The position numbers and the translations under genes are program-made. From a virus, in IMG/VR virus record IMGVR_UViG_3300011116_000834, positions 44,403-108,402 of that record: a stretch of 64,000 bases of DNA. The stretch is one strand, 5' to 3'. Position 1 is the stretch's first letter. Every line of letters starts with the position of its first letter. The notes beneath the pieces are model-generated. The model ran no database searches and was not told the origin of the DNA. It saw only the letters and a program-made list of their open reading frames with translations. Below, in pieces: positions 1-64,000 of this stretch.

Positions 1-705
1 AATTATAAAGAAATCATTCTTGATATGAATGATTCAATTTTCAATGGTATAAGTGCCTCCACATTGATTGATAAAATCAATGTCAATTTGGATAAAATCG
101 ATCATATCGGAATAGATCCAGTTTCTGTTCTAGGTGCTGAACATGCGATGATTGATGCTAGAATAGAAAAGAAAACATTAACAGATGCGGGAATAGGAAT
201 TCCTCAAGTTGTAAATTTCTTTGGTCTTATTGAAAATCCTATCGGAATATCTGGATCGATTGAAGTTATTTCGGGAAGTGATTTTAATAAAAAAGTAGAT
301 ATATTATATCGAACTACTATAAAGGCAGGAATTTCAGTTTTGGGATCAAGTAGTATTTTGCCAATTACTGATGAAGTATATGATACAACAACACCAAAAG
401 GAGAACCAATTAGCGATTTGACTATAGGTGGAATTGATAATATCATCAGTGGTGTTACTTCTAGTTGTGTGGCAGAAATTAAAAATGTCCCATATCAAAA
501 TGCAACAGATTTAATCGATTCTGTATTGGTTGGTCCTATTGGAGGATTTCCAAAAACAGGTTCAACTATAGACACAATAGAAGAAATTCCAACATTTGTT
601 CAATATACTGGAAGTATATTATCGACTACTAAGTTGACATCAGATCTTCCAATATCTGATGTAGATTCTATAATTATTCGTATAAATATGGTTAGAGGAA
701 TGTAA
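1..705 (+). CDS. Structural protein, C-terminal part (5' end outside window)
   Basis: The reading frame is open from the first base, so this is probably the C-terminal part of a longer protein. An ATG at 25 is in frame but has no ribosome binding site before it. The visible 230 or so residues are rich in Ile, Gly, Ser and Thr, with short hydrophobic strands and almost no Cys, as expected of a beta-rich virion protein. It is joined to the next gene by a TAATG overlap and heads the series of baseplate and fibre genes, so a baseplate or tail role is likely. I do not recognise the family. Confidence 0.6.
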   Translation, partial: NYKEIILDMNDSIFNGISASTLIDKINVNLDKIDHIGIDPVSVLGAEHAMIDARIEKKTLTDAGIGIPQVVNFFGLIENPIGISGSIEVISGSDFNKKVDILYRTTIKAGISVLGSSSILPITDEVYDTTTPKGEPISDLTIGGIDNIISGVTSSCVAEIKNVPYQNATDLIDSVLVGPIGGFPKTGSTIDTIEEIPTFVQYTGSILSTTKLTSDLPISDVDSIIIRINMVRGM

Positions 706-1412
706 TGAAAGCACCATTTGGAACACTACCGCTATCTGAAGCACCATTTTTAAGTAGAATATCTACTCAATATGATAATGGAAAAAACTATTATTTAACA
801 GGATTCAATCCTGGATATGCATTGCAGGCATCAGAATTGAATGAACTTCAAGAATCTTTTTTCTTAAATTCTAGTCTTATGCATAGATCTCATGCTTCTT
901 GGGTGAATCAGGGATATAACATTCCAGTATGGGATGGATGTGTTCCATTTGATCCTACCAGCATTATTGTTACAGTAAATAGTGTTGGTGCTTCTACTGC
1001 TAATTTTACAGTTACAATTCCAAATGGATGGTTTCTATGGACAGAAAAAACTTCAGGATTGAATTTTTGGGTCTATAATAATCTCACAGATACGGAATTT
1101 TCCTTTACAACTACATCTGGAATAGGTTCCACCGAATATGTGGGATTTATGATTTCAAATGATACCATCAATTGCTGTCAGGCAGGCAATTGCTTGGAAA
1201 ATCAAGATGCTACTTTACGAGACAATTCATCAGGATTGACTGATACTTATTATACATGTGGTGCTTCTCGTAAGAAAGCAACCTTTGATGATGCTGTAAT
1301 ACTCACAAGCACTACAGCATCTGATTTTTATCCATTGCTAAAGATAACAATAGACACGATATCCAGTGCGAGTTTTGCATTCATTGATGATCAATCCATA
1401 ACTGTAGGATAA
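705..1412 (+). CDS. Putative baseplate/tail structural protein
   Basis: A 235-residue protein with an N-terminal region (residues about 25-55) containing YYLTGFNPGYALQASELNEL. This resembles the start of several phage tail proteins, in which an aromatic-Pro-Gly stretch is followed by LQASELNELQ (DUF4815-like). The rest is Ser/Thr/Asn-rich and beta-like, with a small Cys cluster (NCCQAGNC) near residue 155. Its ATG overlaps the upstream stop (TAATG) with AGAGGA before it. Between the partial upstream gene and long fibre proteins it most likely belongs to the baseplate or a fibre attachment point. The exact role is inferred. Confidence 0.6.
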   Translation: MKAPFGTLPLSEAPFLSRISTQYDNGKNYYLTGFNPGYALQASELNELQESFFLNSSLMHRSHASWVNQGYNIPVWDGCVPFDPTSIIVTVNSVGASTANFTVTIPNGWFLWTEKTSGLNFWVYNNLTDTEFSFTTTSGIGSTEYVGFMISNDTINCCQAGNCLENQDATLRDNSSGLTDTYYTCGASRKKATFDDAVILTSTTASDFYPLLKITIDTISSASFAFIDDQSITVG

Positions 1413-1429
1413 CATAGTAGGAAATTGAA

Positions 1430-3742
1430 ATGGCTTTTAACACCACAATAAATCAATTAACAGGTACTTCGACATTCTATGATTGGTTCATAAAAGAGAA
1501 CAATGAAATCATTGCTAAACTCAATCAGGCAACCGTATCTGGAGTTACTAGTGGAGATGGTGTTCTTGCATCGCTCAACTCTACCAGTGGATTGGTGACA
1601 GTTTCAATAGGTGGAACTTCTGGTAATATTCAGTCTGGTCTTACTTTCTCTGGATCTGTAAATTTCTTAGGAGAGACCATTGTTCCAAATGCTTCCTTCA
1701 AGATATACGGAATTACATCTGGAACTTCTGGTTATAGTTTTGGTTCAGTAGTTCGTGTGACCAGCACTGGATATACTCTTGCACTTGCAAATAATCCAGA
1801 TTCGGCAGAAATGATTGGTATTCTATCTGGAATCACAAATGCCTATTCAGTTGTCACTGTTTCTGGAAAAGTCTCTGGTAATTTTACCTCAGTTGCTGGA
1901 TCTACTCTTTCAACTGGATGTGTATATTTCTTAAGTCCTTCATCTGCTGGACAAATAACCACAAGCGAACCAAGTACAATTGGATATGTCTCAAAACCAG
2001 TTCTTATTGGTCTGGGTGAAACAGCAGGAATGGTTGTCCAATATCGTGGCAATTACCTAAATTCAACAACAAGTGGTGGTCTCTCTGGAACAAATAAGAT
2101 CTATATAACTCTTCCTGCATCCTCGAATCCAGGATCATATGGATTTTCCGCTGGTAATTTCTTATCCTATGCCGCAGATCAAATGGTTGGAAATACCTAT
2201 TTTCACAAATATCTCATCGATACTGGAAGAACAGCAATAAATGGATGGTTCCTTTCGGGATCAAGCAATTTTACAAATACCACTCCTCTTACCATGGCAG
2301 AATATGGAATAAATGGTGAGGAGGATTTTGTTGTAGGAATGGTTGAAGGAGTCAGTACTAGTGGTGCCAATCTCATCTATCAATTGGTAACTCATGGCGC
2401 ATCAACAGTAATTCCATATAGCATTAGTTCCACTGCAACCTCCAAGGTCGGAACCTGGTTGACAAAGGGTACCACATATAATATATCTGGAACTGGCATA
2501 ACTCAGATGGCAAAGGTCACATACAATCAATATAATCCAAGTCTCAGATTGGGATTTGTATTTGATGAGACCATTCCATATTGGTATATCGATATTGCCA
2601 AGGTCAATTTGAATTCAGCTGGATCTGTTCTATCTTCATTGACTGGAACCTCCTCAATGGCAAATGCTCAAAATTATGCCTTCAACGGTAATTTTGAAAT
2701 ATGGCAAAGAAATGTTGGAAAATCTGCATATACTACAGCAGGTAATGTGTATTTTGCTGATAATTGGATTCGTCGTCAATCTGGTCTTGCTGGAGCAGTT
2801 CAAAGCATTCTTCGTCAAACCAATTCAACCACAAGTACTGATATAGAAGGAAATCCAACTTATTATGTTGATGTAAAGTGTGTTGCGGATCCAGGTGGCA
2901 GTACTCCTGCTTCGGATACCTACTCAATTGGACATGTAATTGAAAATATCAATACATTCAATGGTTCTAATATCACTGTAAGTTTCTACGCTAAATGTGC
3001 ATTATCTGGTTATAGTGCGAATGTATATTTCGCTCGTTATTCTGGTGGTGTTCTTGTAAGCAAGTCCACAATAGAAACTATAGATCTTGCTACTTCATGG
3101 ACCAAATATACATCATCATATGAAGTTCCAACATTAACGGGAACTCCTCCATTTAGCGATGATTATGTTGAAATTGGAATTGATCTCATTCCGACAGTAC
3201 AACGAGCATATGACCTTTCATTATCAACGGGAACAAATTTAACTGTAAGTGTTGCATCATTTACAGTATATGATGGTATCTACAATTCACCATCTCATAC
3301 CTTTGATAAGGTTGAAAATCAACTCAAAAAATGTCAAAAATTCTATTATTCGACATATTCCAATACGCAGACGATTGGAACACAAACTATGCTTGCCAAT
3401 GGTGAACCTGTTTTAAATTCCTATGTGTTCTCCTATCTTCCAAATACACCATTCTCTGTTGCAAAACTTCCAGTGGATATGCGTGCAGAACCTTCTGTGA
3501 CAATCTATTCACCTCAAAGTGGCATTTCAACTGAAATGTATAACTACACATCAGGAAGAGATCTTCGTTATAGTGGAAGAACAGTTGGATATAACAACCA
3601 AAGCAGAATTCCAACTCTTGGATCACCATCTGTAAGCACAGTCCAAGATACAACATCTATTCGAATTAATATTGGTGCGGGTGCGGTTCCTTATGATGTG
3701 TTAAATTGTCACATTGTCGCAGATGCCAGTTATCCCATCTAA
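1430..3742 (+). CDS. Tail fibre protein with carbohydrate-binding-like domain
   Basis: This 770-residue protein is rich in Gly, Ser and Thr. Residues about 95-215 form a beta domain (GSVVRV... to VVQYRGNY) that recurs in the next gene. Near residue 425 the segment NGNFEIWQRN followed by FADNWIRR matches the jelly-roll carbohydrate-binding module common in phage fibres (NGDFxIWQR...YxADRW). The C-terminal 150 residues resemble the usual end of such fibres. The likely role is an extracellular adhesin on the tail. The start has AGGAAA about nine bases upstream. No chaperone or peptidase motif is visible. Confidence 0.7.
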   Translation: MAFNTTINQLTGTSTFYDWFIKENNEIIAKLNQATVSGVTSGDGVLASLNSTSGLVTVSIGGTSGNIQSGLTFSGSVNFLGETIVPNASFKIYGITSGTSGYSFGSVVRVTSTGYTLALANNPDSAEMIGILSGITNAYSVVTVSGKVSGNFTSVAGSTLSTGCVYFLSPSSAGQITTSEPSTIGYVSKPVLIGLGETAGMVVQYRGNYLNSTTSGGLSGTNKIYITLPASSNPGSYGFSAGNFLSYAADQMVGNTYFHKYLIDTGRTAINGWFLSGSSNFTNTTPLTMAEYGINGEEDFVVGMVEGVSTSGANLIYQLVTHGASTVIPYSISSTATSKVGTWLTKGTTYNISGTGITQMAKVTYNQYNPSLRLGFVFDETIPYWYIDIAKVNLNSAGSVLSSLTGTSSMANAQNYAFNGNFEIWQRNVGKSAYTTAGNVYFADNWIRRQSGLAGAVQSILRQTNSTTSTDIEGNPTYYVDVKCVADPGGSTPASDTYSIGHVIENINTFNGSNITVSFYAKCALSGYSANVYFARYSGGVLVSKSTIETIDLATSWTKYTSSYEVPTLTGTPPFSDDYVEIGIDLIPTVQRAYDLSLSTGTNLTVSVASFTVYDGIYNSPSHTFDKVENQLKKCQKFYYSTYSNTQTIGTQTMLANGEPVLNSYVFSYLPNTPFSVAKLPVDMRAEPSVTIYSPQSGISTEMYNYTSGRDLRYSGRTVGYNNQSRIPTLGSPSVSTVQDTTSIRINIGAGAVPYDVLNCHIVADASYPI

Positions 3743-3753
3743 TGGAGTAAACC

Positions 3754-4884
3754 ATGCCTAGTTGCAGTAATAGTTCCAATATCCAATCATCGATCAATTC
3801 TCTTAGCGTAGTGCAAGGAGGATCTAGACTTCTGGTATCTATTCCATATACCGCAGGTCTGACCACTGGAAGCGTGGTTCGTTATGATGTGCCAACTTCT
3901 GGATTCACTGCATCAAAAGCAAATCTAGCAGAAACCTCCGAAGTATTTGGAGTTATTGAAACCTATGACTCCACCACTTCATTGTTTGGCGTTGTTATTT
4001 ATGGATCTATTTCCTTGGATTCTTCCAAATTTGCAGATATGGGCAGTGGTGGTGGTTCTGGAGGAAATGACATCTACTTTTTAAGTGGATTGACCGCTGG
4101 CAAATTACAAAATCTAGCACCAACTGATCTTGAACATGTTGTAAAACCAGTATATCAAGTATCTCCACATGGTTCATATACTGGTGTGATTGTAAATTAC
4201 CTTGGTTACAAGATAGGTGGAGATATACAGGCAAGTTATAAAAATGCCGAAGTAATTGGTAATATTCAGATAGTTGTAGGAGATGCCACCTTTGAAGAAG
4301 GTTATGTGGATGCTTCCATAGCACATGCATTACCAGTTTCGGATTATCCTGAATATTATGAAAAATATGGAACTAAGTATGGATATATTGAAAAGGTAAC
4401 TACTACTGATTCTATCCCTGGATCTGTTGTTCCGAATCAGATTGCTTCGCAATCATCATCTTCATATAAAGGAACAGTTGTATCGATAGATTATGGGAAT
4501 AAAGACATCTATTTGTATAAAGAAGCATTGACCGATCTTGCCTCGACTACTAAACAATTAGCAGTTAATACAAGTGCATCTACTAGTTCAAAACTAACGA
4601 TAGATTCGCTTGAAATATATTCCGTATATACTCCAATTGTCACTCTTACCCAACCACTTTCCGTAACTGGAAAAAATGGTGAGAATGTATCTATAACTCA
4701 ACAAATTAAAATTGGATTTAAAGTTAAACCAATTGGAGTTCAAGTGTCAATTCCAACCAATGTAACCACAGAATCTTTAGCAACTACAACATTAGCACTT
4801 GGAACATCTGGAGATGATGTAGAAACCATATTGAATGACTTTGAATCAAGAATATCAGCTATTGAATCAAGATTGAGAATGTAA
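3754..4884 (+). CDS. Fibre/baseplate-associated structural protein
   Basis: A 376-residue protein following a good Shine-Dalgarno (TGGAG). Residues about 25-150 are clearly related to residues 95-215 of the preceding fibre: both carry GSVVR, a GVI/GIL strand, a VxGSIS/VSGKVS strand, a YFLSGLTAGKL / YFLSPSSAGQI segment, and VKPV then V.YLGY / V.YRGNY. The middle and C-terminal parts differ, and the protein ends in a short coiled-coil-like helix (LNDFESRISAIESRLRM) suited to oligomerisation. It is probably a tail-fibre component or connector. No enzymatic motif is visible. Confidence 0.6.
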   Translation: MPSCSNSSNIQSSINSLSVVQGGSRLLVSIPYTAGLTTGSVVRYDVPTSGFTASKANLAETSEVFGVIETYDSTTSLFGVVIYGSISLDSSKFADMGSGGGSGGNDIYFLSGLTAGKLQNLAPTDLEHVVKPVYQVSPHGSYTGVIVNYLGYKIGGDIQASYKNAEVIGNIQIVVGDATFEEGYVDASIAHALPVSDYPEYYEKYGTKYGYIEKVTTTDSIPGSVVPNQIASQSSSSYKGTVVSIDYGNKDIYLYKEALTDLASTTKQLAVNTSASTSSKLTIDSLEIYSVYTPIVTLTQPLSVTGKNGENVSITQQIKIGFKVKPIGVQVSIPTNVTTESLATTTLALGTSGDDVETILNDFESRISAIESRLRM

Positions 4885-4885
4885 T

Positions 4886-7800
4886 ATGATTATAGGTAGT
4901 AGTCCATATCTTCAAAGAAAAATATTAGGAATAACTGGTCCAACTGGAGCAACTGGAATCACTGGTCCAGATGGTCATATTGGTGCCACTGGATATCAGG
5001 GAAACACTGGAAATACAGGTGGTAGTGTAGTTGGAATGACTTTGTCAAATTCAACTGTAATTACTACATTTTCCGATAATACTACATTTGTAGGAAGCAA
5101 TATTCTAGGAGAAACTGGAAATTATTATATTTCAGTTGGTGCTGAAAATATTTCTGGAAATGGTATTGGAGTTGTTGCTGGAGTTTCATATTCAACATTA
5201 TCCAATGGAAATCTTCTAGGAAATGTCCGTATTCGTGGATTTACGACTTCGTCTTCCAGAACTGGAAATGCAGTTGTATCGATAAATGGTTCATTTGATT
5301 CTCCAAATATTGGAATAACCTACAATTTAACAAATATTGCATATCTTGGTATATGTGGTGGTTCCAATGGTGAACTTATTGTTTATAAATCTGGTACAGA
5401 ATTTTATGGATTGACTGGAACATATTACGATAGTACAGATAAAACTGTCGATATGCAAGTCATGAATTATGGTGAAAGAGTTCACTTTGTTCAACCAATT
5501 AAAAAATCAATATATGATCCAGATACTGGAAATCAAACTGTTGGTAGATATTTCTATTGGCCTATTGATTGGGAAAAGGCAAATGTATTTGTATTGAATT
5601 CCTTTGAAAGTAGTATAATTCCAGGTGAAAGAATCGATGGGCAAATTGTATTAGTACGCAATCCCCCATCTGGCGATGTTGCTAAAGGCATCACTATAGT
5701 AGTTCCTTCTGGCGTTACATCATCGAATAGTATCTTAACAAAATATGCAGTTACTGATACATTATCGACAGGAATTACTCTTGATATTGGAACATATTCC
5801 ATTTCATGGCCATTATCCTATCCTCCATGTCTTACAACTGGAACTGATGTAATCAATATGATTTCATTGGATAATATCTGGTATGCAAATTTTGGTAAAT
5901 ATAATAGTGGAACAGAACAAGTTCAATGGAACGCAGATTATTCTAATTGCTTAGGATCATTGAATCTTCAAGATGATCAAGTCACAAATCCAAATATTGG
6001 AACAGGAACACAGGGACCTCCACTTGATCCAATTTGTGGAACCAATCTCAATACCATAGGATTATGTTGCATTGCATGTTCATCTGGAGATTCCACCGTT
6101 ACAACTTGTGAAGCGTGCAAACCACTTATTCAACAAGGTGTTGCTAGATTCTTCCCAGATCAAGGTGATGGATATCTAGGATGCACAGCAGAAACAGATG
6201 TTAGAGGTATTTGCTGCTATAAAGATGTAAATGGCAATATAGTCAAGGATAGCGATCCACTTGGAATTCGTCTATGCGACTGCACAAGAAAAGCAAATGC
6301 TTTTGTGGGACGACCTTGGTACAATTGGGAAGAATTCAGCGACTGTGTGCCCAACATTGATGCAATTAATTGTCAAAATTCATATGATAATGTAGGAGCA
6401 TGTTGCGATGGATCTGGCAATTGCACATCCACAACTCAGGCAAACTGCACAAAATATTGGCAAGGAAAAGGTCGTGCTTGTTCATATTCTAATGGATTCA
6501 ACACGATCTCTCCATGTCGTCAAGGTGCTGGTGGTTGCTGCAAGAATGGAATATGCAATGATGTAGTCGATGGTCAGACGAATTGCATTGATACTAACGG
6601 TAAATTCTTTGGTTGTAATAATTACTGTGGTTCATTTGAATGTTCCATTGCATATAAGGGATGTTCTTGTGGCACCTCATTGACAGAAGATGCTTTCGTG
6701 GTTGAACAGCATTTATCATCTTCTAATGCTATATTACCAGATACCTGGGCATTCGAGCAACAAGGCAATCCAGCAGGAAGTGGAACTCTTACTCATCAAC
6801 TTAAGATTGGTGATGAATTTGCTGGAGGAATCGTCGCTGGTATTTTTAAACCAAAGGGAACTAGATGCTTTGGATCAACTGCAATGGGTGGTGTCCCTGC
6901 TGCTTATACTCCAGCAAAGAATGATGATAGTATTGCTTCTCACAATTTATTCAATTTTTTGAATACTTCATCTGAATCTAGTTGCGATTATTATTATAGT
7001 CAATACGATCCTTCTGGATATGGTTTCACTTTGCCAAGTGGACATAATGGCGATGAAGATGGTTGGTTATTGATTGTTAGTAAATTTCCAGTAATTATAG
7101 ATCAATATTATAATAATATACACAATACTGTAACATCTGGCGTAAATGGAAACCATCAGGCAGTTCCTTCTTCAGTTTTAAGTGGAACTGCTCCTGCATT
7201 TCCTGCTACTACAAATTATGAAAATGGCACACCAACAACACTGAATGTCAATACAGGATCTCAATCAAATCAAGCAAGATATATCTATTCAAAGAATTTT
7301 AGATTAACTCATGGTGGAACTGCATTCTCATCCGTAGCATTTGATAAATTTACAGCTACAGCACCATCTACAACAGAACAATCAAGATCAAATTGGAATC
7401 TTTGTGATTCACATCATCCAGGATCAAATATTCCACACGATGGTACATATGGAACAATAGGTGCTACTTATTGGGCAAATACCACCACATTCAATGACTG
7501 TGCGGATACTCAATATACATGCAATGAATGCGCTGATTATCCGTTTGCCAGATCTAGAAGAGGTTGGGAATCTACTAAGGCAAGTCAGAATGGTAATTTC
7601 AGTAGAAATTGGGGATTATTTAATACAATAAGAATTATTAATTCTGATATATCTGAAATATATCTTCGACCTGGAAATGGTTTATATCCTGATTCTAATA
7701 GAATTTTCTATGGCGGAAGACCATATACAGGTCTAGATCCAGATCCAGGATATACAGGACTATTTCAAATGGCAGGAACATTTGGATATACTCTTGCATA

Positions 7801-8710
7801 TCAATTAACTACTGCTGGAGAAGCATGTTCAATTTGGAATCGTTATTATTATCCATCTGATATTCCACCAAATCCAACATCTCCAACATTAACAAGTTTT
7901 GTTGCAGGAAAACAATTTGTTCCAAATGCAAATCGTCCAGATGGAACTCAATACAATAATGCAATCATTGGAAACACTCAATGGCTGGGAACTTTATATC
8001 CTCAATTATCAAGATGGTATATTCCCAGCATTGATGAATTGGCATTCATTGCCGCACAATGCGTAGATCCTGTTGTGAATCTACAACAGAAAATTGCCGA
8101 TGCTAAGGGAATAAGAATAGGAAATCTATTTGCAAATTCCACAACGCAAAATGCATTACCATCAACAGATGCAAATGCTGGATATGTATGGTCTTCTACC
8201 ATGACATTCAATGAAGTAGTGACTGCACAATATCTACAACCAGTAAATATAAGTCAACCTGGTGCAACTTCTGGTGGAGCATATACTGCGGCACAATTGA
8301 CTAATGCTCATTTTACTAAAGCTTGGGCAATGAAATTCGATACTGGAACTGCTGCTGTTCTTCCAAATACTACTGCATTTAAAGTTGCAAAACGCAATTC
8401 ACAAAAATTATTAAATGATAATACAAATAATAGATTTGAATTGCGTTTAGTAAGACAGATAAGATGTGATCGTAAATTCTATTGGAATGGCGATAATACA
8501 AGATATAGAAATACATTCTGGGCAGTTCCACGACTCACGCCATCAGATGTAGTCACTGGAATGCCTTTTGAAAATGCAGGACCTGTTGGATCTGCTGGAT
8601 TTACATTCCCAAATGCTACAAATCTTTCTTCATATATCAATGACCTAAATACTTTTATTGGAACTATTCATAAGAATAATATAAACAATACTGGTACTAT
8701 AACAGGATAA
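4886..8710 (+). CDS. Modular adhesin: collagen-like, Cys-rich, DUF1566-like
   Basis: A 1274-residue protein with three visible parts. Residues about 15-46 are collagen-like GXT/GXX triplets. Residues about 383-595 are extremely Cys-rich, with recurring CC-x(3-5)-C units (GACCDGSGNC, GGCCKNGICND) that must form many disulfides or bind metal. Residues about 640-1215 resemble DUF1566/Lcl_C lectin-like domains: GDEFAGGIVAGIF at the start, WYIPSIDELAFIAAQ, a VWSSTMTF segment and ELRLVRQIR near the end. DUF1566-type domains are related to C-type-lectin folds. This is the first of four related genes and probably a host-recognition fibre. Surface exposure and ligand are inferred. Confidence 0.7.
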   Translation: MIIGSSPYLQRKILGITGPTGATGITGPDGHIGATGYQGNTGNTGGSVVGMTLSNSTVITTFSDNTTFVGSNILGETGNYYISVGAENISGNGIGVVAGVSYSTLSNGNLLGNVRIRGFTTSSSRTGNAVVSINGSFDSPNIGITYNLTNIAYLGICGGSNGELIVYKSGTEFYGLTGTYYDSTDKTVDMQVMNYGERVHFVQPIKKSIYDPDTGNQTVGRYFYWPIDWEKANVFVLNSFESSIIPGERIDGQIVLVRNPPSGDVAKGITIVVPSGVTSSNSILTKYAVTDTLSTGITLDIGTYSISWPLSYPPCLTTGTDVINMISLDNIWYANFGKYNSGTEQVQWNADYSNCLGSLNLQDDQVTNPNIGTGTQGPPLDPICGTNLNTIGLCCIACSSGDSTVTTCEACKPLIQQGVARFFPDQGDGYLGCTAETDVRGICCYKDVNGNIVKDSDPLGIRLCDCTRKANAFVGRPWYNWEEFSDCVPNIDAINCQNSYDNVGACCDGSGNCTSTTQANCTKYWQGKGRACSYSNGFNTISPCRQGAGGCCKNGICNDVVDGQTNCIDTNGKFFGCNNYCGSFECSIAYKGCSCGTSLTEDAFVVEQHLSSSNAILPDTWAFEQQGNPAGSGTLTHQLKIGDEFAGGIVAGIFKPKGTRCFGSTAMGGVPAAYTPAKNDDSIASHNLFNFLNTSSESSCDYYYSQYDPSGYGFTLPSGHNGDEDGWLLIVSKFPVIIDQYYNNIHNTVTSGVNGNHQAVPSSVLSGTAPAFPATTNYENGTPTTLNVNTGSQSNQARYIYSKNFRLTHGGTAFSSVAFDKFTATAPSTTEQSRSNWNLCDSHHPGSNIPHDGTYGTIGATYWANTTTFNDCADTQYTCNECADYPFARSRRGWESTKASQNGNFSRNWGLFNTIRIINSDISEIYLRPGNGLYPDSNRIFYGGRPYTGLDPDPGYTGLFQMAGTFGYTLAYQLTTAGEACSIWNRYYYPSDIPPNPTSPTLTSFVAGKQFVPNANRPDGTQYNNAIIGNTQWLGTLYPQLSRWYIPSIDELAFIAAQCVDPVVNLQQKIADAKGIRIGNLFANSTTQNALPSTDANAGYVWSSTMTFNEVVTAQYLQPVNISQPGATSGGAYTAAQLTNAHFTKAWAMKFDTGTAAVLPNTTAFKVAKRNSQKLLNDNTNNRFELRLVRQIRCDRKFYWNGDNTRYRNTFWAVPRLTPSDVVTGMPFENAGPVGSAGFTFPNATNLSSYINDLNTFIGTIHKNNINNTGTITG

Positions 8711-8724
8711 TTGGAAACAATAAA

Positions 8725-11700
8725 ATGATATATGGGTCATCTCGCATCAAACAAACCATAACAGGAACAGTTCCTGGTGCTGTACAAGGTTCAACTGGAC
8801 ATATAGGTCCAACTGGCAATACTGGTCCAACTGGTCCTACAGGACCTATAGGTGCCACAGGTGCAACAGGAAATGGAATCACTGGAGCAACTGGAATTTC
8901 CACGGGAATTACATTTTATGGTAATGGGTTATCCTTTTCATTTTTAAATTTAAAGGGATCTGCGGGATCTGCTAATGGTAGCGAATATTATCAAGTAATT
9001 GGACTTGGCATCGATTCAGCACAAATATCAACAAATATAGTTTATGGAGATGTTATACAAGTTGGTGCTGGACAGACAGCGTATTTCAAGAGTATATCGA
9101 TTTCAGGGCAAGCACCAATTCCAAATGTATCTCCGTTTGTTGGTGTTAGTACTGATAATATCTCGGTAGTTTACATTTATGGTGCTACGGTATCAGATGC
9201 AAATATGCCATTGGGTAATACTGGCGAATTGCTTTATGTAAATAGCAATGCTGGATTTGGATTAGGAACATTAAAGGCATCATCAGCACCTAGTACCAAT
9301 TGGATTCCATCTCAAAGACAACTTATAATAGATCAAAAAGCATTTAGGGAAGCAATATTCTCTAATAAAAATTGGTCTACAGTTGGATCTGATCCATTCT
9401 TATATTATACAACTCCTGTTGATTTTTCATATTATGGAACTCTAACTGGAGAAACATATGGAACATCCAATCTAGAAAACAATATAACTCCAAATTTTAT
9501 ATACTATTCTGGATCTGGGTTGGATTCTTATGGATTAGTCAATGATCCAAACACATATCAAGACATATCAATTGGTCAGACAATAGTCCTTGGGTTGACT
9601 AGTGGCGCAACAATGGAAAGAATAGATTTCATTAGTGCCACTGGGATTACATTTTCAAATACATATCTCCCCCAGAATATAGTCAGAAGTGATATTGGTT
9701 CCTGTTGTTTCTGCAATATGATCGATAAACAAAGAGTGTGCGTGGATTATGTCTCATCTTCATTCTGTTCAGCTCTTTCTGGAACCTTTGATACCAATTC
9801 ATGCAATGATAGAACTAGTGGATCTGATTGCTTCACTGAAGGTGCTTGCTGCATATATGATATTGAAACTGGATCAACTAGATGCATCAATACTACAAGA
9901 GAAAAATGCTCAACATACAATGGATATTTCAATGAATCAAAACAATGCGATAATGTTTGGGTAAATGGACAACTATTTTCATGCCCAACCAGTTTCTGCA
10001 ATATAGGAACACGACAACTTGGCAAATGTTGCGTCCAAGGCAATTGCTTTAACTTAACAAAAGCAGATTGTGCTTCCGTATTTGGTTCTGTATTCTTTGC
10101 TGGTCAGACCTGCACATCCCAGACTAGTGATGCATCATGCTGCGGAACATTAGATCTTCGAGGATCATGCTGCGTACAAGGTAATTGTGTTGGCAATGTC
10201 ACAGCACAACAATGTTCAACAACATATAATGGTATATTCCAAGGATCTGGAACCAAGTGCACAGAAGTCAATTGTTGCGGTTATTCATTCTCGGATGATT
10301 ATTTCAAAGGATCTTGTGCAGATTCATGCAAGGCATATGGATCACAACAGATCTATTCTTGCCTGAATATAGGCGATAAGATTGGTGGTGGATATTTTGC
10401 GGGATTTGTCGGTATGCCAAATCCGTGCAATAATTTTTCAACTCCAAATCTTGCATATGGTGAACCATTGGAATGCATGATATTCCCCCGAGGAGAACTT
10501 GCAAATGTGCCTACATGGTATCTAAAGACATGCAATGGTACCGATGGTACAAATAATGAAGGGTGTATTGATTATTTTGCACGAACATATCCAATAACAC
10601 TTCCAAAGAATTCATTGGATTCGCGGTGTATGCTCAAGGCAGGAGTTCCATTTGTTCAGCAAGCATACGCACTTGATGGAATCACATGGCCTTCTGAAAT
10701 GATGTTTAGTGGTGGATATCAATATAGCAGAAATCGTGGTGCATTCTCATACTCATTAGTTGGTTCTGGTCTTGCTGTTGAATACTTAGATGGCACAGAA
10801 ACCAATCTATATCGTTATCTTGCATCAAAGGTTTATGGAAATAATGACATTCAAATCTTATGGGCATTGATTATTGCTCCTGAAGATGTTGAATTGGGAA
10901 GCGGTGAAAGGTCCTTATCATGGGGCATGATGCAAGGATGTCATAATCCTGATTCTTCTGGAATTCCGCAACAATTGGTTATTGAAGAAATTCCAACATA
11001 TCCAACTGATGGATTATTAACTACAAGATTGCACGATTCATCTTCCAAAAACAATGCAGATTATTGGTTCAGGGGAACAACTGATTCAAATGCATATAAT
11101 AGATTTAATTTTGGAAATGGACCAGCATGGGATATTGGAACAGATAAGACTACTATAACCACAAATAAGACTGAATTTTTAACTGCTTACAGCAAGATGT
11201 GGGATAAAAAGAATCCTTTGGATTCTGCACTTCGCCAGATCTCCAATATAAATGAGAATTCAACATATGGATATAATGATTGGTATATTCCAAGCATAAT
11301 TGAATTGAATTATATTCAAGCAAACTCTGCTACATTAAATGCAGCTTTGGCGGTAAATGGGGATCAGATAATTGGTGGTTATGAATATTGGTCATCCACC
11401 AGTGTAAGTAGACTTGCATCATGGGATGCTACCGATCCTCTCAACAAAGATTTATATCGGTTGGAAAATATTAGTTCTCAAATTGAACCATATCTAAGCG
11501 ATCATAGAATAACCAGCAGTGATTCATTTGGACTCACTGAAGATGAAGCATATAAATTTACGCTTGCTGTATCCAATGGTCAAAAAATGCTTACTCAGGT
11601 ATTTAATTCATTGCAAAACGATCAAATTGGTAGAATGATTTCTAGAAGTAGAGATAGCAAGATTGCCAATCTTCGTCCAGTTAGAAGAATACCACTTGTG

Positions 11701-11811
11701 GTAACTTGCAATGGATTCTATTATAGCAATAGAATTCTAAATAATTATTGGAGTTCAGGTAGCACAGGATGTGCTTCTTGCCTGGATGTCGCGGAAGGAA
11801 TGTGTTCGTGA
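8725..11811 (+). CDS. Modular adhesin paralogue: collagen-like, Cys-rich, DUF1566-like
   Basis: A 1028-residue paralogue of the preceding gene with the same order of parts. Residues about 22-57 are GPTG-type collagen triplets. Residues about 322-522 contain five or so repeats of GxCC-x(n)-C-x(7-8)-C-x-(aromatic)-x-G-x-F-x(4-6)-C, for example GSCCVQGNCVGN. Residues about 548-1012 are DUF1566-like, with IGGGYFAGFVG, DWYIPSIIELNYI, YEYWSSTSVS and NLRPVRRI. The two proteins begin alike (MIIGSS and MIYGSS). The gene ends in a GTGA overlap with the next start. It is probably a tail adhesin; receptor binding is inferred from architecture. Confidence 0.7.
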   Translation: MIYGSSRIKQTITGTVPGAVQGSTGHIGPTGNTGPTGPTGPIGATGATGNGITGATGISTGITFYGNGLSFSFLNLKGSAGSANGSEYYQVIGLGIDSAQISTNIVYGDVIQVGAGQTAYFKSISISGQAPIPNVSPFVGVSTDNISVVYIYGATVSDANMPLGNTGELLYVNSNAGFGLGTLKASSAPSTNWIPSQRQLIIDQKAFREAIFSNKNWSTVGSDPFLYYTTPVDFSYYGTLTGETYGTSNLENNITPNFIYYSGSGLDSYGLVNDPNTYQDISIGQTIVLGLTSGATMERIDFISATGITFSNTYLPQNIVRSDIGSCCFCNMIDKQRVCVDYVSSSFCSALSGTFDTNSCNDRTSGSDCFTEGACCIYDIETGSTRCINTTREKCSTYNGYFNESKQCDNVWVNGQLFSCPTSFCNIGTRQLGKCCVQGNCFNLTKADCASVFGSVFFAGQTCTSQTSDASCCGTLDLRGSCCVQGNCVGNVTAQQCSTTYNGIFQGSGTKCTEVNCCGYSFSDDYFKGSCADSCKAYGSQQIYSCLNIGDKIGGGYFAGFVGMPNPCNNFSTPNLAYGEPLECMIFPRGELANVPTWYLKTCNGTDGTNNEGCIDYFARTYPITLPKNSLDSRCMLKAGVPFVQQAYALDGITWPSEMMFSGGYQYSRNRGAFSYSLVGSGLAVEYLDGTETNLYRYLASKVYGNNDIQILWALIIAPEDVELGSGERSLSWGMMQGCHNPDSSGIPQQLVIEEIPTYPTDGLLTTRLHDSSSKNNADYWFRGTTDSNAYNRFNFGNGPAWDIGTDKTTITTNKTEFLTAYSKMWDKKNPLDSALRQISNINENSTYGYNDWYIPSIIELNYIQANSATLNAALAVNGDQIIGGYEYWSSTSVSRLASWDATDPLNKDLYRLENISSQIEPYLSDHRITSSDSFGLTEDEAYKFTLAVSNGQKMLTQVFNSLQNDQIGRMISRSRDSKIANLRPVRRIPLVVTCNGFYYSNRILNNYWSSGSTGCASCLDVAEGMCS

Positions 11812-14360
11812 GTAGTAGCGCAATAATCAATTTTATTGTATCTGGTTTATCTGGAAATGATGGTGCTGCTGGTCCAACTGGACCCACAGGATCAACAGGA
11901 TCGACTGGTCCAACTGGTCCAACTGGTCCTCTTGGACGATATTTTGTATCGTCTGTTGCATCAGGTAATTCATTGATTCTTACATTTTCCGATGGAACAA
12001 CTGCTTCATTAGTAGGAAGTTTCAAGGGAGCAACTACTGCTGATAAATCTGCTGGAATTGTTCGTGGAGGAAATACAGGAACAAATACAACCAATGGTGG
12101 ATTGCTGTACAGTGTCTCTGGAGGAACATTTAGTTTTAAAGGTGTATGTGCTTATGGTTCTTTACGAGCATCTTTGACTGGTGCCAATTCAGAATATATT
12201 TCAATCGATAGCATTTATTATGGCAAGGATGTTCTTGGAAATTATACACCCGCGACTCTTGTAGCGCGCGATCTATTGTATATTGGTGAAAAAACTAGTG
12301 CATATGGTGCAAATCTAAAACATAGAAGCGATATAGGATTTGCAGGTCTATGCGGTGCATTTGATTTTTCATACACACAATACAATGCGGGAGCAAGTGC
12401 AGATACCAGCACACATTTAAACGCTGGTTCCAAGATATATTCATATGGTCCATTACGCAGAGGAAGCGTGATTGATGGAAGCACTCTGGGAATTATTGTT
12501 GATGCACAAAAAGGTGGTGTATTCAATCTAAGAACACCAATTGGCATACAAGGAATAACAGGAAACTTCAAAGTAAATGAAGTTGCTTCGATCACTCTTG
12601 TCATTGATTCTGATAATGTCTGGCATTTCCCAGAAAACATATACTTTGGACCAGATGAAAATTATCTTTCTTGTGGTAAGAACATAATAGGTCTTCTTAC
12701 ATATGATGGAGGAAAGACCTGGTTGGCAACCCCATCTCATCGTGGTCATGGAATAGAAAACATTGGAAGACAATGCATTCCTGGTGCTTTATATGGATCA
12801 TGTTGCTATACAAAAGCAGATGGCACGCTCAATTGCAAGGATTATACCACTTCCGAGGAATGTGATAAATTTTTTGGAACATTCCATGCAGCACAATCAT
12901 GTGAACAAACATGTGGCGATGTCAATAGTATTTGTTGTGCAAATGGAAATTGTATTTCTGGAGTATCAGTTACTGAATGTGAAAAATTCGGTGGCGATTA
13001 CTGGTCGAATGTAACATGCGATGATTATAATCCAAATGGTTCCAATATACCAGATCAGGTTCTTTATATCAGTCCAGAGGATGTAAAGGCACAAGGAAGA
13101 TTCTGCTATGATCCTTGCGGTGAACCAACAGTATGCTGCAAAGATGGTAGATGTCTTGGCAACTACACTAGAATTCAATGTGAATTTTTTCTTGGTGGAA
13201 AATCCTTAACTGGTGCTAGCTGCAATGATGTTGATTGCTGCAACCATACTTCAATACCAGGAGCATGCTGTACCTGTACAACAAATCCAGATTCCACAAT
13301 TACTTCTTCGTGTGCATCCAACCTAACTTACACACAATGCAAGGAAACTGGTGGAGTATTCATGGGTCCAGGAAAACAATGTAATGAAGTAAGTTGTGGG
13401 TGTGTATGCAGTGGAAGCAGTGGCGGAACTCCAACAGATACAGGTGCATGTTGCAATGCATCTCTTGGCATATGCAATGATGGAGTGACTATAAATCAAT
13501 GCACTGCTGCTGGATTTATTTTCACACAAGGAGCAGCATGTTCTGATGTGTGTTCATCGTCTACTAATGGAATTTGCTGTAAAGATGGAACATGTCTTTC
13601 TACTGCAACAAATAGTGCTTCTTGCATTAGTGCTGGTGGCAATTGGTTGGGTCCAGTTCAATTTGCATATAATGGCACAGTTAAAAATTATGTTTTTGGT
13701 TCAAATGAAAACGATTGTGAACTATGTGCATTATCTAGACCATATTTTAGCATAATCGATCCTGGTAGTTGTTATCCAAATATAGAATTTGGAAGAATTC
13801 CTACAGATATATCATTTATCGATGCAACCTATAGTTCCGATATACTTTATAGCGGGTTATTGAATATTTATGGTACTGTGTACACCAATACAAGAGATCA
13901 ACTGATTGAGATCTTAACATGTCCAAGTACTGATGCAATTGATGCTGCCATATATTCTGCGGCAACACTTATTTTTAATAATTCTGGGTGGTCTGTGGGA
14001 ATGGGATGTCCAAAATCGTGCTGTCAATGCAATGGAGCAAGTGCTGTAAATTGCGGACCATATGGAACAGCAACATCACTTGATCAGATATGCAATAGTC
14101 AAGACTTGTGTTCACCTGGATATTTAGCAATTGCACCTGGAGAATCATGTGGTGGACTTGGGCAAGCTGGTGGTGGAGGAGGAGGCGGTGGTCATTCTCC
14201 ATGCTCACCATCCTCATCGTGTGCGAATGAATATATTCCTCCGCCAAATTCTGGATTCCTTGATGCGTATGTGAAGAATGTAAAAGTAACCATAAATAAT
14301 GAAGTACTTTGTCTTCCAATTATTTGCGATGATTGCACTGGTTACGAATTCTGCGAGTAA
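11808..14360 (+). CDS. Modular adhesin paralogue: collagen-like, Cys-rich repeats
   Basis: I place the start at GTG 11808, which overlaps the upstream stop (GTGA) and has GGAAGGA nine bases before it. The in-frame ATG at 11769 lies inside the previous gene. The 850-residue product has GPTG/GSTG collagen triplets at about 16-43, a unique beta region, and at about 324-614 roughly seven cysteine units (GSCCYTKADG, SICCANGNCIS, TVCCKDGRCLG, GICCKDGTC). Unlike its paralogues it has no DUF1566-like end. Instead it carries a further Cys-rich stretch and a run of eight glycines near residue 790. It is a probable fibre subunit. Confidence 0.68.
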   Translation: MSSSAIINFIVSGLSGNDGAAGPTGPTGSTGSTGPTGPTGPLGRYFVSSVASGNSLILTFSDGTTASLVGSFKGATTADKSAGIVRGGNTGTNTTNGGLLYSVSGGTFSFKGVCAYGSLRASLTGANSEYISIDSIYYGKDVLGNYTPATLVARDLLYIGEKTSAYGANLKHRSDIGFAGLCGAFDFSYTQYNAGASADTSTHLNAGSKIYSYGPLRRGSVIDGSTLGIIVDAQKGGVFNLRTPIGIQGITGNFKVNEVASITLVIDSDNVWHFPENIYFGPDENYLSCGKNIIGLLTYDGGKTWLATPSHRGHGIENIGRQCIPGALYGSCCYTKADGTLNCKDYTTSEECDKFFGTFHAAQSCEQTCGDVNSICCANGNCISGVSVTECEKFGGDYWSNVTCDDYNPNGSNIPDQVLYISPEDVKAQGRFCYDPCGEPTVCCKDGRCLGNYTRIQCEFFLGGKSLTGASCNDVDCCNHTSIPGACCTCTTNPDSTITSSCASNLTYTQCKETGGVFMGPGKQCNEVSCGCVCSGSSGGTPTDTGACCNASLGICNDGVTINQCTAAGFIFTQGAACSDVCSSSTNGICCKDGTCLSTATNSASCISAGGNWLGPVQFAYNGTVKNYVFGSNENDCELCALSRPYFSIIDPGSCYPNIEFGRIPTDISFIDATYSSDILYSGLLNIYGTVYTNTRDQLIEILTCPSTDAIDAAIYSAATLIFNNSGWSVGMGCPKSCCQCNGASAVNCGPYGTATSLDQICNSQDLCSPGYLAIAPGESCGGLGQAGGGGGGGGHSPCSPSSSCANEYIPPPNSGFLDAYVKNVKVTINNEVLCLPIICDDCTGYEFCE

Positions 14361-14363
14361 AAC

Positions 14364-15881
14364 ATGTCAATTCAATTTCGATCAAGAATCACTCCAGCAA
14401 TAGATTATTCAACTATCTTGACAAACTATGGATGGTGTTGCAGCACTACGCAACCTGGTCTTCCAATTCAAAAAACTTATGTTGAATGCATCACTGAAGG
14501 TGGTTATTTCATGCAAGGAGCATCTGGTCAGCAAGTAGTATGTCCAGATGCCGATACGGAACTTGGATGCTGCTGTGCGTGTTCATATGTTGATCCAAAT
14601 GATTATGATCAAATCGAAGCATATCCTCCAACCACACCATATCTTTCATCAGGAACAAGAAGTCAAACAACTAGATGCGAATGCAATAGACTTGGTGGAA
14701 TCTGGTCTCCAACAAGTGATGGAAATTGTGAAGCATTGACTTCTTCAAATTGGGAGACTTTTTGTGTAAGACCAGATGCAACAAATCCCACAGTAAACAT
14801 AGATGTAAGATCTCCAAGATCGTGCTGTCATCTTGTATTCGATACAGTCACTGGATTCCCAACTGGTGTTTCTTGTAAGGATGTCTGCACTTCTGGCGAT
14901 TGTGCTTTACTTTCCACCGAAACATACCCATCAGTATTTGATTCGACAAAAAGATGTTCAGTTGCACTGAATTCTGCACATCAAAATACTGCAAATTGCG
15001 CTTCACCAACCAATCTTGCATTCCTTGCAAATGCTCCTATGTACCAGGATTTTGATATGGGATCTTGCTATACATTGGAGGATATCAATGGAACTCTTGA
15101 GTATACTTGTCAGATAACGCCACAATCACTCTGTTCTGGACATTGGATAATTCAACAAGATTCAGATAATGCATTTTGTCTAAATGCACTTCAACCAACA
15201 AATCCAGTCAAATCAAATAATGTATATCAACCTCAGACCATGAATCTAGAAGATTTCAATGCACTAGGATTGACTGCTGGAGATGAATATCTGGGTGGAA
15301 TATACATTGGTACTTTCAATTCTGGATTGGATGGAAGAAGTAGCATAGTCTATGGAAATCTTAGTTTTGGAACTCCAACTGAAACTAGATTTGTAAATGA
15401 TCAAAATGGTGGAACTGCGTCAACCTGGGCATTGATTGTAGATCCAACACCATATACAGTTTCATTCCTACTAAGTGATGAGATAGATGCAGACTGTGCA
15501 ACATCATTATGGGATGGTTATTATAACATATACGGAAACGGATCACAGTTTGATGGTATAAAGACAGCACTTGCAACCACAATCAAATATACGGATAGAA
15601 ATGCATTTATCGATTATTACCTTCCATCCATATATGAACTCCAATTCTATGCACACTATTTGAATAGAAACAATATAAAAACAATTGGAAATCTGATATC
15701 TTCATCCATATTCAATACTAAATACCTGAATAACAGATCATCTAGAGCAAAGATAAATGGCAATTCGTTTGTATATGGATTGGGCATAAATGAAAATTAT
15801 AGTGTTAATTACAAGACATTACTAATTGATAAAAAGACTACAGAAACTGCTTTATTCTTTAGACGAATAATCCTTACTTAA
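14364..15881 (+). CDS. Short adhesin paralogue: Cys-rich and DUF1566-like
   Basis: At 505 residues this is the shortest of the four paralogues. It lacks the collagen-like start. The first 250 residues are Cys-rich (GWCCSTTQPG, LGCCCACSYV, RSCCHLVF). Residues about 300-505 are DUF1566-like: GDEYLGGIYIGTF, a TWALIVDP strand and YYLPSIYELQFYAHYLN, ending in LFFRRIIL, which aligns with LRLVRQI of its relatives. It may be a truncated copy or a distal tip used with the longer proteins. Function as an adhesin is inferred from its relatives and position. Confidence 0.65.
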   Translation: MSIQFRSRITPAIDYSTILTNYGWCCSTTQPGLPIQKTYVECITEGGYFMQGASGQQVVCPDADTELGCCCACSYVDPNDYDQIEAYPPTTPYLSSGTRSQTTRCECNRLGGIWSPTSDGNCEALTSSNWETFCVRPDATNPTVNIDVRSPRSCCHLVFDTVTGFPTGVSCKDVCTSGDCALLSTETYPSVFDSTKRCSVALNSAHQNTANCASPTNLAFLANAPMYQDFDMGSCYTLEDINGTLEYTCQITPQSLCSGHWIIQQDSDNAFCLNALQPTNPVKSNNVYQPQTMNLEDFNALGLTAGDEYLGGIYIGTFNSGLDGRSSIVYGNLSFGTPTETRFVNDQNGGTASTWALIVDPTPYTVSFLLSDEIDADCATSLWDGYYNIYGNGSQFDGIKTALATTIKYTDRNAFIDYYLPSIYELQFYAHYLNRNNIKTIGNLISSSIFNTKYLNNRSSRAKINGNSFVYGLGINENYSVNYKTLLIDKKTTETALFFRRIILT

Positions 15882-15900
15882 TTTAAATTAGGAATTTATT

Positions 15901-16470
15901 ATGGGTTGCAATTGCAATAAAAACAAAAAAAGTGAACCTCCTGCATCAGAACCAAAAGCATCACCAGCAGAGGCATCTCCTACAACCTTTAGAAAAGAAG
16001 AAATAGTCAAAGAAGGTGGTATCAAGGAAAAATTGACGATGATGCAAAGTTTTGCTTCTGCAATTACTTCCCGTGGATTTAATAATGAGAAAGTGACTAT
16101 TCCGATGAAGCAACTTCGAGTAATCAGTTGCTTTGGAAATAAGGATCAAGGTGGAGTTCTCCCACCATGCGAACATCTGAAGGAAAGCAGCACTCCAGGT
16201 AAGTTTTTCTGTGGTGGATGCGGATGTGGTGATCGAAAAGCAACTTGGTTAATTGCCGATGACACTGAGTATGGTAAATTGGATTACCCTCGCCTAAACT
16301 GCCCTCTACAGATGCCTGGATTTTCCAATTATACTAAATCCAAACCAGATGAGGCAAATATGCCTATAACTAGAAGATATTATATCGAACAACTTCCGTA
16401 TACGGAAATTGAAAAATTCAAGGTTTCCACGAATGAACCACCAGTGAACCCAACGAATCCAGAAAAATAA
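15901..16470 (+). CDS. Small Cys-rich protein with MGCNCN start
   Basis: A 189-residue protein opening with MGCNCNKNKK and carrying a second cluster near residue 100 (FFCGGCGCGDRK), plus isolated Cys at 79, 90 and 139. The spacing suggests metal binding (zinc or iron-sulfur), but I recognise no known domain. A Pro/Ala/Ser/Glu-rich linker follows the N-terminus and a Pro-rich tail ends the protein. It has a TAGGAA ribosome binding site and is the last gene before the hairpin and late promoter that open the gp13 operon. A structural or assembly role is possible; function is unknown. Confidence 0.55.
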   Translation: MGCNCNKNKKSEPPASEPKASPAEASPTTFRKEEIVKEGGIKEKLTMMQSFASAITSRGFNNEKVTIPMKQLRVISCFGNKDQGGVLPPCEHLKESSTPGKFFCGGCGCGDRKATWLIADDTEYGKLDYPRLNCPLQMPGFSNYTKSKPDEANMPITRRYYIEQLPYTEIEKFKVSTNEPPVNPTNPEK

Positions 16471-16473
16471 TAA

Positions 16474-16508
16474 AAAACTCTCCTTATAAATAACATAAGG
16501 AGAGTTTT
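16474..16508. terminator. 14-bp perfect inverted repeat enclosing a late promoter and the gp13 Shine-Dalgarno
   Basis: Arms 16474-16487 (AAAACTCTCCTTAT) and 16495-16508 are exact reverse complements around a 7-base loop. The 3' arm ends in TTTT and the 5' arm starts with AAAA, so it could terminate in both directions. The late box TATAAATA (16485-16492) straddles the 5' arm and loop, and the 3' arm contains AGGAGAG, the gp13 ribosome binding site. Read-through RNA from upstream would fold and hide this site; RNA started at the late promoter would lack the 5' arm and leave it free. Confidence 0.8.
16485..16492 (+). promoter_or_regulatory. Late promoter TATAAATA for the gp13 operon
   Basis: Exact match to the T4 late consensus TATAAATA, recognised by gp55-containing RNA polymerase. 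With T4-like spacing the transcript would start near 16498, giving a 14-base leader that begins with AGGAGAG directly before the gp13 ATG at 16512. Confidence 0.8.
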
Positions 16509-16511
16509 CAT

Positions 16512-17324
16512 ATGTCAATGTCTTCAGCAGCACCCAACTCACGACAAACACTCATCGATTATTGCCTTAGAACTCTAGGCGCACCAGTCATTGAAATAAA
16601 TGTGGACCAGCAACAATGCCAAGACCGTTTGGATGAAGCATTGCAATATTTTGTTACGCGACATTTCGATGGTGTGCAGAAAGTCTATTTTAAATATCTT
16701 TTGAATTCTACGGATCTAGATCGTGGATTTATTCATACTGGAGATATAGGAACTCCTTCTGGAGATCCTGATGGACCCACAGGAAATGACATCGTCTCAG
16801 TGATCAAAGTTTTTAGATTTGGAACTCTTTCTGGTGTTAATATGTTTGATGTTAGATATCAACTGGCATTGACAGATTACTTCGGCATCAATCGTGGATT
16901 GAATGGAAGTCAATCAACGCCTCTTGCTGGTTATCAAACAACCATGCAATATATTAGTCTTCTTGAACAATTCTTCAGTCCTGAAAAATCAATTAGATTC
17001 AGTCAAGTGACTGACAAAATCTATGTTGATGCATTTTCTCAAGATATAGATCCAGGAAACTATCTTGTAATAGAAGCATATGCAATATTGGATCCCGATC
17101 TTCACACAAAAATCTATAATGACCGAATGCTTAAGAAATATGTCACCGCTCTCATTAAAAGGCAATGGGGAGCAAATATGCTTAAATACGATGGTGTGCA
17201 ACTTCCAGGTGGAATCACATTCAAAGGTCAACAAATATATGATCAGGCAAATCAAGAAATAGCACTGATAGAGCAAGAATTTGAACGAGCATATGAACTT
17301 CCAATTGATTTCATGATCGGATAA
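16512..17324 (+). CDS. 13: gp13 neck/head-completion protein
   Basis: A 270-residue protein at the position and of the kind of T4 gp13, which with gp14 forms the neck that joins the DNA-filled head to the tail. The N-terminus (TLIDYCLRTLGAPVIEINVD and the following ERLDEALQYF-like segment) is typical of gp13 in T4-like phages. T4 gp13 is 309 residues, so this version is somewhat shorter. It opens the late operon behind the hairpin and TATAAATA box and is followed after three bases by gp14. Confidence 0.85.
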   Translation: MSMSSAAPNSRQTLIDYCLRTLGAPVIEINVDQQQCQDRLDEALQYFVTRHFDGVQKVYFKYLLNSTDLDRGFIHTGDIGTPSGDPDGPTGNDIVSVIKVFRFGTLSGVNMFDVRYQLALTDYFGINRGLNGSQSTPLAGYQTTMQYISLLEQFFSPEKSIRFSQVTDKIYVDAFSQDIDPGNYLVIEAYAILDPDLHTKIYNDRMLKKYVTALIKRQWGANMLKYDGVQLPGGITFKGQQIYDQANQEIALIEQEFERAYELPIDFMIG

Positions 17325-17327
17325 TCC

Positions 17328-18248
17328 ATGGCAACAAATCCATACTTCAAAGAATATATCGGAGAACAAAATCTATTGGATAGTCTGGTCGTGGAAACGA
17401 TCAAGACCATGGGTCGTGACATGATCTATATTCCAAGAGAATACTACAATAAAGACATCATCTTTGGAGAGGATGTGACTTCTAAATTCAATACTGGATA
17501 TACGATTGAAATGTACATTCAGAATGTGACTTCATTTGGCGGACAGATGAATATTATCAATAAATTTGGTATTAACATAACCGATAGAATCACACTTCAG
17601 GTTGCAAAAACCAGATTTAATACCGAAGTGGTTGGAAAGACCAGTTTAAAAACACCAAGAGAAGGCGATTTAATTTATTTTCCATTTAATAAAAATTTAT
17701 TTGAAATAAATTATGTTGAAGACAAGATTCCCTTCTTCCAATTTGGGCAATTATACACATATACGCTCACCTGCGAACTGTTCACATATACACAAGAAAC
17801 CATCAATACTGGTATTAGTGAAATCGATGAGGTGGAAGAACTCAGAAAAAACAATATTCTTTCATTGACATTATCTGGATCTCCAGTCACTGGATCTACA
17901 GTACTCAAGCGAGGCGAAAAGGTATATCAGGTAAATGGAGTAACTGGCACAACTGCATCATATGCAAATGCAACTGCTGAAGGTACTATAATTGAATATA
18001 CTGGAAATACCACATATCTCAAGGGAGCAAGTGGATCGTTCCACTATGGCAGTGCTGGTACTCAATCAATAAAGGGTGTGGAAAGCGGAACAGAATATTA
18101 TGTTCTTGGTGTTACATCTACAAATATCAATATATCAATTGACCCAATTTCTGGTGTTGATGAATTAGAAAATGATGTATATGGTGAAAAAGCAGACACA
18201 GAGATTAATTTCTCTCGCGATAATCCATTTTCCGAGGAGTGTAATTAA
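17328..18248 (+). CDS. 14: gp14 neck protein
   Basis: A 306-residue protein following gp13 and preceding gp15, as in T4. The N-terminal part (NPYFKEYIGEQNLLDSLVVE, then IPREYYNKDIIFGED) matches the neck protein gp14, which completes the head and provides the tail docking site. T4 gp14 is 256 residues. The extra length appears to lie in a Gly/Thr/Ser-rich beta segment at about 190-275, which may be an inserted decoration domain. Its stop overlaps the gp15 start by one base. Confidence 0.83.
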   Translation: MATNPYFKEYIGEQNLLDSLVVETIKTMGRDMIYIPREYYNKDIIFGEDVTSKFNTGYTIEMYIQNVTSFGGQMNIINKFGINITDRITLQVAKTRFNTEVVGKTSLKTPREGDLIYFPFNKNLFEINYVEDKIPFFQFGQLYTYTLTCELFTYTQETINTGISEIDEVEELRKNNILSLTLSGSPVTGSTVLKRGEKVYQVNGVTGTTASYANATAEGTIIEYTGNTTYLKGASGSFHYGSAGTQSIKGVESGTEYYVLGVTSTNINISIDPISGVDELENDVYGEKADTEINFSRDNPFSEECN

Positions 18249-18997
18249 TGTTTAGCGTTAATCAATCATACTATAATGAATCAATACGAAAAATAGTAAT
18301 TGCATTTGGATCGTTATTTGAATCAATATATGTGACTCGTCTAGACGAAAATGGAAATGAAAAAGAAAAACTTAGAGTTCCAATTGCATATGGAAGCAAG
18401 GAAAAATATATCTGGAGACTTTCTCAGGAAAGCAGTCTATCCAAGAATACTAAAGTTCAAATCACCTTACCAAAAATTGGATTTGAGATAACCACAATGC
18501 TATACGATCCAAGTCGTAAGCTAAACAGAACATTGCAGAGAAGCGAACTAGTAAATGGAACTGTTAAAAAAGCATATTCTGAAGTTCCATATGTGATAAA
18601 TTTTTCCATGTATTGTTTCACTAGAACCATGGATGACATGTTGCAAATAATTGAACAAATAGTTCCTTATTTTGCTCCAGATTACACTGTCACAATTAAA
18701 ATGAATGATTTAAATCCTACTGTCGATATACCATTTGTATTGAATACAGTTTCTCTTAATGAGAACTATGAAGGAACATTCGACACTCGAAGAGCATTAA
18801 TCAGTACTTTTGATTTTAGCGTCAAGACTTACATCTATCCAAATATTTGTGGTTCTGCTGGAAATATAATCGAAAGAACTGATCTAAATTTTTATGATGA
18901 TCTTGGTGCTACTGCGGCAAATTATGTTGGAGATGTAGGATACACTGGTGATGTATACACTGGTTCTATAACTGAAGTGAATGGAAATTGGCCATGA
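18248..18997 (+). CDS. 15: gp15 tail completion / sheath stabiliser
   Basis: A 249-residue protein in the gp15 slot (T4 gp15 has 272). The beginning (VNQSYYNESIRKIVIAFGSL) and the strand LRVPIAYGSKEKYIWRL are characteristic of the family. gp15 forms the ring that caps the tail tube and contracted sheath and connects to the neck. The stop overlaps the gp16 ATG in an ATGA arrangement, which fits translational coupling. Confidence 0.85.
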   Translation: MFSVNQSYYNESIRKIVIAFGSLFESIYVTRLDENGNEKEKLRVPIAYGSKEKYIWRLSQESSLSKNTKVQITLPKIGFEITTMLYDPSRKLNRTLQRSELVNGTVKKAYSEVPYVINFSMYCFTRTMDDMLQIIEQIVPYFAPDYTVTIKMNDLNPTVDIPFVLNTVSLNENYEGTFDTRRALISTFDFSVKTYIYPNICGSAGNIIERTDLNFYDDLGATAANYVGDVGYTGDVYTGSITEVNGNWP

Positions 18998-19476
18998 ATA
19001 CACATAAAACTGCGGAAGAAAAATTATCTGAAGTTCTTGATATTGAATTATCAAAGACACCAGATTCTCCTCCAGAACTAAAACAAGTTGATTCCTTTAT
19101 CAAGGAAGTCAAGATTAAAAGAAAAGCACAAGTAAAGCAGGATTTTGATTCTGCAAGAAAGAACATGAAAGAATTGATTAATATTGGGTTTGAAGCAATC
19201 GATGGAATCATGAGGGTTGCGGAGGCAGGAGATTCTCCCAGAGCATATGAAGTTGCTTCTGTGCTTATAAAGACCGTTAGTGAAATAAATACAGATATGA
19301 TGACAATGCATAAGACGAATGCAGAAGCACTTGGGGTGAACAAGGTCATCAAGAGCAATACTACAAATAATTCTATTTTTGTTGGTTCTACTCGGGATTT
19401 GCAAAATATTATAAATCAATCCAGAAGTCAATTGAAAGTTATTAAGAATGATGATGTGACCAATGACGAAAGCTAA
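18994..19476 (+). CDS. 16: gp16 small terminase subunit
   Basis: I use ATG 18994 (ATGA overlap with the gp15 stop) rather than the TTG two codons earlier. The product is 160 residues, close to T4 gp16 (164). It is mainly helical and charged, with a central helical stretch suited to the oligomeric ring that regulates the large terminase and recognises DNA for packaging. It overlaps gp17 by 14 bases, the usual arrangement for the two packaging subunits. The assignment rests on position, size and helical composition. Confidence 0.8.
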   Translation: MNTHKTAEEKLSEVLDIELSKTPDSPPELKQVDSFIKEVKIKRKAQVKQDFDSARKNMKELINIGFEAIDGIMRVAEAGDSPRAYEVASVLIKTVSEINTDMMTMHKTNAEALGVNKVIKSNTTNNSIFVGSTRDLQNIINQSRSQLKVIKNDDVTNDES

Positions 19477-21208
19477 AGACGGATATTTAGGCAATCCAAA
19501 TCTTAAACCTGTTGGTGTACAGCAACAATTTACACCACATCAGGTTGAGGAATATATAAAATGTTCCAATGATCCAGGATATTTTGTAAAAAACTATGTC
19601 AAGATCGTTGCTGTTGATAAAGGTCTTGTTCCATTTGAGATGTACGATTATCAAGAAGAGTTAATCGATACTCTTCATAATAATAGATTCGTAATTGGAA
19701 AACTTCCAAGACAGACTGGAAAGACCACTACAGTAGGTTCATATCTACTACATTATGTTTTATTCAATCAAAATGTAAATATTGCCATTCTTGCAAATAA
19801 ACAGACAACAGCAATAGAAATCTTGAGTAGAATCAAGATGGCATATGAATATCTTCCAAAATGGTTACAGCAGGGGGTTATTGAATGGAATAAGGGTTCA
19901 ATTGTTCTGGAAAATGGATCCCGTATCATTGCATCGGCAACATCATCGTCTGCTATCCGTGGTGGATCATTTAATTGCATTTTGCTGGACGAGTTTGCTC
20001 ACATTCCAACGCAGATTGCTGAAGAGTTCTTTACTTCAGTATATCCAACCATTACTTCTGGTCAATCTACCAAGATGTTCATCATATCAACTCCTAATGG
20101 ATTGAATATGTTTTATTATTATTGGAAGGGTGCGATCAATAAGCAAAATGGTTATGTTCCATTTGAAGTCCATTGGAGTCAGGTTCCCAAATATCCAGGT
20201 GGACCACTTCGTGATGAAAAATGGAAACAGGATATGATCAGTAAGACTTCTGAAAAGCAATTCGAGCAGGAGTTCGAATGCGACTTCTTGGGAAGTTCCA
20301 ATACATTAATATCCTCTGCCAGACTTCATACTTTAGTATATTCTAAACCCATATTAAGAACCAAGGATGGAATGAATATCTATCAGGAACCCATTCGAAA
20401 GGATTTGGATATTCCAAAATCTCAGGATCATTTATATTTCATTACCGCAGATGTTGCTGAAGGGCAAGGTAAAGACTATACCGCTGCGGTAGTACTAGAT
20501 GTAACTGAATTTCCCTATAAGGTCGTAGCGACATATAGAAATAATACGGTATCACCTTTGTTATTTGCTTCGGTTCTAAAAACCATTGCTAGAAAATATA
20601 ATAATGCTCATGTTCTCATAGAAGTTAATAGTATTGGTATAGAAGTAGCGAATGTTCTTCATACAGATCTAGAATATGAAAATATAGTTAAGACTGCTAT
20701 GATGGGCAGAAAAGGTCAAATCATTACAGAAGGTTATGGACCTGTTAAGAAAATTCAAATGGGCGTAAAAACTTCGGTATTGACTAAAAAAGTCGGATGT
20801 CAGGTTTTAAAAAACTTAATTGAAGAAGATAAACTTATCGTCGAAGATGCCGACATTATTTCCGAATTTACGACATTTATATCAAAAAAGCAAAGTTTTG
20901 AAGCAGAAGATGGACACAATGATGACTTGGTCATGTGTCTTGTATTATTTGCATGGGCAACCAGACAACAATATTTTAAAAATCTAACCGATATGGATGT
21001 TCGTCTGGCAATGTATCAGAAGGATATTGAGGAAATTGAAGATCAAATGTTGCCTTTTGGTTACTATTCCGATGGGGTATCTGATGCTGAAGAAGCAGAA
21101 GAAGATATGAAATGGTCTTCTGGAAATGATCATTGGTTGATATTTGATCGTAAAGATGTCAAGACTCCTTGGGACGACCTTATGCCCAAAAAGAATAGAC
21201 GGTCATGA
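19463..21208 (+). CDS. 17: gp17 large terminase (packaging ATPase-nuclease)
   Basis: A 581-residue protein (T4 gp17 has 610) that pumps DNA into the prohead and cuts the concatemer. The Walker A-like motif RQTGKTT is at about 84-90. Walker B is at 172-177 (CILLDE), followed by the coupling motif FIISTPNG near 210. The C-terminal RNase H-like nuclease shows the acidic residues in FITADVAEGQGKDY (about 328), LIEVNSIG and GHNDDLVMCLVLFAWA. It starts inside gp16 and ends before a late promoter for the tail genes. Confidence 0.95.
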   Translation: MTKAKDGYLGNPNLKPVGVQQQFTPHQVEEYIKCSNDPGYFVKNYVKIVAVDKGLVPFEMYDYQEELIDTLHNNRFVIGKLPRQTGKTTTVGSYLLHYVLFNQNVNIAILANKQTTAIEILSRIKMAYEYLPKWLQQGVIEWNKGSIVLENGSRIIASATSSSAIRGGSFNCILLDEFAHIPTQIAEEFFTSVYPTITSGQSTKMFIISTPNGLNMFYYYWKGAINKQNGYVPFEVHWSQVPKYPGGPLRDEKWKQDMISKTSEKQFEQEFECDFLGSSNTLISSARLHTLVYSKPILRTKDGMNIYQEPIRKDLDIPKSQDHLYFITADVAEGQGKDYTAAVVLDVTEFPYKVVATYRNNTVSPLLFASVLKTIARKYNNAHVLIEVNSIGIEVANVLHTDLEYENIVKTAMMGRKGQIITEGYGPVKKIQMGVKTSVLTKKVGCQVLKNLIEEDKLIVEDADIISEFTTFISKKQSFEAEDGHNDDLVMCLVLFAWATRQQYFKNLTDMDVRLAMYQKDIEEIEDQMLPFGYYSDGVSDAEEAEEDMKWSSGNDHWLIFDRKDVKTPWDDLMPKKNRRS

Positions 21209-21235
21209 TAATATTAAGATATCAAAAAAACTACA

Positions 21236-21243
21236 TATAAATA
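21236..21243 (+). promoter_or_regulatory. Late promoter TATAAATA for gp18
   Basis: Exact late consensus in the gap between gp17 and gp18. The expected start point near 21249 leaves a leader with AAGGAGAG at 21256-21263, a strong ribosome binding site five bases before the ATG at 21268. Confidence 0.8.
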
Positions 21244-21267
21244 GCAATTTTATTCAAGGAGAGAAAA

Positions 21268-22512
21268 ATGGCTAGACCAAATGTAACTTTTACCCTTATC
21301 GATGAGTCTTTGGTGGTTCCAGTTACCGAAGAATTTTCATCAACTATTGGTGCTGTATATAATCCTACAAATTTTTTAAAGGTTTTAGGTACAACATCAG
21401 AAAAATCAGATGGATATTTTTATGTAAATAATTCGTCAGAATGGTACGCTCGTCTAAACGACTATGTTACCGCTCTTGCTGGTGGTGTAGATGCCATTGC
21501 TGGCATTACTGCATATAGTGTTGGATCGTGTGCAGGAACCTATTTGAATGGTCTGTACAGCGGATCAGGCATTTCTCACGGATTCTCTGGTGAATGGTGG
21601 CCAATTAATAATTTCCTCCAATATGGAGGAGGATGTTATGTTGGATTCGGGTCATCATCGACTCCATCAAGTGGATTTATTAATCTGGGATATGATGTCA
21701 TTTTTCAAGGTGGAGCACCTGGAATCACTGGATATGGTGATGGTAGCGGATATGCTACTCCAGTTGTAACTGTTGTAGAAGCAAGAGCATCGGGAAATGA
21801 ACCAGTCATTGGCATTGTCAATGTTAAATCCATCACTGCTACTCTAGACAATTCTCTCACTGGTGTAACCTTACCCTCTGGAACTAACAGTTACAATTAT
21901 GTAAGAGTATTTGGTGAAAAGATTCATCTTGATACTACAGGAATCTATTCTGTTCAGACTCCACTTGCAGCAGATATTGCAGGATGCATTGTTCGCACCG
22001 ATAGAGATTTTTATCCTTGGTTCTCTCCTGCTGGATCTCGTAGAGGAAGAATTCTCAATGTTCTTCGTCTAAACAGAACCCTCACCAATACTGAACAAGA
22101 TAATCTTTATGCAAATGCTGTCAATCCAGTAGTCACCTTTGCTGGAGATGGAACTCTTCTTTATGGAGATAAGACAGGCGGAACAAGTACCTCAACCTTG
22201 TCTAGAATCAATGTTTCTAGACTTTTCATGTATATCAAAAAGGCACTTGCTCCTGTTGCTCGTTCGATTCTTTTTGAACAAAACGATGCAAATACTCGTT
22301 CAAGATTTAAGATCGCAGCAGAAGGATTCCTTGATCGAATTGTTGGTCAAAGAGGTATAACTGAATACAAGGTAATATGTGATGAAAGTAACAATACTGC
22401 TGAAATAATTGAAGCAAATTACTTTGTTGCTGATATTTTAATTAAACCAATTACATCCATCAATTATGTCAAGATTACATTGACTAACAAAGATTTATCG
22501 GCAACTCTTTGA
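21268..22512 (+). CDS. 18: gp18 contractile tail sheath
   Basis: The C-terminal half has the typical sheath core: DRDFYPWFSPAGSRRG, the ILNVLRLNRTLTNTE helix, SRINVSRLFMYIKKAL and FEQNDANTRSRFK. These residues build the conserved ring that contracts to drive the tube into the host. At 414 residues it is much shorter than T4 gp18 (659), so the protruding outer domains are reduced or missing. It has a strong AAGGAGAG site and its own late promoter, in line with a protein needed in about a hundred copies or more per virion. Confidence 0.93.
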   Translation: MARPNVTFTLIDESLVVPVTEEFSSTIGAVYNPTNFLKVLGTTSEKSDGYFYVNNSSEWYARLNDYVTALAGGVDAIAGITAYSVGSCAGTYLNGLYSGSGISHGFSGEWWPINNFLQYGGGCYVGFGSSSTPSSGFINLGYDVIFQGGAPGITGYGDGSGYATPVVTVVEARASGNEPVIGIVNVKSITATLDNSLTGVTLPSGTNSYNYVRVFGEKIHLDTTGIYSVQTPLAADIAGCIVRTDRDFYPWFSPAGSRRGRILNVLRLNRTLTNTEQDNLYANAVNPVVTFAGDGTLLYGDKTGGTSTSTLSRINVSRLFMYIKKALAPVARSILFEQNDANTRSRFKIAAEGFLDRIVGQRGITEYKVICDESNNTAEIIEANYFVADILIKPITSINYVKITLTNKDLSATL

Positions 22513-22518
22513 TAAATA
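22511..22518 (+). promoter_or_regulatory. Late promoter (GATAAATA) for gp19
   Basis: Seven of eight bases match TATAAATA. The box overlaps the gp18 stop codon and is followed by AAAGGAAGAGG and the gp19 ATG at 22536, so gp19 can be made independently of gp18. Confidence 0.6.
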
Positions 22519-22535
22519 AAGGAAGAGGTTATTAA

Positions 22536-23084
22536 ATGGCAACATTAAACGAATTTAGAAATAATTTTTTTGGAGTAAGACCCAATCGATTCATGGTCGA
22601 AACACGCTGGCCATCGACGGTTACTTCTCCAGATTTAAGTGACCTCAACATTTATGTCAAGGCAGCAGATCTTCCAGGTTCAACAATTGGTACAATTCCA
22701 ATTGCATGGCAAGGAAGAGTAGTTAAGTTTTCTGGTGAACGAGTTTACGCGGATTGGGTCATTTCAGTATATGATTCCAGTATTCCTGCAAAGGATCTTC
22801 GTAATGGATTTGAGCGTTGGATGGAAGCAATGGATGGTAGAGATACCCATGCAATTAATTATAATCTGACCGCCGACTGGGTTGTTAGATATAGTGATGT
22901 CTCTCCAGGCACTTCAACTACCCCAACACCAACTCAAAATCCAAATAATTTCAACAAATCAGTTAAACTTAAAAACTGTTTTCCAGTAGACATTGGCGCA
23001 ATTACTTTAAATTATGATCTTTCGGATTCTTTTACCGAATTTACCGTGCAAATTGCTTACGATTACTGGGAACCATACAACTAA
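22536..23084 (+). CDS. 19: gp19 tail tube protein
   Basis: A 182-residue protein (T4 gp19 has 163) directly behind the sheath gene. The family pattern is visible: FGVRPNRFMVETRWP at the start, DLPGSTIGTIPIAWQGR in the tube loop, and SGERVYADWVISVYDS with LRNGFERWMEAMDG in the middle, then a C-terminal strand (FTEFTVQIAYDYWE). It forms the hexameric rings of the inner tube through which DNA passes. A Pro/Thr/Asn-rich insert near residues 125-140 accounts for the extra length. Confidence 0.92.
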   Translation: MATLNEFRNNFFGVRPNRFMVETRWPSTVTSPDLSDLNIYVKAADLPGSTIGTIPIAWQGRVVKFSGERVYADWVISVYDSSIPAKDLRNGFERWMEAMDGRDTHAINYNLTADWVVRYSDVSPGTSTTPTPTQNPNNFNKSVKLKNCFPVDIGAITLNYDLSDSFTEFTVQIAYDYWEPYN

Positions 23085-23099
23085 GGATTGAAATAACAC

Positions 23100-24662
23100 A
23101 TGGCATTTGAACTTTTTGGTTTTTCTTTAGGTAAGAAATCTGAATTTCGTGATTATGGTCTCACGGGCGATACACTAAAAACAGCATCATTCGTAGCACC
23201 AGAAAATTATGATGGAACTCAGGTCATTGAAACGGGAGGCTTTATGTCTTCCGTTTATGACTTTGGCGGTTCTTTCATGGATGAAAATTCCCTAATCAGG
23301 CAATATAGAAGCATGTCTCTTTATCCTGAAGTTGATATGGCAATTGAAGATATTGTCACTCAAGCAATAGTTTATGATACTCAAAATGTTTCCATTAGAC
23401 TAGCATTAGATACTGTCGATTTATCGGATAATATTAAATCTAAACTTCAAAATGAATTTGACAACATATTAAGAATGATGGACTTTTCAAATAAGGGACA
23501 TGATATATTTCGCAGATGGTATGTCGATGGTCGAATATATTTTCAAAATATAATCGATGTTGAACATCCAGAAAAAGGAATATCTGAACTTAGATCAATT
23601 GATCCAATCAAGATTCGAAAAATTAGAAAAGTTCAAAAAGAAGTAAAGAGAATCAATAATACGACTGTACCTGTTGTAAAAAAGGTAGAGGAATATTATG
23701 TCTATAGTGATTATGAAGTCAGTAATGTATCTTCTACAACTAGTGCGGCAGGAGTAAAGATTGCTCCAGATTCAATAACATATTGCCATTCTGGATATGT
23801 TGATCATACCTCAAAAAGGGTTGTAGGACATCTCCATAAGGCAATCAGACCATTGAACATGCTTCGTCAAACCGAAGATGCAATGGTTGTATATCGTATT
23901 GCCCGTGCTCCAGAACGAAGAGTATTCTATATCGATGTTGGAAATCTTCCAAAAAATAAAGCGGAAGAATATATGAAAACCCTGATGAATCGATATAGAA
24001 ATAAATTGACATATGATTCATCCACTGGAGATATAAAAGATCAAAGAAATCATATGTCCATGTTGGAAGATTATTGGCTTCCAAGACGAGAGGGTGGCAA
24101 GGGAACTGAAATTCAGACTCTTCCTGGTGGTCAAAGTCTGGGTGAAATGGAAGATGTTGAATATCTGCTTCGAAAGGTATATCGTGCTCTGAATGTTCCT
24201 TTAACTCGAATGGAAGTTCAGACTGGATTTAATCTCGGTCGAAGCACTGAAATAACCAGAGATGAAGTCAAGTTCTATAAATTCATAGAAAGACTTCAGA
24301 AGAAATTTTCCTATATCTTTATCGATACTTTAAAGAAACAAGCAATTCTTAGAGGTATCTTGACAGAGGAGGATTGGACTAGAATATATCAGGATATCAA
24401 TATTGTATTCAGCAAAGATTCATATTTCAATGAATTGAAGGAAAATGAAATTCTCAGAGAACGAGTAGACATGTTGAATACTCTAGGAAATTATAATGGT
24501 CTATTCTTTTCTACGAATTATATTCGCAAGAATATCCTCAAGCAAAATGATGAAGAAATTGCAAAGATGAATTTGGAAATGGAACAAGACAAGCAAAAAC
24601 AAATTCAACAGCAACTTCAAATGCAGCAATTAGGACTTTTAGATCAAGAAAATCAGCAATAA
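23100..24662 (+). CDS. 20: gp20 portal vertex protein
   Basis: A 520-residue protein (T4 gp20 has 524) with clear family segments: MDENSLIRQYRSMSLYPEVD, EDIVTQAIVYD, FRRWYVDGRIYFQ, RIARAPERRVFYIDVGNLPK and EVQTGFNLGRSTEITRDEVK. It forms the dodecameric ring through which DNA enters and leaves the head and on which prohead assembly is nucleated. The C-terminus is Gln-rich. It is followed by a late-promoter-like box and the core protein gene, the usual T4-like order. Confidence 0.95.
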   Translation: MAFELFGFSLGKKSEFRDYGLTGDTLKTASFVAPENYDGTQVIETGGFMSSVYDFGGSFMDENSLIRQYRSMSLYPEVDMAIEDIVTQAIVYDTQNVSIRLALDTVDLSDNIKSKLQNEFDNILRMMDFSNKGHDIFRRWYVDGRIYFQNIIDVEHPEKGISELRSIDPIKIRKIRKVQKEVKRINNTTVPVVKKVEEYYVYSDYEVSNVSSTTSAAGVKIAPDSITYCHSGYVDHTSKRVVGHLHKAIRPLNMLRQTEDAMVVYRIARAPERRVFYIDVGNLPKNKAEEYMKTLMNRYRNKLTYDSSTGDIKDQRNHMSMLEDYWLPRREGGKGTEIQTLPGGQSLGEMEDVEYLLRKVYRALNVPLTRMEVQTGFNLGRSTEITRDEVKFYKFIERLQKKFSYIFIDTLKKQAILRGILTEEDWTRIYQDINIVFSKDSYFNELKENEILRERVDMLNTLGNYNGLFFSTNYIRKNILKQNDEEIAKMNLEMEQDKQKQIQQQLQMQQLGLLDQENQQ

Positions 24663-24667
24663 TATAT

Positions 24668-24675
24668 AATAAATA
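24668..24675 (+). promoter_or_regulatory. Late promoter-like box (AATAAATA) before the prohead core gene
   Basis: Seven of eight bases match TATAAATA. The Shine-Dalgarno GGAGA follows the box at once, so a start at T4 spacing would fall downstream of it and give a leader of only about five bases before the ATG at 24686. Confidence 0.5.
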
Positions 24676-24685
24676 GGAGACCGAT

Positions 24686-25234
24686 ATGTCTAGTTCAAAA
24701 CAAATTGTTAACGCACTTCTCAAAGAAGATCTTATCGAAGCAAAGAAACTCATTAATCATTCTCTTTTGGAGAAACTTGGAAATGCTCTTGAGGATAAAT
24801 TAGTCGAATTTGCTCCAACAATCTTTGAAGGTTCAAAGAAAACAGGACCAAATAACAAGGGTCATCTTGTTACCAACCAATCATCTGCTGGTGGTTCCAA
24901 GGCAAAAACCAAAAAACCAAATAAAATGAAGACCGAAAGTGTCATCGACAATGATGATCTGGAAGAATTAGTTGAAGATTTCGAAAATGAAATCATGACT
25001 ATTATTTCTGATATTCAAGAAGAACTAGGAGAGAATCTCACCGAAGAGGAAATCATGGAGATCTCAGAAGAATATCTTGATGTTCTTCTTGGAGAATCTA
25101 AATCCAAAAAGCATAAACCAGATGCAGATGGTGATGGTGTTCCAGACTGGGCAGATAAACACCCAGGAGAAGATGATGAGGAAGAGGAAAAAGAATCTCC
25201 AAGTAAAGAGAAAAAAGAACATCGTAGAAAATAA
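24686..25234 (+). CDS. Prohead core (scaffold) protein with Ca-binding-like loop
   Basis: A 182-residue, highly charged and helical protein between the portal and the prohead protease, where T4-like phages keep core proteins (gp67/gp68 type). It contains matches to the gp21 cleavage rule (L/I)-x-E before A/G/S: LIE-A at 16-19 and IFE-G at 46-49. The C-terminal part has DADGDGVPDWAD (about 146-157), a loop like those that bind calcium in dockerin or thrombospondin repeats, then an acidic tail. A role in shaping the prohead is well supported by context; calcium binding is inferred. Confidence 0.75.
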   Translation: MSSSKQIVNALLKEDLIEAKKLINHSLLEKLGNALEDKLVEFAPTIFEGSKKTGPNNKGHLVTNQSSAGGSKAKTKKPNKMKTESVIDNDDLEELVEDFENEIMTIISDIQEELGENLTEEEIMEISEEYLDVLLGESKSKKHKPDADGDGVPDWADKHPGEDDEEEEKESPSKEKKEHRRK

Positions 25235-25254
25235 ACAATAAAATAGAGAATCCC

Positions 25255-25899
25255 ATGAAATTAATCACAGAAACAACAGAAGATATTAAACCCATAATCG
25301 AATCAGCAGAAGGTGGGGCAAAAACCTATTATCTCACTGGTGTGATGATGGAATCGAATGTGGTGAATCGCAATCAGCGCATGTATACTGAAAGTGTTCT
25401 TAAGAAGGAGACTACCAGATACATTAAAGAATATGTTAATAAAAATAGAGCACTTGGAGAACTAAACCATCCAGATGGTCCAACTGTGAATCTTGACAGA
25501 GTTTCACATATGGTTAGTAATCTAAAAGAATCTGGAAATCAAATCATCGGTAAGATGAAAATTCTTGATACCCCAATGGGTAAGATTGTAAAATCATTGA
25601 TCGATGAAGGAGCACAACTTGGTGTTTCTTCCCGTGGAATGGGTTCCCTTAAGAAAATTAATGGAGTCAACCATGTTCAGGAAGATTTTACTCTTTCTGC
25701 AATCGACATTGTTGCAGATCCATCTGCTCCCAATGCCTTTGTAAATGGCATTCTTGAAGGTAAGGAATGGATTTGGGACAATGGACTTCTTGTCGAACAA
25801 GAGATTTCTGCCTATGAAAGGCAATTAAAAAATACTCCAGTTCGTAAATTAGAAGAAAATGCAATTAAATTATTTTCAGACTTTTTAAGAAAATTATGA
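25255..25899 (+). CDS. 21: gp21 prohead protease
   Basis: A 214-residue protein (T4 gp21 has 212) of the T4 prohead protease family, which degrades the core and trims the capsid protein during maturation. Conserved segments are YYLTGVMMESNVVNRNQRMY, the likely catalytic His in LGELNHPDGPTVN, and Ser in LGVSSRGMGSL; family members use a herpes-assemblin-like Ser-His pair. It lies between the core protein and the scaffold genes and overlaps the next start (ATGA). Confidence 0.93.
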   Translation: MKLITETTEDIKPIIESAEGGAKTYYLTGVMMESNVVNRNQRMYTESVLKKETTRYIKEYVNKNRALGELNHPDGPTVNLDRVSHMVSNLKESGNQIIGKMKILDTPMGKIVKSLIDEGAQLGVSSRGMGSLKKINGVNHVQEDFTLSAIDIVADPSAPNAFVNGILEGKEWIWDNGLLVEQEISAYERQLKNTPVRKLEENAIKLFSDFLRKL

Positions 25900-26432
25900 A
25901 TAATAATCAGTCCAAGATTTTATCAGAAAAAGCAGAGTTTACTCTGCGATATGCTATTCCTTATATAGCTCAAAATATACATGAAGCAAATAAAATTAAG
26001 AATGCGGTAGCAAAAACCAGTTTATTTGCCAGAGAAATGGGAAATCGGGCATTAGAAGCTGCTCATGATTTAAATATTGCAGCAAAGACTGAAAGTGCCG
26101 CAGAAGTGGCAAGAATTAGAGATACCTTATTGACTGCTCATTATTCCCATGCGTTAGGTATGAAGGCATCTCATATTAATAATATTTTAAATCATCTTCC
26201 ACCTAATGATCCTCAAAGACAAGCATTAGAAGCACAAATTCATACAATTGGAAGAACAAATCCATCTATTGGATCCCTTCAGCGAGCAGCAGATACAACT
26301 CATAAAAACTTAACAGGATCTATGGTACAGTCCTTTCAAACTTTGGTAGGTCCAAATTCACCTGCTAGAAGAGCAGATATTTTACGATATGCTCGAAAAA
26401 ATTACCCTAATATCAATAAGGTCATTCCGTAA
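25896..26432 (+). CDS. Hypothetical helical protein between gp21 and gp22
   Basis: A 178-residue protein coupled to gp21 by an ATGA overlap. It is Ala/Asn/His-rich and predicted mostly helical, with a basic C-terminus (ARRADILRYARKNYP). I do not recognise a family. In T4, small core or protease-substrate proteins lie in this area, so an internal head or core protein is plausible, but there is no motif that proves it. Confidence 0.55.
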   Translation: MNNNQSKILSEKAEFTLRYAIPYIAQNIHEANKIKNAVAKTSLFAREMGNRALEAAHDLNIAAKTESAAEVARIRDTLLTAHYSHALGMKASHINNILNHLPPNDPQRQALEAQIHTIGRTNPSIGSLQRAADTTHKNLTGSMVQSFQTLVGPNSPARRADILRYARKNYPNINKVIP

Positions 26433-26433
26433 G

Positions 26434-26457
26434 TCTAAATATAAAATATTCTAAATA
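26434..26457 (+). promoter_or_regulatory. Tandem late-promoter-like boxes (TCTAAATA x2) before gp22
   Basis: TCTAAATA occurs at 26434-26441 and again at 26450-26457, 16 bases apart, each one mismatch from TATAAATA. They lie in the gap before the gp22 start, whose ribosome binding site is GTGGAG. Confidence 0.5.
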
Positions 26458-26482
26458 GTTTTTAGAAAAAGTGGAGAAAAAC

Positions 26483-27517
26483 ATGCCAGAATCAAATCCT
26501 TATACAGAATACTCATCGACCGATCTTTATAATGACGGAACTGGAAAAGGCGCAGTAATTGCTCCTCCAATTTCAGATCCAAACACTGCCCTAACTAATC
26601 AAACGACCCGTGATGCGAGCCCATCTAATGCTGTTGCTAGCAAGGGAAAAAAGAAAAAAGCAGAACCAGCACAAGAAAGCATTGATTATCTTGCAAGTCT
26701 TTTTGACGGTGAGGATCTCAGCGAGGACTTCAAGTTTAAAGCAAAAACTATCTTTGAAGCAGCAATTGCCGAGAAGGTTGAACTTATTGAAGCACATATT
26801 CTTCAAGCAGCAAAAGAACTAATTGAGGAACAAGTGACCACTAATGGTGAACACATTGTCGAACAAGTTGATACTTATCTTGATTATGTCATCACTGAAT
26901 GGATGCAGGACAATAAAGTTGCTGTTGAACGAGGTCTTCGTACCGAAATTGCAGAAAACTTCATCGGTGGTCTGAAGAATCTTTTTGAATCTTCATTCAT
27001 TGATGTTCCTGAGGAAAAATATGATGTTCTTGATGACATCTTTGAAGCAAATGAAGAACTTCAAGAGAATGTAAATACTCTCATCAAGCAAAATATTGAA
27101 CTTAAGAATGAGATCAAGGCACATCTTTGTGCTGAAGCATTCATGGAACAAACCAATGGTCTTGCAGCTACTCAAGTTGAGAAACTTGCCAAGTTGTCAG
27201 AAGGTCTAGAATTTGATTCAGTTGAACAATATGCTCATAAAGTTGCTCTTCTAAGAGAATCTTATTTCAACAGATCAGTTGTTTCTCCAAACACACAATC
27301 ACAGTATAATAATACTCAAGTTTCACTAACTGAAGATCAATCTTCCTCATTCGTTGGTTCCGCTGAAAGCGTTGATCCAATGATGGAAAGCATTGTAAAT
27401 ACAATTAGTTTAATGAATAAGAATAACCCAAAAGTTGAAAAAGTTCATTCAACTCCAGCAGCGTCTCGTCTAGCAAGCGTAATTAATCCAGGTATAGTTC
27501 AGGACAACTTTATCTGA
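26483..27517 (+). CDS. 22: gp22 prohead scaffold core protein
   Basis: I choose ATG 26483 because GTGGAG at 26471-26476 is its ribosome binding site; the upstream GTG is part of that site. The 344-residue product is acidic and almost wholly helical, typical of the major scaffold protein (T4 gp22 has 269). It contains many (L/I)-x-E sites for gp21: IFE-A, LIE-A, LFE-S and IFE-A, as expected for a core that is digested before DNA packaging. It lies directly before the capsid gene. Confidence 0.87.
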   Translation: MPESNPYTEYSSTDLYNDGTGKGAVIAPPISDPNTALTNQTTRDASPSNAVASKGKKKKAEPAQESIDYLASLFDGEDLSEDFKFKAKTIFEAAIAEKVELIEAHILQAAKELIEEQVTTNGEHIVEQVDTYLDYVITEWMQDNKVAVERGLRTEIAENFIGGLKNLFESSFIDVPEEKYDVLDDIFEANEELQENVNTLIKQNIELKNEIKAHLCAEAFMEQTNGLAATQVEKLAKLSEGLEFDSVEQYAHKVALLRESYFNRSVVSPNTQSQYNNTQVSLTEDQSSSFVGSAESVDPMMESIVNTISLMNKNNPKVEKVHSTPAASRLASVINPGIVQDNFI

Positions 27518-27529
27518 AAATTTTAAAAT

Positions 27530-27537
27530 ACTAAATA
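27530..27537 (+). promoter_or_regulatory. Late promoter-like box (ACTAAATA) for gp23
   Basis: Six of eight bases match TATAAATA, with the TAAATA core intact. It is followed by AAGGAGAG (27550-27557) and the capsid gene ATG at 27566. Confidence 0.5.
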
Positions 27538-27565
27538 TAACAGAATCTTAAGGAGAGAAAAATAA

Positions 27566-29050
27566 ATGTCACTCGATTTTAATCAAAGTTCGCCATATGA
27601 TACCCTCGTAGAAAAGTGGTCACCTGTTCTTAATCACGGTGATCTTCCCAATATCCAAGACCTTCACAAGAAGCGTGTAACCGCAGTTCTTCTTGAGAAT
27701 CAAGTCAATGCAATGAGAGAAGAAAGATCCGCAGGAAACCTTTTTGAGAACTCAATGGGTCCTGTAGGTATGGGTGGAAACTTCATCGCTGGTCAAGTCG
27801 GCAATGCAGGTAACTTCGCAGGTTACGATCCCGTTCTGATCTCACTCGTTCGTCGCGCAATGCCCAATGTCGTTGCATACGACATTGCAGGCGTTCAACC
27901 AATGAGTGCTCCAACTGGTCTTATCTTTGCAATGCGCGCTCGTTATGGCGCAGATAACAGCGGATATACCCTCGGAACCGAAGCACTCTTCGATGAACCA
28001 TGGGCTAAGTTATCTGGTGTTTGCGGTGCTTCTGGTCCTGGTGCTGAAAATTACACAGCAATTCTAAACGGTTCAACTCTTGGCGTATTCAGTGCCAAGG
28101 GTCTAGGTGATTTTGCTGCTGGTGCAACCTACCTGTCTCGTCCCGATACCTTCACTGCATTCCGTGGAATGTTGACTTCAACTGCCGAATCTCTCGGTAA
28201 GACTCCAGCAAATGCTGACTTCCGTGAAATGGCATTCAGCATTGAGCGTGTCGCAGTTCAAGCTCGTTCACGCGCTCTCAAGGCAGAATACACCACCGAA
28301 CTTGCACAAGACCTTCGTGCAGTTCACGGTCTTGACGCAGAGGCAGAACTTGCCAACATTCTCTCAGTTGAAATCATGAACGAAATCAACCGCGAGATTC
28401 TCCGCGCCATGTATTATGTCGCTAAGACTGGTTGCCGTCAAAACGATCTTAGCAGCTACGGTACTGACATCAGCCAGGGTGGTGTTTACGACCTCATCCT
28501 CGACTCCGATGGTCGTTGGTCAGCAGAACGCTTCCGTGGACTCATGTTCCAAATTGAGCGCGAAGCAAATCAAATTGCCAAGGAAACACGCCGTGGTAAG
28601 GGTAACTTCATCGTATGCAGCGCAGATGTCGCTTCTGCACTTGCAATGGGTGGATTCCTCAATCTCTCTCCAGCACTCAATGTCGATCTCCAAGTAGATG
28701 ATACTGGTAACATCTTTGCTGGTGTTCTCAACAACAAGTTCAAGGTTTACATCGATCCCTTCGTTGCAAACAATGTCAACTTCGTTACCGTTGGTTACAA
28801 GGGAACCTCACCATACGATGCTGGTTTCTTCTACTGCCCATATGTTCCTCTACAAATGGTCCGCGCAGTTGGTCAAGACACCTTCCAACCCAAGATCGGT
28901 TTCAAGACTCGTTACGGTCTCGTTGCCAATCCATTCGCAGGTGGTCGCGATAGCACCTTCAGCCAATCAAATGATGATGGTTTGACTTCTAACAGCAATG
29001 CATACTACCGTCTCTTCGCAGTCAAGAATCTCCACGGTAACACCGTCTGA
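27566..29050 (+). CDS. 23: gp23 major capsid protein
   Basis: A 494-residue HK97-fold capsid protein. Diagnostic segments are LVRRAMPNVVAYDIAGVQPM, SAPTGLIFAMRARYG, FREMAFSIERVAVQARSRAL and the C-terminal RYGLVANPF. A prohead protease site L-F-E is found at 59-61, close to position 65 of T4 gp23, so residues 1-61 are probably removed during maturation. Codons are visibly richer in C and G at third positions than in neighbouring genes, as expected for the most abundant virion protein. A strong terminator follows the gene. Confidence 0.97.
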   Translation: MSLDFNQSSPYDTLVEKWSPVLNHGDLPNIQDLHKKRVTAVLLENQVNAMREERSAGNLFENSMGPVGMGGNFIAGQVGNAGNFAGYDPVLISLVRRAMPNVVAYDIAGVQPMSAPTGLIFAMRARYGADNSGYTLGTEALFDEPWAKLSGVCGASGPGAENYTAILNGSTLGVFSAKGLGDFAAGATYLSRPDTFTAFRGMLTSTAESLGKTPANADFREMAFSIERVAVQARSRALKAEYTTELAQDLRAVHGLDAEAELANILSVEIMNEINREILRAMYYVAKTGCRQNDLSSYGTDISQGGVYDLILDSDGRWSAERFRGLMFQIEREANQIAKETRRGKGNFIVCSADVASALAMGGFLNLSPALNVDLQVDDTGNIFAGVLNNKFKVYIDPFVANNVNFVTVGYKGTSPYDAGFFYCPYVPLQMVRAVGQDTFQPKIGFKTRYGLVANPFAGGRDSTFSQSNDDGLTSNSNAYYRLFAVKNLHGNTV

Positions 29051-29074
29051 TAGATTCGGACAATACTAACCGAG

Positions 29075-29107
29075 AACCCAGGATCGAAAGGTCCTGGGTT
29101 TTCTTTT
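29075..29107 (+). terminator. Rho-independent terminator after gp23
   Basis: An 11-bp stem (29075-29085 with 29090-29100, one G-U pair) closed by a GAAA tetraloop and followed by TTCTTTT. It is the strongest terminator in the window and should insulate capsid transcription from the genes downstream. The next late promoter begins at the end of the T-run. Confidence 0.92.
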
Positions 29108-29114
29108 ATAAATA
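29107..29114 (+). promoter_or_regulatory. Late promoter TATAAATA adjoining the gp23 terminator
   Basis: Exact late consensus. Only five bases (CTGAT) separate the box from the ATG at 29120, so RNA started at the usual distance would begin at or next to the start codon, without a ribosome binding site. Confidence 0.75.
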
Positions 29115-29119
29115 CTGAT

Positions 29120-29710
29120 ATGCCTAACAATAGTCAACAGATAATAATTGACAATAGTTCATCGAATATTCTTCGTGATCTTCCAGGAGATTTCTTATTT
29201 GAGAACAATTTTCAACCAGATACGAATAATAATCTAACAAACAATAAATTTAGATTTACATTGACTCGTTGTCCAACAATGACTTATTTCTGTCAGAGGG
29301 CAAATATTCCATCCTTAAGTTTTGGAACTTCAATTCAATCAAATCCAACTGGAGTAAGCATGAGAAGACCTGGAACTTCCTATGTCTATGAAGACCTTCA
29401 GGTTGGATTTGCTGTGGATGAAGAGATGAAGAATTGGTTGGAACTTCACAATTGGATACGAGATCTTGGAGTCTCATATCAAAGCGCATCGGAAGTTCTT
29501 CGAGAATCTCAAAAGATATGCAGTGCCTTTCTTATGGTATTGAATAGTGCATATCGTCCAATTCTTTGCGTAAAATATAAAAATGTCTATCCAACATTTG
29601 TTAGTGGAATAGACTTTGATTCTTCGTTGACTGATACAAATGCAGTGATTGCAACTGCAACATTTGCATATACTCATTATGAGATAGAAAGATTTGCAAA
29701 TAATCCATAA
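29120..29710 (+). CDS. Tail completion / tail-tube-like protein (gp3-like by position)
   Basis: A 196-residue protein between gp23 and uvsY. In cyanophage-type T4-like genomes this slot is usually annotated gp3, tail completion and sheath stabiliser. The sequence itself looks like the tail-tube family: FRFTLTRCPTMTYFCQRANI, then IPSLSFGTSI, DLQVGFAVDEEMKNWLELHNWI and a final FAYTHYEIERF strand, comparable to gp19 and baseplate tube initiators gp48/gp54. A structural role at a tube end is therefore likely; which T4 gene it corresponds to is uncertain. Its only nearby promoter predicts a leaderless late mRNA. Confidence 0.72.
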   Translation: MPNNSQQIIIDNSSSNILRDLPGDFLFENNFQPDTNNNLTNNKFRFTLTRCPTMTYFCQRANIPSLSFGTSIQSNPTGVSMRRPGTSYVYEDLQVGFAVDEEMKNWLELHNWIRDLGVSYQSASEVLRESQKICSAFLMVLNSAYRPILCVKYKNVYPTFVSGIDFDSSLTDTNAVIATATFAYTHYEIERFANNP

Positions 29711-29721
29711 TAAGGTATACT
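29694..29721 (+). promoter_or_regulatory. Sigma70-like promoter for uvsY (TTGCAA-16-TATACT)
   Basis: The -35 element TTGCAA (29694-29699) and -10 TATACT (29716-29721) are 16 bases apart. The uvsY ATG at 29729 is only seven bases beyond the -10, so the transcript should begin at or next to the start codon. Confidence 0.6.
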
Positions 29722-29728
29722 CTTTATC

Positions 29729-30163
29729 ATGAATATTGATCAAATTAAAGCACAAGCAGAAGTAGATACGGTAATCGATAACAATCATCTTGATGATGAA
29801 GCATCTCGCATTCCACAACTCCACAACAAGTATCTGTGTATTCTCATGGATGAGAAACTGATACTGGAAAATTTGGAATCAAAATTAAGAATTCTTCGTC
29901 GCGATAAATGGTTATATTATTCGGGCAAGATGTCTGAAGATGAACTCAAGAAGAAGAACTGGGAACCATTTGAACTTTCAATTCTCAAGCAAGATCTTGA
30001 TCGGTTCATTGAAAGCGATATTGATGTGATCACAGCGTCGAACAAAGTATTTCTTCAAAAAGAAAAAGTAACTTATATCGAAAATGTTGCAAAAATCATA
30101 TCAAATAAGATCTGGAGTATCAGATCATCGATTGATTGGGTCAAGTTTACCCAAGGATTATGA
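29729..30163 (+). CDS. uvsY: UvsY recombination mediator
   Basis: A 144-residue helical protein (T4 UvsY has 137). It resembles UvsY in the segments DEASRIPQLHNKYLCILMDE and LRRDKWLYYSGKMSEDELKK; the latter aligns with the LDYYSGRGDGDEF region of T4. UvsY loads the UvsX recombinase onto single-stranded DNA covered by gp32, in recombination-dependent replication and repair. It overlaps uvsW by ATGA. UvsX and gp32 are not in this window. Confidence 0.88.
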   Translation: MNIDQIKAQAEVDTVIDNNHLDDEASRIPQLHNKYLCILMDEKLILENLESKLRILRRDKWLYYSGKMSEDELKKKNWEPFELSILKQDLDRFIESDIDVITASNKVFLQKEKVTYIENVAKIISNKIWSIRSSIDWVKFTQGL

Positions 30164-31632
30164 TAAAAATCAAACCAGTTGACTCGGTATACATTGAGTT
30201 GGAATGCGAAAAGGGCATTGCAAAGGAACTCTCATCGTTCTTCACATTCAATGTTCCAAACTCCCAATATAATCCTGCGTTTAGAAAAAAAAGATGGGAT
30301 GGAAAGATTCGTCTATTCAACATCCTTACTCATAAACTATATGCTGGACTGGTGGATTATGTCCTACTATTTGCATCAGAACGAGGATATAAGATCGAAT
30401 ATGAATCATCCTTAAAAAAGGATCTTACACCATTTACAATACCTACCGTATATTCTGGTGGAAAGAAAATAGAACCACATGATTATCAATTGGACGCAGT
30501 GAAGCATGCTCTTGAGAATAGAAGAACTTTGCTGATATCTCCAACTGGTAGTGGTAAAAGTCTGATCATTTATCTGATCATGTTGGAATTGCTTAAAAGA
30601 ACAAATAAAAAAATATTAATAGTTGTTCCCACCACAGGACTTGTCACTCAATTAAATTCAGATTTTCAAGACTATGCAAATGCAAAAAGCATATCAAAAC
30701 ATATTCATATGATCTATAGTGGCAAGGAAAAAAACACTGATTGTCGCGTAGTAATATCAACATGGCAAAGTCTTCATACTCAATCAGAGGACTTTTTTAG
30801 TCAATTTGATGCCATTATCGGAGATGAATCTCATTTATTTAAGGCAAAATCATTGACACGAATCATGACCAAACTAAAAAAATGCGACTATAGAATTGGA
30901 ACAACAGGAACACTGGATGGAACCGAGGTGCATAAATTGGTACTTGAAGGACTATTTGGAACTGTCCATAGGGTGACATCCACTAAAGACCTCATAGACC
31001 GTGAAGTTCTTGCTCAACTAAATATTGAATGTCTGGTACTTAAATATCCAGATATCTCTGTGCAGGAAATTAAGCGTGCAAAGTACGCAGATGAAATCGA
31101 ATGGTTGGTTTTAAATGAAAAACGAAATCAATTTATTTCAAATCTTGCAAATAGTCTTCATGGGAATGTGCTTGTTCTTTTTAATTTTGTTGACAAGCAT
31201 GGAATACCTCTCCATAAGAAGATTTCAGAAGGAAGTAAGAAACAGTCGTATCTTATCTGTGGTAAAACGGAAATCGAACAAAGAGAACAAATAAGAAAAA
31301 TTGTTGATGGCAATGATAATAGCGTTCTTGTTGCTTCATTTGGAACATGCAGCACAGGCATAAACATCAAAAACATCAATTCGATAATCTTTGCTTCTCC
31401 TTCCAAATCGGTCATTCGTGTGCTACAATCCATAGGTAGAGGTCTGCGTAAGTCGGATACCAAGGATAAGGTCACCGTATATGATATCGGGGATGACCTG
31501 AGCGTTGGTAAGTATAGAAACCATGCCTTGAGGCATCTGGATGAACGCATTACCATATATACTAATGAAGAGTTTTCATATAGGACGATTAAAATCAAAC
31601 TAGGAGATTCGAATGAACTTAAAGATTCTTAA
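30160..31632 (+). CDS. uvsW: UvsW DNA/RNA helicase
   Basis: ATG 30160 (ATGA overlap with uvsY) is the probable start; a TTG eight codons upstream is less likely. The 490-residue product is a superfamily 2 helicase. The N-terminal substrate-binding part ends in NPAFRKKRWDGKIRLF, typical of UvsW. Walker A is SPTGSGKS (about 117-124), motif II is GDESH, motif III TGTLDG, and motifs V-VI are CSTGINI and QSIGRGLRKS. UvsW unwinds branched recombination intermediates and R-loops, helping the shift to recombination-dependent replication. Confidence 0.95.
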   Translation: MIKIKPVDSVYIELECEKGIAKELSSFFTFNVPNSQYNPAFRKKRWDGKIRLFNILTHKLYAGLVDYVLLFASERGYKIEYESSLKKDLTPFTIPTVYSGGKKIEPHDYQLDAVKHALENRRTLLISPTGSGKSLIIYLIMLELLKRTNKKILIVVPTTGLVTQLNSDFQDYANAKSISKHIHMIYSGKEKNTDCRVVISTWQSLHTQSEDFFSQFDAIIGDESHLFKAKSLTRIMTKLKKCDYRIGTTGTLDGTEVHKLVLEGLFGTVHRVTSTKDLIDREVLAQLNIECLVLKYPDISVQEIKRAKYADEIEWLVLNEKRNQFISNLANSLHGNVLVLFNFVDKHGIPLHKKISEGSKKQSYLICGKTEIEQREQIRKIVDGNDNSVLVASFGTCSTGINIKNINSIIFASPSKSVIRVLQSIGRGLRKSDTKDKVTVYDIGDDLSVGKYRNHALRHLDERITIYTNEEFSYRTIKIKLGDSNELKDS

Positions 31633-32314
31633 GTTGCGCAGCGGTGAAGAGATTGCATGTCAGATCATCGAACAAAATGATGTGAATGTCAAGGTCATCA
31701 AACCAATGATATTTCGATATTCTGCGACAACCGATAGCAAAGGTAGAACGATTGATATCACCACTCTACATGATTGGCTGATCAATAGCGAGACTAAGAG
31801 CGTGGACATTCCAACCAATCACATTGCCTTCGTGAGTGAACCTAACAAGGATACCATGAAGTTATATGAGATGGAAAGCACCAAGGAATTTGAACCAGAT
31901 GCTTACAAGACAAGCATCACTGCAAATGATCCTTTGGATTCAATGGACGAATCTACATTGAATAATGAACTATTTGGAACATTTCTAAGCGATCTGCTTG
32001 GATCTACATCCAGCATGATGGAACCAAAGGAACCTCGTCGTCGCAAGAAACGCCGTAAACCAGTTCTTCCACCAGACATGGTCGATGAGAATGAACTCGA
32101 CCGTCACATGATCATGATGCAATTATATATTCCATCTGAAGCGATCATGAACATGATTACTTCGGGAATCATCAAACCAGAGACCTTGTTGGATATGATT
32201 GAGGAAGTCAAGAAGCGCAACAGATTCACTGGTGATGAGAAGAATCGCCAGGACTTCGGGAATAAGTTGAGTGATTGGAATCCAGATCCTAATTCGAATG
32301 ATTACAATAATTAA
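31613..32314 (+). CDS. Conserved hypothetical protein, Sm-like N-terminus
   Basis: A 233-residue protein starting 20 bases before the uvsW stop with TAGGAGA as ribosome binding site. Residues 1-80 (LKILKLRSGEEIACQIIEQN, then IKPMIF and HIAFVSEP) look like a small beta-barrel of the Sm/Lsm kind found at this place in other T4-like phages. The middle is acidic and includes a basic patch (EPRRRKKRRKPVLPP) near 140. RNA binding is possible, not shown. A strong promoter on the opposite strand points into this gene from 32387. Confidence 0.65.
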   Translation: MNLKILKLRSGEEIACQIIEQNDVNVKVIKPMIFRYSATTDSKGRTIDITTLHDWLINSETKSVDIPTNHIAFVSEPNKDTMKLYEMESTKEFEPDAYKTSITANDPLDSMDESTLNNELFGTFLSDLLGSTSSMMEPKEPRRRKKRRKPVLPPDMVDENELDRHMIMMQLYIPSEAIMNMITSGIIKPETLLDMIEEVKKRNRFTGDEKNRQDFGNKLSDWNPDPNSNDYNN

Positions 32315-32358
32315 TTCTCAATCAAGATTACTTCTTTTCTTCTGAATCCCACACAGCT

Positions 32359-32387
32359 AGTATAGCAACCCATCAAAGGCATGTCAA
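32359..32387 (-). promoter_or_regulatory. Antisense sigma70 promoter (TTGACA-17-TATACT)
   Basis: On the minus strand TTGACA (32387-32382) and TATACT (32364-32359) are separated by 17 bases, a near-perfect sigma70 promoter. It would transcribe leftward from about 32352 into the 3' end of the gene at 31613-32314 and then uvsW. I see no convincing minus-strand gene for it, so an antisense or small RNA is the most likely product. Confidence 0.65.
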
Positions 32388-32426
32388 GTGAAACTTTTGA
32401 ATTTCTTGAAATTTCTTCTAATATAT

Positions 32427-32454
32427 TTGGAGAATCAAGTTATCATGCTATACT
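32427..32454 (+). promoter_or_regulatory. Sigma70-like promoter for gp55
   Basis: TTGGAG (32427-32432) and TATACT (32449-32454) are 16 bases apart in the 161-base gap before gp55. RNA would start near 32461, just before the AGAGG ribosome binding site. The rest of this gap holds the divergent antisense promoter and an AT-rich stretch without further signals. Confidence 0.55.
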
Positions 32455-32475
32455 TGCATCAAGTAGAGGATGATC

Positions 32476-33045
32476 ATGACTCAAGAAAATAAACCAGAAG
32501 AGAAAATAATAGAAGAAGAAGTCAAGAAATTAAAACATTATATCAATAATGTTGAATTCTGCAAGGCAATGGTGGAATGGAAGAAACTAGTGAAGGAAGC
32601 AGAGGAATGTGGTGATAATAGACCACCTGCAACGCATTACATTGCCGAATCTTTTCTAAAGATTGCAGAACATCTTTCACATAGACCAAACTTCATCAAC
32701 TATCCTTTTCGTGAAGACATGATAGGAGATGGTGTAGAGAACTGTCTTCTTTATGCGCATAACTTCGATCCAGATAAATCCTCGAATCCTTTCTCGTATT
32801 TTACTCAGATAATATATTATGCCTTTCTGCGTAGAATAGAGAAGGAAAAGAAACAAGCATTCATCAAGTATAAATGCATGCAGATGAAGGATATGGATGG
32901 TAAATTTATCGAATGGATGAAGAAAGATTCTGATACTGGAACCTATACGGAATTCCTACAGAAACATTTTTCATTGACAGAAACTGATGTCGAGAAACTT
33001 GAACCAAAATCAAAAAAGAAAAGAAAGAAAAGGAAAGATAAGTGA
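32476..33045 (+). CDS. 55: gp55 late-transcription sigma factor
   Basis: ATG 32476 is preferred over 32470 because AGAGG (32465-32469) then lies six bases upstream. The 189-residue protein (T4 gp55 has 185) shows the sigma region-2-like part of the family: FREDMIGDGVENCLLYAHNF and NPFSYFTQIIYYAFLRRIEK. gp55 replaces the host sigma factor and recognises TATAAATA. The tail is an unusual lysine-rich run (SKKKRKKRKDK) rather than a clear hydrophobic-acidic clamp-binding end. Coactivator gp33 is not visible in this window. Confidence 0.92.
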   Translation: MTQENKPEEKIIEEEVKKLKHYINNVEFCKAMVEWKKLVKEAEECGDNRPPATHYIAESFLKIAEHLSHRPNFINYPFREDMIGDGVENCLLYAHNFDPDKSSNPFSYFTQIIYYAFLRRIEKEKKQAFIKYKCMQMKDMDGKFIEWMKKDSDTGTYTEFLQKHFSLTETDVEKLEPKSKKKRKKRKDK

Positions 33046-34100
33046 AAATAGCATTTTTATGCGATACTCATTTTGGAGTACGAAATGATTCTCCCTTTTT
33101 TCTCGAAAACGCAATATCATTCTTTGAAACAGTATTTTTTCCATATTTGAAATCCAATGGAATAACAGAAGTCATCCATCTTGGAGATTTCTTCGACAGG
33201 AGAAAGTTTGTAAATTTCAACACACTTTCTTCCGTTAGAAAACGCATTCTCAATAGATTTCATAATGAAGGAATAAATCTTCACATTACGATTGGAAATC
33301 ATGATACTTACTTCAAGAATACCAATGAATTGAATTCATTGCGAGAACTTCTTACTGATCGTTATTCCAACATAACGATATATGAAGATCCAACCACGAT
33401 CCATTTTGATGATTTTTGCTTTGGTATAGTTCCTTGGGTGACCAAGGAGAATGAAAGCAGAGTGGTTGAGTTTCTTAAGAACTGCAAATGCAGAATGATC
33501 GGTGGTCATTTTGAAATCATTGGATTTGAAGTGATTGCAGGAGTCAAGCAACATGAAGGATTTACCTCAGCGTTATTCTCACGCTTCGATAGGGTCCTTT
33601 CTGGACATTTTCACATAAAACAATCTCAAGGCAACATTCATTATCTCGGTACTCAGTATCAAATGAATTTTTCCGATATCTCTTCCAAGAAGGGATTTCA
33701 TGTGTATGATACCAACATGGATATCTTTGAATTTATTGAAAATGAAAACAATATATTTCATGTATTTACATACGATGATTCGAATCAAGATGAGATTCGA
33801 AAGATTGCCATGTTCATCAGCGAGCGCAATCTCAAGAATGCATTTGTTCGACTCACTGTTCGCAATAAGACAAAGCAGAATATATTCGATAAATTTATCG
33901 ATGCTTTGTGGGAAAAAGGCATTCAGGATCTATCTGTAAATGAGGATCCCTTGGATAAGACCACAACTGTGGAATTCAATGAATCCGAGGATACGATCAG
34001 CATCATTGGTCGAGAAATCGACGCAATTGAACGCGATATCGATAAGGTCAAGTTGAAGACATTGATCAGCGATCTCTATATGGAAAGTCTCAGCATATGA
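33042..34100 (+). CDS. 47: gp47 recombination nuclease subunit (Mre11-like)
   Basis: The start is GTG 33042, overlapping the gp55 stop (GTGA), with AGGAAAG upstream. The 352-residue product has the metallophosphoesterase motifs CDTHFGVR (about 7-14), HLGDFFDRR, IGNHDTY and GHFHIKQ. With gp46 it forms the Mre11-Rad50-like nuclease that resects DNA ends, starts recombination-dependent replication and degrades host DNA. It is coupled to gp46 by an ATGA overlap, the standard T4-like arrangement. Confidence 0.95.
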   Translation: MKIAFLCDTHFGVRNDSPFFLENAISFFETVFFPYLKSNGITEVIHLGDFFDRRKFVNFNTLSSVRKRILNRFHNEGINLHITIGNHDTYFKNTNELNSLRELLTDRYSNITIYEDPTTIHFDDFCFGIVPWVTKENESRVVEFLKNCKCRMIGGHFEIIGFEVIAGVKQHEGFTSALFSRFDRVLSGHFHIKQSQGNIHYLGTQYQMNFSDISSKKGFHVYDTNMDIFEFIENENNIFHVFTYDDSNQDEIRKIAMFISERNLKNAFVRLTVRNKTKQNIFDKFIDALWEKGIQDLSVNEDPLDKTTTVEFNESEDTISIIGREIDAIERDIDKVKLKTLISDLYMESLSI

Positions 34101-35818
34101 TTAAATTTGAAAAAGTAAGATTCAAGAATTTTGGATCATTCGGCAATACCATGTCCGAGATTATTCTTGATAAGAATAGCACTACTCTTATCTGTGGAAA
34201 CAATGGAAGTGGAAAATCATTTGCATTTCTTGATTCTATCACATTTGCATTGTTTGGAAAACCATTTCGCAAGATCAATATTCCACAACTTGCAAATTCT
34301 ATCAATCAAAAAGGATGCATTGTCGAGATAGAATTCAGTCGTGGATCTGATAAATTTCTTGTTCGGCGTGGAATGTCTCCACGCCTCTTTGAAATTCACA
34401 AAAATGGAACTTTAATCGATCAGGAAGCAAGCAGTACGGATTATCAGGACATTCTTGAGCAGCAGATTCTCAAGATGAACTATAAGACATTCACTCAGGT
34501 AGTTATTCTGGGAAGTTCATCCTTTGTTCCATTCATGCAATTAAGTTCTGCTGATAGACGAGCAGTGATTGAGAACATCCTGGATATTGATATCTTTAGT
34601 ACCATGAATGTCGTGCTGAAGGGGAAGATTCTTGCCATCAAAGAATCAATAAAGGATTTGAATTCCAAGATTGAACTGGAGAAAAATAAGATTTCCATTC
34701 AGAAAAATTATATCTTCACTCTTGAAAAGAAAAATATCGAAGACAGCGACGACAAGGAAATTCGAATCGCTGAAATTGATAAACGAATTGCAGAATTATG
34801 GGATTCAATCATTGCGGAAACAAGTACTGAAGAAACGGATATTTCCACAGCAGAAACTGCAATACATGATATATTGGAAAGCATCAAGGAACAACATGCG
34901 CAACTTGCAGTATTCGATTCGAATAAAAAAAGAATAGAAGGTGAAGCAAAGTTCTTCAAAACAAACGAGATATGTCCAGTTTGTTCTCAGAAGATAAGCG
35001 ATAAACTGAAAAAAGACAAGATCCTATCTTCAATGATAGGGATATCCGATGCACAAAATCAATTAAGTGAAACAAAGAATATCATTTCCACTCTGGAAGG
35101 TGATGTTCTTGCAAAGAAGCTTTCTCTTAAGAAAATCAGAGAAACTAATTCTGAACTCAAGGCAAAAAGAACAGAGATCAATAATCTTGAAAGTGAGAAG
35201 TCAAGAATTCAAGATACATTGGACAAATCATCCATTCTTAATGAACTTAATAAAGAACGCGAAAAACTAATCAAATTGGAAGCGTCACTTCAGATTCTTA
35301 TGGATGAAAAACTATCCCAGTCAAATGACATGATGTATCATGAATTGGCAAATGAATTGCTTAAGGATGGTGGAGTAAAGGGAAAAATTATAAAATATTA
35401 TCTTCCCCATATGAACAGTCACATCAATCGATTTCTATCTGCAATGGATTTTTTCGTTCAATTCAACATGGATGAGGAATTCAACGAACAGATCAAGTCT
35501 CGTCATCGTGATGAATTTTCATACATGAACTTCAGCGAAGGAGAGAAGATGAGGATCGATCTCGCATTGCTATTGGCATGGCGAGAGATCGCACGAATGA
35601 AAAATAGTGTTAATTGTAATCTATTGATCCTTGACGAAGTATTTGATTCATCCTTGGATTCCGTTGGAATGGATGAGTTGATGAAATTGCTGAAGATCGT
35701 CAGCGATAAAGCAAATGTATATGTTATTTCCCATAAGGCAGATCAACTTGTTGACAAGTTTTCAAACATAATTACATTTGAAAAGAAGAATAATTTTAGC
35801 AAGATCATATATAACTAA
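34097..35818 (+). CDS. 46: gp46 recombination nuclease subunit (Rad50-like)
   Basis: A 573-residue SMC-type ATPase (T4 gp46 has 560). Walker A is CGNNGSGKS near 33-41. Long coiled coils flank a zinc-hook CPVC near 295. The signature NFSEGEKMRIDLALLLAW and Walker B LLILDEVFD lie near 475-520. It acts with gp47 on double-strand ends. The gene ends one base before the next ATG. Confidence 0.95.
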   Translation: MIKFEKVRFKNFGSFGNTMSEIILDKNSTTLICGNNGSGKSFAFLDSITFALFGKPFRKINIPQLANSINQKGCIVEIEFSRGSDKFLVRRGMSPRLFEIHKNGTLIDQEASSTDYQDILEQQILKMNYKTFTQVVILGSSSFVPFMQLSSADRRAVIENILDIDIFSTMNVVLKGKILAIKESIKDLNSKIELEKNKISIQKNYIFTLEKKNIEDSDDKEIRIAEIDKRIAELWDSIIAETSTEETDISTAETAIHDILESIKEQHAQLAVFDSNKKRIEGEAKFFKTNEICPVCSQKISDKLKKDKILSSMIGISDAQNQLSETKNIISTLEGDVLAKKLSLKKIRETNSELKAKRTEINNLESEKSRIQDTLDKSSILNELNKEREKLIKLEASLQILMDEKLSQSNDMMYHELANELLKDGGVKGKIIKYYLPHMNSHINRFLSAMDFFVQFNMDEEFNEQIKSRHRDEFSYMNFSEGEKMRIDLALLLAWREIARMKNSVNCNLLILDEVFDSSLDSVGMDELMKLLKIVSDKANVYVISHKADQLVDKFSNIITFEKKNNFSKIIYN

Positions 35819-35819
35819 A

Positions 35820-36140
35820 ATGAATGTAACTGATCGAATCAATTTTCGAGGTAGATTTCGACAATATGATGTCGATGGCAATCCTTATCTCTATAAGATA
35901 GGCGATTCTGTCGAGTATAATGGGAAAAAATATGTCGCAGTTATTCCCACTACATTGAAAATTCCTGGAACCCAGGAGGGTAATCCCTATTGGAAGTCAA
36001 TAGGGGGCGACAATGTCTTCTATATGTCAGAGAATGCACCGATAACTGTAAATGTTGGAGATAGATGGTATGTTCCATCTACTTCAATATTATATACTTA
36101 TATTCAAGAGGAAACTAATAGATTTTGGGTTGAATTGTAA
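35820..36140 (+). CDS. Small fibre-module protein (CBM5/12-like plus tail motif)
   Basis: The ATG at 35820 follows the gp46 stop by one base; an in-frame ATG at 35778 lies inside gp46. The 106-residue product has two parts. Residues about 8-62 (LYKIGDSVEYNGKKYVAVIP, then GNPYWKSIG) resemble chitin-binding-type modules of family CBM5/12. Residues 70-106 (APITVNVGDRWYVPSTSILY and WVEL) match a fibre motif also present in the large fibre gene near 55.8 kb (GYRWIDSNTGKEYVYVNDG...WIEP). This looks like a small adhesin-like module inserted among replication genes. Function is inferred. Confidence 0.55.
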   Translation: MNVTDRINFRGRFRQYDVDGNPYLYKIGDSVEYNGKKYVAVIPTTLKIPGTQEGNPYWKSIGGDNVFYMSENAPITVNVGDRWYVPSTSILYTYIQEETNRFWVEL

Positions 36141-36157
36141 TTCAACCGTGCTATAGT
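36130..36157 (+). promoter_or_regulatory. Sigma70-like promoter with palindrome over the -35
   Basis: TTGAAT (36130-36135) and TATAGT (36152-36157) are 16 bases apart. Bases 36130-36145 form a palindrome, TTGAATT-GT-AATTCAA, which could be an operator. The next ATG is ten bases past the -10, so any leader would be only three or four bases. Confidence 0.5.
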
Positions 36158-36167
36158 AGAGCGTGCC

Positions 36168-36338
36168 ATGAAAAACGAAGATAATTACAAAGATAAGAAA
36201 CCACCGCAACCTAAGCCTCTCAAGTCTATTTCAAAGAAAGAACTAAACTCAGAGAGAAACCGTTCAAAGAATCAACTTAAAAATTATTGGGAAAGTGGTT
36301 TTGAAGACGACGATTTTGAAGATAACTACAGAAAGTAA
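36168..36338 (+). CDS. Small hypothetical protein (56 aa)
   Basis: A 56-residue, highly charged protein beginning MKNEDNYKDKKPPQPKPLKS and ending in an acidic patch with FEDDDFEDNYRK. No Shine-Dalgarno is visible, but a sigma70-like promoter ends ten bases upstream, as seen for other genes of this phage. It sits between the small fibre-module gene and the sliding clamp gene with five bases before gp45. The composition (basic first half, acidic end, disordered) would suit a small binding protein; no family is recognised. Confidence 0.5.
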   Translation: MKNEDNYKDKKPPQPKPLKSISKKELNSERNRSKNQLKNYWESGFEDDDFEDNYRK

Positions 36339-36343
36339 ATACA

Positions 36344-37027
36344 ATGAGTTCCGTGACTTTTTCAAAAAATACACTAACAATCCTAAAGAATTTCTCGACC
36401 TTGAATTCCAATCTCCTGGTTAAGCCAGGTAAGGTGATCAAGACAATCACGCCTTCCAAGAATGGCATGGCAGTTGCAACTGTTGACGAAGATTTTGATG
36501 TTGAATTTGGAATCTGGGATCTAAACAAATTTCTTGGAGTGATCAGTCTTTTCAATTCTCCATCTTTCTCGTTTGGAGAGAAGAGTGTAAAGATCCAAAA
36601 TGGTGGAGATTCGATTGTGAATTTCTTCTATTCGGAACCAAGACTTCTATCTGTACCCACAAAGGATGTCGTCATGCCAACGGTAACAACGACTATTCTT
36701 CTTACAGAAAAGAATTTCTCTGAACTGCAAAAAGCAGCATCGGTAATGCAACTTCCAGATCTTTCCTTCATTTCCGAAGGCAGCAAGATTGTTGCAATGG
36801 TTTCAGATCTTGCAGATCCAACATCGAATAGTTACAAGGTAATTGTCAAGGAAAACTATAGCGGTCCTGAGTTTCTCTTCCATTTCAAGATGGAAAACAT
36901 CAAGATTGTTCCAGGCGATTACACCGTAAACTTTGCAAAGAACATTGTAGGCGAATTTGTTCATAAGAGCATTTCGCTGAAGTACTGGTTTGCCATGGAA
37001 GCGAACACCTCCAATTATGGATCTTAA
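36344..37027 (+). CDS. 45: gp45 sliding clamp
   Basis: A 227-residue protein (T4 gp45 has 228) that forms the trimeric DNA clamp tethering the polymerase and, in T4, activating late transcription together with gp55 and gp33. Family features include an FSKNTLTILKNFSTLNSNLL start, VDEDFDVEFGIWDLNKFLGV in the middle and FAKNIVGEFVHKSISLKYWF near the end. It leads directly into gp44 and gp62, the clamp-loader genes. Confidence 0.93.
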   Translation: MSSVTFSKNTLTILKNFSTLNSNLLVKPGKVIKTITPSKNGMAVATVDEDFDVEFGIWDLNKFLGVISLFNSPSFSFGEKSVKIQNGGDSIVNFFYSEPRLLSVPTKDVVMPTVTTTILLTEKNFSELQKAASVMQLPDLSFISEGSKIVAMVSDLADPTSNSYKVIVKENYSGPEFLFHFKMENIKIVPGDYTVNFAKNIVGEFVHKSISLKYWFAMEANTSNYGS

Positions 37028-37029
37028 TT

Positions 37030-37974
37030 ATGAATCCTGATACTTTTTTGTGGGTGGAGAAATACCGCCCTAAGACCATTGAGGAATGTGTTCTCCCCGT
37101 ATCCCTGAAGGCAACCTTCGGGGATATGGTTCGTAAGGGGGAACCACAGAATCTTCTTCTTTCGGGAACTGCTGGAGTTGGAAAGACTACAGTTGCCAAG
37201 GCACTTTGCAATGAAATGGGATCCGATTGGATCATCATCAATTGCTCTGAAGAAGGCAACATTGATACACTCCGAACCAAGATTCGGCAGTTTGCCAGCA
37301 CTATCTCCTTGAGTGGAGATACCAAGAAAGTGGTGATTTTGGATGAGTTTGATTATTCAAATGCTAACAGCATTCAACCCGCTCTTCGCGGTGCTATTGA
37401 AGAGTTTGCAAACAATTGTCGGTTTATCCTTACTTGTAACTATAAATCAAGAATTATTGAACCTATTCATTCTCGCTGCACTTGTATTGATTTCGTACTT
37501 CCTCCAGGAGAGAAACCTGCAATTGCCGCAAGAATGATGGAACGATGCATTCATGTCTTGACGCAAGAAGGGATCAAATTTGACAAGAAGGTGCTTGGTC
37601 AGTTGATCATGAAGCACTTTCCCGACATGCGGAGAATTCTCAATGAACTTCAGAGGTATTCAGTATCTGGAACCATCGATGTAGGGATTTTATCCTCCAT
37701 TGCGGAATCAGAGATCAAGAATCTGATGATTGCATTGCGCAATAAGGACTTTGGGGCGGTTCGTCGCTGGGCGGCACTCAATGCCGAGTCCTCCCCTCAG
37801 GAGGTCTATAGGAAGATCTACGATGCCTTATCAGACCATCTGGAGAACCAAAGCATTCCAGAGGCGATCCTGATCATTGGAGAAGCGCAGTATCGCAGTG
37901 CGTTCGCAGCAGACCAGGAAATCAATATGGTGGCATTTTTGGTTCAATTGATGATGTCTTGTGCTTTTAAATAA
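37030..37974 (+). CDS. 44: gp44 clamp-loader ATPase
   Basis: A 314-residue AAA+ ATPase (T4 gp44 has 319). Walker A is GTAGVGKTTVAKAL (about 46-59), Walker B VVILDEFD near 105, and the arginine-finger motif HSRC near 155. The opening WVEKYRPKTIEECVLP is typical of replication factor C-like proteins. Four copies with one gp62 load gp45 onto primer ends. Codons in the last third look richer in GC than in neighbouring genes. Confidence 0.95.
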   Translation: MNPDTFLWVEKYRPKTIEECVLPVSLKATFGDMVRKGEPQNLLLSGTAGVGKTTVAKALCNEMGSDWIIINCSEEGNIDTLRTKIRQFASTISLSGDTKKVVILDEFDYSNANSIQPALRGAIEEFANNCRFILTCNYKSRIIEPIHSRCTCIDFVLPPGEKPAIAARMMERCIHVLTQEGIKFDKKVLGQLIMKHFPDMRRILNELQRYSVSGTIDVGILSSIAESEIKNLMIALRNKDFGAVRRWAALNAESSPQEVYRKIYDALSDHLENQSIPEAILIIGEAQYRSAFAADQEINMVAFLVQLMMSCAFK

Positions 37975-37975
37975 T

Positions 37976-38347
37976 ATGCTTTCAGATATTCTTAATTCCA
38001 TCAATCAATCCAAGGAAAATATCCTATCCAAAGATTCGCGTTTGGAGAAAGATTATGTTCCTTTTGTGATTAATAAGTGTTTTTCTTATTTTCCAGATAC
38101 TGTTTTTTATGCCAATAAAATGAATCAAATGGCATTTTTGGATAAAAAAATGCAATATGATTACCTATTGCATTCAATTTCCAAGAGAAAACGGTTTTCT
38201 AAATGGATAAAACCCGAAGAAAACGAAAATTTGGCAATAATTAAGGAAGTATTTGGATATTCGGATCAAAAAGCAAGGGAAGTCATGGATCTTTTACCCA
38301 TGAAGGAACTTCAAAAATTAGTACAAAAAGGTGGTCAAAAAAGGTAA
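37976..38347 (+). CDS. 62: gp62 clamp-loader small subunit
   Basis: ATG 37976 lies one base after the gp44 stop and is preferred to a GTG inside gp44. The 123-residue product is shorter than T4 gp62 (187) but similar in size to versions in other non-enteric T4-like phages. It contains the family pattern VPFVINKCFSYFPDTVFYAN, then a helix of MDKKMQYDYLLHSI type and a basic segment. It is the fixed partner of gp44 in the loader. Confidence 0.88.
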   Translation: MLSDILNSINQSKENILSKDSRLEKDYVPFVINKCFSYFPDTVFYANKMNQMAFLDKKMQYDYLLHSISKRKRFSKWIKPEENENLAIIKEVFGYSDQKAREVMDLLPMKELQKLVQKGGQKR

Positions 38348-38350
38348 AAC

Positions 38351-38358
38351 CATAAATA
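38351..38358 (+). promoter_or_regulatory. Possible late promoter-like box (CATAAATA) before regA
   Basis: Seven of eight bases match the late consensus, in the short gap between gp62 and regA. Since regA is expressed early in T4, this may be fortuitous or may keep RegA production going late. Confidence 0.3.
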
Positions 38359-38383
38359 TTTTCTGTTAATAATGGAGTTTATT

Positions 38384-38782
38384 ATGACAGAAGATATTTT
38401 TGAGGGATTGGGTGTTGAAGTTAGACTTAAGGGGGAAGAAGATTTTCTTAAAGTTAAAGAAACTCTCACCCGAATTGGAGTATCCTCCAAGTCTGAAAAA
38501 AAACTATATCAATCCTGCCACATACTGCACAAAAGAGGTAGATATGCTATCATGCATTTTAAGGAAATGTTTGTTCTTGATGGTCTGGATTCAGACATGT
38601 CTACGGACGACCTTGGAAGACGAAACACAATCGTCAAACTCCTAGTGGAGTGGGGTTTGGTAGAAGCGGTAGATTCCGTCAAGTATGCTGAACCACAACT
38701 TTCGCTTGCAAGACTAAAGATCATTCCTCACAAGGAAAAGAAGGAATGGACTTTGATTCCAAAGTATCACATCGGTAAGTAG
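38384..38782 (+). CDS. regA: RegA translational repressor
   Basis: I use ATG 38384, which has TGGAG seven bases upstream; the ATG at 38372 is part of the ribosome binding site region. The 132-residue protein (T4 RegA has 122) matches the family in VEVRLKGEEDFLKVKETLTRIG, SCHILHKRGRYAIMHFKEMF and GRRNTIVKLLVEWGL. RegA binds the start regions of early mRNAs and blocks their translation, tuning replication genes. In T4-like phages gp43 is often nearby; here sugar and fibre genes separate them by 23 kb. Confidence 0.93.
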   Translation: MTEDIFEGLGVEVRLKGEEDFLKVKETLTRIGVSSKSEKKLYQSCHILHKRGRYAIMHFKEMFVLDGLDSDMSTDDLGRRNTIVKLLVEWGLVEAVDSVKYAEPQLSLARLKIIPHKEKKEWTLIPKYHIGK

Positions 38783-38809
38783 AATACATACTGGTGGAGA
38801 TTCTTTATA

Positions 38810-39652
38810 ATGAAGCAAATGCAACTCATTGGCGGTGGTTTTGTTCCTCAATATTCATCATGTTCCGATCTCAAACCAAAGCAATTTGAATGGACATCTG
38901 AAGATCATCCTGTAAAGGTATTTGTCGATTCTGCAATAGTCCCAGGTATGGGATATCAGAAGAAACCAGGAGAGCGTAAAATAGCATGGGTATGCGAATC
39001 CCGTGCTATTTTTCATTCATGGTGCATTCCTCCTGATGTTTGGGAGGCAAATATTATAAAAATTGCAGAAGCATATGACTTATTATTTGTATCAGATAAA
39101 ATATGGGTCGGTAAAGCACCAAATATTCGATATTGTCCAGCAGGAAGCAATCTTCCTTGGATAAAGAATCAACAGGTTCATTCCAAGACCAAACTTGTAT
39201 CGATGGTTGCTTCTGGAAAGAAGATAACATTTGGTCATCATATTCGTCATGAAATTGCAGAAAAATTCAAAGATAAGGTTGATATCTTTGGCGGTGCTGC
39301 CAACTCAAATAGAATTGGCGGAAATTCAGCACCATGGACAGATAAAGAAGATCTAATACTTCCATATATGTTCTCAATCGTCATTGAGAATGACAAATAT
39401 AACACATACTATACAGAGAAGGTAACCGATTGCTTTGCAACGGGAACTATACCGATCTATTGGGGAACATCTGAGATTAATGAAATCTTCAATTCTGATG
39501 GAATAATACAATTAACTCCAGATTTTGATCCAAGTCTCTTGACAAAAGAACTTTATGAAAGTAAATTGAATGCAGTAAATGATAACTTTACTAGGGTAAA
39601 GAATCTTGTATCTGCTGATGATCAATTATATACCTTAATCCATGAAAACTGA
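38810..39652 (+). CDS. GT10-type (alpha-1,3-fucosyltransferase-like) glycosyltransferase
   Basis: A 280-residue protein whose C-terminal half has the GT10 nucleotide-sugar motif: ENDKYNTYYTEKVTDCFATG followed by TIPIYWG (about 192-218). In fucosyltransferases the pattern is FEN...DYxTEKxxxAxxxGxxPVxxG. GT10 enzymes transfer L-fucose, or related 6-deoxyhexoses, from GDP-sugars, which fits the GDP-mannose dehydratase encoded 8 kb downstream. It has a GGTGGAG site, is the first gene of the sugar cassette and overlaps the next by 11 bases. There is no signal peptide, so it should act in the cytoplasm. Confidence 0.8.
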   Translation: MKQMQLIGGGFVPQYSSCSDLKPKQFEWTSEDHPVKVFVDSAIVPGMGYQKKPGERKIAWVCESRAIFHSWCIPPDVWEANIIKIAEAYDLLFVSDKIWVGKAPNIRYCPAGSNLPWIKNQQVHSKTKLVSMVASGKKITFGHHIRHEIAEKFKDKVDIFGGAANSNRIGGNSAPWTDKEDLILPYMFSIVIENDKYNTYYTEKVTDCFATGTIPIYWGTSEINEIFNSDGIIQLTPDFDPSLLTKELYESKLNAVNDNFTRVKNLVSADDQLYTLIHEN

Positions 39653-40304
39653 AATTGTATCATTCTATTGCGATATCGATAATCGCACATATTATAGCGA
39701 TCACGCAAGAAGATTGCGTATTAATTGCAATGAAAATAATATTCCACACGATATTCGCGAATTATCATCCCGTGGAGAATATCGTTTGAATTGCCTAGCG
39801 AAACCAAATTTTATTCTTTCTATTTTGGAAGAAAAGAAGAAACCATTTGTATGGTTGGATGTCGATTCCATCATTCATAATGAACTTTCCATTTTTGATG
39901 ATCTAGATGAAAAATGTGATATAGCATTTGCATATCAAGGATTTCCTCCAAACACAAATGTAAATTTGCCAAAGGCATCTCCGATATATTTGTCATACAA
40001 ACCAATAGTATTGGAATTTATAAAATACTGGGTTGAAAGGTGCAAGGCAAATGAAAGCAATCCATCAGTAAAAGTATTTGATCATGAAATTCTACTTGGT
40101 GAAGTTTTTCCAACTTTCCTTCCAAAAATGAAAGTAGGTATGCTAGGAATGCCATATGCAATATGGCCTGGCACGCAAATACCAGAAAATTGCAGACCAA
40201 TGATCACCATGGGAATTGCAGATGGGGTTTCTAAAGAAAAATCCTTAAAGGAAATGGGAATGAATGATGATATGATTCGTTTTAACTTGGTGGGAAATCA
40301 ATGA
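39642..40304 (+). CDS. GT-A type glycosyltransferase (DxD)
   Basis: A 220-residue protein with the metal-binding DxD motif in FVWLDVDSIIHNEL (about 68-81), preceded by a Rossmann-like start (IVSFYCDIDNRTYY). The acceptor part includes PYAIWPGTQIPE near the end. It resembles nucleotide-diphospho-sugar transferases of phage and capsule gene sets (PF03407-like), but the sugar cannot be read from the sequence. It is overlapped at both ends by cassette genes, so it should be made as part of one operon with the GT10 enzyme. Confidence 0.68.
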   Translation: MKTEIVSFYCDIDNRTYYSDHARRLRINCNENNIPHDIRELSSRGEYRLNCLAKPNFILSILEEKKKPFVWLDVDSIIHNELSIFDDLDEKCDIAFAYQGFPPNTNVNLPKASPIYLSYKPIVLEFIKYWVERCKANESNPSVKVFDHEILLGEVFPTFLPKMKVGMLGMPYAIWPGTQIPENCRPMITMGIADGVSKEKSLKEMGMNDDMIRFNLVGNQ

Positions 40305-40894
40305 AATTCATTAATTATTATTATGATAAGGATCCAAGCAAATCCTCATTTTATGAGGATTGTTATTTGAATCTAAAAAAGCAATTGAATTCATTCGGAC
40401 ACGAACTAATTGCAGATAACATTGACTTTGAAAGAATGGGATTGTCCGCTTATGATAAATTGAATTTATATAAACCAACATTTATATTGGAAAAACTTGA
40501 TCAATTGCAAGAATCTGTTGCATGGATAGATGCAGATACAAATGTATATGGTGCTATAACAGAATTTCAAAATCTTGATTGTGATATTGCCTTTGCAACA
40601 CGCGAACATGATGGAAAAACACCACATGCTGCATTGATCTATTTTGGAAATACCAAAAAATCAAGAGAATTTTTAACGAGATGGAAAGAATTATGCGATG
40701 ACAAGAGATTGGATCTTGACTGGAAATGTACAGAACATTGTATTCTTGTCGATCTATTCAATGAATTAACCGATTCATTTAAAATTATAAATTTTTATAA
40801 TCTTGCAAGTATATCAAGAAATACCAAAGTAAAAATAGGTATCAGTCCTGCTGGATGGGAGTACGAAAGAAATAAAAATGCTACTAGAAGTTAA
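40301..40894 (+). CDS. GT-A type glycosyltransferase (DxD), paralogue-like
   Basis: A 197-residue protein with DxD in VAWIDADTNVYGAI (about 69-82), and an aromatic region ISPAGWEYERN near the end. It has the same order of elements as the preceding gene (YYYD start, LEKLDQLQESVAWIDAD, DIAFATR), so the pair probably arose by duplication. It is coupled to that gene by an ATGA overlap. Donor and acceptor are unknown. A 100-base gap with a short hairpin follows. Confidence 0.65.
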   Translation: MKFINYYYDKDPSKSSFYEDCYLNLKKQLNSFGHELIADNIDFERMGLSAYDKLNLYKPTFILEKLDQLQESVAWIDADTNVYGAITEFQNLDCDIAFATREHDGKTPHAALIYFGNTKKSREFLTRWKELCDDKRLDLDWKCTEHCILVDLFNELTDSFKIINFYNLASISRNTKVKIGISPAGWEYERNKNATRS

Positions 40895-40911
40895 TAACTT
40901 ACTTGATGAGT

Positions 40912-40932
40912 ATGATGTTTTTATAACATCAT
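40912..40932 (+). other. 8-bp hairpin in the gap of the sugar cassette
   Basis: ATGATGTT (40912-40919) and AACATCAT (40925-40932) form a perfect stem with loop TTTAT. No T-run follows, so it is a weak candidate for termination and may instead shield an mRNA end or slow the polymerase. Confidence 0.4.
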
Positions 40933-40994
40933 CTATTAAATAAGAACCAGTTGTTATAAAAATGAAATCAAATTAAATAAAAAATGAGGGTAAT

Positions 40995-41660
40995 ATGAGA
41001 TATAAAGTATCAAATACTTGTCAAGTTAAAGATTTATCACTTATTTACGAAAAATATTTTAATAATGATATCGATAAAACATTCATAGAGGTTGGTGCAT
41101 TGGATGGAGAAAGTTTTAGCAATACATCATGCTTGGCGGATATTGGATGGAATGGATATTATATTGAACCATATCCACCAGCTGTACATGCTTGTTCGCA
41201 AAGACATTCTAAAAATAATGTTAAAGTGTTCAATTTAGGAATTTCAGCAACCGAAGGTGTTGTTGAATTTTTTTTTGGTGGAGCATTAACAACTAGCAAT
41301 CCAGAAATGTTAGATGCTTATAAGCAAATAAATTGGTCTTCTGGATCTTTTGCAAATGGACAAACATTTAAATGTGAATGTGTAACATTAGATTCATTTA
41401 TATCTCAACAAAATATAGAAAAATTTGATTTACTTGTCGTAGATGTTGAAGGAAATGAATATGATGTGTTCAGTTCTTACTCCTTTGCGGTTAAGCCAAA
41501 GATGATTATTGCAGAATTAGAATACAATCATCCAGATTTTAAAGATAGAGATCATATTAGAAATAAAATGCTAGAAACTAGAACTAAAATTCTCAATAAT
41601 GGATATATTGAAATTTATGTTGATGATATCAATTCTATTTTTGTAATGGAGAATGATTGA
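40995..41660 (+). CDS. FkbM-family methyltransferase
   Basis: A 221-residue SAM-dependent methyltransferase of the FkbM family. Motif I is FIEVGALDGESFSNT (about 31-45), motif II YYIEPYPPAV, and the late motif is LLVVDVEGNEYDVF, the usual VDVEGxExxVL of FkbM. These enzymes usually O-methylate sugars or polyketides. In a glycosyltransferase cassette, methylation of a glycan end is most likely. TGAGGG precedes the start. Its end overlaps the next start (TGATG). Confidence 0.82.
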   Translation: MRYKVSNTCQVKDLSLIYEKYFNNDIDKTFIEVGALDGESFSNTSCLADIGWNGYYIEPYPPAVHACSQRHSKNNVKVFNLGISATEGVVEFFFGGALTTSNPEMLDAYKQINWSSGSFANGQTFKCECVTLDSFISQQNIEKFDLLVVDVEGNEYDVFSSYSFAVKPKMIIAELEYNHPDFKDRDHIRNKMLETRTKILNNGYIEIYVDDINSIFVMEND

Positions 41661-42454
41661 TGATTAGTGTAATTTTGATGGGTAGAATGGGAAACAATTT
41701 ATTTCAAATTGCTGCTGCTCTTGCTCTTGCAAAAAAACACAATACGGTATTGCATATTCCGATTCCTTCATGGAATAATACTACATATTCATATTTAAAT
41801 TGTTTTAAGATGATGGATGTCCATTTTGGAAATCCTGCAAGTATGGTTTACAAGGAACAGCATTTTTTCTACAATGAACTATTTGATATCTTGCCAGATA
41901 ATGTCCATTTATATGGATATTATCAATCAGAAAAATATTTTAAATCCTATGAATCATTGATACGATCAAACTTTGAATTTAATGATACTGTTGTTCAGTC
42001 AACTAAAGCAAAATTGGATACTTATGATATTGATTACAAAGAAGCAACAGCAATTCATTTAAGAAGAACAGATTATCTTACAATTCAACATGCGCATCCT
42101 ATTCCATCTTTGGATTATTATAAAGATGGATTGAAATTGATGAATGCAAAAAATGTTATTGTATTTTCTGATGACATCGAATGGTGTCGTGCTAATATAA
42201 AGATCGAAGGTATTAATTTTATTTTTAGCGATATGCCACAAGAAGAAACCATATGCGCAATGACAATGGTAAAAAATCTAGTCATTGCAAATAGCACATT
42301 TTCATGGTGGGGTGCCTGGTTAAATAAACATCCTGAAAAACAAGTAGTATATCCAAAACAATGGTTTGGAAATACATTACCATATAGAGAACTTGATATA
42401 AATCATGAGGTATGCACTAAAGACATACCATGTGCTGGTTGGATAGGATTATGA
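41660..42454 (+). CDS. GT11-type (alpha-1,2-fucosyltransferase-like) glycosyltransferase
   Basis: ATG 41660 overlaps the previous stop and has GGAG eight bases upstream. The 264-residue product shows the GT11 motifs: MGRMGNNLFQIAAALALA at the N-terminus, IHLRRTDY (HxRRxD, about 134-141), and NSTFSWWGAWL near the end. GT11 enzymes add fucose in alpha-1,2 linkage from GDP-fucose. The length (most GT11 proteins are 280-300) and motifs are complete. It is the second fucosyltransferase-like enzyme of the cassette. Confidence 0.87.
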   Translation: MISVILMGRMGNNLFQIAAALALAKKHNTVLHIPIPSWNNTTYSYLNCFKMMDVHFGNPASMVYKEQHFFYNELFDILPDNVHLYGYYQSEKYFKSYESLIRSNFEFNDTVVQSTKAKLDTYDIDYKEATAIHLRRTDYLTIQHAHPIPSLDYYKDGLKLMNAKNVIVFSDDIEWCRANIKIEGINFIFSDMPQEETICAMTMVKNLVIANSTFSWWGAWLNKHPEKQVVYPKQWFGNTLPYRELDINHEVCTKDIPCAGWIGL

Positions 42455-43194
42455 AAAAATATCTGATTAATTATGCAGCAAAGGGGACTCATAATTGGGG
42501 AGTAAATTCTCCACCAAATGCAGGATATGTCATTGCACAAAAAATAAATAGTGAAACAGGAATACATGTTGCTGGATTTGATGAAGTTATAAATTTCAAT
42601 AGAGATTCATTACCTACATCATTTTTTCAAACCCATAGCGAGCATTTCAAGCACACCCGTGGTGCTGGATATTGGATATGGAAATCTTTTATTATAAAAA
42701 CTCAATTGGAAAAAATAAATGATGGTGATTTATTGATGTATTCGGATTCTGGATGTCATTTTGTCAAAAATATGAAACCAATATTTGACATTATGATTGA
42801 AAGTAAAAATAAAAATCTAGTATTTAATTTGACAAATCCAATTTGTACTGAAAAAACATGGACAAAAAGAGATTGCCTTGTTGAATTGACTATGGATACT
42901 CCAGAAATTCATTGCTCTCAACAAATAATGAGCACCTTTTTCATTTGCATTAAAAATGAATTCAATAAATGGTTCATAGATGAGTGGTATAAATATAGTT
43001 CAAATTTTCATTTAATTGCAGATGAAATCATATCTCCATCTACAAATCCAAATTACCCTGAATTTTCAGAACATAGACACGATCAATCGATTTTTAGTTT
43101 GCTTTCTAAAAAACATGATGTATTATCAATGAACGATATAACCCAACATGGTATGCAGGATTATTATATCGAACATTCAAGAAGAAGCAATTAA
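42451..43194 (+). CDS. Glycosyltransferase-like protein
   Basis: ATG 42451 overlaps the GT11 stop (ATGA); the longer frame from 42430 is unlikely. The 247-residue product has RGAGYWIWKSFIIK followed by DGDLLMYSDSGCHFV, where DSG takes the place of a DxD metal site. This pattern is found in small GT-A enzymes of capsule and phage clusters. The C-terminal part is His- and Ser-rich (PEFSEHRHDQSIFSLLSKK). Substrates are unknown; the role in glycan assembly is inferred from the motif and neighbours. Confidence 0.62.
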   Translation: MKKYLINYAAKGTHNWGVNSPPNAGYVIAQKINSETGIHVAGFDEVINFNRDSLPTSFFQTHSEHFKHTRGAGYWIWKSFIIKTQLEKINDGDLLMYSDSGCHFVKNMKPIFDIMIESKNKNLVFNLTNPICTEKTWTKRDCLVELTMDTPEIHCSQQIMSTFFICIKNEFNKWFIDEWYKYSSNFHLIADEIISPSTNPNYPEFSEHRHDQSIFSLLSKKHDVLSMNDITQHGMQDYYIEHSRRSN

Positions 43195-43961
43195 TGCAAA
43201 TACAAAAAGTTATTCACTCAAGTGATGATAAAGATTATTACTTGGATTTCTGGCCAATTGTATCCAAGATATGGAAATTAAAATTCAAAATTGAACCAGT
43301 ACTGATTCATTTTGGAATCAAAGAAGTTTCAACTGAATATGGAACTGTCATTAGACCTGGTATTCTTCCAAATGTACCAATAAATGTACAATGTCAATTA
43401 TCAAGATATTGGTTGCCTTTAACGGAACCAGATACCATCTGGATGACCTCCGATATAGACATGCTTCCTATTTCTAAAAAATATTTTATCGATGCCATTT
43501 CAAGCATATCTGATGATAAATTTATTTCCATGAATCATGATATACATGAACATCATCCAAATATAAACTATTCATGTTGCTATAATGTAGCAAAAGGATC
43601 AACCTTCATGGAGATACTAAAATCTTCCCATATATGGATCGAATTCATGAAAGGTGATTTTTGGAAAAACGACAATACAAATCACAGTCCAAATGGATTA
43701 ACGGAAAAATTTCCTCATTGGTCTATTGATGAAAAATGGTCAAGTCAATTCATAAATCAATTTGATCGTTCACGGATAGTGCATCTAGCACGCGATTGCG
43801 GCAAGCATATGTGCCGTCGAATAGATAGAGATAGATGGGAATGGAATAAAGAATCAATCTTATCTGAATATTATTTCGATTGTCATTGCATTCGTCCTTA
43901 TGCGAATCATAAACAAGAAATAGATGCAATTGTGGAGCATATTTTACATGATTCTATATGA
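43194..43961 (+). CDS. Glycosyltransferase-like protein with DxD
   Basis: A 255-residue protein linked to the previous gene by TAATG. It carries WMTSDIDMLPIS near residue 85, a DxD-type metal site after hydrophobic strands, and a long C-terminal part rich in Trp and His. It looks like a cytoplasmic GT-A enzyme, but I do not recognise the family. The end overlaps the next gene by 14 bases. Role inferred from motif and operon. Confidence 0.6.
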   Translation: MQIQKVIHSSDDKDYYLDFWPIVSKIWKLKFKIEPVLIHFGIKEVSTEYGTVIRPGILPNVPINVQCQLSRYWLPLTEPDTIWMTSDIDMLPISKKYFIDAISSISDDKFISMNHDIHEHHPNINYSCCYNVAKGSTFMEILKSSHIWIEFMKGDFWKNDNTNHSPNGLTEKFPHWSIDEKWSSQFINQFDRSRIVHLARDCGKHMCRRIDRDRWEWNKESILSEYYFDCHCIRPYANHKQEIDAIVEHILHDSI

Positions 43962-44670
43962 TGATTTTATTACTGGAGATAAATTTCTTGATATTGAATT
44001 TTTTGGATGCAAATCTAAAATTGATTATATCTCCAGACTGCCTTCATCTTGTAGTCGTATATTGACCCATAATGGAGATCTTCCAGTAACCGACGATGCA
44101 TTGAGATTATTCCATAATTTGACATCATGGTTTGGTCAAAATATAATGACTATTGATTCTAGATGCATTGCATTGCCAATTGGATTGGAAAACGATTATG
44201 TCGAGGGTTCAATCGATAAGAAAAAATTATTATTTGCCTATATGCAAAAACATCAGGTTCCTTCAAGACTTGCTTATCTGAATTGCAATACAAAAACATA
44301 TAAAACAGATAGAGAAGATGCCTATAGTAAAATTAAAAATTGTACTAAAGTTATGCATCGTACCATCTCTAATGAGCAATACTATTCTGATATACTGGAT
44401 CACGATTTCATCATATGCCCACGCGGTAATGGATTGGATTGCCATAGAAACTGGGAAGTTCTCTATCTTAATAGATATCCAGTCATGAAACGATATCATG
44501 GTCTTGAACTTGTATATAAAGATCTTCCTGTGGTGTTTGTAGATGACTGGGAAGAAGTCACAGAGGATTTATTGAATAAAAAGAAAAATGAATTCTTTTC
44601 TACTACTTTTAATAAAGAAAAATTAAAATTTTCCTGGTGGAAAGATTTAATTATTAATCAAATAATATAG
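43948..44670 (+). CDS. Exostosin-like glycosyltransferase
   Basis: I place the start at ATG 43948, with GGAG ten bases upstream; the frame is open to 43924 inside the previous gene. The 240-residue product contains HDFIICPRGNGLDCHRNWEV followed by LYLNRYPVMKR, the C-terminal donor-binding pattern CPRGxGxDxHRxWE...PV of exostosin/GT47-like and related capsule enzymes. Other parts (HNGDLPVTDD and IALPIGLEND) fit the same group. Specificity unknown. Confidence 0.7.
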   Translation: MILYDDFITGDKFLDIEFFGCKSKIDYISRLPSSCSRILTHNGDLPVTDDALRLFHNLTSWFGQNIMTIDSRCIALPIGLENDYVEGSIDKKKLLFAYMQKHQVPSRLAYLNCNTKTYKTDREDAYSKIKNCTKVMHRTISNEQYYSDILDHDFIICPRGNGLDCHRNWEVLYLNRYPVMKRYHGLELVYKDLPVVFVDDWEEVTEDLLNKKKNEFFSTTFNKEKLKFSWWKDLIINQII

Positions 44671-44679
44671 GAATATAAT

Positions 44680-45270
44680 ATGAAAACTTATATGCAAATA
44701 GGTGCAAATATTGGGACTGACGATTTTTATAATGTTTGCAATCAGGAATCAAATAAATGTAATATTTATTTGATTGAAGCTAATTCAAAATTGATACCAA
44801 CTTTAAAAAAAAACTATGAATCTTTAACTTCACGCCACACTATTCATTTCCATGAATGTGGCATAGTTCCTGATAAAATCAAAAATTGTAATAAATTATA
44901 TTTGTATGATAATAATATGGATTTAAGTTCTGTAATAAATAGAAATTCTTTTCAACAAATATCAGAAATAATAAATTTTATTCCAATAACATTTAATGAT
45001 TTTTGCATTACCAATAATATAACAGAAATTGATTATCTATCAATAGATACTGAAGGATTAGATTATGAAATTCTTTTAAGTATTGATTTGAATTCAATTA
45101 ATATTAAAAAAATTGTATTTGAAAAATGGAGTTATGTGAATGATGATTTGGATGGAAAGGTCCAAACAGGAAATATTCTTATTGCTGCTATTATAGAAAA
45201 ATTTAAAAATTATAATTTAAATGAATTGATAATTGATAATATGTCATCTTTTAGTTTGACACAAAAATGA
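44680..45270 (+). CDS. FkbM-family methyltransferase
   Basis: A 196-residue protein with FkbM features: MQIGANIGTDDF (SAM motif I, residues 5-16), IYLIEANSKLIPTL (motif II) and IDYLSIDTEGLDYEILL (late motif, IDTEGxDxxIL). It is the second FkbM enzyme of the cassette and only distantly similar to the first. It probably O-methylates a sugar of the glycan. A TAGGA site precedes it, and its stop overlaps the next start. Confidence 0.8.
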   Translation: MKTYMQIGANIGTDDFYNVCNQESNKCNIYLIEANSKLIPTLKKNYESLTSRHTIHFHECGIVPDKIKNCNKLYLYDNNMDLSSVINRNSFQQISEIINFIPITFNDFCITNNITEIDYLSIDTEGLDYEILLSIDLNSINIKKIVFEKWSYVNDDLDGKVQTGNILIAAIIEKFKNYNLNELIIDNMSSFSLTQK

Positions 45271-45953
45271 AAACTATACTAGTATTAGTTCAATCTAGCA
45301 ATCAATCACCATATGATGCAATGCTAGAAAAACAAAAAAATACATGGAATTTGATTTCTATTGATGGAGTATCCACAATATTTTATTATGGATCACTTGA
45401 TATAGAAAATAACACACTCAATGATGATGTTTTGATTTTAAAAACTTCAGATATAAATTATAATAGAACATTTAAATTGAAACTTGCTTTAGATTTTATC
45501 TGGAATATGAAATGGGATTATGTAATTAGAACAAATTCATCTTCTTATATTGACAAGAAACGACTATTGAATAAAATTCAAGCATTGCCTGAGAATAAAT
45601 GTTTTTTTGGAAAAACAGTTGCTGATTGTATATCAGGAATTGGAATGATTTTTAGTAGAGATGTTGTGGATATTTTAAGAAAAAACATAGATTCTAGTTT
45701 AGAAAACAATAGCGATCATGATGATGTAATGGTTGCACATATACTAAAATCAAATGGTATTCCAATTATTGGAGATGGATCATTGGTATTTTATAACCAT
45801 GATTGTAATTTTACAGATTTTATTAATTCAATTTCTCTAACAGATACAGATCCATATTGCTATAGGTGTAGACCTAATTGTGCAATAGATCAAAATAGAC
45901 ATAAAGATCTAGAAGCGTTTGAAAATTTATTTAATTTTTTAAAGAACACCTAA
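45267..45953 (+). CDS. Glycosyltransferase (GT31/fringe-like)
   Basis: A 228-residue protein with a GT-A-like core: an opening TILVLVQSSNQSPYDAMLEK, then the central WDYVIRTNSSSYIDKKRL, where other GT31-like enzymes have DDD or DxD, and GIGMIFSRDVVDIL followed by HDDVMVAHIL. The last two are typical of beta-1,3-galactosyltransferase or fringe-like enzymes. The metal site reads RTNSS, so activity may differ or be metal-independent. Coupled on both sides (ATGA, TAATG). Confidence 0.6.
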   Translation: MKTILVLVQSSNQSPYDAMLEKQKNTWNLISIDGVSTIFYYGSLDIENNTLNDDVLILKTSDINYNRTFKLKLALDFIWNMKWDYVIRTNSSSYIDKKRLLNKIQALPENKCFFGKTVADCISGIGMIFSRDVVDILRKNIDSSLENNSDHDDVMVAHILKSNGIPIIGDGSLVFYNHDCNFTDFINSISLTDTDPYCYRCRPNCAIDQNRHKDLEAFENLFNFLKNT

Positions 45954-47230
45954 TGAATTCTAATTATAATATTAAAACCGAATGCAGATGTTGCAAATCC
46001 AAGAATTTAAATGAAGTATTGGATCTCGGAGAACATCCTCTTGCAAATTCATATCATTTTGGAACGAATGATCTTGCAAGATATCCATTAAAATTAAATG
46101 TATGCACTGATTGCTTTCATTGTCAATTAAGCATTGTTGTCAATCCAGATGAAATGTTTAAACACTATTCATATCAAAGTGGAATTCCAAAAACATTTAA
46201 CAAATATTGTGAATGGTTTAGTGAATATGTTGAAGATAATATTTCCAAAATTGGTAGTGTTCTTGATATTGCATGCAATGATGGTACTCAACTAGAAAAG
46301 TTTAAAAAAAGAGGATGGAGAACATTTGGAATCGATCCTGCAACAAACTTGAAGGAAAAATCAAAACAACATGCAGAGCAAATTATTGATGATTATTTCA
46401 ATATAGATTCAATCGACAAACTCTCAATAAAACAATTTGATGCAATTACTGCGCAAAATGTATTTGCTCATTTAGATGATGTTGATCAGTTTCTACAAGA
46501 TTGTAAAATTATAATGACTGATAATAGTAGATTATACATTCAAACTTCTCAAGCAAATATGATAGATGATCGTCAATTTGATACGATATATCATGAGCAT
46601 TTATCATATTTCTCTGTAAGATCAATGAAGACACTTTGTGAGAGAAATAATCTTCTATTGCTTGATGTTAGTATAAATCCTATCCATGGAGAAAGTTATA
46701 TTTTTGTTATTGGAAAAACAGGCAAGATAAACCAATCTGTGAATTCCATGATTGATGTGGAATCAAAAAATGGAAGATACTTGATAGAAACATATAAAAT
46801 ATATGCTAAAGCTGTATATGCAATAATAGAAAATGCTAATGCAATAATCAACCAATATATGAAAAATGGTTATTTGATTGTTGGATATGGTGCTGCTGCA
46901 AAAGCAAATACATTTTTAAATTTTTCAAAAATTAAACCACATTTTATCATCGATGATACTCCAACTAAGCAAGAAAAATTGACACCAGGCACTAATTGCA
47001 TGATCATGAATAGAAAATTCATAGAAAAACTAACAAATAATGTATTGTTCATAACATTAGCATGGAATTTTCATGATGAACTGAAGAGCAATATCGAAGA
47101 ATCATTGTCATATACAAAATTTGCAAAAAGATTTTCATATAAGATAATGAGATATTACCCAGACATCGAAGTATCCTCACTAAATATACGAAGCAATCCA
47201 AATTCTGAAGTATTGCATCATCCAGTATAA
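45953..47230 (+). CDS. Sugar C-methyltransferase (TylC3-like)
   Basis: A 425-residue protein of the NDP-hexose C-methyltransferase type with all three parts. The N-terminal zinc site is CRCC (about 11-14) with CTDCFHC (about 51-57). The SAM domain has [15 protein letters not shown] and FGIDPATNL. The middle [15 protein letters not shown] and the C-terminal [14 protein letters not shown] are diagnostic. Such enzymes methylate carbon 3 of 4-keto-6-deoxy nucleotide sugars. It lies 13 bases upstream of gmd, whose product is such a 4-keto sugar, so a branched methyl deoxyhexose donor is a good inference. Confidence 0.87.
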
Positions 47231-47243
47231 TAAGGTTTATATA

Positions 47244-48284
47244 ATGAAAAAAGTGGCATTAATTACAGGCATTTCTGGTCAAGACGGATCATATCTAGTG
47301 GATCTCCTCATATCCAAGGGATATGAAGTTCATGGTATCATTCGTAGATCATCATCTTTTAACACTGCAAGACTTGAACATCATATTCAAAATCCAGAGG
47401 TATATAACAAATCTTTCTTTTTGCATTATGGCGATCTAACTGATTATACTACAATAGAGAAGTTGATTGCTAGATGCAATCCAGATGAGATATACAATCT
47501 TGGAGCACAGAGTCATGTTCGTGTTTCATTTGATGCTCCAGTATATACGGGAGAAACCGTAGGTATTGGAACATTGAATATGCTTGAAGCGATTCGTTCC
47601 TATGAACAAATCTCTGGTAAAAAAGTAAGGTATTATCAGGCATCCTCAAGCGAGATGTTTGGAAAGGTACAAGAGGTTCCTCAAAAGGAAACTACTCCAT
47701 TCTATCCTCGTTCACCATATGGTTGCGCAAAGGTATATGCACATCATCTTACGGTGAACTATCGCGAATCGTATGGTCTGCACGCATCGTGTGGCATTTT
47801 ATTCAACCATGAAAGTCCAAGACGCGGAGAGACATTCGTAACTCGTAAAATCACCAGAGCGGTTGGTAGAATTTATCAGGGACTTCAGAAGAAACTCTAT
47901 CTTGGTAATCTGGATGCTCTGCGAGACTGGGGATTTGCTGGCGATTATGTCGAGGCGATGTGGTCGATGCTACAGCAAGAAACACCAGATGATTATGTAA
48001 TTGCAACTGGCAAGATGATCACAGTTCGTGAATTCTGTGAAAAGGCATTTGCAAGATATAGCATGGATTACCGCGACTATGTCGAAGTGGATGAGCGATA
48101 CTACCGTCCAGCAGAAGTAGATCAACTGCTTGGAGATCCAACAAAGGCGAAGGAAAAACTTGGTTGGGAACCAAAGGTAAACATCGATGAACTCATCAAT
48201 ATGATGGCAGATCACGATTTTCAATTAGCAAGAAGAGATTTCGTGCTTCATGTACATGACAACAAACTCAATCCCATTCTCTGA
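47244..48284 (+). CDS. gmd: GDP-mannose 4,6-dehydratase
   Basis: A 346-residue short-chain dehydrogenase/reductase closely matching Gmd. The NAD(P) site is [13 protein letters not shown] (about 6-18), followed by the characteristic [17 protein letters not shown]. Catalytic elements [11 protein letters not shown] and the YxxxK in [11 protein letters not shown] are present, with [16 protein letters not shown] after them. It converts GDP-D-mannose to GDP-4-keto-6-deoxymannose, the precursor of GDP-fucose, GDP-rhamnose and other deoxyhexoses. No GDP-fucose synthase is in the window, so the next step depends on the host or the adjoining C-methyltransferase. Codons look less AT-rich than in the cassette upstream. 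Confidence 0.95.
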
Positions 48285-48292
48285 TATAAATA
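48285..48292 (+). promoter_or_regulatory. Late promoter TATAAATA before the GT2-TPR gene
   Basis: Exact late consensus beginning at the base after the gmd stop codon. AAAGGA lies between it and the ATG at 48311. It suggests that the GT2-TPR protein is made late, together with virion proteins. Confidence 0.7.
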
Positions 48293-48310
48293 CAATAAAG
48301 GATCTATAAG

Positions 48311-49528
48311 ATGAAGAAAACCGTTGCCTTGTGCATGATCGTAAAGAATGAGTCTCATATCATTCATGAATGCTTGAATTCGATTTATCAGTATGTCGAT
48401 TACTGGGTCATTTCCGACACAGGATCAACTGACGGTACTCAAGATATCATTAAGAAGTTCTTTGAAGAGAAGGGCATTCCTGGTGAACTTCATCAGGATG
48501 AATGGAAGAACTTCGGTCATAACCGATCATTAGCACTTCGTCATGTAGATGGCAAGGCGGATTATGCATGGATGATCGATGCCGATGATAAGGTAGAAGG
48601 ATCATTCAAACTTCCAGAAAACATGGAAGCAGATGGATATGTTGTTAGAATGGGAAGAGAAGAATTCTCATGGTGGAGAACTCAGATTTTTAAGACCGAG
48701 GCAAAATGGGAATATCGTGGAGTTCTCCATGAATATCCATTCTGCACTACAAAGGAACAAGCAATTCTGACTAAAGTGGAAGGAAAATATAATATAAATG
48801 CTCGTACTCTTGGTGCAAGAAATGTCGGTATCAGTATAATTGAAAAATATACAAGAGATGCAGAACTATTGGAAAAAGCACTGATTGATGAACCAACCAA
48901 TACACGATATCAGTTCTATCTTGCTCAATCATATTTTGATTCTCAACAATATGAAAAGGCAATTGAGGCATATCTGAAAAGAGCATCTATGGGTGGATGG
49001 CAGGAAGAAGTATTTTACTCTCTGTATAGAGTTGCCATATCGCGCGCAATGTTGGATAAACCATGGGCGGAAATTCAAGCATCATTTTTAGATGCATATA
49101 ATTATAGACCAATTCGTGCAGAACCATTGATTCATATTGCTCAGGTTCTAAGAACTAAATTTGATCAACCAGCGGCAGCATTTGTCTTTGCACGCATTGC
49201 TGCGGAGATTCCATATCCTCAGAATGAAATTTTGTTTGTACCCGATCATCTTTATAAATTTGCCGCTTTAGATGAATTGGGTGCCACGGCGCATTCTGCT
49301 GGTAGACCAGAATTGGGATATCTGGCATGCAAGAAATTACTTGAAGAGGGGCGTTGTCCAACTGATCAAATTGAAAGAGTTCAGAATAATTTTAATCATT
49401 ATCGCATGATCATGGAAAAGATCGGTGAGCAACAAGCATTGATGCAAAAACAAATAGAGGCACAATCAGTAGTAAAACCACAAGAAAAGACAAAAAAGTT
49501 CAAAGAGCGAAAGAAAGTTAAAAGTTGA
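48311..49528 (+). CDS. GT2 glycosyltransferase with TPR region
   Basis: A 405-residue protein. Residues 1-110 are a GT2 domain: TVALCMIVKNESHIIHECLN, DYWVISDTGSTDGTQDII and the metal-site DADDK in YAWMIDADDKVEG. From about 185 helical TPR-like repeats follow (NTRYQFYLAQSYFDSQQYEK, then AIEAYLKRASMGGW), and the end is a basic tail. Enzymes with this layout glycosylate proteins or lipid-linked glycans, the TPRs binding the acceptor or partner. It stands between gmd and the second fibre cluster with late promoters on both sides, which favours a virion-related acceptor. Confidence 0.82.
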   Translation: MKKTVALCMIVKNESHIIHECLNSIYQYVDYWVISDTGSTDGTQDIIKKFFEEKGIPGELHQDEWKNFGHNRSLALRHVDGKADYAWMIDADDKVEGSFKLPENMEADGYVVRMGREEFSWWRTQIFKTEAKWEYRGVLHEYPFCTTKEQAILTKVEGKYNINARTLGARNVGISIIEKYTRDAELLEKALIDEPTNTRYQFYLAQSYFDSQQYEKAIEAYLKRASMGGWQEEVFYSLYRVAISRAMLDKPWAEIQASFLDAYNYRPIRAEPLIHIAQVLRTKFDQPAAAFVFARIAAEIPYPQNEILFVPDHLYKFAALDELGATAHSAGRPELGYLACKKLLEEGRCPTDQIERVQNNFNHYRMIMEKIGEQQALMQKQIEAQSVVKPQEKTKKFKERKKVKS

Positions 49529-49536
49529 TATAAATA
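49529..49536 (+). promoter_or_regulatory. Late promoter TATAAATA for the second fibre cluster
   Basis: Exact late consensus immediately after the GT2-TPR stop codon and 15 bases before the ATG at 49552. It is the main candidate promoter for the fibre genes downstream. Confidence 0.75.
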
Positions 49537-49551
49537 ATGCTATAGACTACT

Positions 49552-49746
49552 ATGGCATTTCCATCTAATCCAATTCAAGGAACCACATACGACAATAACG
49601 GTCGTATGTGGTCTTTTAATGGATATGCATGGGATAAAATACAGGTGACTGGTGGAGGTGGCATTGTTGGTAATTATGTTTCCACATTCAATGGGTTGAC
49701 AGGAGATGTTGTTTTTGGTATAAATATCGATGGTGGAACTTATTAG
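49552..49746 (+). CDS. Small fibre-associated protein (64 aa)
   Basis: A 64-residue protein. Residues 1-32 (FPSNPIQGTTYDNNGRMWSF, then NGYAWDKI) form the small module FPxxPxxGxxYxxNGxxWxxNGxxW that opens many marine phage fibre proteins and is also seen at the start of the gene at 56943. It continues with STFNGLTGDVVFG, a fibre repeat, and ends IDGGTY, the same ending as the 940-residue collagen-like protein downstream. A 12-bp hairpin lies within its codons. It is probably a virion protein or a fragment of a former fibre. Confidence 0.6.
   Translation: MAFPSNPIQGTTYDNNGRMWSFNGYAWDKIQVTGGGGIVGNYVSTFNGLTGDVVFGINIDGGTY
49582..49612 (+). terminator. 12-bp perfect inverted repeat inside a coding sequence
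   Basis: ACCACATACGAC (49582-49593) and its reverse complement (49601-49612) enclose a 7-base loop and are followed by CTTTT. The element lies 30 bases inside the small fibre gene. It may terminate part of the transcripts coming from the promoters upstream, or control translation of the small gene. Confidence 0.5.
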
Positions 49747-49754
49747 GAGAAACT

Positions 49755-50186
49755 ATGCCAGCTTCAAGATACGACATATATGCAGAACAAGGGAGTACTT
49801 GGAAATTTCATTTAACTTACAAATATTCGGGTGGCACAGGAATTGATCTTTCAAATTTTCATGGTGCCATGCAGGTTCGTAGATCCTCTAAAGATGACAA
49901 GGTTTTGCTTTATCTGACCGATTATGGAGTTACTGGTGGTGGAATAACTGGTGATTTTACTCCTAATATCGATGGAATTGCTGGTATTGGTGGTATAAGT
50001 TTCAATACTTCGATTGCAGGTGCTACTGGATTTACTGGTGGTATATTTTTTAGAACAGACAAGACAACAATGAAAAATATACCACCAGGAAAGCATTTCT
50101 ATGATTTTGAATTAACCAATACTTTGGGAGAAGTTCAACGACTCATAGAAGGAACATTTGAAGTTCCAAGAGAAATTACGAGATAA
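49755..50186 (+). CDS. Fibre/baseplate adaptor protein, BppU-N-like
   Basis: A 143-residue protein with TAGGAG before its start. The pattern [40 protein letters not shown] and [14 protein letters not shown] matches small phage proteins with an Ig-like fold related to the N-terminal domain of baseplate protein BppU, where the domain links receptor-binding proteins to the baseplate. It comes before the two largest fibre genes, fitting an adaptor that attaches fibres. The exact partner is unknown. Confidence 0.65.
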
Positions 50187-50188
50187 TA

Positions 50189-53010
<2,822 letters not shown>

Positions 53011-53011
<1 letters not shown>

Positions 53012-56000
53012 TGTCAATAATTAAGCTGAAACGAGGCGGAACTGGACCAACTGGACTCACTCTGGGAGAACCAGCGTGGGACTATGCAAATAATAAATTA
53101 TTTGTTGGAGTCACTTCATCCGCTGTTTGGATTGGTGGAGAAGTAGATAATAGCACTTCTCTCGGGACAAGTCAGATAAAGATTCCAACTCAGTATGCAG
53201 TGAAAACTTATGTTGATGGAGCAGTCACTGGTTCTGTTAGTGGCGTTGCATCGTTTAATGGAGCAACTGGTGCTATTGCAGTAACTGGTGGTCATCAACT
53301 AGGCATCACCCAGAATGGAAATCAATTTACTTTTAGAGTAATTGATGGTGCTACCAGTGATTTGAATGCTGGTGTTCTTTATGGAGTCAGTGGTGCGATC
53401 TATGCATCAAACCTTGCAACTGGTCTTCTCTATGGTGGTATTATCACAATCAATGCTGGAAACTCGGCGGCATTTGACATCACCGCTGGTAGAGGGCAGA
53501 TCCATCTTGCTGGCGCGACATGGAATTCTGGACCAGCTCCAACACTGACATATGTCAATTGGTCAGCACAGACAGGAATCACTCTTTCTGGCATCACATC
53601 AGCAGATACCACATGGTTGTACTTTGACAATACTGGTACTCTCAAGCAACAATCGACATATTATACCGATGCACAGGTAGACCAGAACATCATCATCGGT
53701 GCTCTGGTGCATCCAACACGGTCATACATCAGTTTGGCAAAGACGATTCCAAATGTCGGATATGCCACCGACAAGCAATACGAGCAGTTCATTCGTCTGT
53801 TTGGTCCATTGAAGCAGTCTGGTCATACGATTGCAGCAAATGGTGCAAACATGAAGTTGAACCGTTCTTCTGGAGCTGCATTCGTCCTTGGAAGAAACTG
53901 GATCAATGATCCAAATAATCCAACGGTTGTAACCGACAACGCACAGACCGATTGCACCTTCTGGCGATATTACCGTGGAGTAACGGCAGGAACATTCGTC
54001 ACTGTGCTGAATCAAACCGCAATTGATCCAGACAATTATGACAATGGTTCTGGAACCTTGCAGCCTGTTCCTTCAAATCAGCAATTCACAATTCAAAGAT
54101 TGTTCTATTTCCCAGGAACACCGAGCATTCTTGGTGTATATTATGGGCGAGGCACATATGCATCCATGCCTGATGCCGCTGCCAATATTCAATTTGAAGA
54201 TTTCACCGAAATCGACAATACAAAGACGAATGCAATAAGTGCTGGATATATTATCGTCAAAAAAGGCACAACCAATCTTACGACTGCTATTGCTGCGGAT
54301 GAATGTAGAATAATTCAATCTGGTATTTTCCGTTCGACTGTGAGTGGTGGTGGATCAATCGCAACCAAGCTGGACGATCTTACTGATGTTACAATATCTG
54401 GAATCACCGATAATGAAACTCTGATATACGATATTGTGTCATCCCAGTGGTTGAATACTCCAATTCAACATATTGCAGTATCTTCTTATAATGGTAGAAC
54501 TGGTGAAGTTCAAGGTGTATCGGCAGCTGCTGCTGGTACTGGTATCTCGGTATCTGGTGCAACTGGTGCAGTCACTATTACAAACACTGGTGTTCTGTCA
54601 TTCAATGGACTGACTGGTGCAATTGAAGGTGTTACTGGACTTGTTGCTGGAACGAATATTTCAATTTCTGGTGCAACTGGAAATGTCACGATAACCAATA
54701 CTGGTGTTCGATCAATCAATGGTGTGACTGGAACGATCACAAATGTCGCTCGTCTGAACGAAGGAAATACATTCTCCGTCCGTCAGGTCATGAATGCTGG
54801 CATCACATCAGCAAATCTCTATGTTTCTGGTGGAGTAACATTCACAGGATCAAGCACATATCTCAATTCAACAACCACCACTGTACAAAATAGTTCAGGA
54901 TTGCTGACGGTTACTAGTTCTATATCTCCCCCGAGCAGTACATTGCGATTAGTTGGAAATGATGGAGATATTGGATCTTATAATAGCAATATAATTCCTG
55001 GAGTAGGTGTGGATGGTGTGGCATTGACCCATACGCTTCCATCTTCATCTGGTACATTGCTGAATACGAATTTCAATTCATATGTTAGCACATACAACGG
55101 TAGAACTGGTGCTGTACAGGGTGTGTCAGCGGCATCAGCTGGTTCTGGTATCTCCGTATCTGGATCTACTGGAGCAATAACAATAACCAATACTGGTGTT
55201 CAGTCATTCAACGGATCTACAGGTGCGGTTGCATTCAATAGCTATGTTTCTTCATTCAACGGATCGACTGGATCAATAACAGGAGTATCTTCAGTAAATG
55301 GATTTACTGGTGCGGTATCTATAACTTATGCTGCCGCAGTAACCATAACATCCAGCAATAGCAACTCCACACTATATCCTGTACTTTCCTTTGGATCAGG
55401 CAATACTGCACTTTATGTCGATAATGTCACAACTCCTTTTTCGTATAATCCATCCTCTGGTCAATTACAAGTTCCGCAAATAAATGCTGCAACTCCAACA
55501 GGATATGTTTTAGTTGATGGAATACAAGGATCTGTTGAAATAAATGATAATAGTGATGTTTTGACTATAAACCCATCATATTTGACCCATAATAGTAGTG
55601 GTAATAATTTATCAATTTCATCAAGTATTGGTATAAATTTACAAGGTATATTCAGTGTAACCGACCCAACAGCAACATATACCTACACATTCCCACAGAC
55701 AAATGGAAGCAATGGTCAAGTTCTCACAACCAATGGTGCGGGAACTCTTTCATGGTCAACTGTTTCCAGTGGAAGTGCAACTGGATTCACATATACTTCT
55801 TCTGCTCCATCTTCTCCAACTATTGGATATCGCTGGATAGATTCAAATACAGGTAAGGAATATGTTTATGTCAATGATGGAACAAGTTCGCAATGGATTG
55901 AACCAGTTTCTTCGAATGGTCTAGTTGGGGCAACTTATAATTCATCCTTACAGTTGTTGGAATTTGGGTTGACTGGATCTTTTGCTAAACTTGGAATAGG

Positions 56001-56469
56001 AACAACTGCTCCAAATTATCCTCTTGATGTAAATGGTATTGCCAATTTTAGAACAGGATTATCTGCTGCTGGTGCTACATTGAATGGTAATGTATCAATT
56101 ACTGGAACATTGAATGGTGCTGGTGCCACATTCACTGGTGCTGTTATCTCTGATGGTGGATTTAGAATTTCATCTAGTGCTATAAATGCACAAACGGGAA
56201 CAACATATTCATTATTGACTGCGGACAATGGTAAAATAATCACGATGAATAATGGTTCTGCAATAACATTGACGGTTCCATCTGGATTACCTATTGGATT
56301 TAATACAACAGTTATCCAATTAGGTGCTGGTCAAGTTGGAATCACTGCATCAAGTACAACACTCAATAGTTTTGAAGGTAAATTGAATCTTGCTGGTCAA
56401 CATGCAGCTGCAACAATAATTTCCTATTCATCGAATGTCTTCAATGTGGTAGGAGGATTGACTGCATGA
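53011..56469 (+). CDS. Large tail fibre protein
   Basis: An 1152-residue protein. The N-terminus, IIKLKRGGTGPTGLTLGEPA followed by WDYANNKLFVG, is the common phage fibre start (IKLKRG...GExAxDxxNxKLYVG). Repeats of SxNGxTGxVxGVSAAxAGTG and [17 protein letters not shown] occur near 495-570 and 690-760. The domain [18 protein letters not shown] near 900 is shared with the preceding gene, then comes GYRWIDSNTGKEYVYVNDG, and a final beta region (SLLTADNGKIITMNNGSAI). It is probably a receptor-binding or distal fibre. DNA at about 53.3-54.2 kb looks richer in C-ending codons than the rest. Confidence 0.78.
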
Positions 56470-56930
56470 TAATCCCAAGTTCATCATTTGGTGTTATTGC
56501 TTCTAGTAGAAAAAGAATCGTTGTTGCTTCTAATGATGTCACCCCAAATGCCGTAAATTGGAGCGATGTCACATATAATGATACTTTTACTCAAGGTGAT
56601 ATTACATCCAGACAAATATCAGGAATTAATCAAACTATTACTTTGCGAGCAAATTATACATCACCTCAGGGAGCAAATAAAGTAGTTTTAACTTATAGAG
56701 TAGTTGCAAGTGGTGGATCTGATACTACATGGTCGCCATCAATGCCTGGTAATTTTTCTCAATTAAATGATAATGATACATTTACAATCACTAACAATCA
56801 ATATGTTGATTTCTCAGTATTTTATGGTGTTTCTTGGTTTGGTCCCACATCAACAGCAACCGTGACGATTACCAATGTGTCTGATTCAAATGCAGTGTTG
56901 GATACTTTTGTCTTAACAGTTACAACATGA
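56466..56930 (+). CDS. Putative fibre-associated beta protein (154 aa)
   Basis: A 154-residue protein coupled to the large fibre by an ATGA overlap. It is Thr/Asn/Ser-rich with alternating hydrophobic residues, typical of a single beta-sandwich domain (Ig-like); WSDVTYNDTFTQGDITSRQI and ATVTITNVSDSN are examples. No known family is recognised. Its place between fibre genes suggests a virion or fibre-tip protein. Confidence 0.55.
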   Translation: MIIPSSSFGVIASSRKRIVVASNDVTPNAVNWSDVTYNDTFTQGDITSRQISGINQTITLRANYTSPQGANKVVLTYRVVASGGSDTTWSPSMPGNFSQLNDNDTFTITNNQYVDFSVFYGVSWFGPTSTATVTITNVSDSNAVLDTFVLTVTT

Positions 56931-56936
56931 TAAATA
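56929..56936 (+). promoter_or_regulatory. Late promoter-like box (GATAAATA), ATG at expected +1
   Basis: Seven of eight bases match TATAAATA. The box overlaps the stop codon of the preceding gene, and only six bases separate it from the ATG at 56943, so the RNA would begin at the start codon. Confidence 0.55.
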
Positions 56937-56942
56937 ATCAAT

Positions 56943-57785
56943 ATGCCACTGAATTTTCCAGATACACCTTCACTCAACCAAGTCTACACCAGCGGTTCCA
57001 ACTCCTGGCAATGGAATGGAACTGTATGGAATGCAATATCATCTTCTTTGGTTGTTTCTACATACGGTCCAACTGGTCCTATGGGACCAACTGGTTCATT
57101 CGACACAACCACACAGACAATAGATTTCTCAGAAACCACGAATAATCTATCCTTTACAATTTCTGGTGTCAATACTTCAAATGAAGTTTATTCGATGAAC
57201 TATATCGTCGGAAAGACAGCATCTGTACAGAATGCAGCTGGTTCGATTGTTGTGGTTGGAACTGTGGAATCTGCCACGACATATTGGGATGGAACAAAGG
57301 TCGGGGATGGAACTACTGGATCATTTATAAATCCAATAAGTCGAAAAGCAGATATTGTTCTTTCTCCACCATTCACAAGTGGATATACCGCAGGATATCT
57401 TTTAGGATTGACCTTGACGGTATTTGGTGACAATAATATCTACACAAGATTGCGTGCAAGTGGTATTTCGGGTGATGGTGGATTTACCGCAGGATTGACA
57501 TTTGGTGGTGGAAACACATATCCGCTCACTGGACTTACTCTTTCACATACAGAGAATACATATGTTACCAAGACCATAACAGGTCAATCTTGGGTAACCA
57601 CCGATAAGTTCATCACATGCAAGTGTCTTGGTCTTACAACAGCAGATCATACACCCGAGGATGCAATACTTGAAGGTGTAAAGTTTGAGATAGATAATAT
57701 AGTAGCAGGAGTCGGGTTCGATATCATTGGACATGCTCCTGAAGGAACATACGGAAAATATCAGATTAAGTGCTTAGGTCAATAA
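56943..57785 (+). CDS. Fibre protein with short collagen-like segment
   Basis: A 280-residue protein. Residues 1-34 (PLNFPDTPSLNQVYTSGSNS, then WQWNGTVWNAI) are the same small N-terminal module as in the 64-residue gene at 49552. A brief collagen-like GPTGPMGPTG follows at about 44-53, and the rest is a beta-rich domain of Thr/Gly/Ser character with a C-terminal YGKYQIKCLGQ. It is probably a short fibre or attachment protein of the tail. No Shine-Dalgarno is present; the late box upstream predicts a leaderless transcript. Confidence 0.65.
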   Translation: MPLNFPDTPSLNQVYTSGSNSWQWNGTVWNAISSSLVVSTYGPTGPMGPTGSFDTTTQTIDFSETTNNLSFTISGVNTSNEVYSMNYIVGKTASVQNAAGSIVVVGTVESATTYWDGTKVGDGTTGSFINPISRKADIVLSPPFTSGYTAGYLLGLTLTVFGDNNIYTRLRASGISGDGGFTAGLTFGGGNTYPLTGLTLSHTENTYVTKTITGQSWVTTDKFITCKCLGLTTADHTPEDAILEGVKFEIDNIVAGVGFDIIGHAPEGTYGKYQIKCLGQ

Positions 57786-57796
57786 GGAGATAACAA

Positions 57797-59293
57797 ATGG
57801 GCGTTAATGTAAAAGGCGGAAATAATTCAGCTGGTTTGGCAAATGTCAGTTCAACCTATGAACTTCAGGTAACCACTCCACAGGAACAAGCGCAAGCGGG
57901 TTTCGTGCAGTTGAGTTCCGAAGTCGATGACGGAACCGTTCTTGGCACAAGAACCAATCTGGCATTGGAGGCATCGGACGACTTCCGCCTTCGCGTCGGT
58001 CTAGACCAGACCCTGTTCAACATGTCCTTCGAAGGTACGACCGTTCCAACTGGACATTTCCAACAGGTCACGGCAACTGCCACCGTCACCCAACTCAGCA
58101 ACTTCCTGATCGTCAACGGCGGTGCATCTACCACCTCCGCTCAGGGTGCATATATCCGCACCTACCGCCACTTCCCATCATTCGGAACATATCCAACCTA
58201 TGTCGATATGTGGATTCGTGAAGTTGGTCCAACCTCTGTGAATGTCGTTTCCGAGTGGGGTCTTCTCTACCTCACCGCAGTCGCAACGGCAACTCCACTC
58301 GACGGCGTGTTCTTCCGCCGTCTGTCTGGTGGTGCGCTCCGTGCAGTCATCAACAACAACGGTACTGAAACCGAATATACCATCGACACGACGAATGTTC
58401 CTTCCCGTGACGGCGTTGGTGCATACGATGCAACCGAAGTCAACCACCACCTGATCGCGTTCCACAACGATGTCGTTCGCTTCTGGATCAATGACATAAT
58501 GGTGGCAAGCATAGACTGCCCCTCCAATCAGGCGGCATTCATCTCAGGCACGAACATTCCAGTCGGTTTCCGCGTCCTCAATACCAATACCGTCACTCCA
58601 GTTGCCCGTCAGTTGCAGATCGGCTTCATCAATGTCGGTATTGGCGATCAGAACACCAACAAGCCTTGGTCCCATGCAATGGCGGGTGCTGGTCAGGGTT
58701 CGTATCAGACTCAGGTCGGTTCTACAGTCGGTGGAACCGTCACCCGTGGTGCAGCACCCGCTGGTTGGGTGACTTCGGGTACTGCCCGTGCCACAGGTAC
58801 ATGGACTGCCACATCCGCCCCTGCAACGGCATCCCTTGGTGGAATGTTCGTGACTCCCGCGATCTCGACATTGACTTCCGATGCAGACTATCCAGTGTTT
58901 GCATATCAGGTTCCAACGGGTACTGCTGCTCTTCCAGGCAAGACTCTGTACATCACAAGCATCCGCGTCGGTGAAGCATATGCTTCCGCTGCGGCATCCA
59001 CGAATGCCATTCAGTTGACATATATCGTCACCGTTGGTGGAACATCCGCAACCACATCGACTGCCGATGCAACCACCACGGTCGCTCCTCGCGCACTCGT
59101 CGTAGGTAGTCACGGATTCGTGGCTACCGATGTGGTGGGAACTCTCAAGCCAGGATTCGAAGTCACCTTCCCAACTCCACTTGTCTGCCCAGCAGGTACA
59201 TTCTTCACATTCGTATGCCGCCCATTCGGTACGGTCGCTTCCAATACTCTCGTCGTGTCAAGCAGCCTTTCGGTGAACGGATACTTTGAATAA
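57797..59293 (+). CDS. Abundant virion protein candidate with capsid-like codon usage
   Basis: A 498-residue protein with a strong AAGGAGATAA site. Residues 1-90 (VNVKGGNNSAGLANVSSTYE, then ALEASDDFRLRVG) introduce a beta-sandwich region (100-290) with a lectin-like look (FWINDIMVASIDCP), followed by a Thr/Ala/Gly-rich tail domain. I do not recognise the family. Codons are clearly richer in C and G at third positions than in neighbours, in the same way as gp23, suggesting very high expression. It could be a capsid decoration, whisker or major fibre protein. No AT-rich late box directly precedes it. Confidence 0.65.
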   Translation: MGVNVKGGNNSAGLANVSSTYELQVTTPQEQAQAGFVQLSSEVDDGTVLGTRTNLALEASDDFRLRVGLDQTLFNMSFEGTTVPTGHFQQVTATATVTQLSNFLIVNGGASTTSAQGAYIRTYRHFPSFGTYPTYVDMWIREVGPTSVNVVSEWGLLYLTAVATATPLDGVFFRRLSGGALRAVINNNGTETEYTIDTTNVPSRDGVGAYDATEVNHHLIAFHNDVVRFWINDIMVASIDCPSNQAAFISGTNIPVGFRVLNTNTVTPVARQLQIGFINVGIGDQNTNKPWSHAMAGAGQGSYQTQVGSTVGGTVTRGAAPAGWVTSGTARATGTWTATSAPATASLGGMFVTPAISTLTSDADYPVFAYQVPTGTAALPGKTLYITSIRVGEAYASAAASTNAIQLTYIVTVGGTSATTSTADATTTVAPRALVVGSHGFVATDVVGTLKPGFEVTFPTPLVCPAGTFFTFVCRPFGTVASNTLVVSSSLSVNGYFE

Positions 59294-59571
59294 TGGCACT
59301 TCTAAAGAACATCAGTACGGAATATGGAGTCTATGCTTCGTATTGGAAGATAACTGAGATTTCATTGAATCTTGATGGAAGTTGTGATCTTGTATTATCT
59401 GGTTATTATAATGAAGAAACCAGAGATGCAAATCTACAACATCTGAAGAAAATGCAATATCATATCGACCAGCCAACGGTTGTGCAATACTTTCCAAGTG
59501 GTATAGATTTGTCACAAGTATATGCATATCTTAAGACTACTGGTGAATTTGGTGGTGCAGAAGATATTTAA
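59293..59571 (+). CDS. Small conserved phage protein (92 aa)
   Basis: A 92-residue protein overlapping the previous stop (TAATG). It opens MALLKNISTEYGVYASYWKI and has TEISLNLDGSCDLVLSGYYN; similar short proteins follow fibre or head genes in marine T4-like phages, with no known role. The end is followed by the promoter of the dUTPase gene, so it closes the late fibre cluster. Function unknown; likely a virion or assembly factor because of its place. Confidence 0.6.
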   Translation: MALLKNISTEYGVYASYWKITEISLNLDGSCDLVLSGYYNEETRDANLQHLKKMQYHIDQPTVVQYFPSGIDLSQVYAYLKTTGEFGGAEDI

Positions 59572-59574
59572 CTG

Positions 59575-59602
59575 TTGACTTCAATTTTAGTTGTGGTATA
59601 AT
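59575..59602 (+). promoter_or_regulatory. Sigma70 promoter for dut (TTGACT-16-TATAAT)
   Basis: TTGACT (59575-59580) and consensus TATAAT (59597-59602) are 16 bases apart. The dut ATG at 59609 is only six bases past the -10, exactly where transcription should start, so the mRNA should be leaderless. The promoter likely serves the metabolism and replication genes up to gp43. Confidence 0.8.
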
Positions 59603-59608
59603 CACATT

Positions 59609-60133
59609 ATGGAACTAAAAATATTTAAACTTTATAGTAATGCTCCTGAACCAAGATATGGATCGGATAATGCAGCGTGTTTCGATCTCAGTGCATTTTT
59701 ACATTATCAAGGATCCGTGAAGGCGTATACGAAGGAAAATGATCTTGTGGAAATGTTGGTCGCCCAAGATGCAGATGGTAGGAATTACATCGATATTCCT
59801 GGTGAATGGAGAGCGTTGATTCCTACAGGGTTGGTAATGGATATTCCATGCAATCATTCTGTCAAAATTTATCCAAGATCTGGAATTTCCACAAAGCAGG
59901 GATTGAATCTCATCAACTGCGTTGGTATAATTGATTCCGATTATGTTGAGGAAGTCTTTATTCCCGTGTATAACACAGCACAGAAAAAGATCAGAATCTA
60001 CGATAATGATCGAATCTCTCAGGGAGAGATGGTTTTTAATTACAAGACCTTAATTAATTATACAAATGAAAGACCTGCTAAGAAAAGTAATCGTGAAGGT
60101 GGATTTGGATCTACAGGGGTATCGGAAATATAA
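59609..60133 (+). CDS. dut: dUTPase
   Basis: The start at ATG 59609 is chosen because it lies at the expected transcription start; in-frame codons before it fall within the promoter. The 174-residue trimeric-type dUTPase has all five motifs: GSDNAACFDLSA (I), IYPRSGIST (II), GIIDSDYVEEVF (III), RISQGEMV (IV) and NREGGFGSTG (V). It hydrolyses dUTP to dUMP and pyrophosphate, lowering uracil in phage DNA and feeding dTMP synthesis. An insert between motif I and II (about 30-60) makes it longer than the usual 150 residues. Confidence 0.93.
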   Translation: MELKIFKLYSNAPEPRYGSDNAACFDLSAFLHYQGSVKAYTKENDLVEMLVAQDADGRNYIDIPGEWRALIPTGLVMDIPCNHSVKIYPRSGISTKQGLNLINCVGIIDSDYVEEVFIPVYNTAQKKIRIYDNDRISQGEMVFNYKTLINYTNERPAKKSNREGGFGSTGVSEI

Positions 60134-61476
60134 TGATACAAACTAATATTGATAATGTGGCAGAGTTTATCCAAACTCTCAGTATTTCGTCATCCGATGG
60201 CATTCCAGATATTTCTGGAAAGGACTGGGAAGAACTGAATTCAAAATACTTCAAGGAAGAAATCAAGGCAGGATTTGCCAAGTACATTACTGATAATAAT
60301 GTACTTTTTCCTTATAGAAAAATATCTCAAAAACATGTCATTGATAAATTTCATGAACTTAGAAAAATAAACTATCGCGAATTCATAATGGAAGATGCTG
60401 GAAAAGTTGTTGAGAAATACAATGACTACAAATATCCATATTCTCAATATGGAAAATTTGTGATTTCTTTCGGTCATTATTATAATGATATCAGCAATTT
60501 CTATCAGCAGCGCAATCGATATGATTGTGGTTCATATACCTTCAGGTCTCCAAATGAAATTTGGTATAGCGAGGATCTTCTTTCCAAGATGAACTGGACA
60601 TTCTGGAGATTCGATCAACATGGAATCAATGTCGATAAGATTCGTGGATCATTTAGATTGGGATCCTATGTAGCCACTCAATTCAAACCAAATGTGGCAA
60701 AGACAATATTTGATTTTGTGATCGACCAGAGCAAATGCAACAGCAAATCGGTGCTGGATATCAGCATGGGATGGGGAGATCGTCTAGCGGGATTCTATGC
60801 ATCATCTGCATTGTTCTACATGGGCACTGATCCAAACCCAAGTGTATATGATGTATATAAGCAGCAGTGCAAGGATTATGAAATGATGATCTCTGGTGAA
60901 GAACCAATCATTACGATATTCCAAAAGGAAGTCAATGGTCATCTGTATGAAGCATTCCGATGCATTGGAAAGTCTGGCAAGGAAGTAGTTTGCTACAATG
61001 CTCCTGCCGAGGATATTCTTGACGAGATTCGATCTCGTAGATTCGATTGCATATTCACATCTCCTCCTTATTTTTCCACGGAACTCTATGATGAAGGTGG
61101 AGATGATTGGAAGCAATCATGGGCAAGATATCCCGAATACGATAACTGGTGGAATCATTTCTTCAAACCAGTTATAACTGCTTGCTATGAATCTTTATCC
61201 GATACTGGATCGATGATGTTTAATATCATGGATCCAACAGTAAAGAGTGGAAGATACAAGACATGTGACCAAATGGTCGATCATGTCATTTCTCTTGGCG
61301 GAAAATTCGATGGTCAGATCGGAATGAGAATAAAGCAAAGACCAAAGAATGTAAGTTCTTCCGACTTGAGCAAGCATCTGATGAATACATTTATAGAAAA
61401 TATTTGGTGTTTTTCTAAGAATGGATTTGATATTTCCGTAAAGCGCACTACACTGGAATCACTATTTGGAGAATAA
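60133..61476 (+). CDS. DNA N4/N6 amino-methyltransferase (SPPY type)
   Basis: A 447-residue protein linked to dut by TAATG. The SAM-binding motif I is SVLDISMGWGDRLAGF (about 199-214), followed by GTDPNP. The catalytic motif IV is CIFTSPPYFS (about 303-312), where SPPY is found in enzymes that methylate the exocyclic amino group of cytosine N4 or adenine N6. The N-terminal 190 residues may recognise DNA. No restriction enzyme gene is nearby, so it probably protects phage DNA against host restriction or marks it for another purpose. Confidence 0.85.
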   Translation: MIQTNIDNVAEFIQTLSISSSDGIPDISGKDWEELNSKYFKEEIKAGFAKYITDNNVLFPYRKISQKHVIDKFHELRKINYREFIMEDAGKVVEKYNDYKYPYSQYGKFVISFGHYYNDISNFYQQRNRYDCGSYTFRSPNEIWYSEDLLSKMNWTFWRFDQHGINVDKIRGSFRLGSYVATQFKPNVAKTIFDFVIDQSKCNSKSVLDISMGWGDRLAGFYASSALFYMGTDPNPSVYDVYKQQCKDYEMMISGEEPIITIFQKEVNGHLYEAFRCIGKSGKEVVCYNAPAEDILDEIRSRRFDCIFTSPPYFSTELYDEGGDDWKQSWARYPEYDNWWNHFFKPVITACYESLSDTGSMMFNIMDPTVKSGRYKTCDQMVDHVISLGGKFDGQIGMRIKQRPKNVSSSDLSKHLMNTFIENIWCFSKNGFDISVKRTTLESLFGE

Positions 61477-61477
61477 T

Positions 61478-61786
61478 ATGACCCGCGAAGAACTATTTAA
61501 ACTACATGAAGATATGTGCGTCGAAGCTTTGGAGTTGATGAAGAAGAAGAATGCAGATTATGCTGGCAGTGGAACCGATCCTTTTGCCAATTTTCGTAGA
61601 GCAGAAGCACTTGGAATATGCTCCACTGAACAGGCATTTCTCGTTCGCATGACCGATAAGATGTCGAGACTTTCATCATTTGCAGCAAAGGGAAAATTGA
61701 GTGTTGAAGATGAAACTGTTCATGATACATTGGTGGACATGATAAACTATTCCGTTCTTCTCGCCGCGTATCTATACACAAAATGA
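61478..61786 (+). CDS. Nmad1/DUF1599-like protein
   Basis: ATG 61478 is chosen over TTG 61466 because GGAGA lies seven bases upstream and the start follows the methyltransferase stop. The 102-residue protein shows the pattern of the nucleotide-modification-associated family (Nmad1/DUF1599): KKKNADYAGSGTDPFANFRR, then the helix with RMTDKMSRL and EDETVHDTLVDMINYSVLL. The family is common in phages and is thought to be linked to modified nucleotides. Here it stands between a DNA methyltransferase and the polymerase, and overlaps the latter (ATGA). Confidence 0.75.
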   Translation: MTREELFKLHEDMCVEALELMKKKNADYAGSGTDPFANFRRAEALGICSTEQAFLVRMTDKMSRLSSFAAKGKLSVEDETVHDTLVDMINYSVLLAAYLYTK

Positions 61787-63270
61787 ATTTCTACACAAAT
61801 GTATTCTATAATTATGAGTCCATGCTGGTTGTCGAACGCAATCCAGATGGATCGAAGCAATACTTAAGGGAAGATTATAAACCTTCTATTTTTCTTCCTG
61901 CAAATAAATCATGCGATCACAAATCAATTGATGGACAAGATCTGTCACAGATGTTCTTCTGCGATTATCAGGATTACAAGCAGTTTCTTGAAAGTTATTC
62001 CGATGTGAAGAACTTTGAAATTCATGGCGATATCCAACAGGAATATCATTTCATAAACAAGAAATATGGAACTGATATTTCATATGATTTCTCTCAGATA
62101 GACATCATGTACATCGATATTGAAACCACTTCTGAAAAGGGATGGCCTTCAATTGAGGATCCAGAAGAGGAAATCATTGCTATCACTGTATTCTCCACCA
62201 AGCATGGAAATGCGACTTTTTGTCTTGGTGTTTTCAATCCAGGCGACATCGACATCAGGGTATTTGAATATCAGGATGAAGCGAAACTTCTTAAGGAATT
62301 TATTGAGTATTTTGCAAAGAATTATCCAGATGTCGTGAGTGGATGGAACATTCGATTCTTCGACTTTCCATATCTCATCAAGCGAATCAAGAAGGTTCTT
62401 GGCAATAAGGCAGCAAAGATGCTTTCTCCCTGGGGTATTCTCAAGGAGAAATTCGTGACACGCAATGGCAAGGAAGACTTGATGTACGACATCATCGGAG
62501 TCTCCATGTTGGATTACTATGAAGTCTACAAGACATTCACATATGTCAATCAGGAATCATATCGTCTTGATCATATTGCATATGTGGAACTTGGTCAACG
62601 CAAGTTGGCATATGATGAATATGAAAGTCTAACCGACTTCTACAAGAAGGATTTTCAGAAGTTCATTCAGTATAATATTCGAGATGTTGAACTCGTACAG
62701 AAGTTGGAAGAGAAACTAAAACTCATCGAACTCTCCGTGGCACTTGCATATTCAGCAGGAGTAAATTTCCAGGATGTATTCTCTCAGGTTCGTACATGGG
62801 AAGTGATCATCTACAATTATCTCAGCAAGAATAATATTGTTATTCCTCCCAAGAAAAGAGGTCATAAAGATGAGCAATATGCAGGTGCGTATGTCAAGGA
62901 ACCTCTTGTCGGTATGCATAAATGGGTAGTGTCATTCGATTTGAATTCCCTATATCCACATCTTATCATGCAGTATAATATTTCCCCCGAAACACTTACT
63001 GATGATGGATTGCGTGGAACTTTAGCACCCGATGGCATTCTGAAGAATGGCATCGTATCGATGAAAGCATTGGAAGAATACAAGGAAAAGAATGTATCCA
63101 TAGCTGCAAATGGAACAACTTATCGTAAGGATATTCGTGGATTTCTTCCTGAACTCATGGATAAAATGTATAAAGATCGTAAAATGTTCAAGAACAAAAT
63201 GATCGAATCGAAAAAAGATCTAGAGGAAATCAACGCAGAACTGAAGCGTAGGGGATTGACAACGACCTGA
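61783..63270 (+). CDS. 43: DNA polymerase gp43, N-terminal part (split gene)
   Basis: The 495-residue product is a family B polymerase without its C-terminal half (T4 gp43 has 898). The proofreading exonuclease is complete: Exo I DIET (D112, E114), Exo II N189-D194, Exo III Y297xxxD301. Polymerase motif A is FDLNSLYP (385-392). The protein ends after FLPELMDKMYKDRKMFKNKM and a charged helix, in the fingers region, before motif B (NSxYG) and motif C (DTDS). Two stops follow in frame (63268 and 63283), then an unrelated gene and tRNAs. The missing part, if it exists, must lie beyond the window. Confidence 0.9.
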   Translation: MNFYTNVFYNYESMLVVERNPDGSKQYLREDYKPSIFLPANKSCDHKSIDGQDLSQMFFCDYQDYKQFLESYSDVKNFEIHGDIQQEYHFINKKYGTDISYDFSQIDIMYIDIETTSEKGWPSIEDPEEEIIAITVFSTKHGNATFCLGVFNPGDIDIRVFEYQDEAKLLKEFIEYFAKNYPDVVSGWNIRFFDFPYLIKRIKKVLGNKAAKMLSPWGILKEKFVTRNGKEDLMYDIIGVSMLDYYEVYKTFTYVNQESYRLDHIAYVELGQRKLAYDEYESLTDFYKKDFQKFIQYNIRDVELVQKLEEKLKLIELSVALAYSAGVNFQDVFSQVRTWEVIIYNYLSKNNIVIPPKKRGHKDEQYAGAYVKEPLVGMHKWVVSFDLNSLYPHLIMQYNISPETLTDDGLRGTLAPDGILKNGIVSMKALEEYKEKNVSIAANGTTYRKDIRGFLPELMDKMYKDRKMFKNKMIESKKDLEEINAELKRRGLTTT

Positions 63271-63283
63271 TCCATGATATAAT
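63256..63283 (+). promoter_or_regulatory. Consensus sigma70 promoter TTGACA-16-TATAAT
   Basis: TTGACA (63256-63261) and TATAAT (63278-63283) both match the consensus fully with 16 bases between them. The ATG of the RNA methyltransferase at 63290 lies six bases after the -10, so RNA should start at that codon. The -35 overlaps the last codons of the gp43 part. Confidence 0.85.
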
Positions 63284-63289
63284 CTGTGC

Positions 63290-63829
63290 ATGGAAACGAG
63301 GAACATCATTGATCACTACCACTACTGGAAGCATGAAGCGATCATTGCGGATCTTGATGCAAAACGGAATAATTTTACCGTTCTTTGCAGCAATCTTTAC
63401 AATGATTTCAACATTGCTACAGTCATTCGCAACTCAAATGCGTTCCTTGCGAAGCAAGTGATCCTCTACGGATCGAAGCAGTATGATCGTCGTGGCACTG
63501 TAGGAACTCATCATTATACTAATTTCATTCATACCAAGACCTTTACCGAACTAGACGAAAGAATGAAGATTCTTCGTCAGACTTATGGTACGGTAAAGAT
63601 CATCGGCATAGATAATGTTCCAGGTGCTACGGCGATTGATACTTTTGAATGGAACACAAATACGCATTATGTTCTAGCATTCGGTCAAGAACAAGTAGGT
63701 CTACCAACAGAAATCCTTGACATCTGTGATCACATCTTGTATATTAAGCAATATGGAACTGTCAGGAGTCTGAATGTAGGAACCGCGAGTGGTATCGCAA
63801 TGTACGCACTCGCAAGTAATGTGTTTTAA
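63290..63829 (+). CDS. SpoU/TrmH-family RNA 2'-O-methyltransferase
   Basis: A 179-residue SPOUT methyltransferase with the three SpoU motifs: NDFNIATVIRNSNAF (about 39-53; N and R are the catalytic-site residues), YVLAFGQEQVGLP (about 127-139) and IKQYGTVRSLNVGTASGIAM near the end. Members methylate ribose 2'-O in tRNA or rRNA; TrmH acts on G18 and TrmL on the wobble base. Two tRNA genes follow directly, so a tRNA target is the natural guess. It has its own consensus promoter and no Shine-Dalgarno. Confidence 0.87.
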   Translation: METRNIIDHYHYWKHEAIIADLDAKRNNFTVLCSNLYNDFNIATVIRNSNAFLAKQVILYGSKQYDRRGTVGTHHYTNFIHTKTFTELDERMKILRQTYGTVKIIGIDNVPGATAIDTFEWNTNTHYVLAFGQEQVGLPTEILDICDHILYIKQYGTVRSLNVGTASGIAMYALASNVF

Positions 63830-63901
63830 TGGGGAGTAGTTCAATGGCAGAACTCCCGCCTTTGGAGCGGGCTGTTGGAAGTTCGAGTCTTCCCTCCCCA
63901 G
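63830..63901 (+). tRNA. tRNA-Gln (UUG)
   Basis: Complete cloverleaf: acceptor TGGGGAG with CTCCCCA, D stem GTTC/GAAC, anticodon stem CCCGC/GCGGG with loop CTTTGGA (anticodon TTG), T stem GGAAG/CTTCC with loop TTCGAGT, discriminator G. The leading T-A pair is typical of tRNA-Gln. It begins at the base after the methyltransferase stop codon and reads CAA, a codon used very often in these AT-rich genes. CCA is not encoded. Confidence 0.93.
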
Positions 63902-63906
63902 TTTTT

Positions 63907-63994
63907 GGGATTGTGGCGAAACTGGCGAAACGCAACGAATTTAAAATTCGTCACGGTTAAAGACACATTGTGGGTTCGAATCCCACCAATCCCA
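63907..63994 (+). tRNA. tRNA-Leu (UAA)
   Basis: Class II tRNA with acceptor GGGATTG/CAATCCC, anticodon stem ACGAA/TTCGT and loop TTTAAAA (anticodon TAA), a long variable arm (CACGGTTAAAGACACATT), T stem GTGGG/CCCAC with loop TTCGAAT, and discriminator A. It lies five bases after tRNA-Gln. It reads TTA (and by wobble TTG) codons. CCA is not encoded. Confidence 0.92.
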
Positions 63995-64000
63995 TTAAAA

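Follow-up and report, generated by a model that had tools for sequence, protein, structure and literature searches.

A T4-type late promoter within a hairpin predicted to mask the gp13 ribosome binding site, maintained by compensatory change in uncultured phages

The 64-kb stretch of viral DNA analyzed here (64,000 nucleotides, hereafter the window) raises the question of how a neck and terminase operon is controlled when the ribosome binding site of its first gene lies in a hairpin that also holds a late promoter box. The genes on either side of the hairpin are as follows:

15901–16470, plus strand: upstream gene encoding a 189-aa protein (MGCNCNK...), whose TAA stop (16468–16470) lies 3 nt before the hairpin
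16512–17324, plus strand: gp13-like neck protein gene (head-tail adaptor Ad2; PHROG 211)
17328–21208, plus strand: remainder of the operon, nearly contiguous, encoding a gp14-like head closure protein, a gp15-like tail sheath stabilizer, and the small and large terminase subunits

The next TATAAATA after the start of this operon is at 21236. The genes upstream of gp13, from 0.7 to 16.5 kb, are co-directional and of fibre/adhesin type. The gene at 15901–16470 had no match in PHROG or Pfam; a Cys-rich MGCNC... protein of ~190 aa, encoded just upstream of gp13, is conserved in relatives. Elsewhere in the window, PHROG 45, a tail-tube family, is matched by two separate genes (22536–23084 and 29120–29710), and two tRNA genes lie in tandem at 63830–63994. 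Between the upstream stop codon and the gp13-like start codon, the following features were delineated:

16474–16487, plus strand: hairpin 5' arm, AAAACTCTCCTTAT, the anti-Shine-Dalgarno strand, predicted to be missing from late transcripts
16485–16492, plus strand: T4-type late promoter box, TATAAATA, identified by sequence and kept in nearly all relatives
16488–16494, plus strand: hairpin loop, AAATAAC, from the RNA fold
16495–16508, plus strand: hairpin 3' arm, ATAAGGAGAGTTTT, holding the Shine-Dalgarno (SD) sequence and a 4-nt U-run
16498, plus strand: predicted +1 of the late transcript by T4 numbering; the mRNA would begin AGGAGAGUUUUCAUAUG
16498–16504, plus strand: SD of the gp13-like gene, AGGAGAG, fully paired in the predicted fold of read-through RNA

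A first-pass annotation of this DNA had described a perfect 14-bp inverted repeat with AGGAGAG in its 3' arm ahead of the gp13 ATG, and both descriptions hold: all 14 pairs across 16474–16508 are Watson-Crick (four of them GC), and the AGGAG of the 3' arm is separated by 9 nt from the ATG (16512–16514). Its statement that the repeat surrounds TATAAATA is correct as to overlap and not as to flanking on both sides, the box being made up of the three 5'-arm bases nearest the loop and five bases of the loop. No other perfect inverted repeat in the window is as long, and Markov-1 resamples of 64 kb contained a mean of 0.0 stems of at least 14 bp and 0.02 of at least 12 bp. The RNA fold has a predicted energy of -17.1 kcal/mol (z = -7.0; 0/200 shuffles equally stable), and in the predicted read-through fold the SD lies wholly within the stem. 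A generic repeat or chance origin is ruled out by the resampling and by the hairpin's status as the longest stem of the window; Rfam returned no known element at the site. The box count was dropped as evidence by itself, given that TATAAATA shows no enrichment over shuffles (eight occurrences in the window vs 6.3 expected, neither rarer nor commoner than chance). What is notable is the combination of box and hairpin, together with its conservation, rather than TATAAATA by itself, and this composite of promoter and RBS-masking hairpin is a real, selected regulatory element.

It is reasonable to take TATAAATA for a late promoter because the genome encodes a candidate for the sigma factor that would recognize it:

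32470–33045, plus strand: gp55-like late sigma factor gene (37% identity to T4 gp55 over 122 aa, E 1e-19)

In T4 late-promoter numbering the first base of the box is -13 (PMC2988020), which sets the predicted +1 at 16498, where AGGAGAG begins, in agreement with where the first-pass annotation had placed it. Among relatives, a start predicted in this way would clip the SD to GAG in 12 of 65 contexts, so in these either the start must shift or the SD is weak. A divergent double promoter, as at T4 53/4 and 51/26 with TATAAATA on each strand, was ruled out, there being no minus-strand TATAAATA here and the neighbouring genes being co-directional. In T4 (NC_000866, near 77349 and 116454), those divergent late promoters have inverted repeats that also pair SDs.

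The modelled cost of opening the region from SD to AUG is 19.0 kcal/mol on read-through RNA vs 3.4 kcal/mol on RNA beginning at 16498. We consider it likely that a T4-type late promoter has here been built into an RBS-sequestering hairpin, gating gp13; anatomy, compensated conservation, locus specificity, modelled accessibility and the presence of gp55 are the observations in its favor. Transcripts entering gene 13 from the upstream fibre/adhesin genes would contain both arms, and on these the SD would be buried and gp13 poorly translated. The gp55-RNA polymerase would initiate at TATAAATA, at about 16498 and thus at the SD itself, yielding a late RNA that lacks the 5' arm and from which gp13 could be freely translated. 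The hairpin would in this way insulate the neck/terminase operon from read-through out of the upstream module and link the operon's leading gene to a late promoter of its own; in the window's lineage it may also terminate some upstream transcripts. In this scheme we infer the late start site, the existence and timing of read-through RNA, the size of the repression, and termination. The proposal of a promoter joined to a translational gate, also made from the window's letters, is well supported by architecture, covariation, energetics, the gp55 homologue, and T4 precedent. Its extension, that neck and terminase synthesis is strictly dependent on the late promoter, is an overreach: the upstream stop lies 3 nt from the stem, and a terminating ribosome could melt much of the hairpin. 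When a ribosome terminating at 16468–16470 is modelled, the opening cost drops from 19 to 5–10 kcal/mol, and because such a ribosome would cover part of the 5' arm, gating of RNA that is being translated may be leaky.

The upstream fibre module is preceded only by the TATAAATA at 681 and looks late, so that the classic early-vs-late rationale for a hidden ribosome binding site may not fit. Because these upstream 15 kb resemble a late fibre module, the gate probably serves as insulation of one late unit from another, or as a block on read-through.

Conservation of the element was assessed in 80 IMG/VR loci (gp13 56–87% identical) and in further loci from a pattern scan, giving 105 distinct leaders; a loose DNA pattern scan returned mainly chance matches, and a stricter one mainly gp13 leaders. 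An ATAAATA-type box occurs just upstream of the ATG in nearly all of the 105 leaders. The search for the same element with compensatory changes, suggested by the first-pass annotation, was productive: the hairpin is also present in ~65 distinct contexts upstream of gp13 homologues (42–87% identity to the window gp13), and both arms covary. Stem variants in which pairing is kept include ACTCTCC/GGAGAGT, GATCTCC/GGAGATC, TTCTCC/GGAGAA, AACTCCG/CGGAGTT, AAACTCC/GGAGTTT, and GCTCC/GGAGC, as well as AATCTCCG/CGGAGATT and ATCTCCATCTT/AGATGGAGAT; CTCCG/CGGAG forms the stem in L025–L027 and L069, and one stem pair appears as C-G, A-T, and T-A among relatives. The sister loci L005 (GATCTCC/GGAGATC) and L263 (GTTCTCC/GGAGAAT) differ in both arms while encoding nearly identical gp13 proteins, and pairing, mostly Watson-Crick, is preserved in each. 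In another relative (L032) the hairpin is wholly enlarged, with the promoter still enclosed and the SD in its 3' arm.

Pair counts were taken from an equal-loop set, a mixed-loop MAFFT alignment having misregistered the shorter loops. Shuffles (0/2000) did not reproduce the standard pairing at anchored outer pair 1 (48/48 elements vs 31.8 expected) or anchored outer pair 2 (45/48 vs 21.7 expected). In a strict alignment of 25 rows, 94.3% of cells are paired and covariation is 0.160 vs 0.071 (0/500 shuffles), and sliding the register lowers pairing to 47–64% in all cases, with a lower covariation score each time. At the outer pairs, G-U on the sense strand outnumbers A-C by ~17 to 5, a ratio that composition confounds. 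These sequence patterns indicate selection on the element in its sense-strand RNA form, with part of the pairing constrained by the AT-rich arms and the SD, independently of any gate.

Masking of the SD is specific to the gp13 leader. The probability that the SD is paired is 0.88 at gp13 vs 0.47 with a shuffled 5' flank, and at the remaining late promoters of these loci it is 0.59 vs 0.55 when shuffled; these other late promoters nearby leave their SD unmasked. At 29075–29114 in the window, ahead of a tail-tube gene, a terminator-like hairpin (AACCCAGGA, 8 nt, TCCTGGGTT, then TTCTTT) has TATAAATA immediately after it. This is the usual succession of terminator and promoter, vs the nested order at 16474. 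A promoter-in-hairpin RBS mask was also seen in other uncultured phages (L089, L242, L217, L102, L108, and L274), where the client genes include an HNH gene (L089, weak match), an HNH-like gene (L242, recognized by eye only), and a RuvC-like gene (L217), which resemble known T4 clients (for the RuvC-like gene, cf. T4 gene 49). Genes for gp5-like hub proteins are likewise preceded by the promoter-in-hairpin composite in other uncultured phages.

The distribution of the gate was examined on a 103-row tree of gp13 proteins. One clade of 73 rows is gated in all but one row (72 of 73), a second clade of four rows, separate from it, is gated as well, and overall there are only three changes between gated and ungated, the number of origins being approximate given a quick tree search and some weak forks. 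The ungated sister clade, of 22 rows, carries CATAAATA, often without an SD, and because it does without the gate, gp13 does not, in general, require gating. Its gp13 leaders (L040–L060) contain GCCATAAATA, often with no recognizable SD, which suggests SD-independent initiation on a very short leader. The U-run was gained or lost within gated lineages in five changes on the same tree, and masking is therefore independent of the terminator-like tail. The composite occurs once per genome in four gated genomes of 74–157 kb and is absent from two ungated genomes. In the 12 named phages checked, the gated form was not found at the gp13 leader, the Mosig leader having the box with weak pairing; megablast likewise gave no match among named phages.

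Other explanations for the hairpin were weighed against the gate. It may be mainly an intrinsic terminator of the upstream fibre transcript, with RBS masking a by-product of the tiny intergenic space, which we regard as possible, if doubtful. At least four U's follow the stem in 60 of 81 gated rows, the pairing of an A-run with the U-run is a typical terminator trait, and both T4 (RB32) and RB49 have terminator-like hairpins just upstream of gene 13, with the promoter outside; in L228, moreover, a 12-bp hairpin with U5 lies upstream of a second TATAAATA serving gp13, and no RBS is masked there. However, the sense-strand U-run of the window has only four bases, all inside the stem and with C next, and a terminator scan of the site listed the minus strand and not the plus strand. 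Stems that mask the SD are also retained without a U-run in an 8-row and a 4-row clade, and the SD always lies within the hairpin, with the 3' arm starting at about +1, neither of which is needed for termination. The first-pass suggestion that read-through RNA could terminate at the TTTT is thus plausible only: most relatives, with at least four U's, speak for it, and the window's own U4 and uncalled plus strand speak against it. Two further stems may be recorded here: in L228 (9902–9959) and L291, a terminator-like hairpin with TATAAATA in its loop is followed by a second TATAAATA, and in the window an intergenic 12-bp perfect stem (ACCACATACGAC/GTCGTATGTGGT, 49582–49612), a probable terminator, lies between the TATAAATA boxes at 49529 and 49719.

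Translational coupling, by which polycistronic gp13 would be translated only once ribosomes ending the upstream gene melt the 5' arm, gains from the 3-nt spacing between upstream stop and stem, from a median stop-to-TATAAATA distance of 16 nt in relatives, and from the modelled fall in opening cost (19 to 5–10 kcal/mol) under a terminating ribosome. That distance is nevertheless unconserved (11–38 nt; 38 in L005 and 30 in L211), and the invariable promoter in the loop would be left unexplained and would make coupling needless, so that we hold this reading to be unlikely. Much less probable still is that the palindrome acts as DNA, either as an operator at the late promoter, bound by a dimeric regulator, or as a cruciform easing promoter opening. 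Its palindromic form and overlap with the promoter would suit such a role, and T4 I-TevI represses its own late promoter via an overlapping operator (PMC2988022), but the freedom of the sequence to change while pairing is kept is unexpected of an operator, the hairpin of L032 is rearranged, and the excess of G-U over A-C favors sense RNA, subject to the same confounding by composition. The element does sit between a variable fibre module and a conserved neck module, as would a mobile regulatory cassette of promoter and stem-loop spread by recombination and marking a module boundary, and early-promoter stem-loop cassettes reportedly occur in T4-type phages, which counts for this reading. Since each of the four gated genomes scanned has a single copy, at gp13 and nowhere else, and since inheritance follows the gp13 tree, a cassette is highly improbable.

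A broader version of the gate, in which the 35-base element acts at once as terminator, late promoter, and translational gate, insulating two late operons and kept by compensatory evolution in a large clade of uncultured T4-like phages, where it heads the neck/terminase operon, is a tentative extension of the likely gate; that such a three-in-one element would concern late-late insulation, as opposed to early-late timing, is equally speculative. The gate itself suggests that neck and terminase levels in some T4-like phages are set via their own promoter even given read-through RNA, and for environmental phage transcriptomes, transcript abundance alone may mislead on late-gene expression.

The arrangement had been treated as new in the first-pass annotation; it is instead a documented T4 mechanism, known from gene e, soc, 49, I-TevI/II/III, and segB. 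For T4 gene e, lysozyme yield from long transcripts is ~100-fold lower, and the 5' strand of the structure is missing from late transcripts (PMC3014915). The likeness to the window element lies in an RBS sequestered on long RNA and in late promoter(s) placed in a 5' strand that is missing from late RNA (PMC3014915); gene e differs in guarding lysozyme in an early operon, in having two late promoters and a smaller stem, and in heading no gp13-type operon. RBS-sequestering structures upstream of the late genes soc and 49 are named in the same T4 review (PMC3014915), and these leaders are likened to the window element by description only, the genes being different. The hairpin-gate logic also occurs in I-TevI/II/III, segB, and Aeh1 mobE (PMC2988022). 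Of these, T4 I-TevII has nearly the same layout, a CCTCGTAT/ATACGAGG stem whose loop contains TATAAATA and whose 3' arm carries the SD, and its CCTCGTATAAATATGAATACGAGG is nearly superimposable on the window element; however, I-TevI/II/III, segB, and mobE encode homing endonucleases in early/middle transcripts, whereas the gene guarded here is structural, essential, and part of a late region. The hairpins preceding gene 13 in RB32 and RB49 occupy the same junction, directly upstream of the SD, but the SD lies outside their stem and their loop is without TATAAATA. Although the mechanism itself is known from T4, a hidden-RBS late switch at gene 13 is not described in the literature searched, and what is new is which gene is guarded (the one that opens the neck/terminase operon), how deeply the element is conserved, and the use between two apparently late modules. 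The T4 hidden-RBS switch, for which deep compensatory evolution is demonstrated here, thereby reaches beyond a few genes for lysis, decoration, a resolvase, and homing endonucleases to the leading gene of an operon essential for assembly and packaging.
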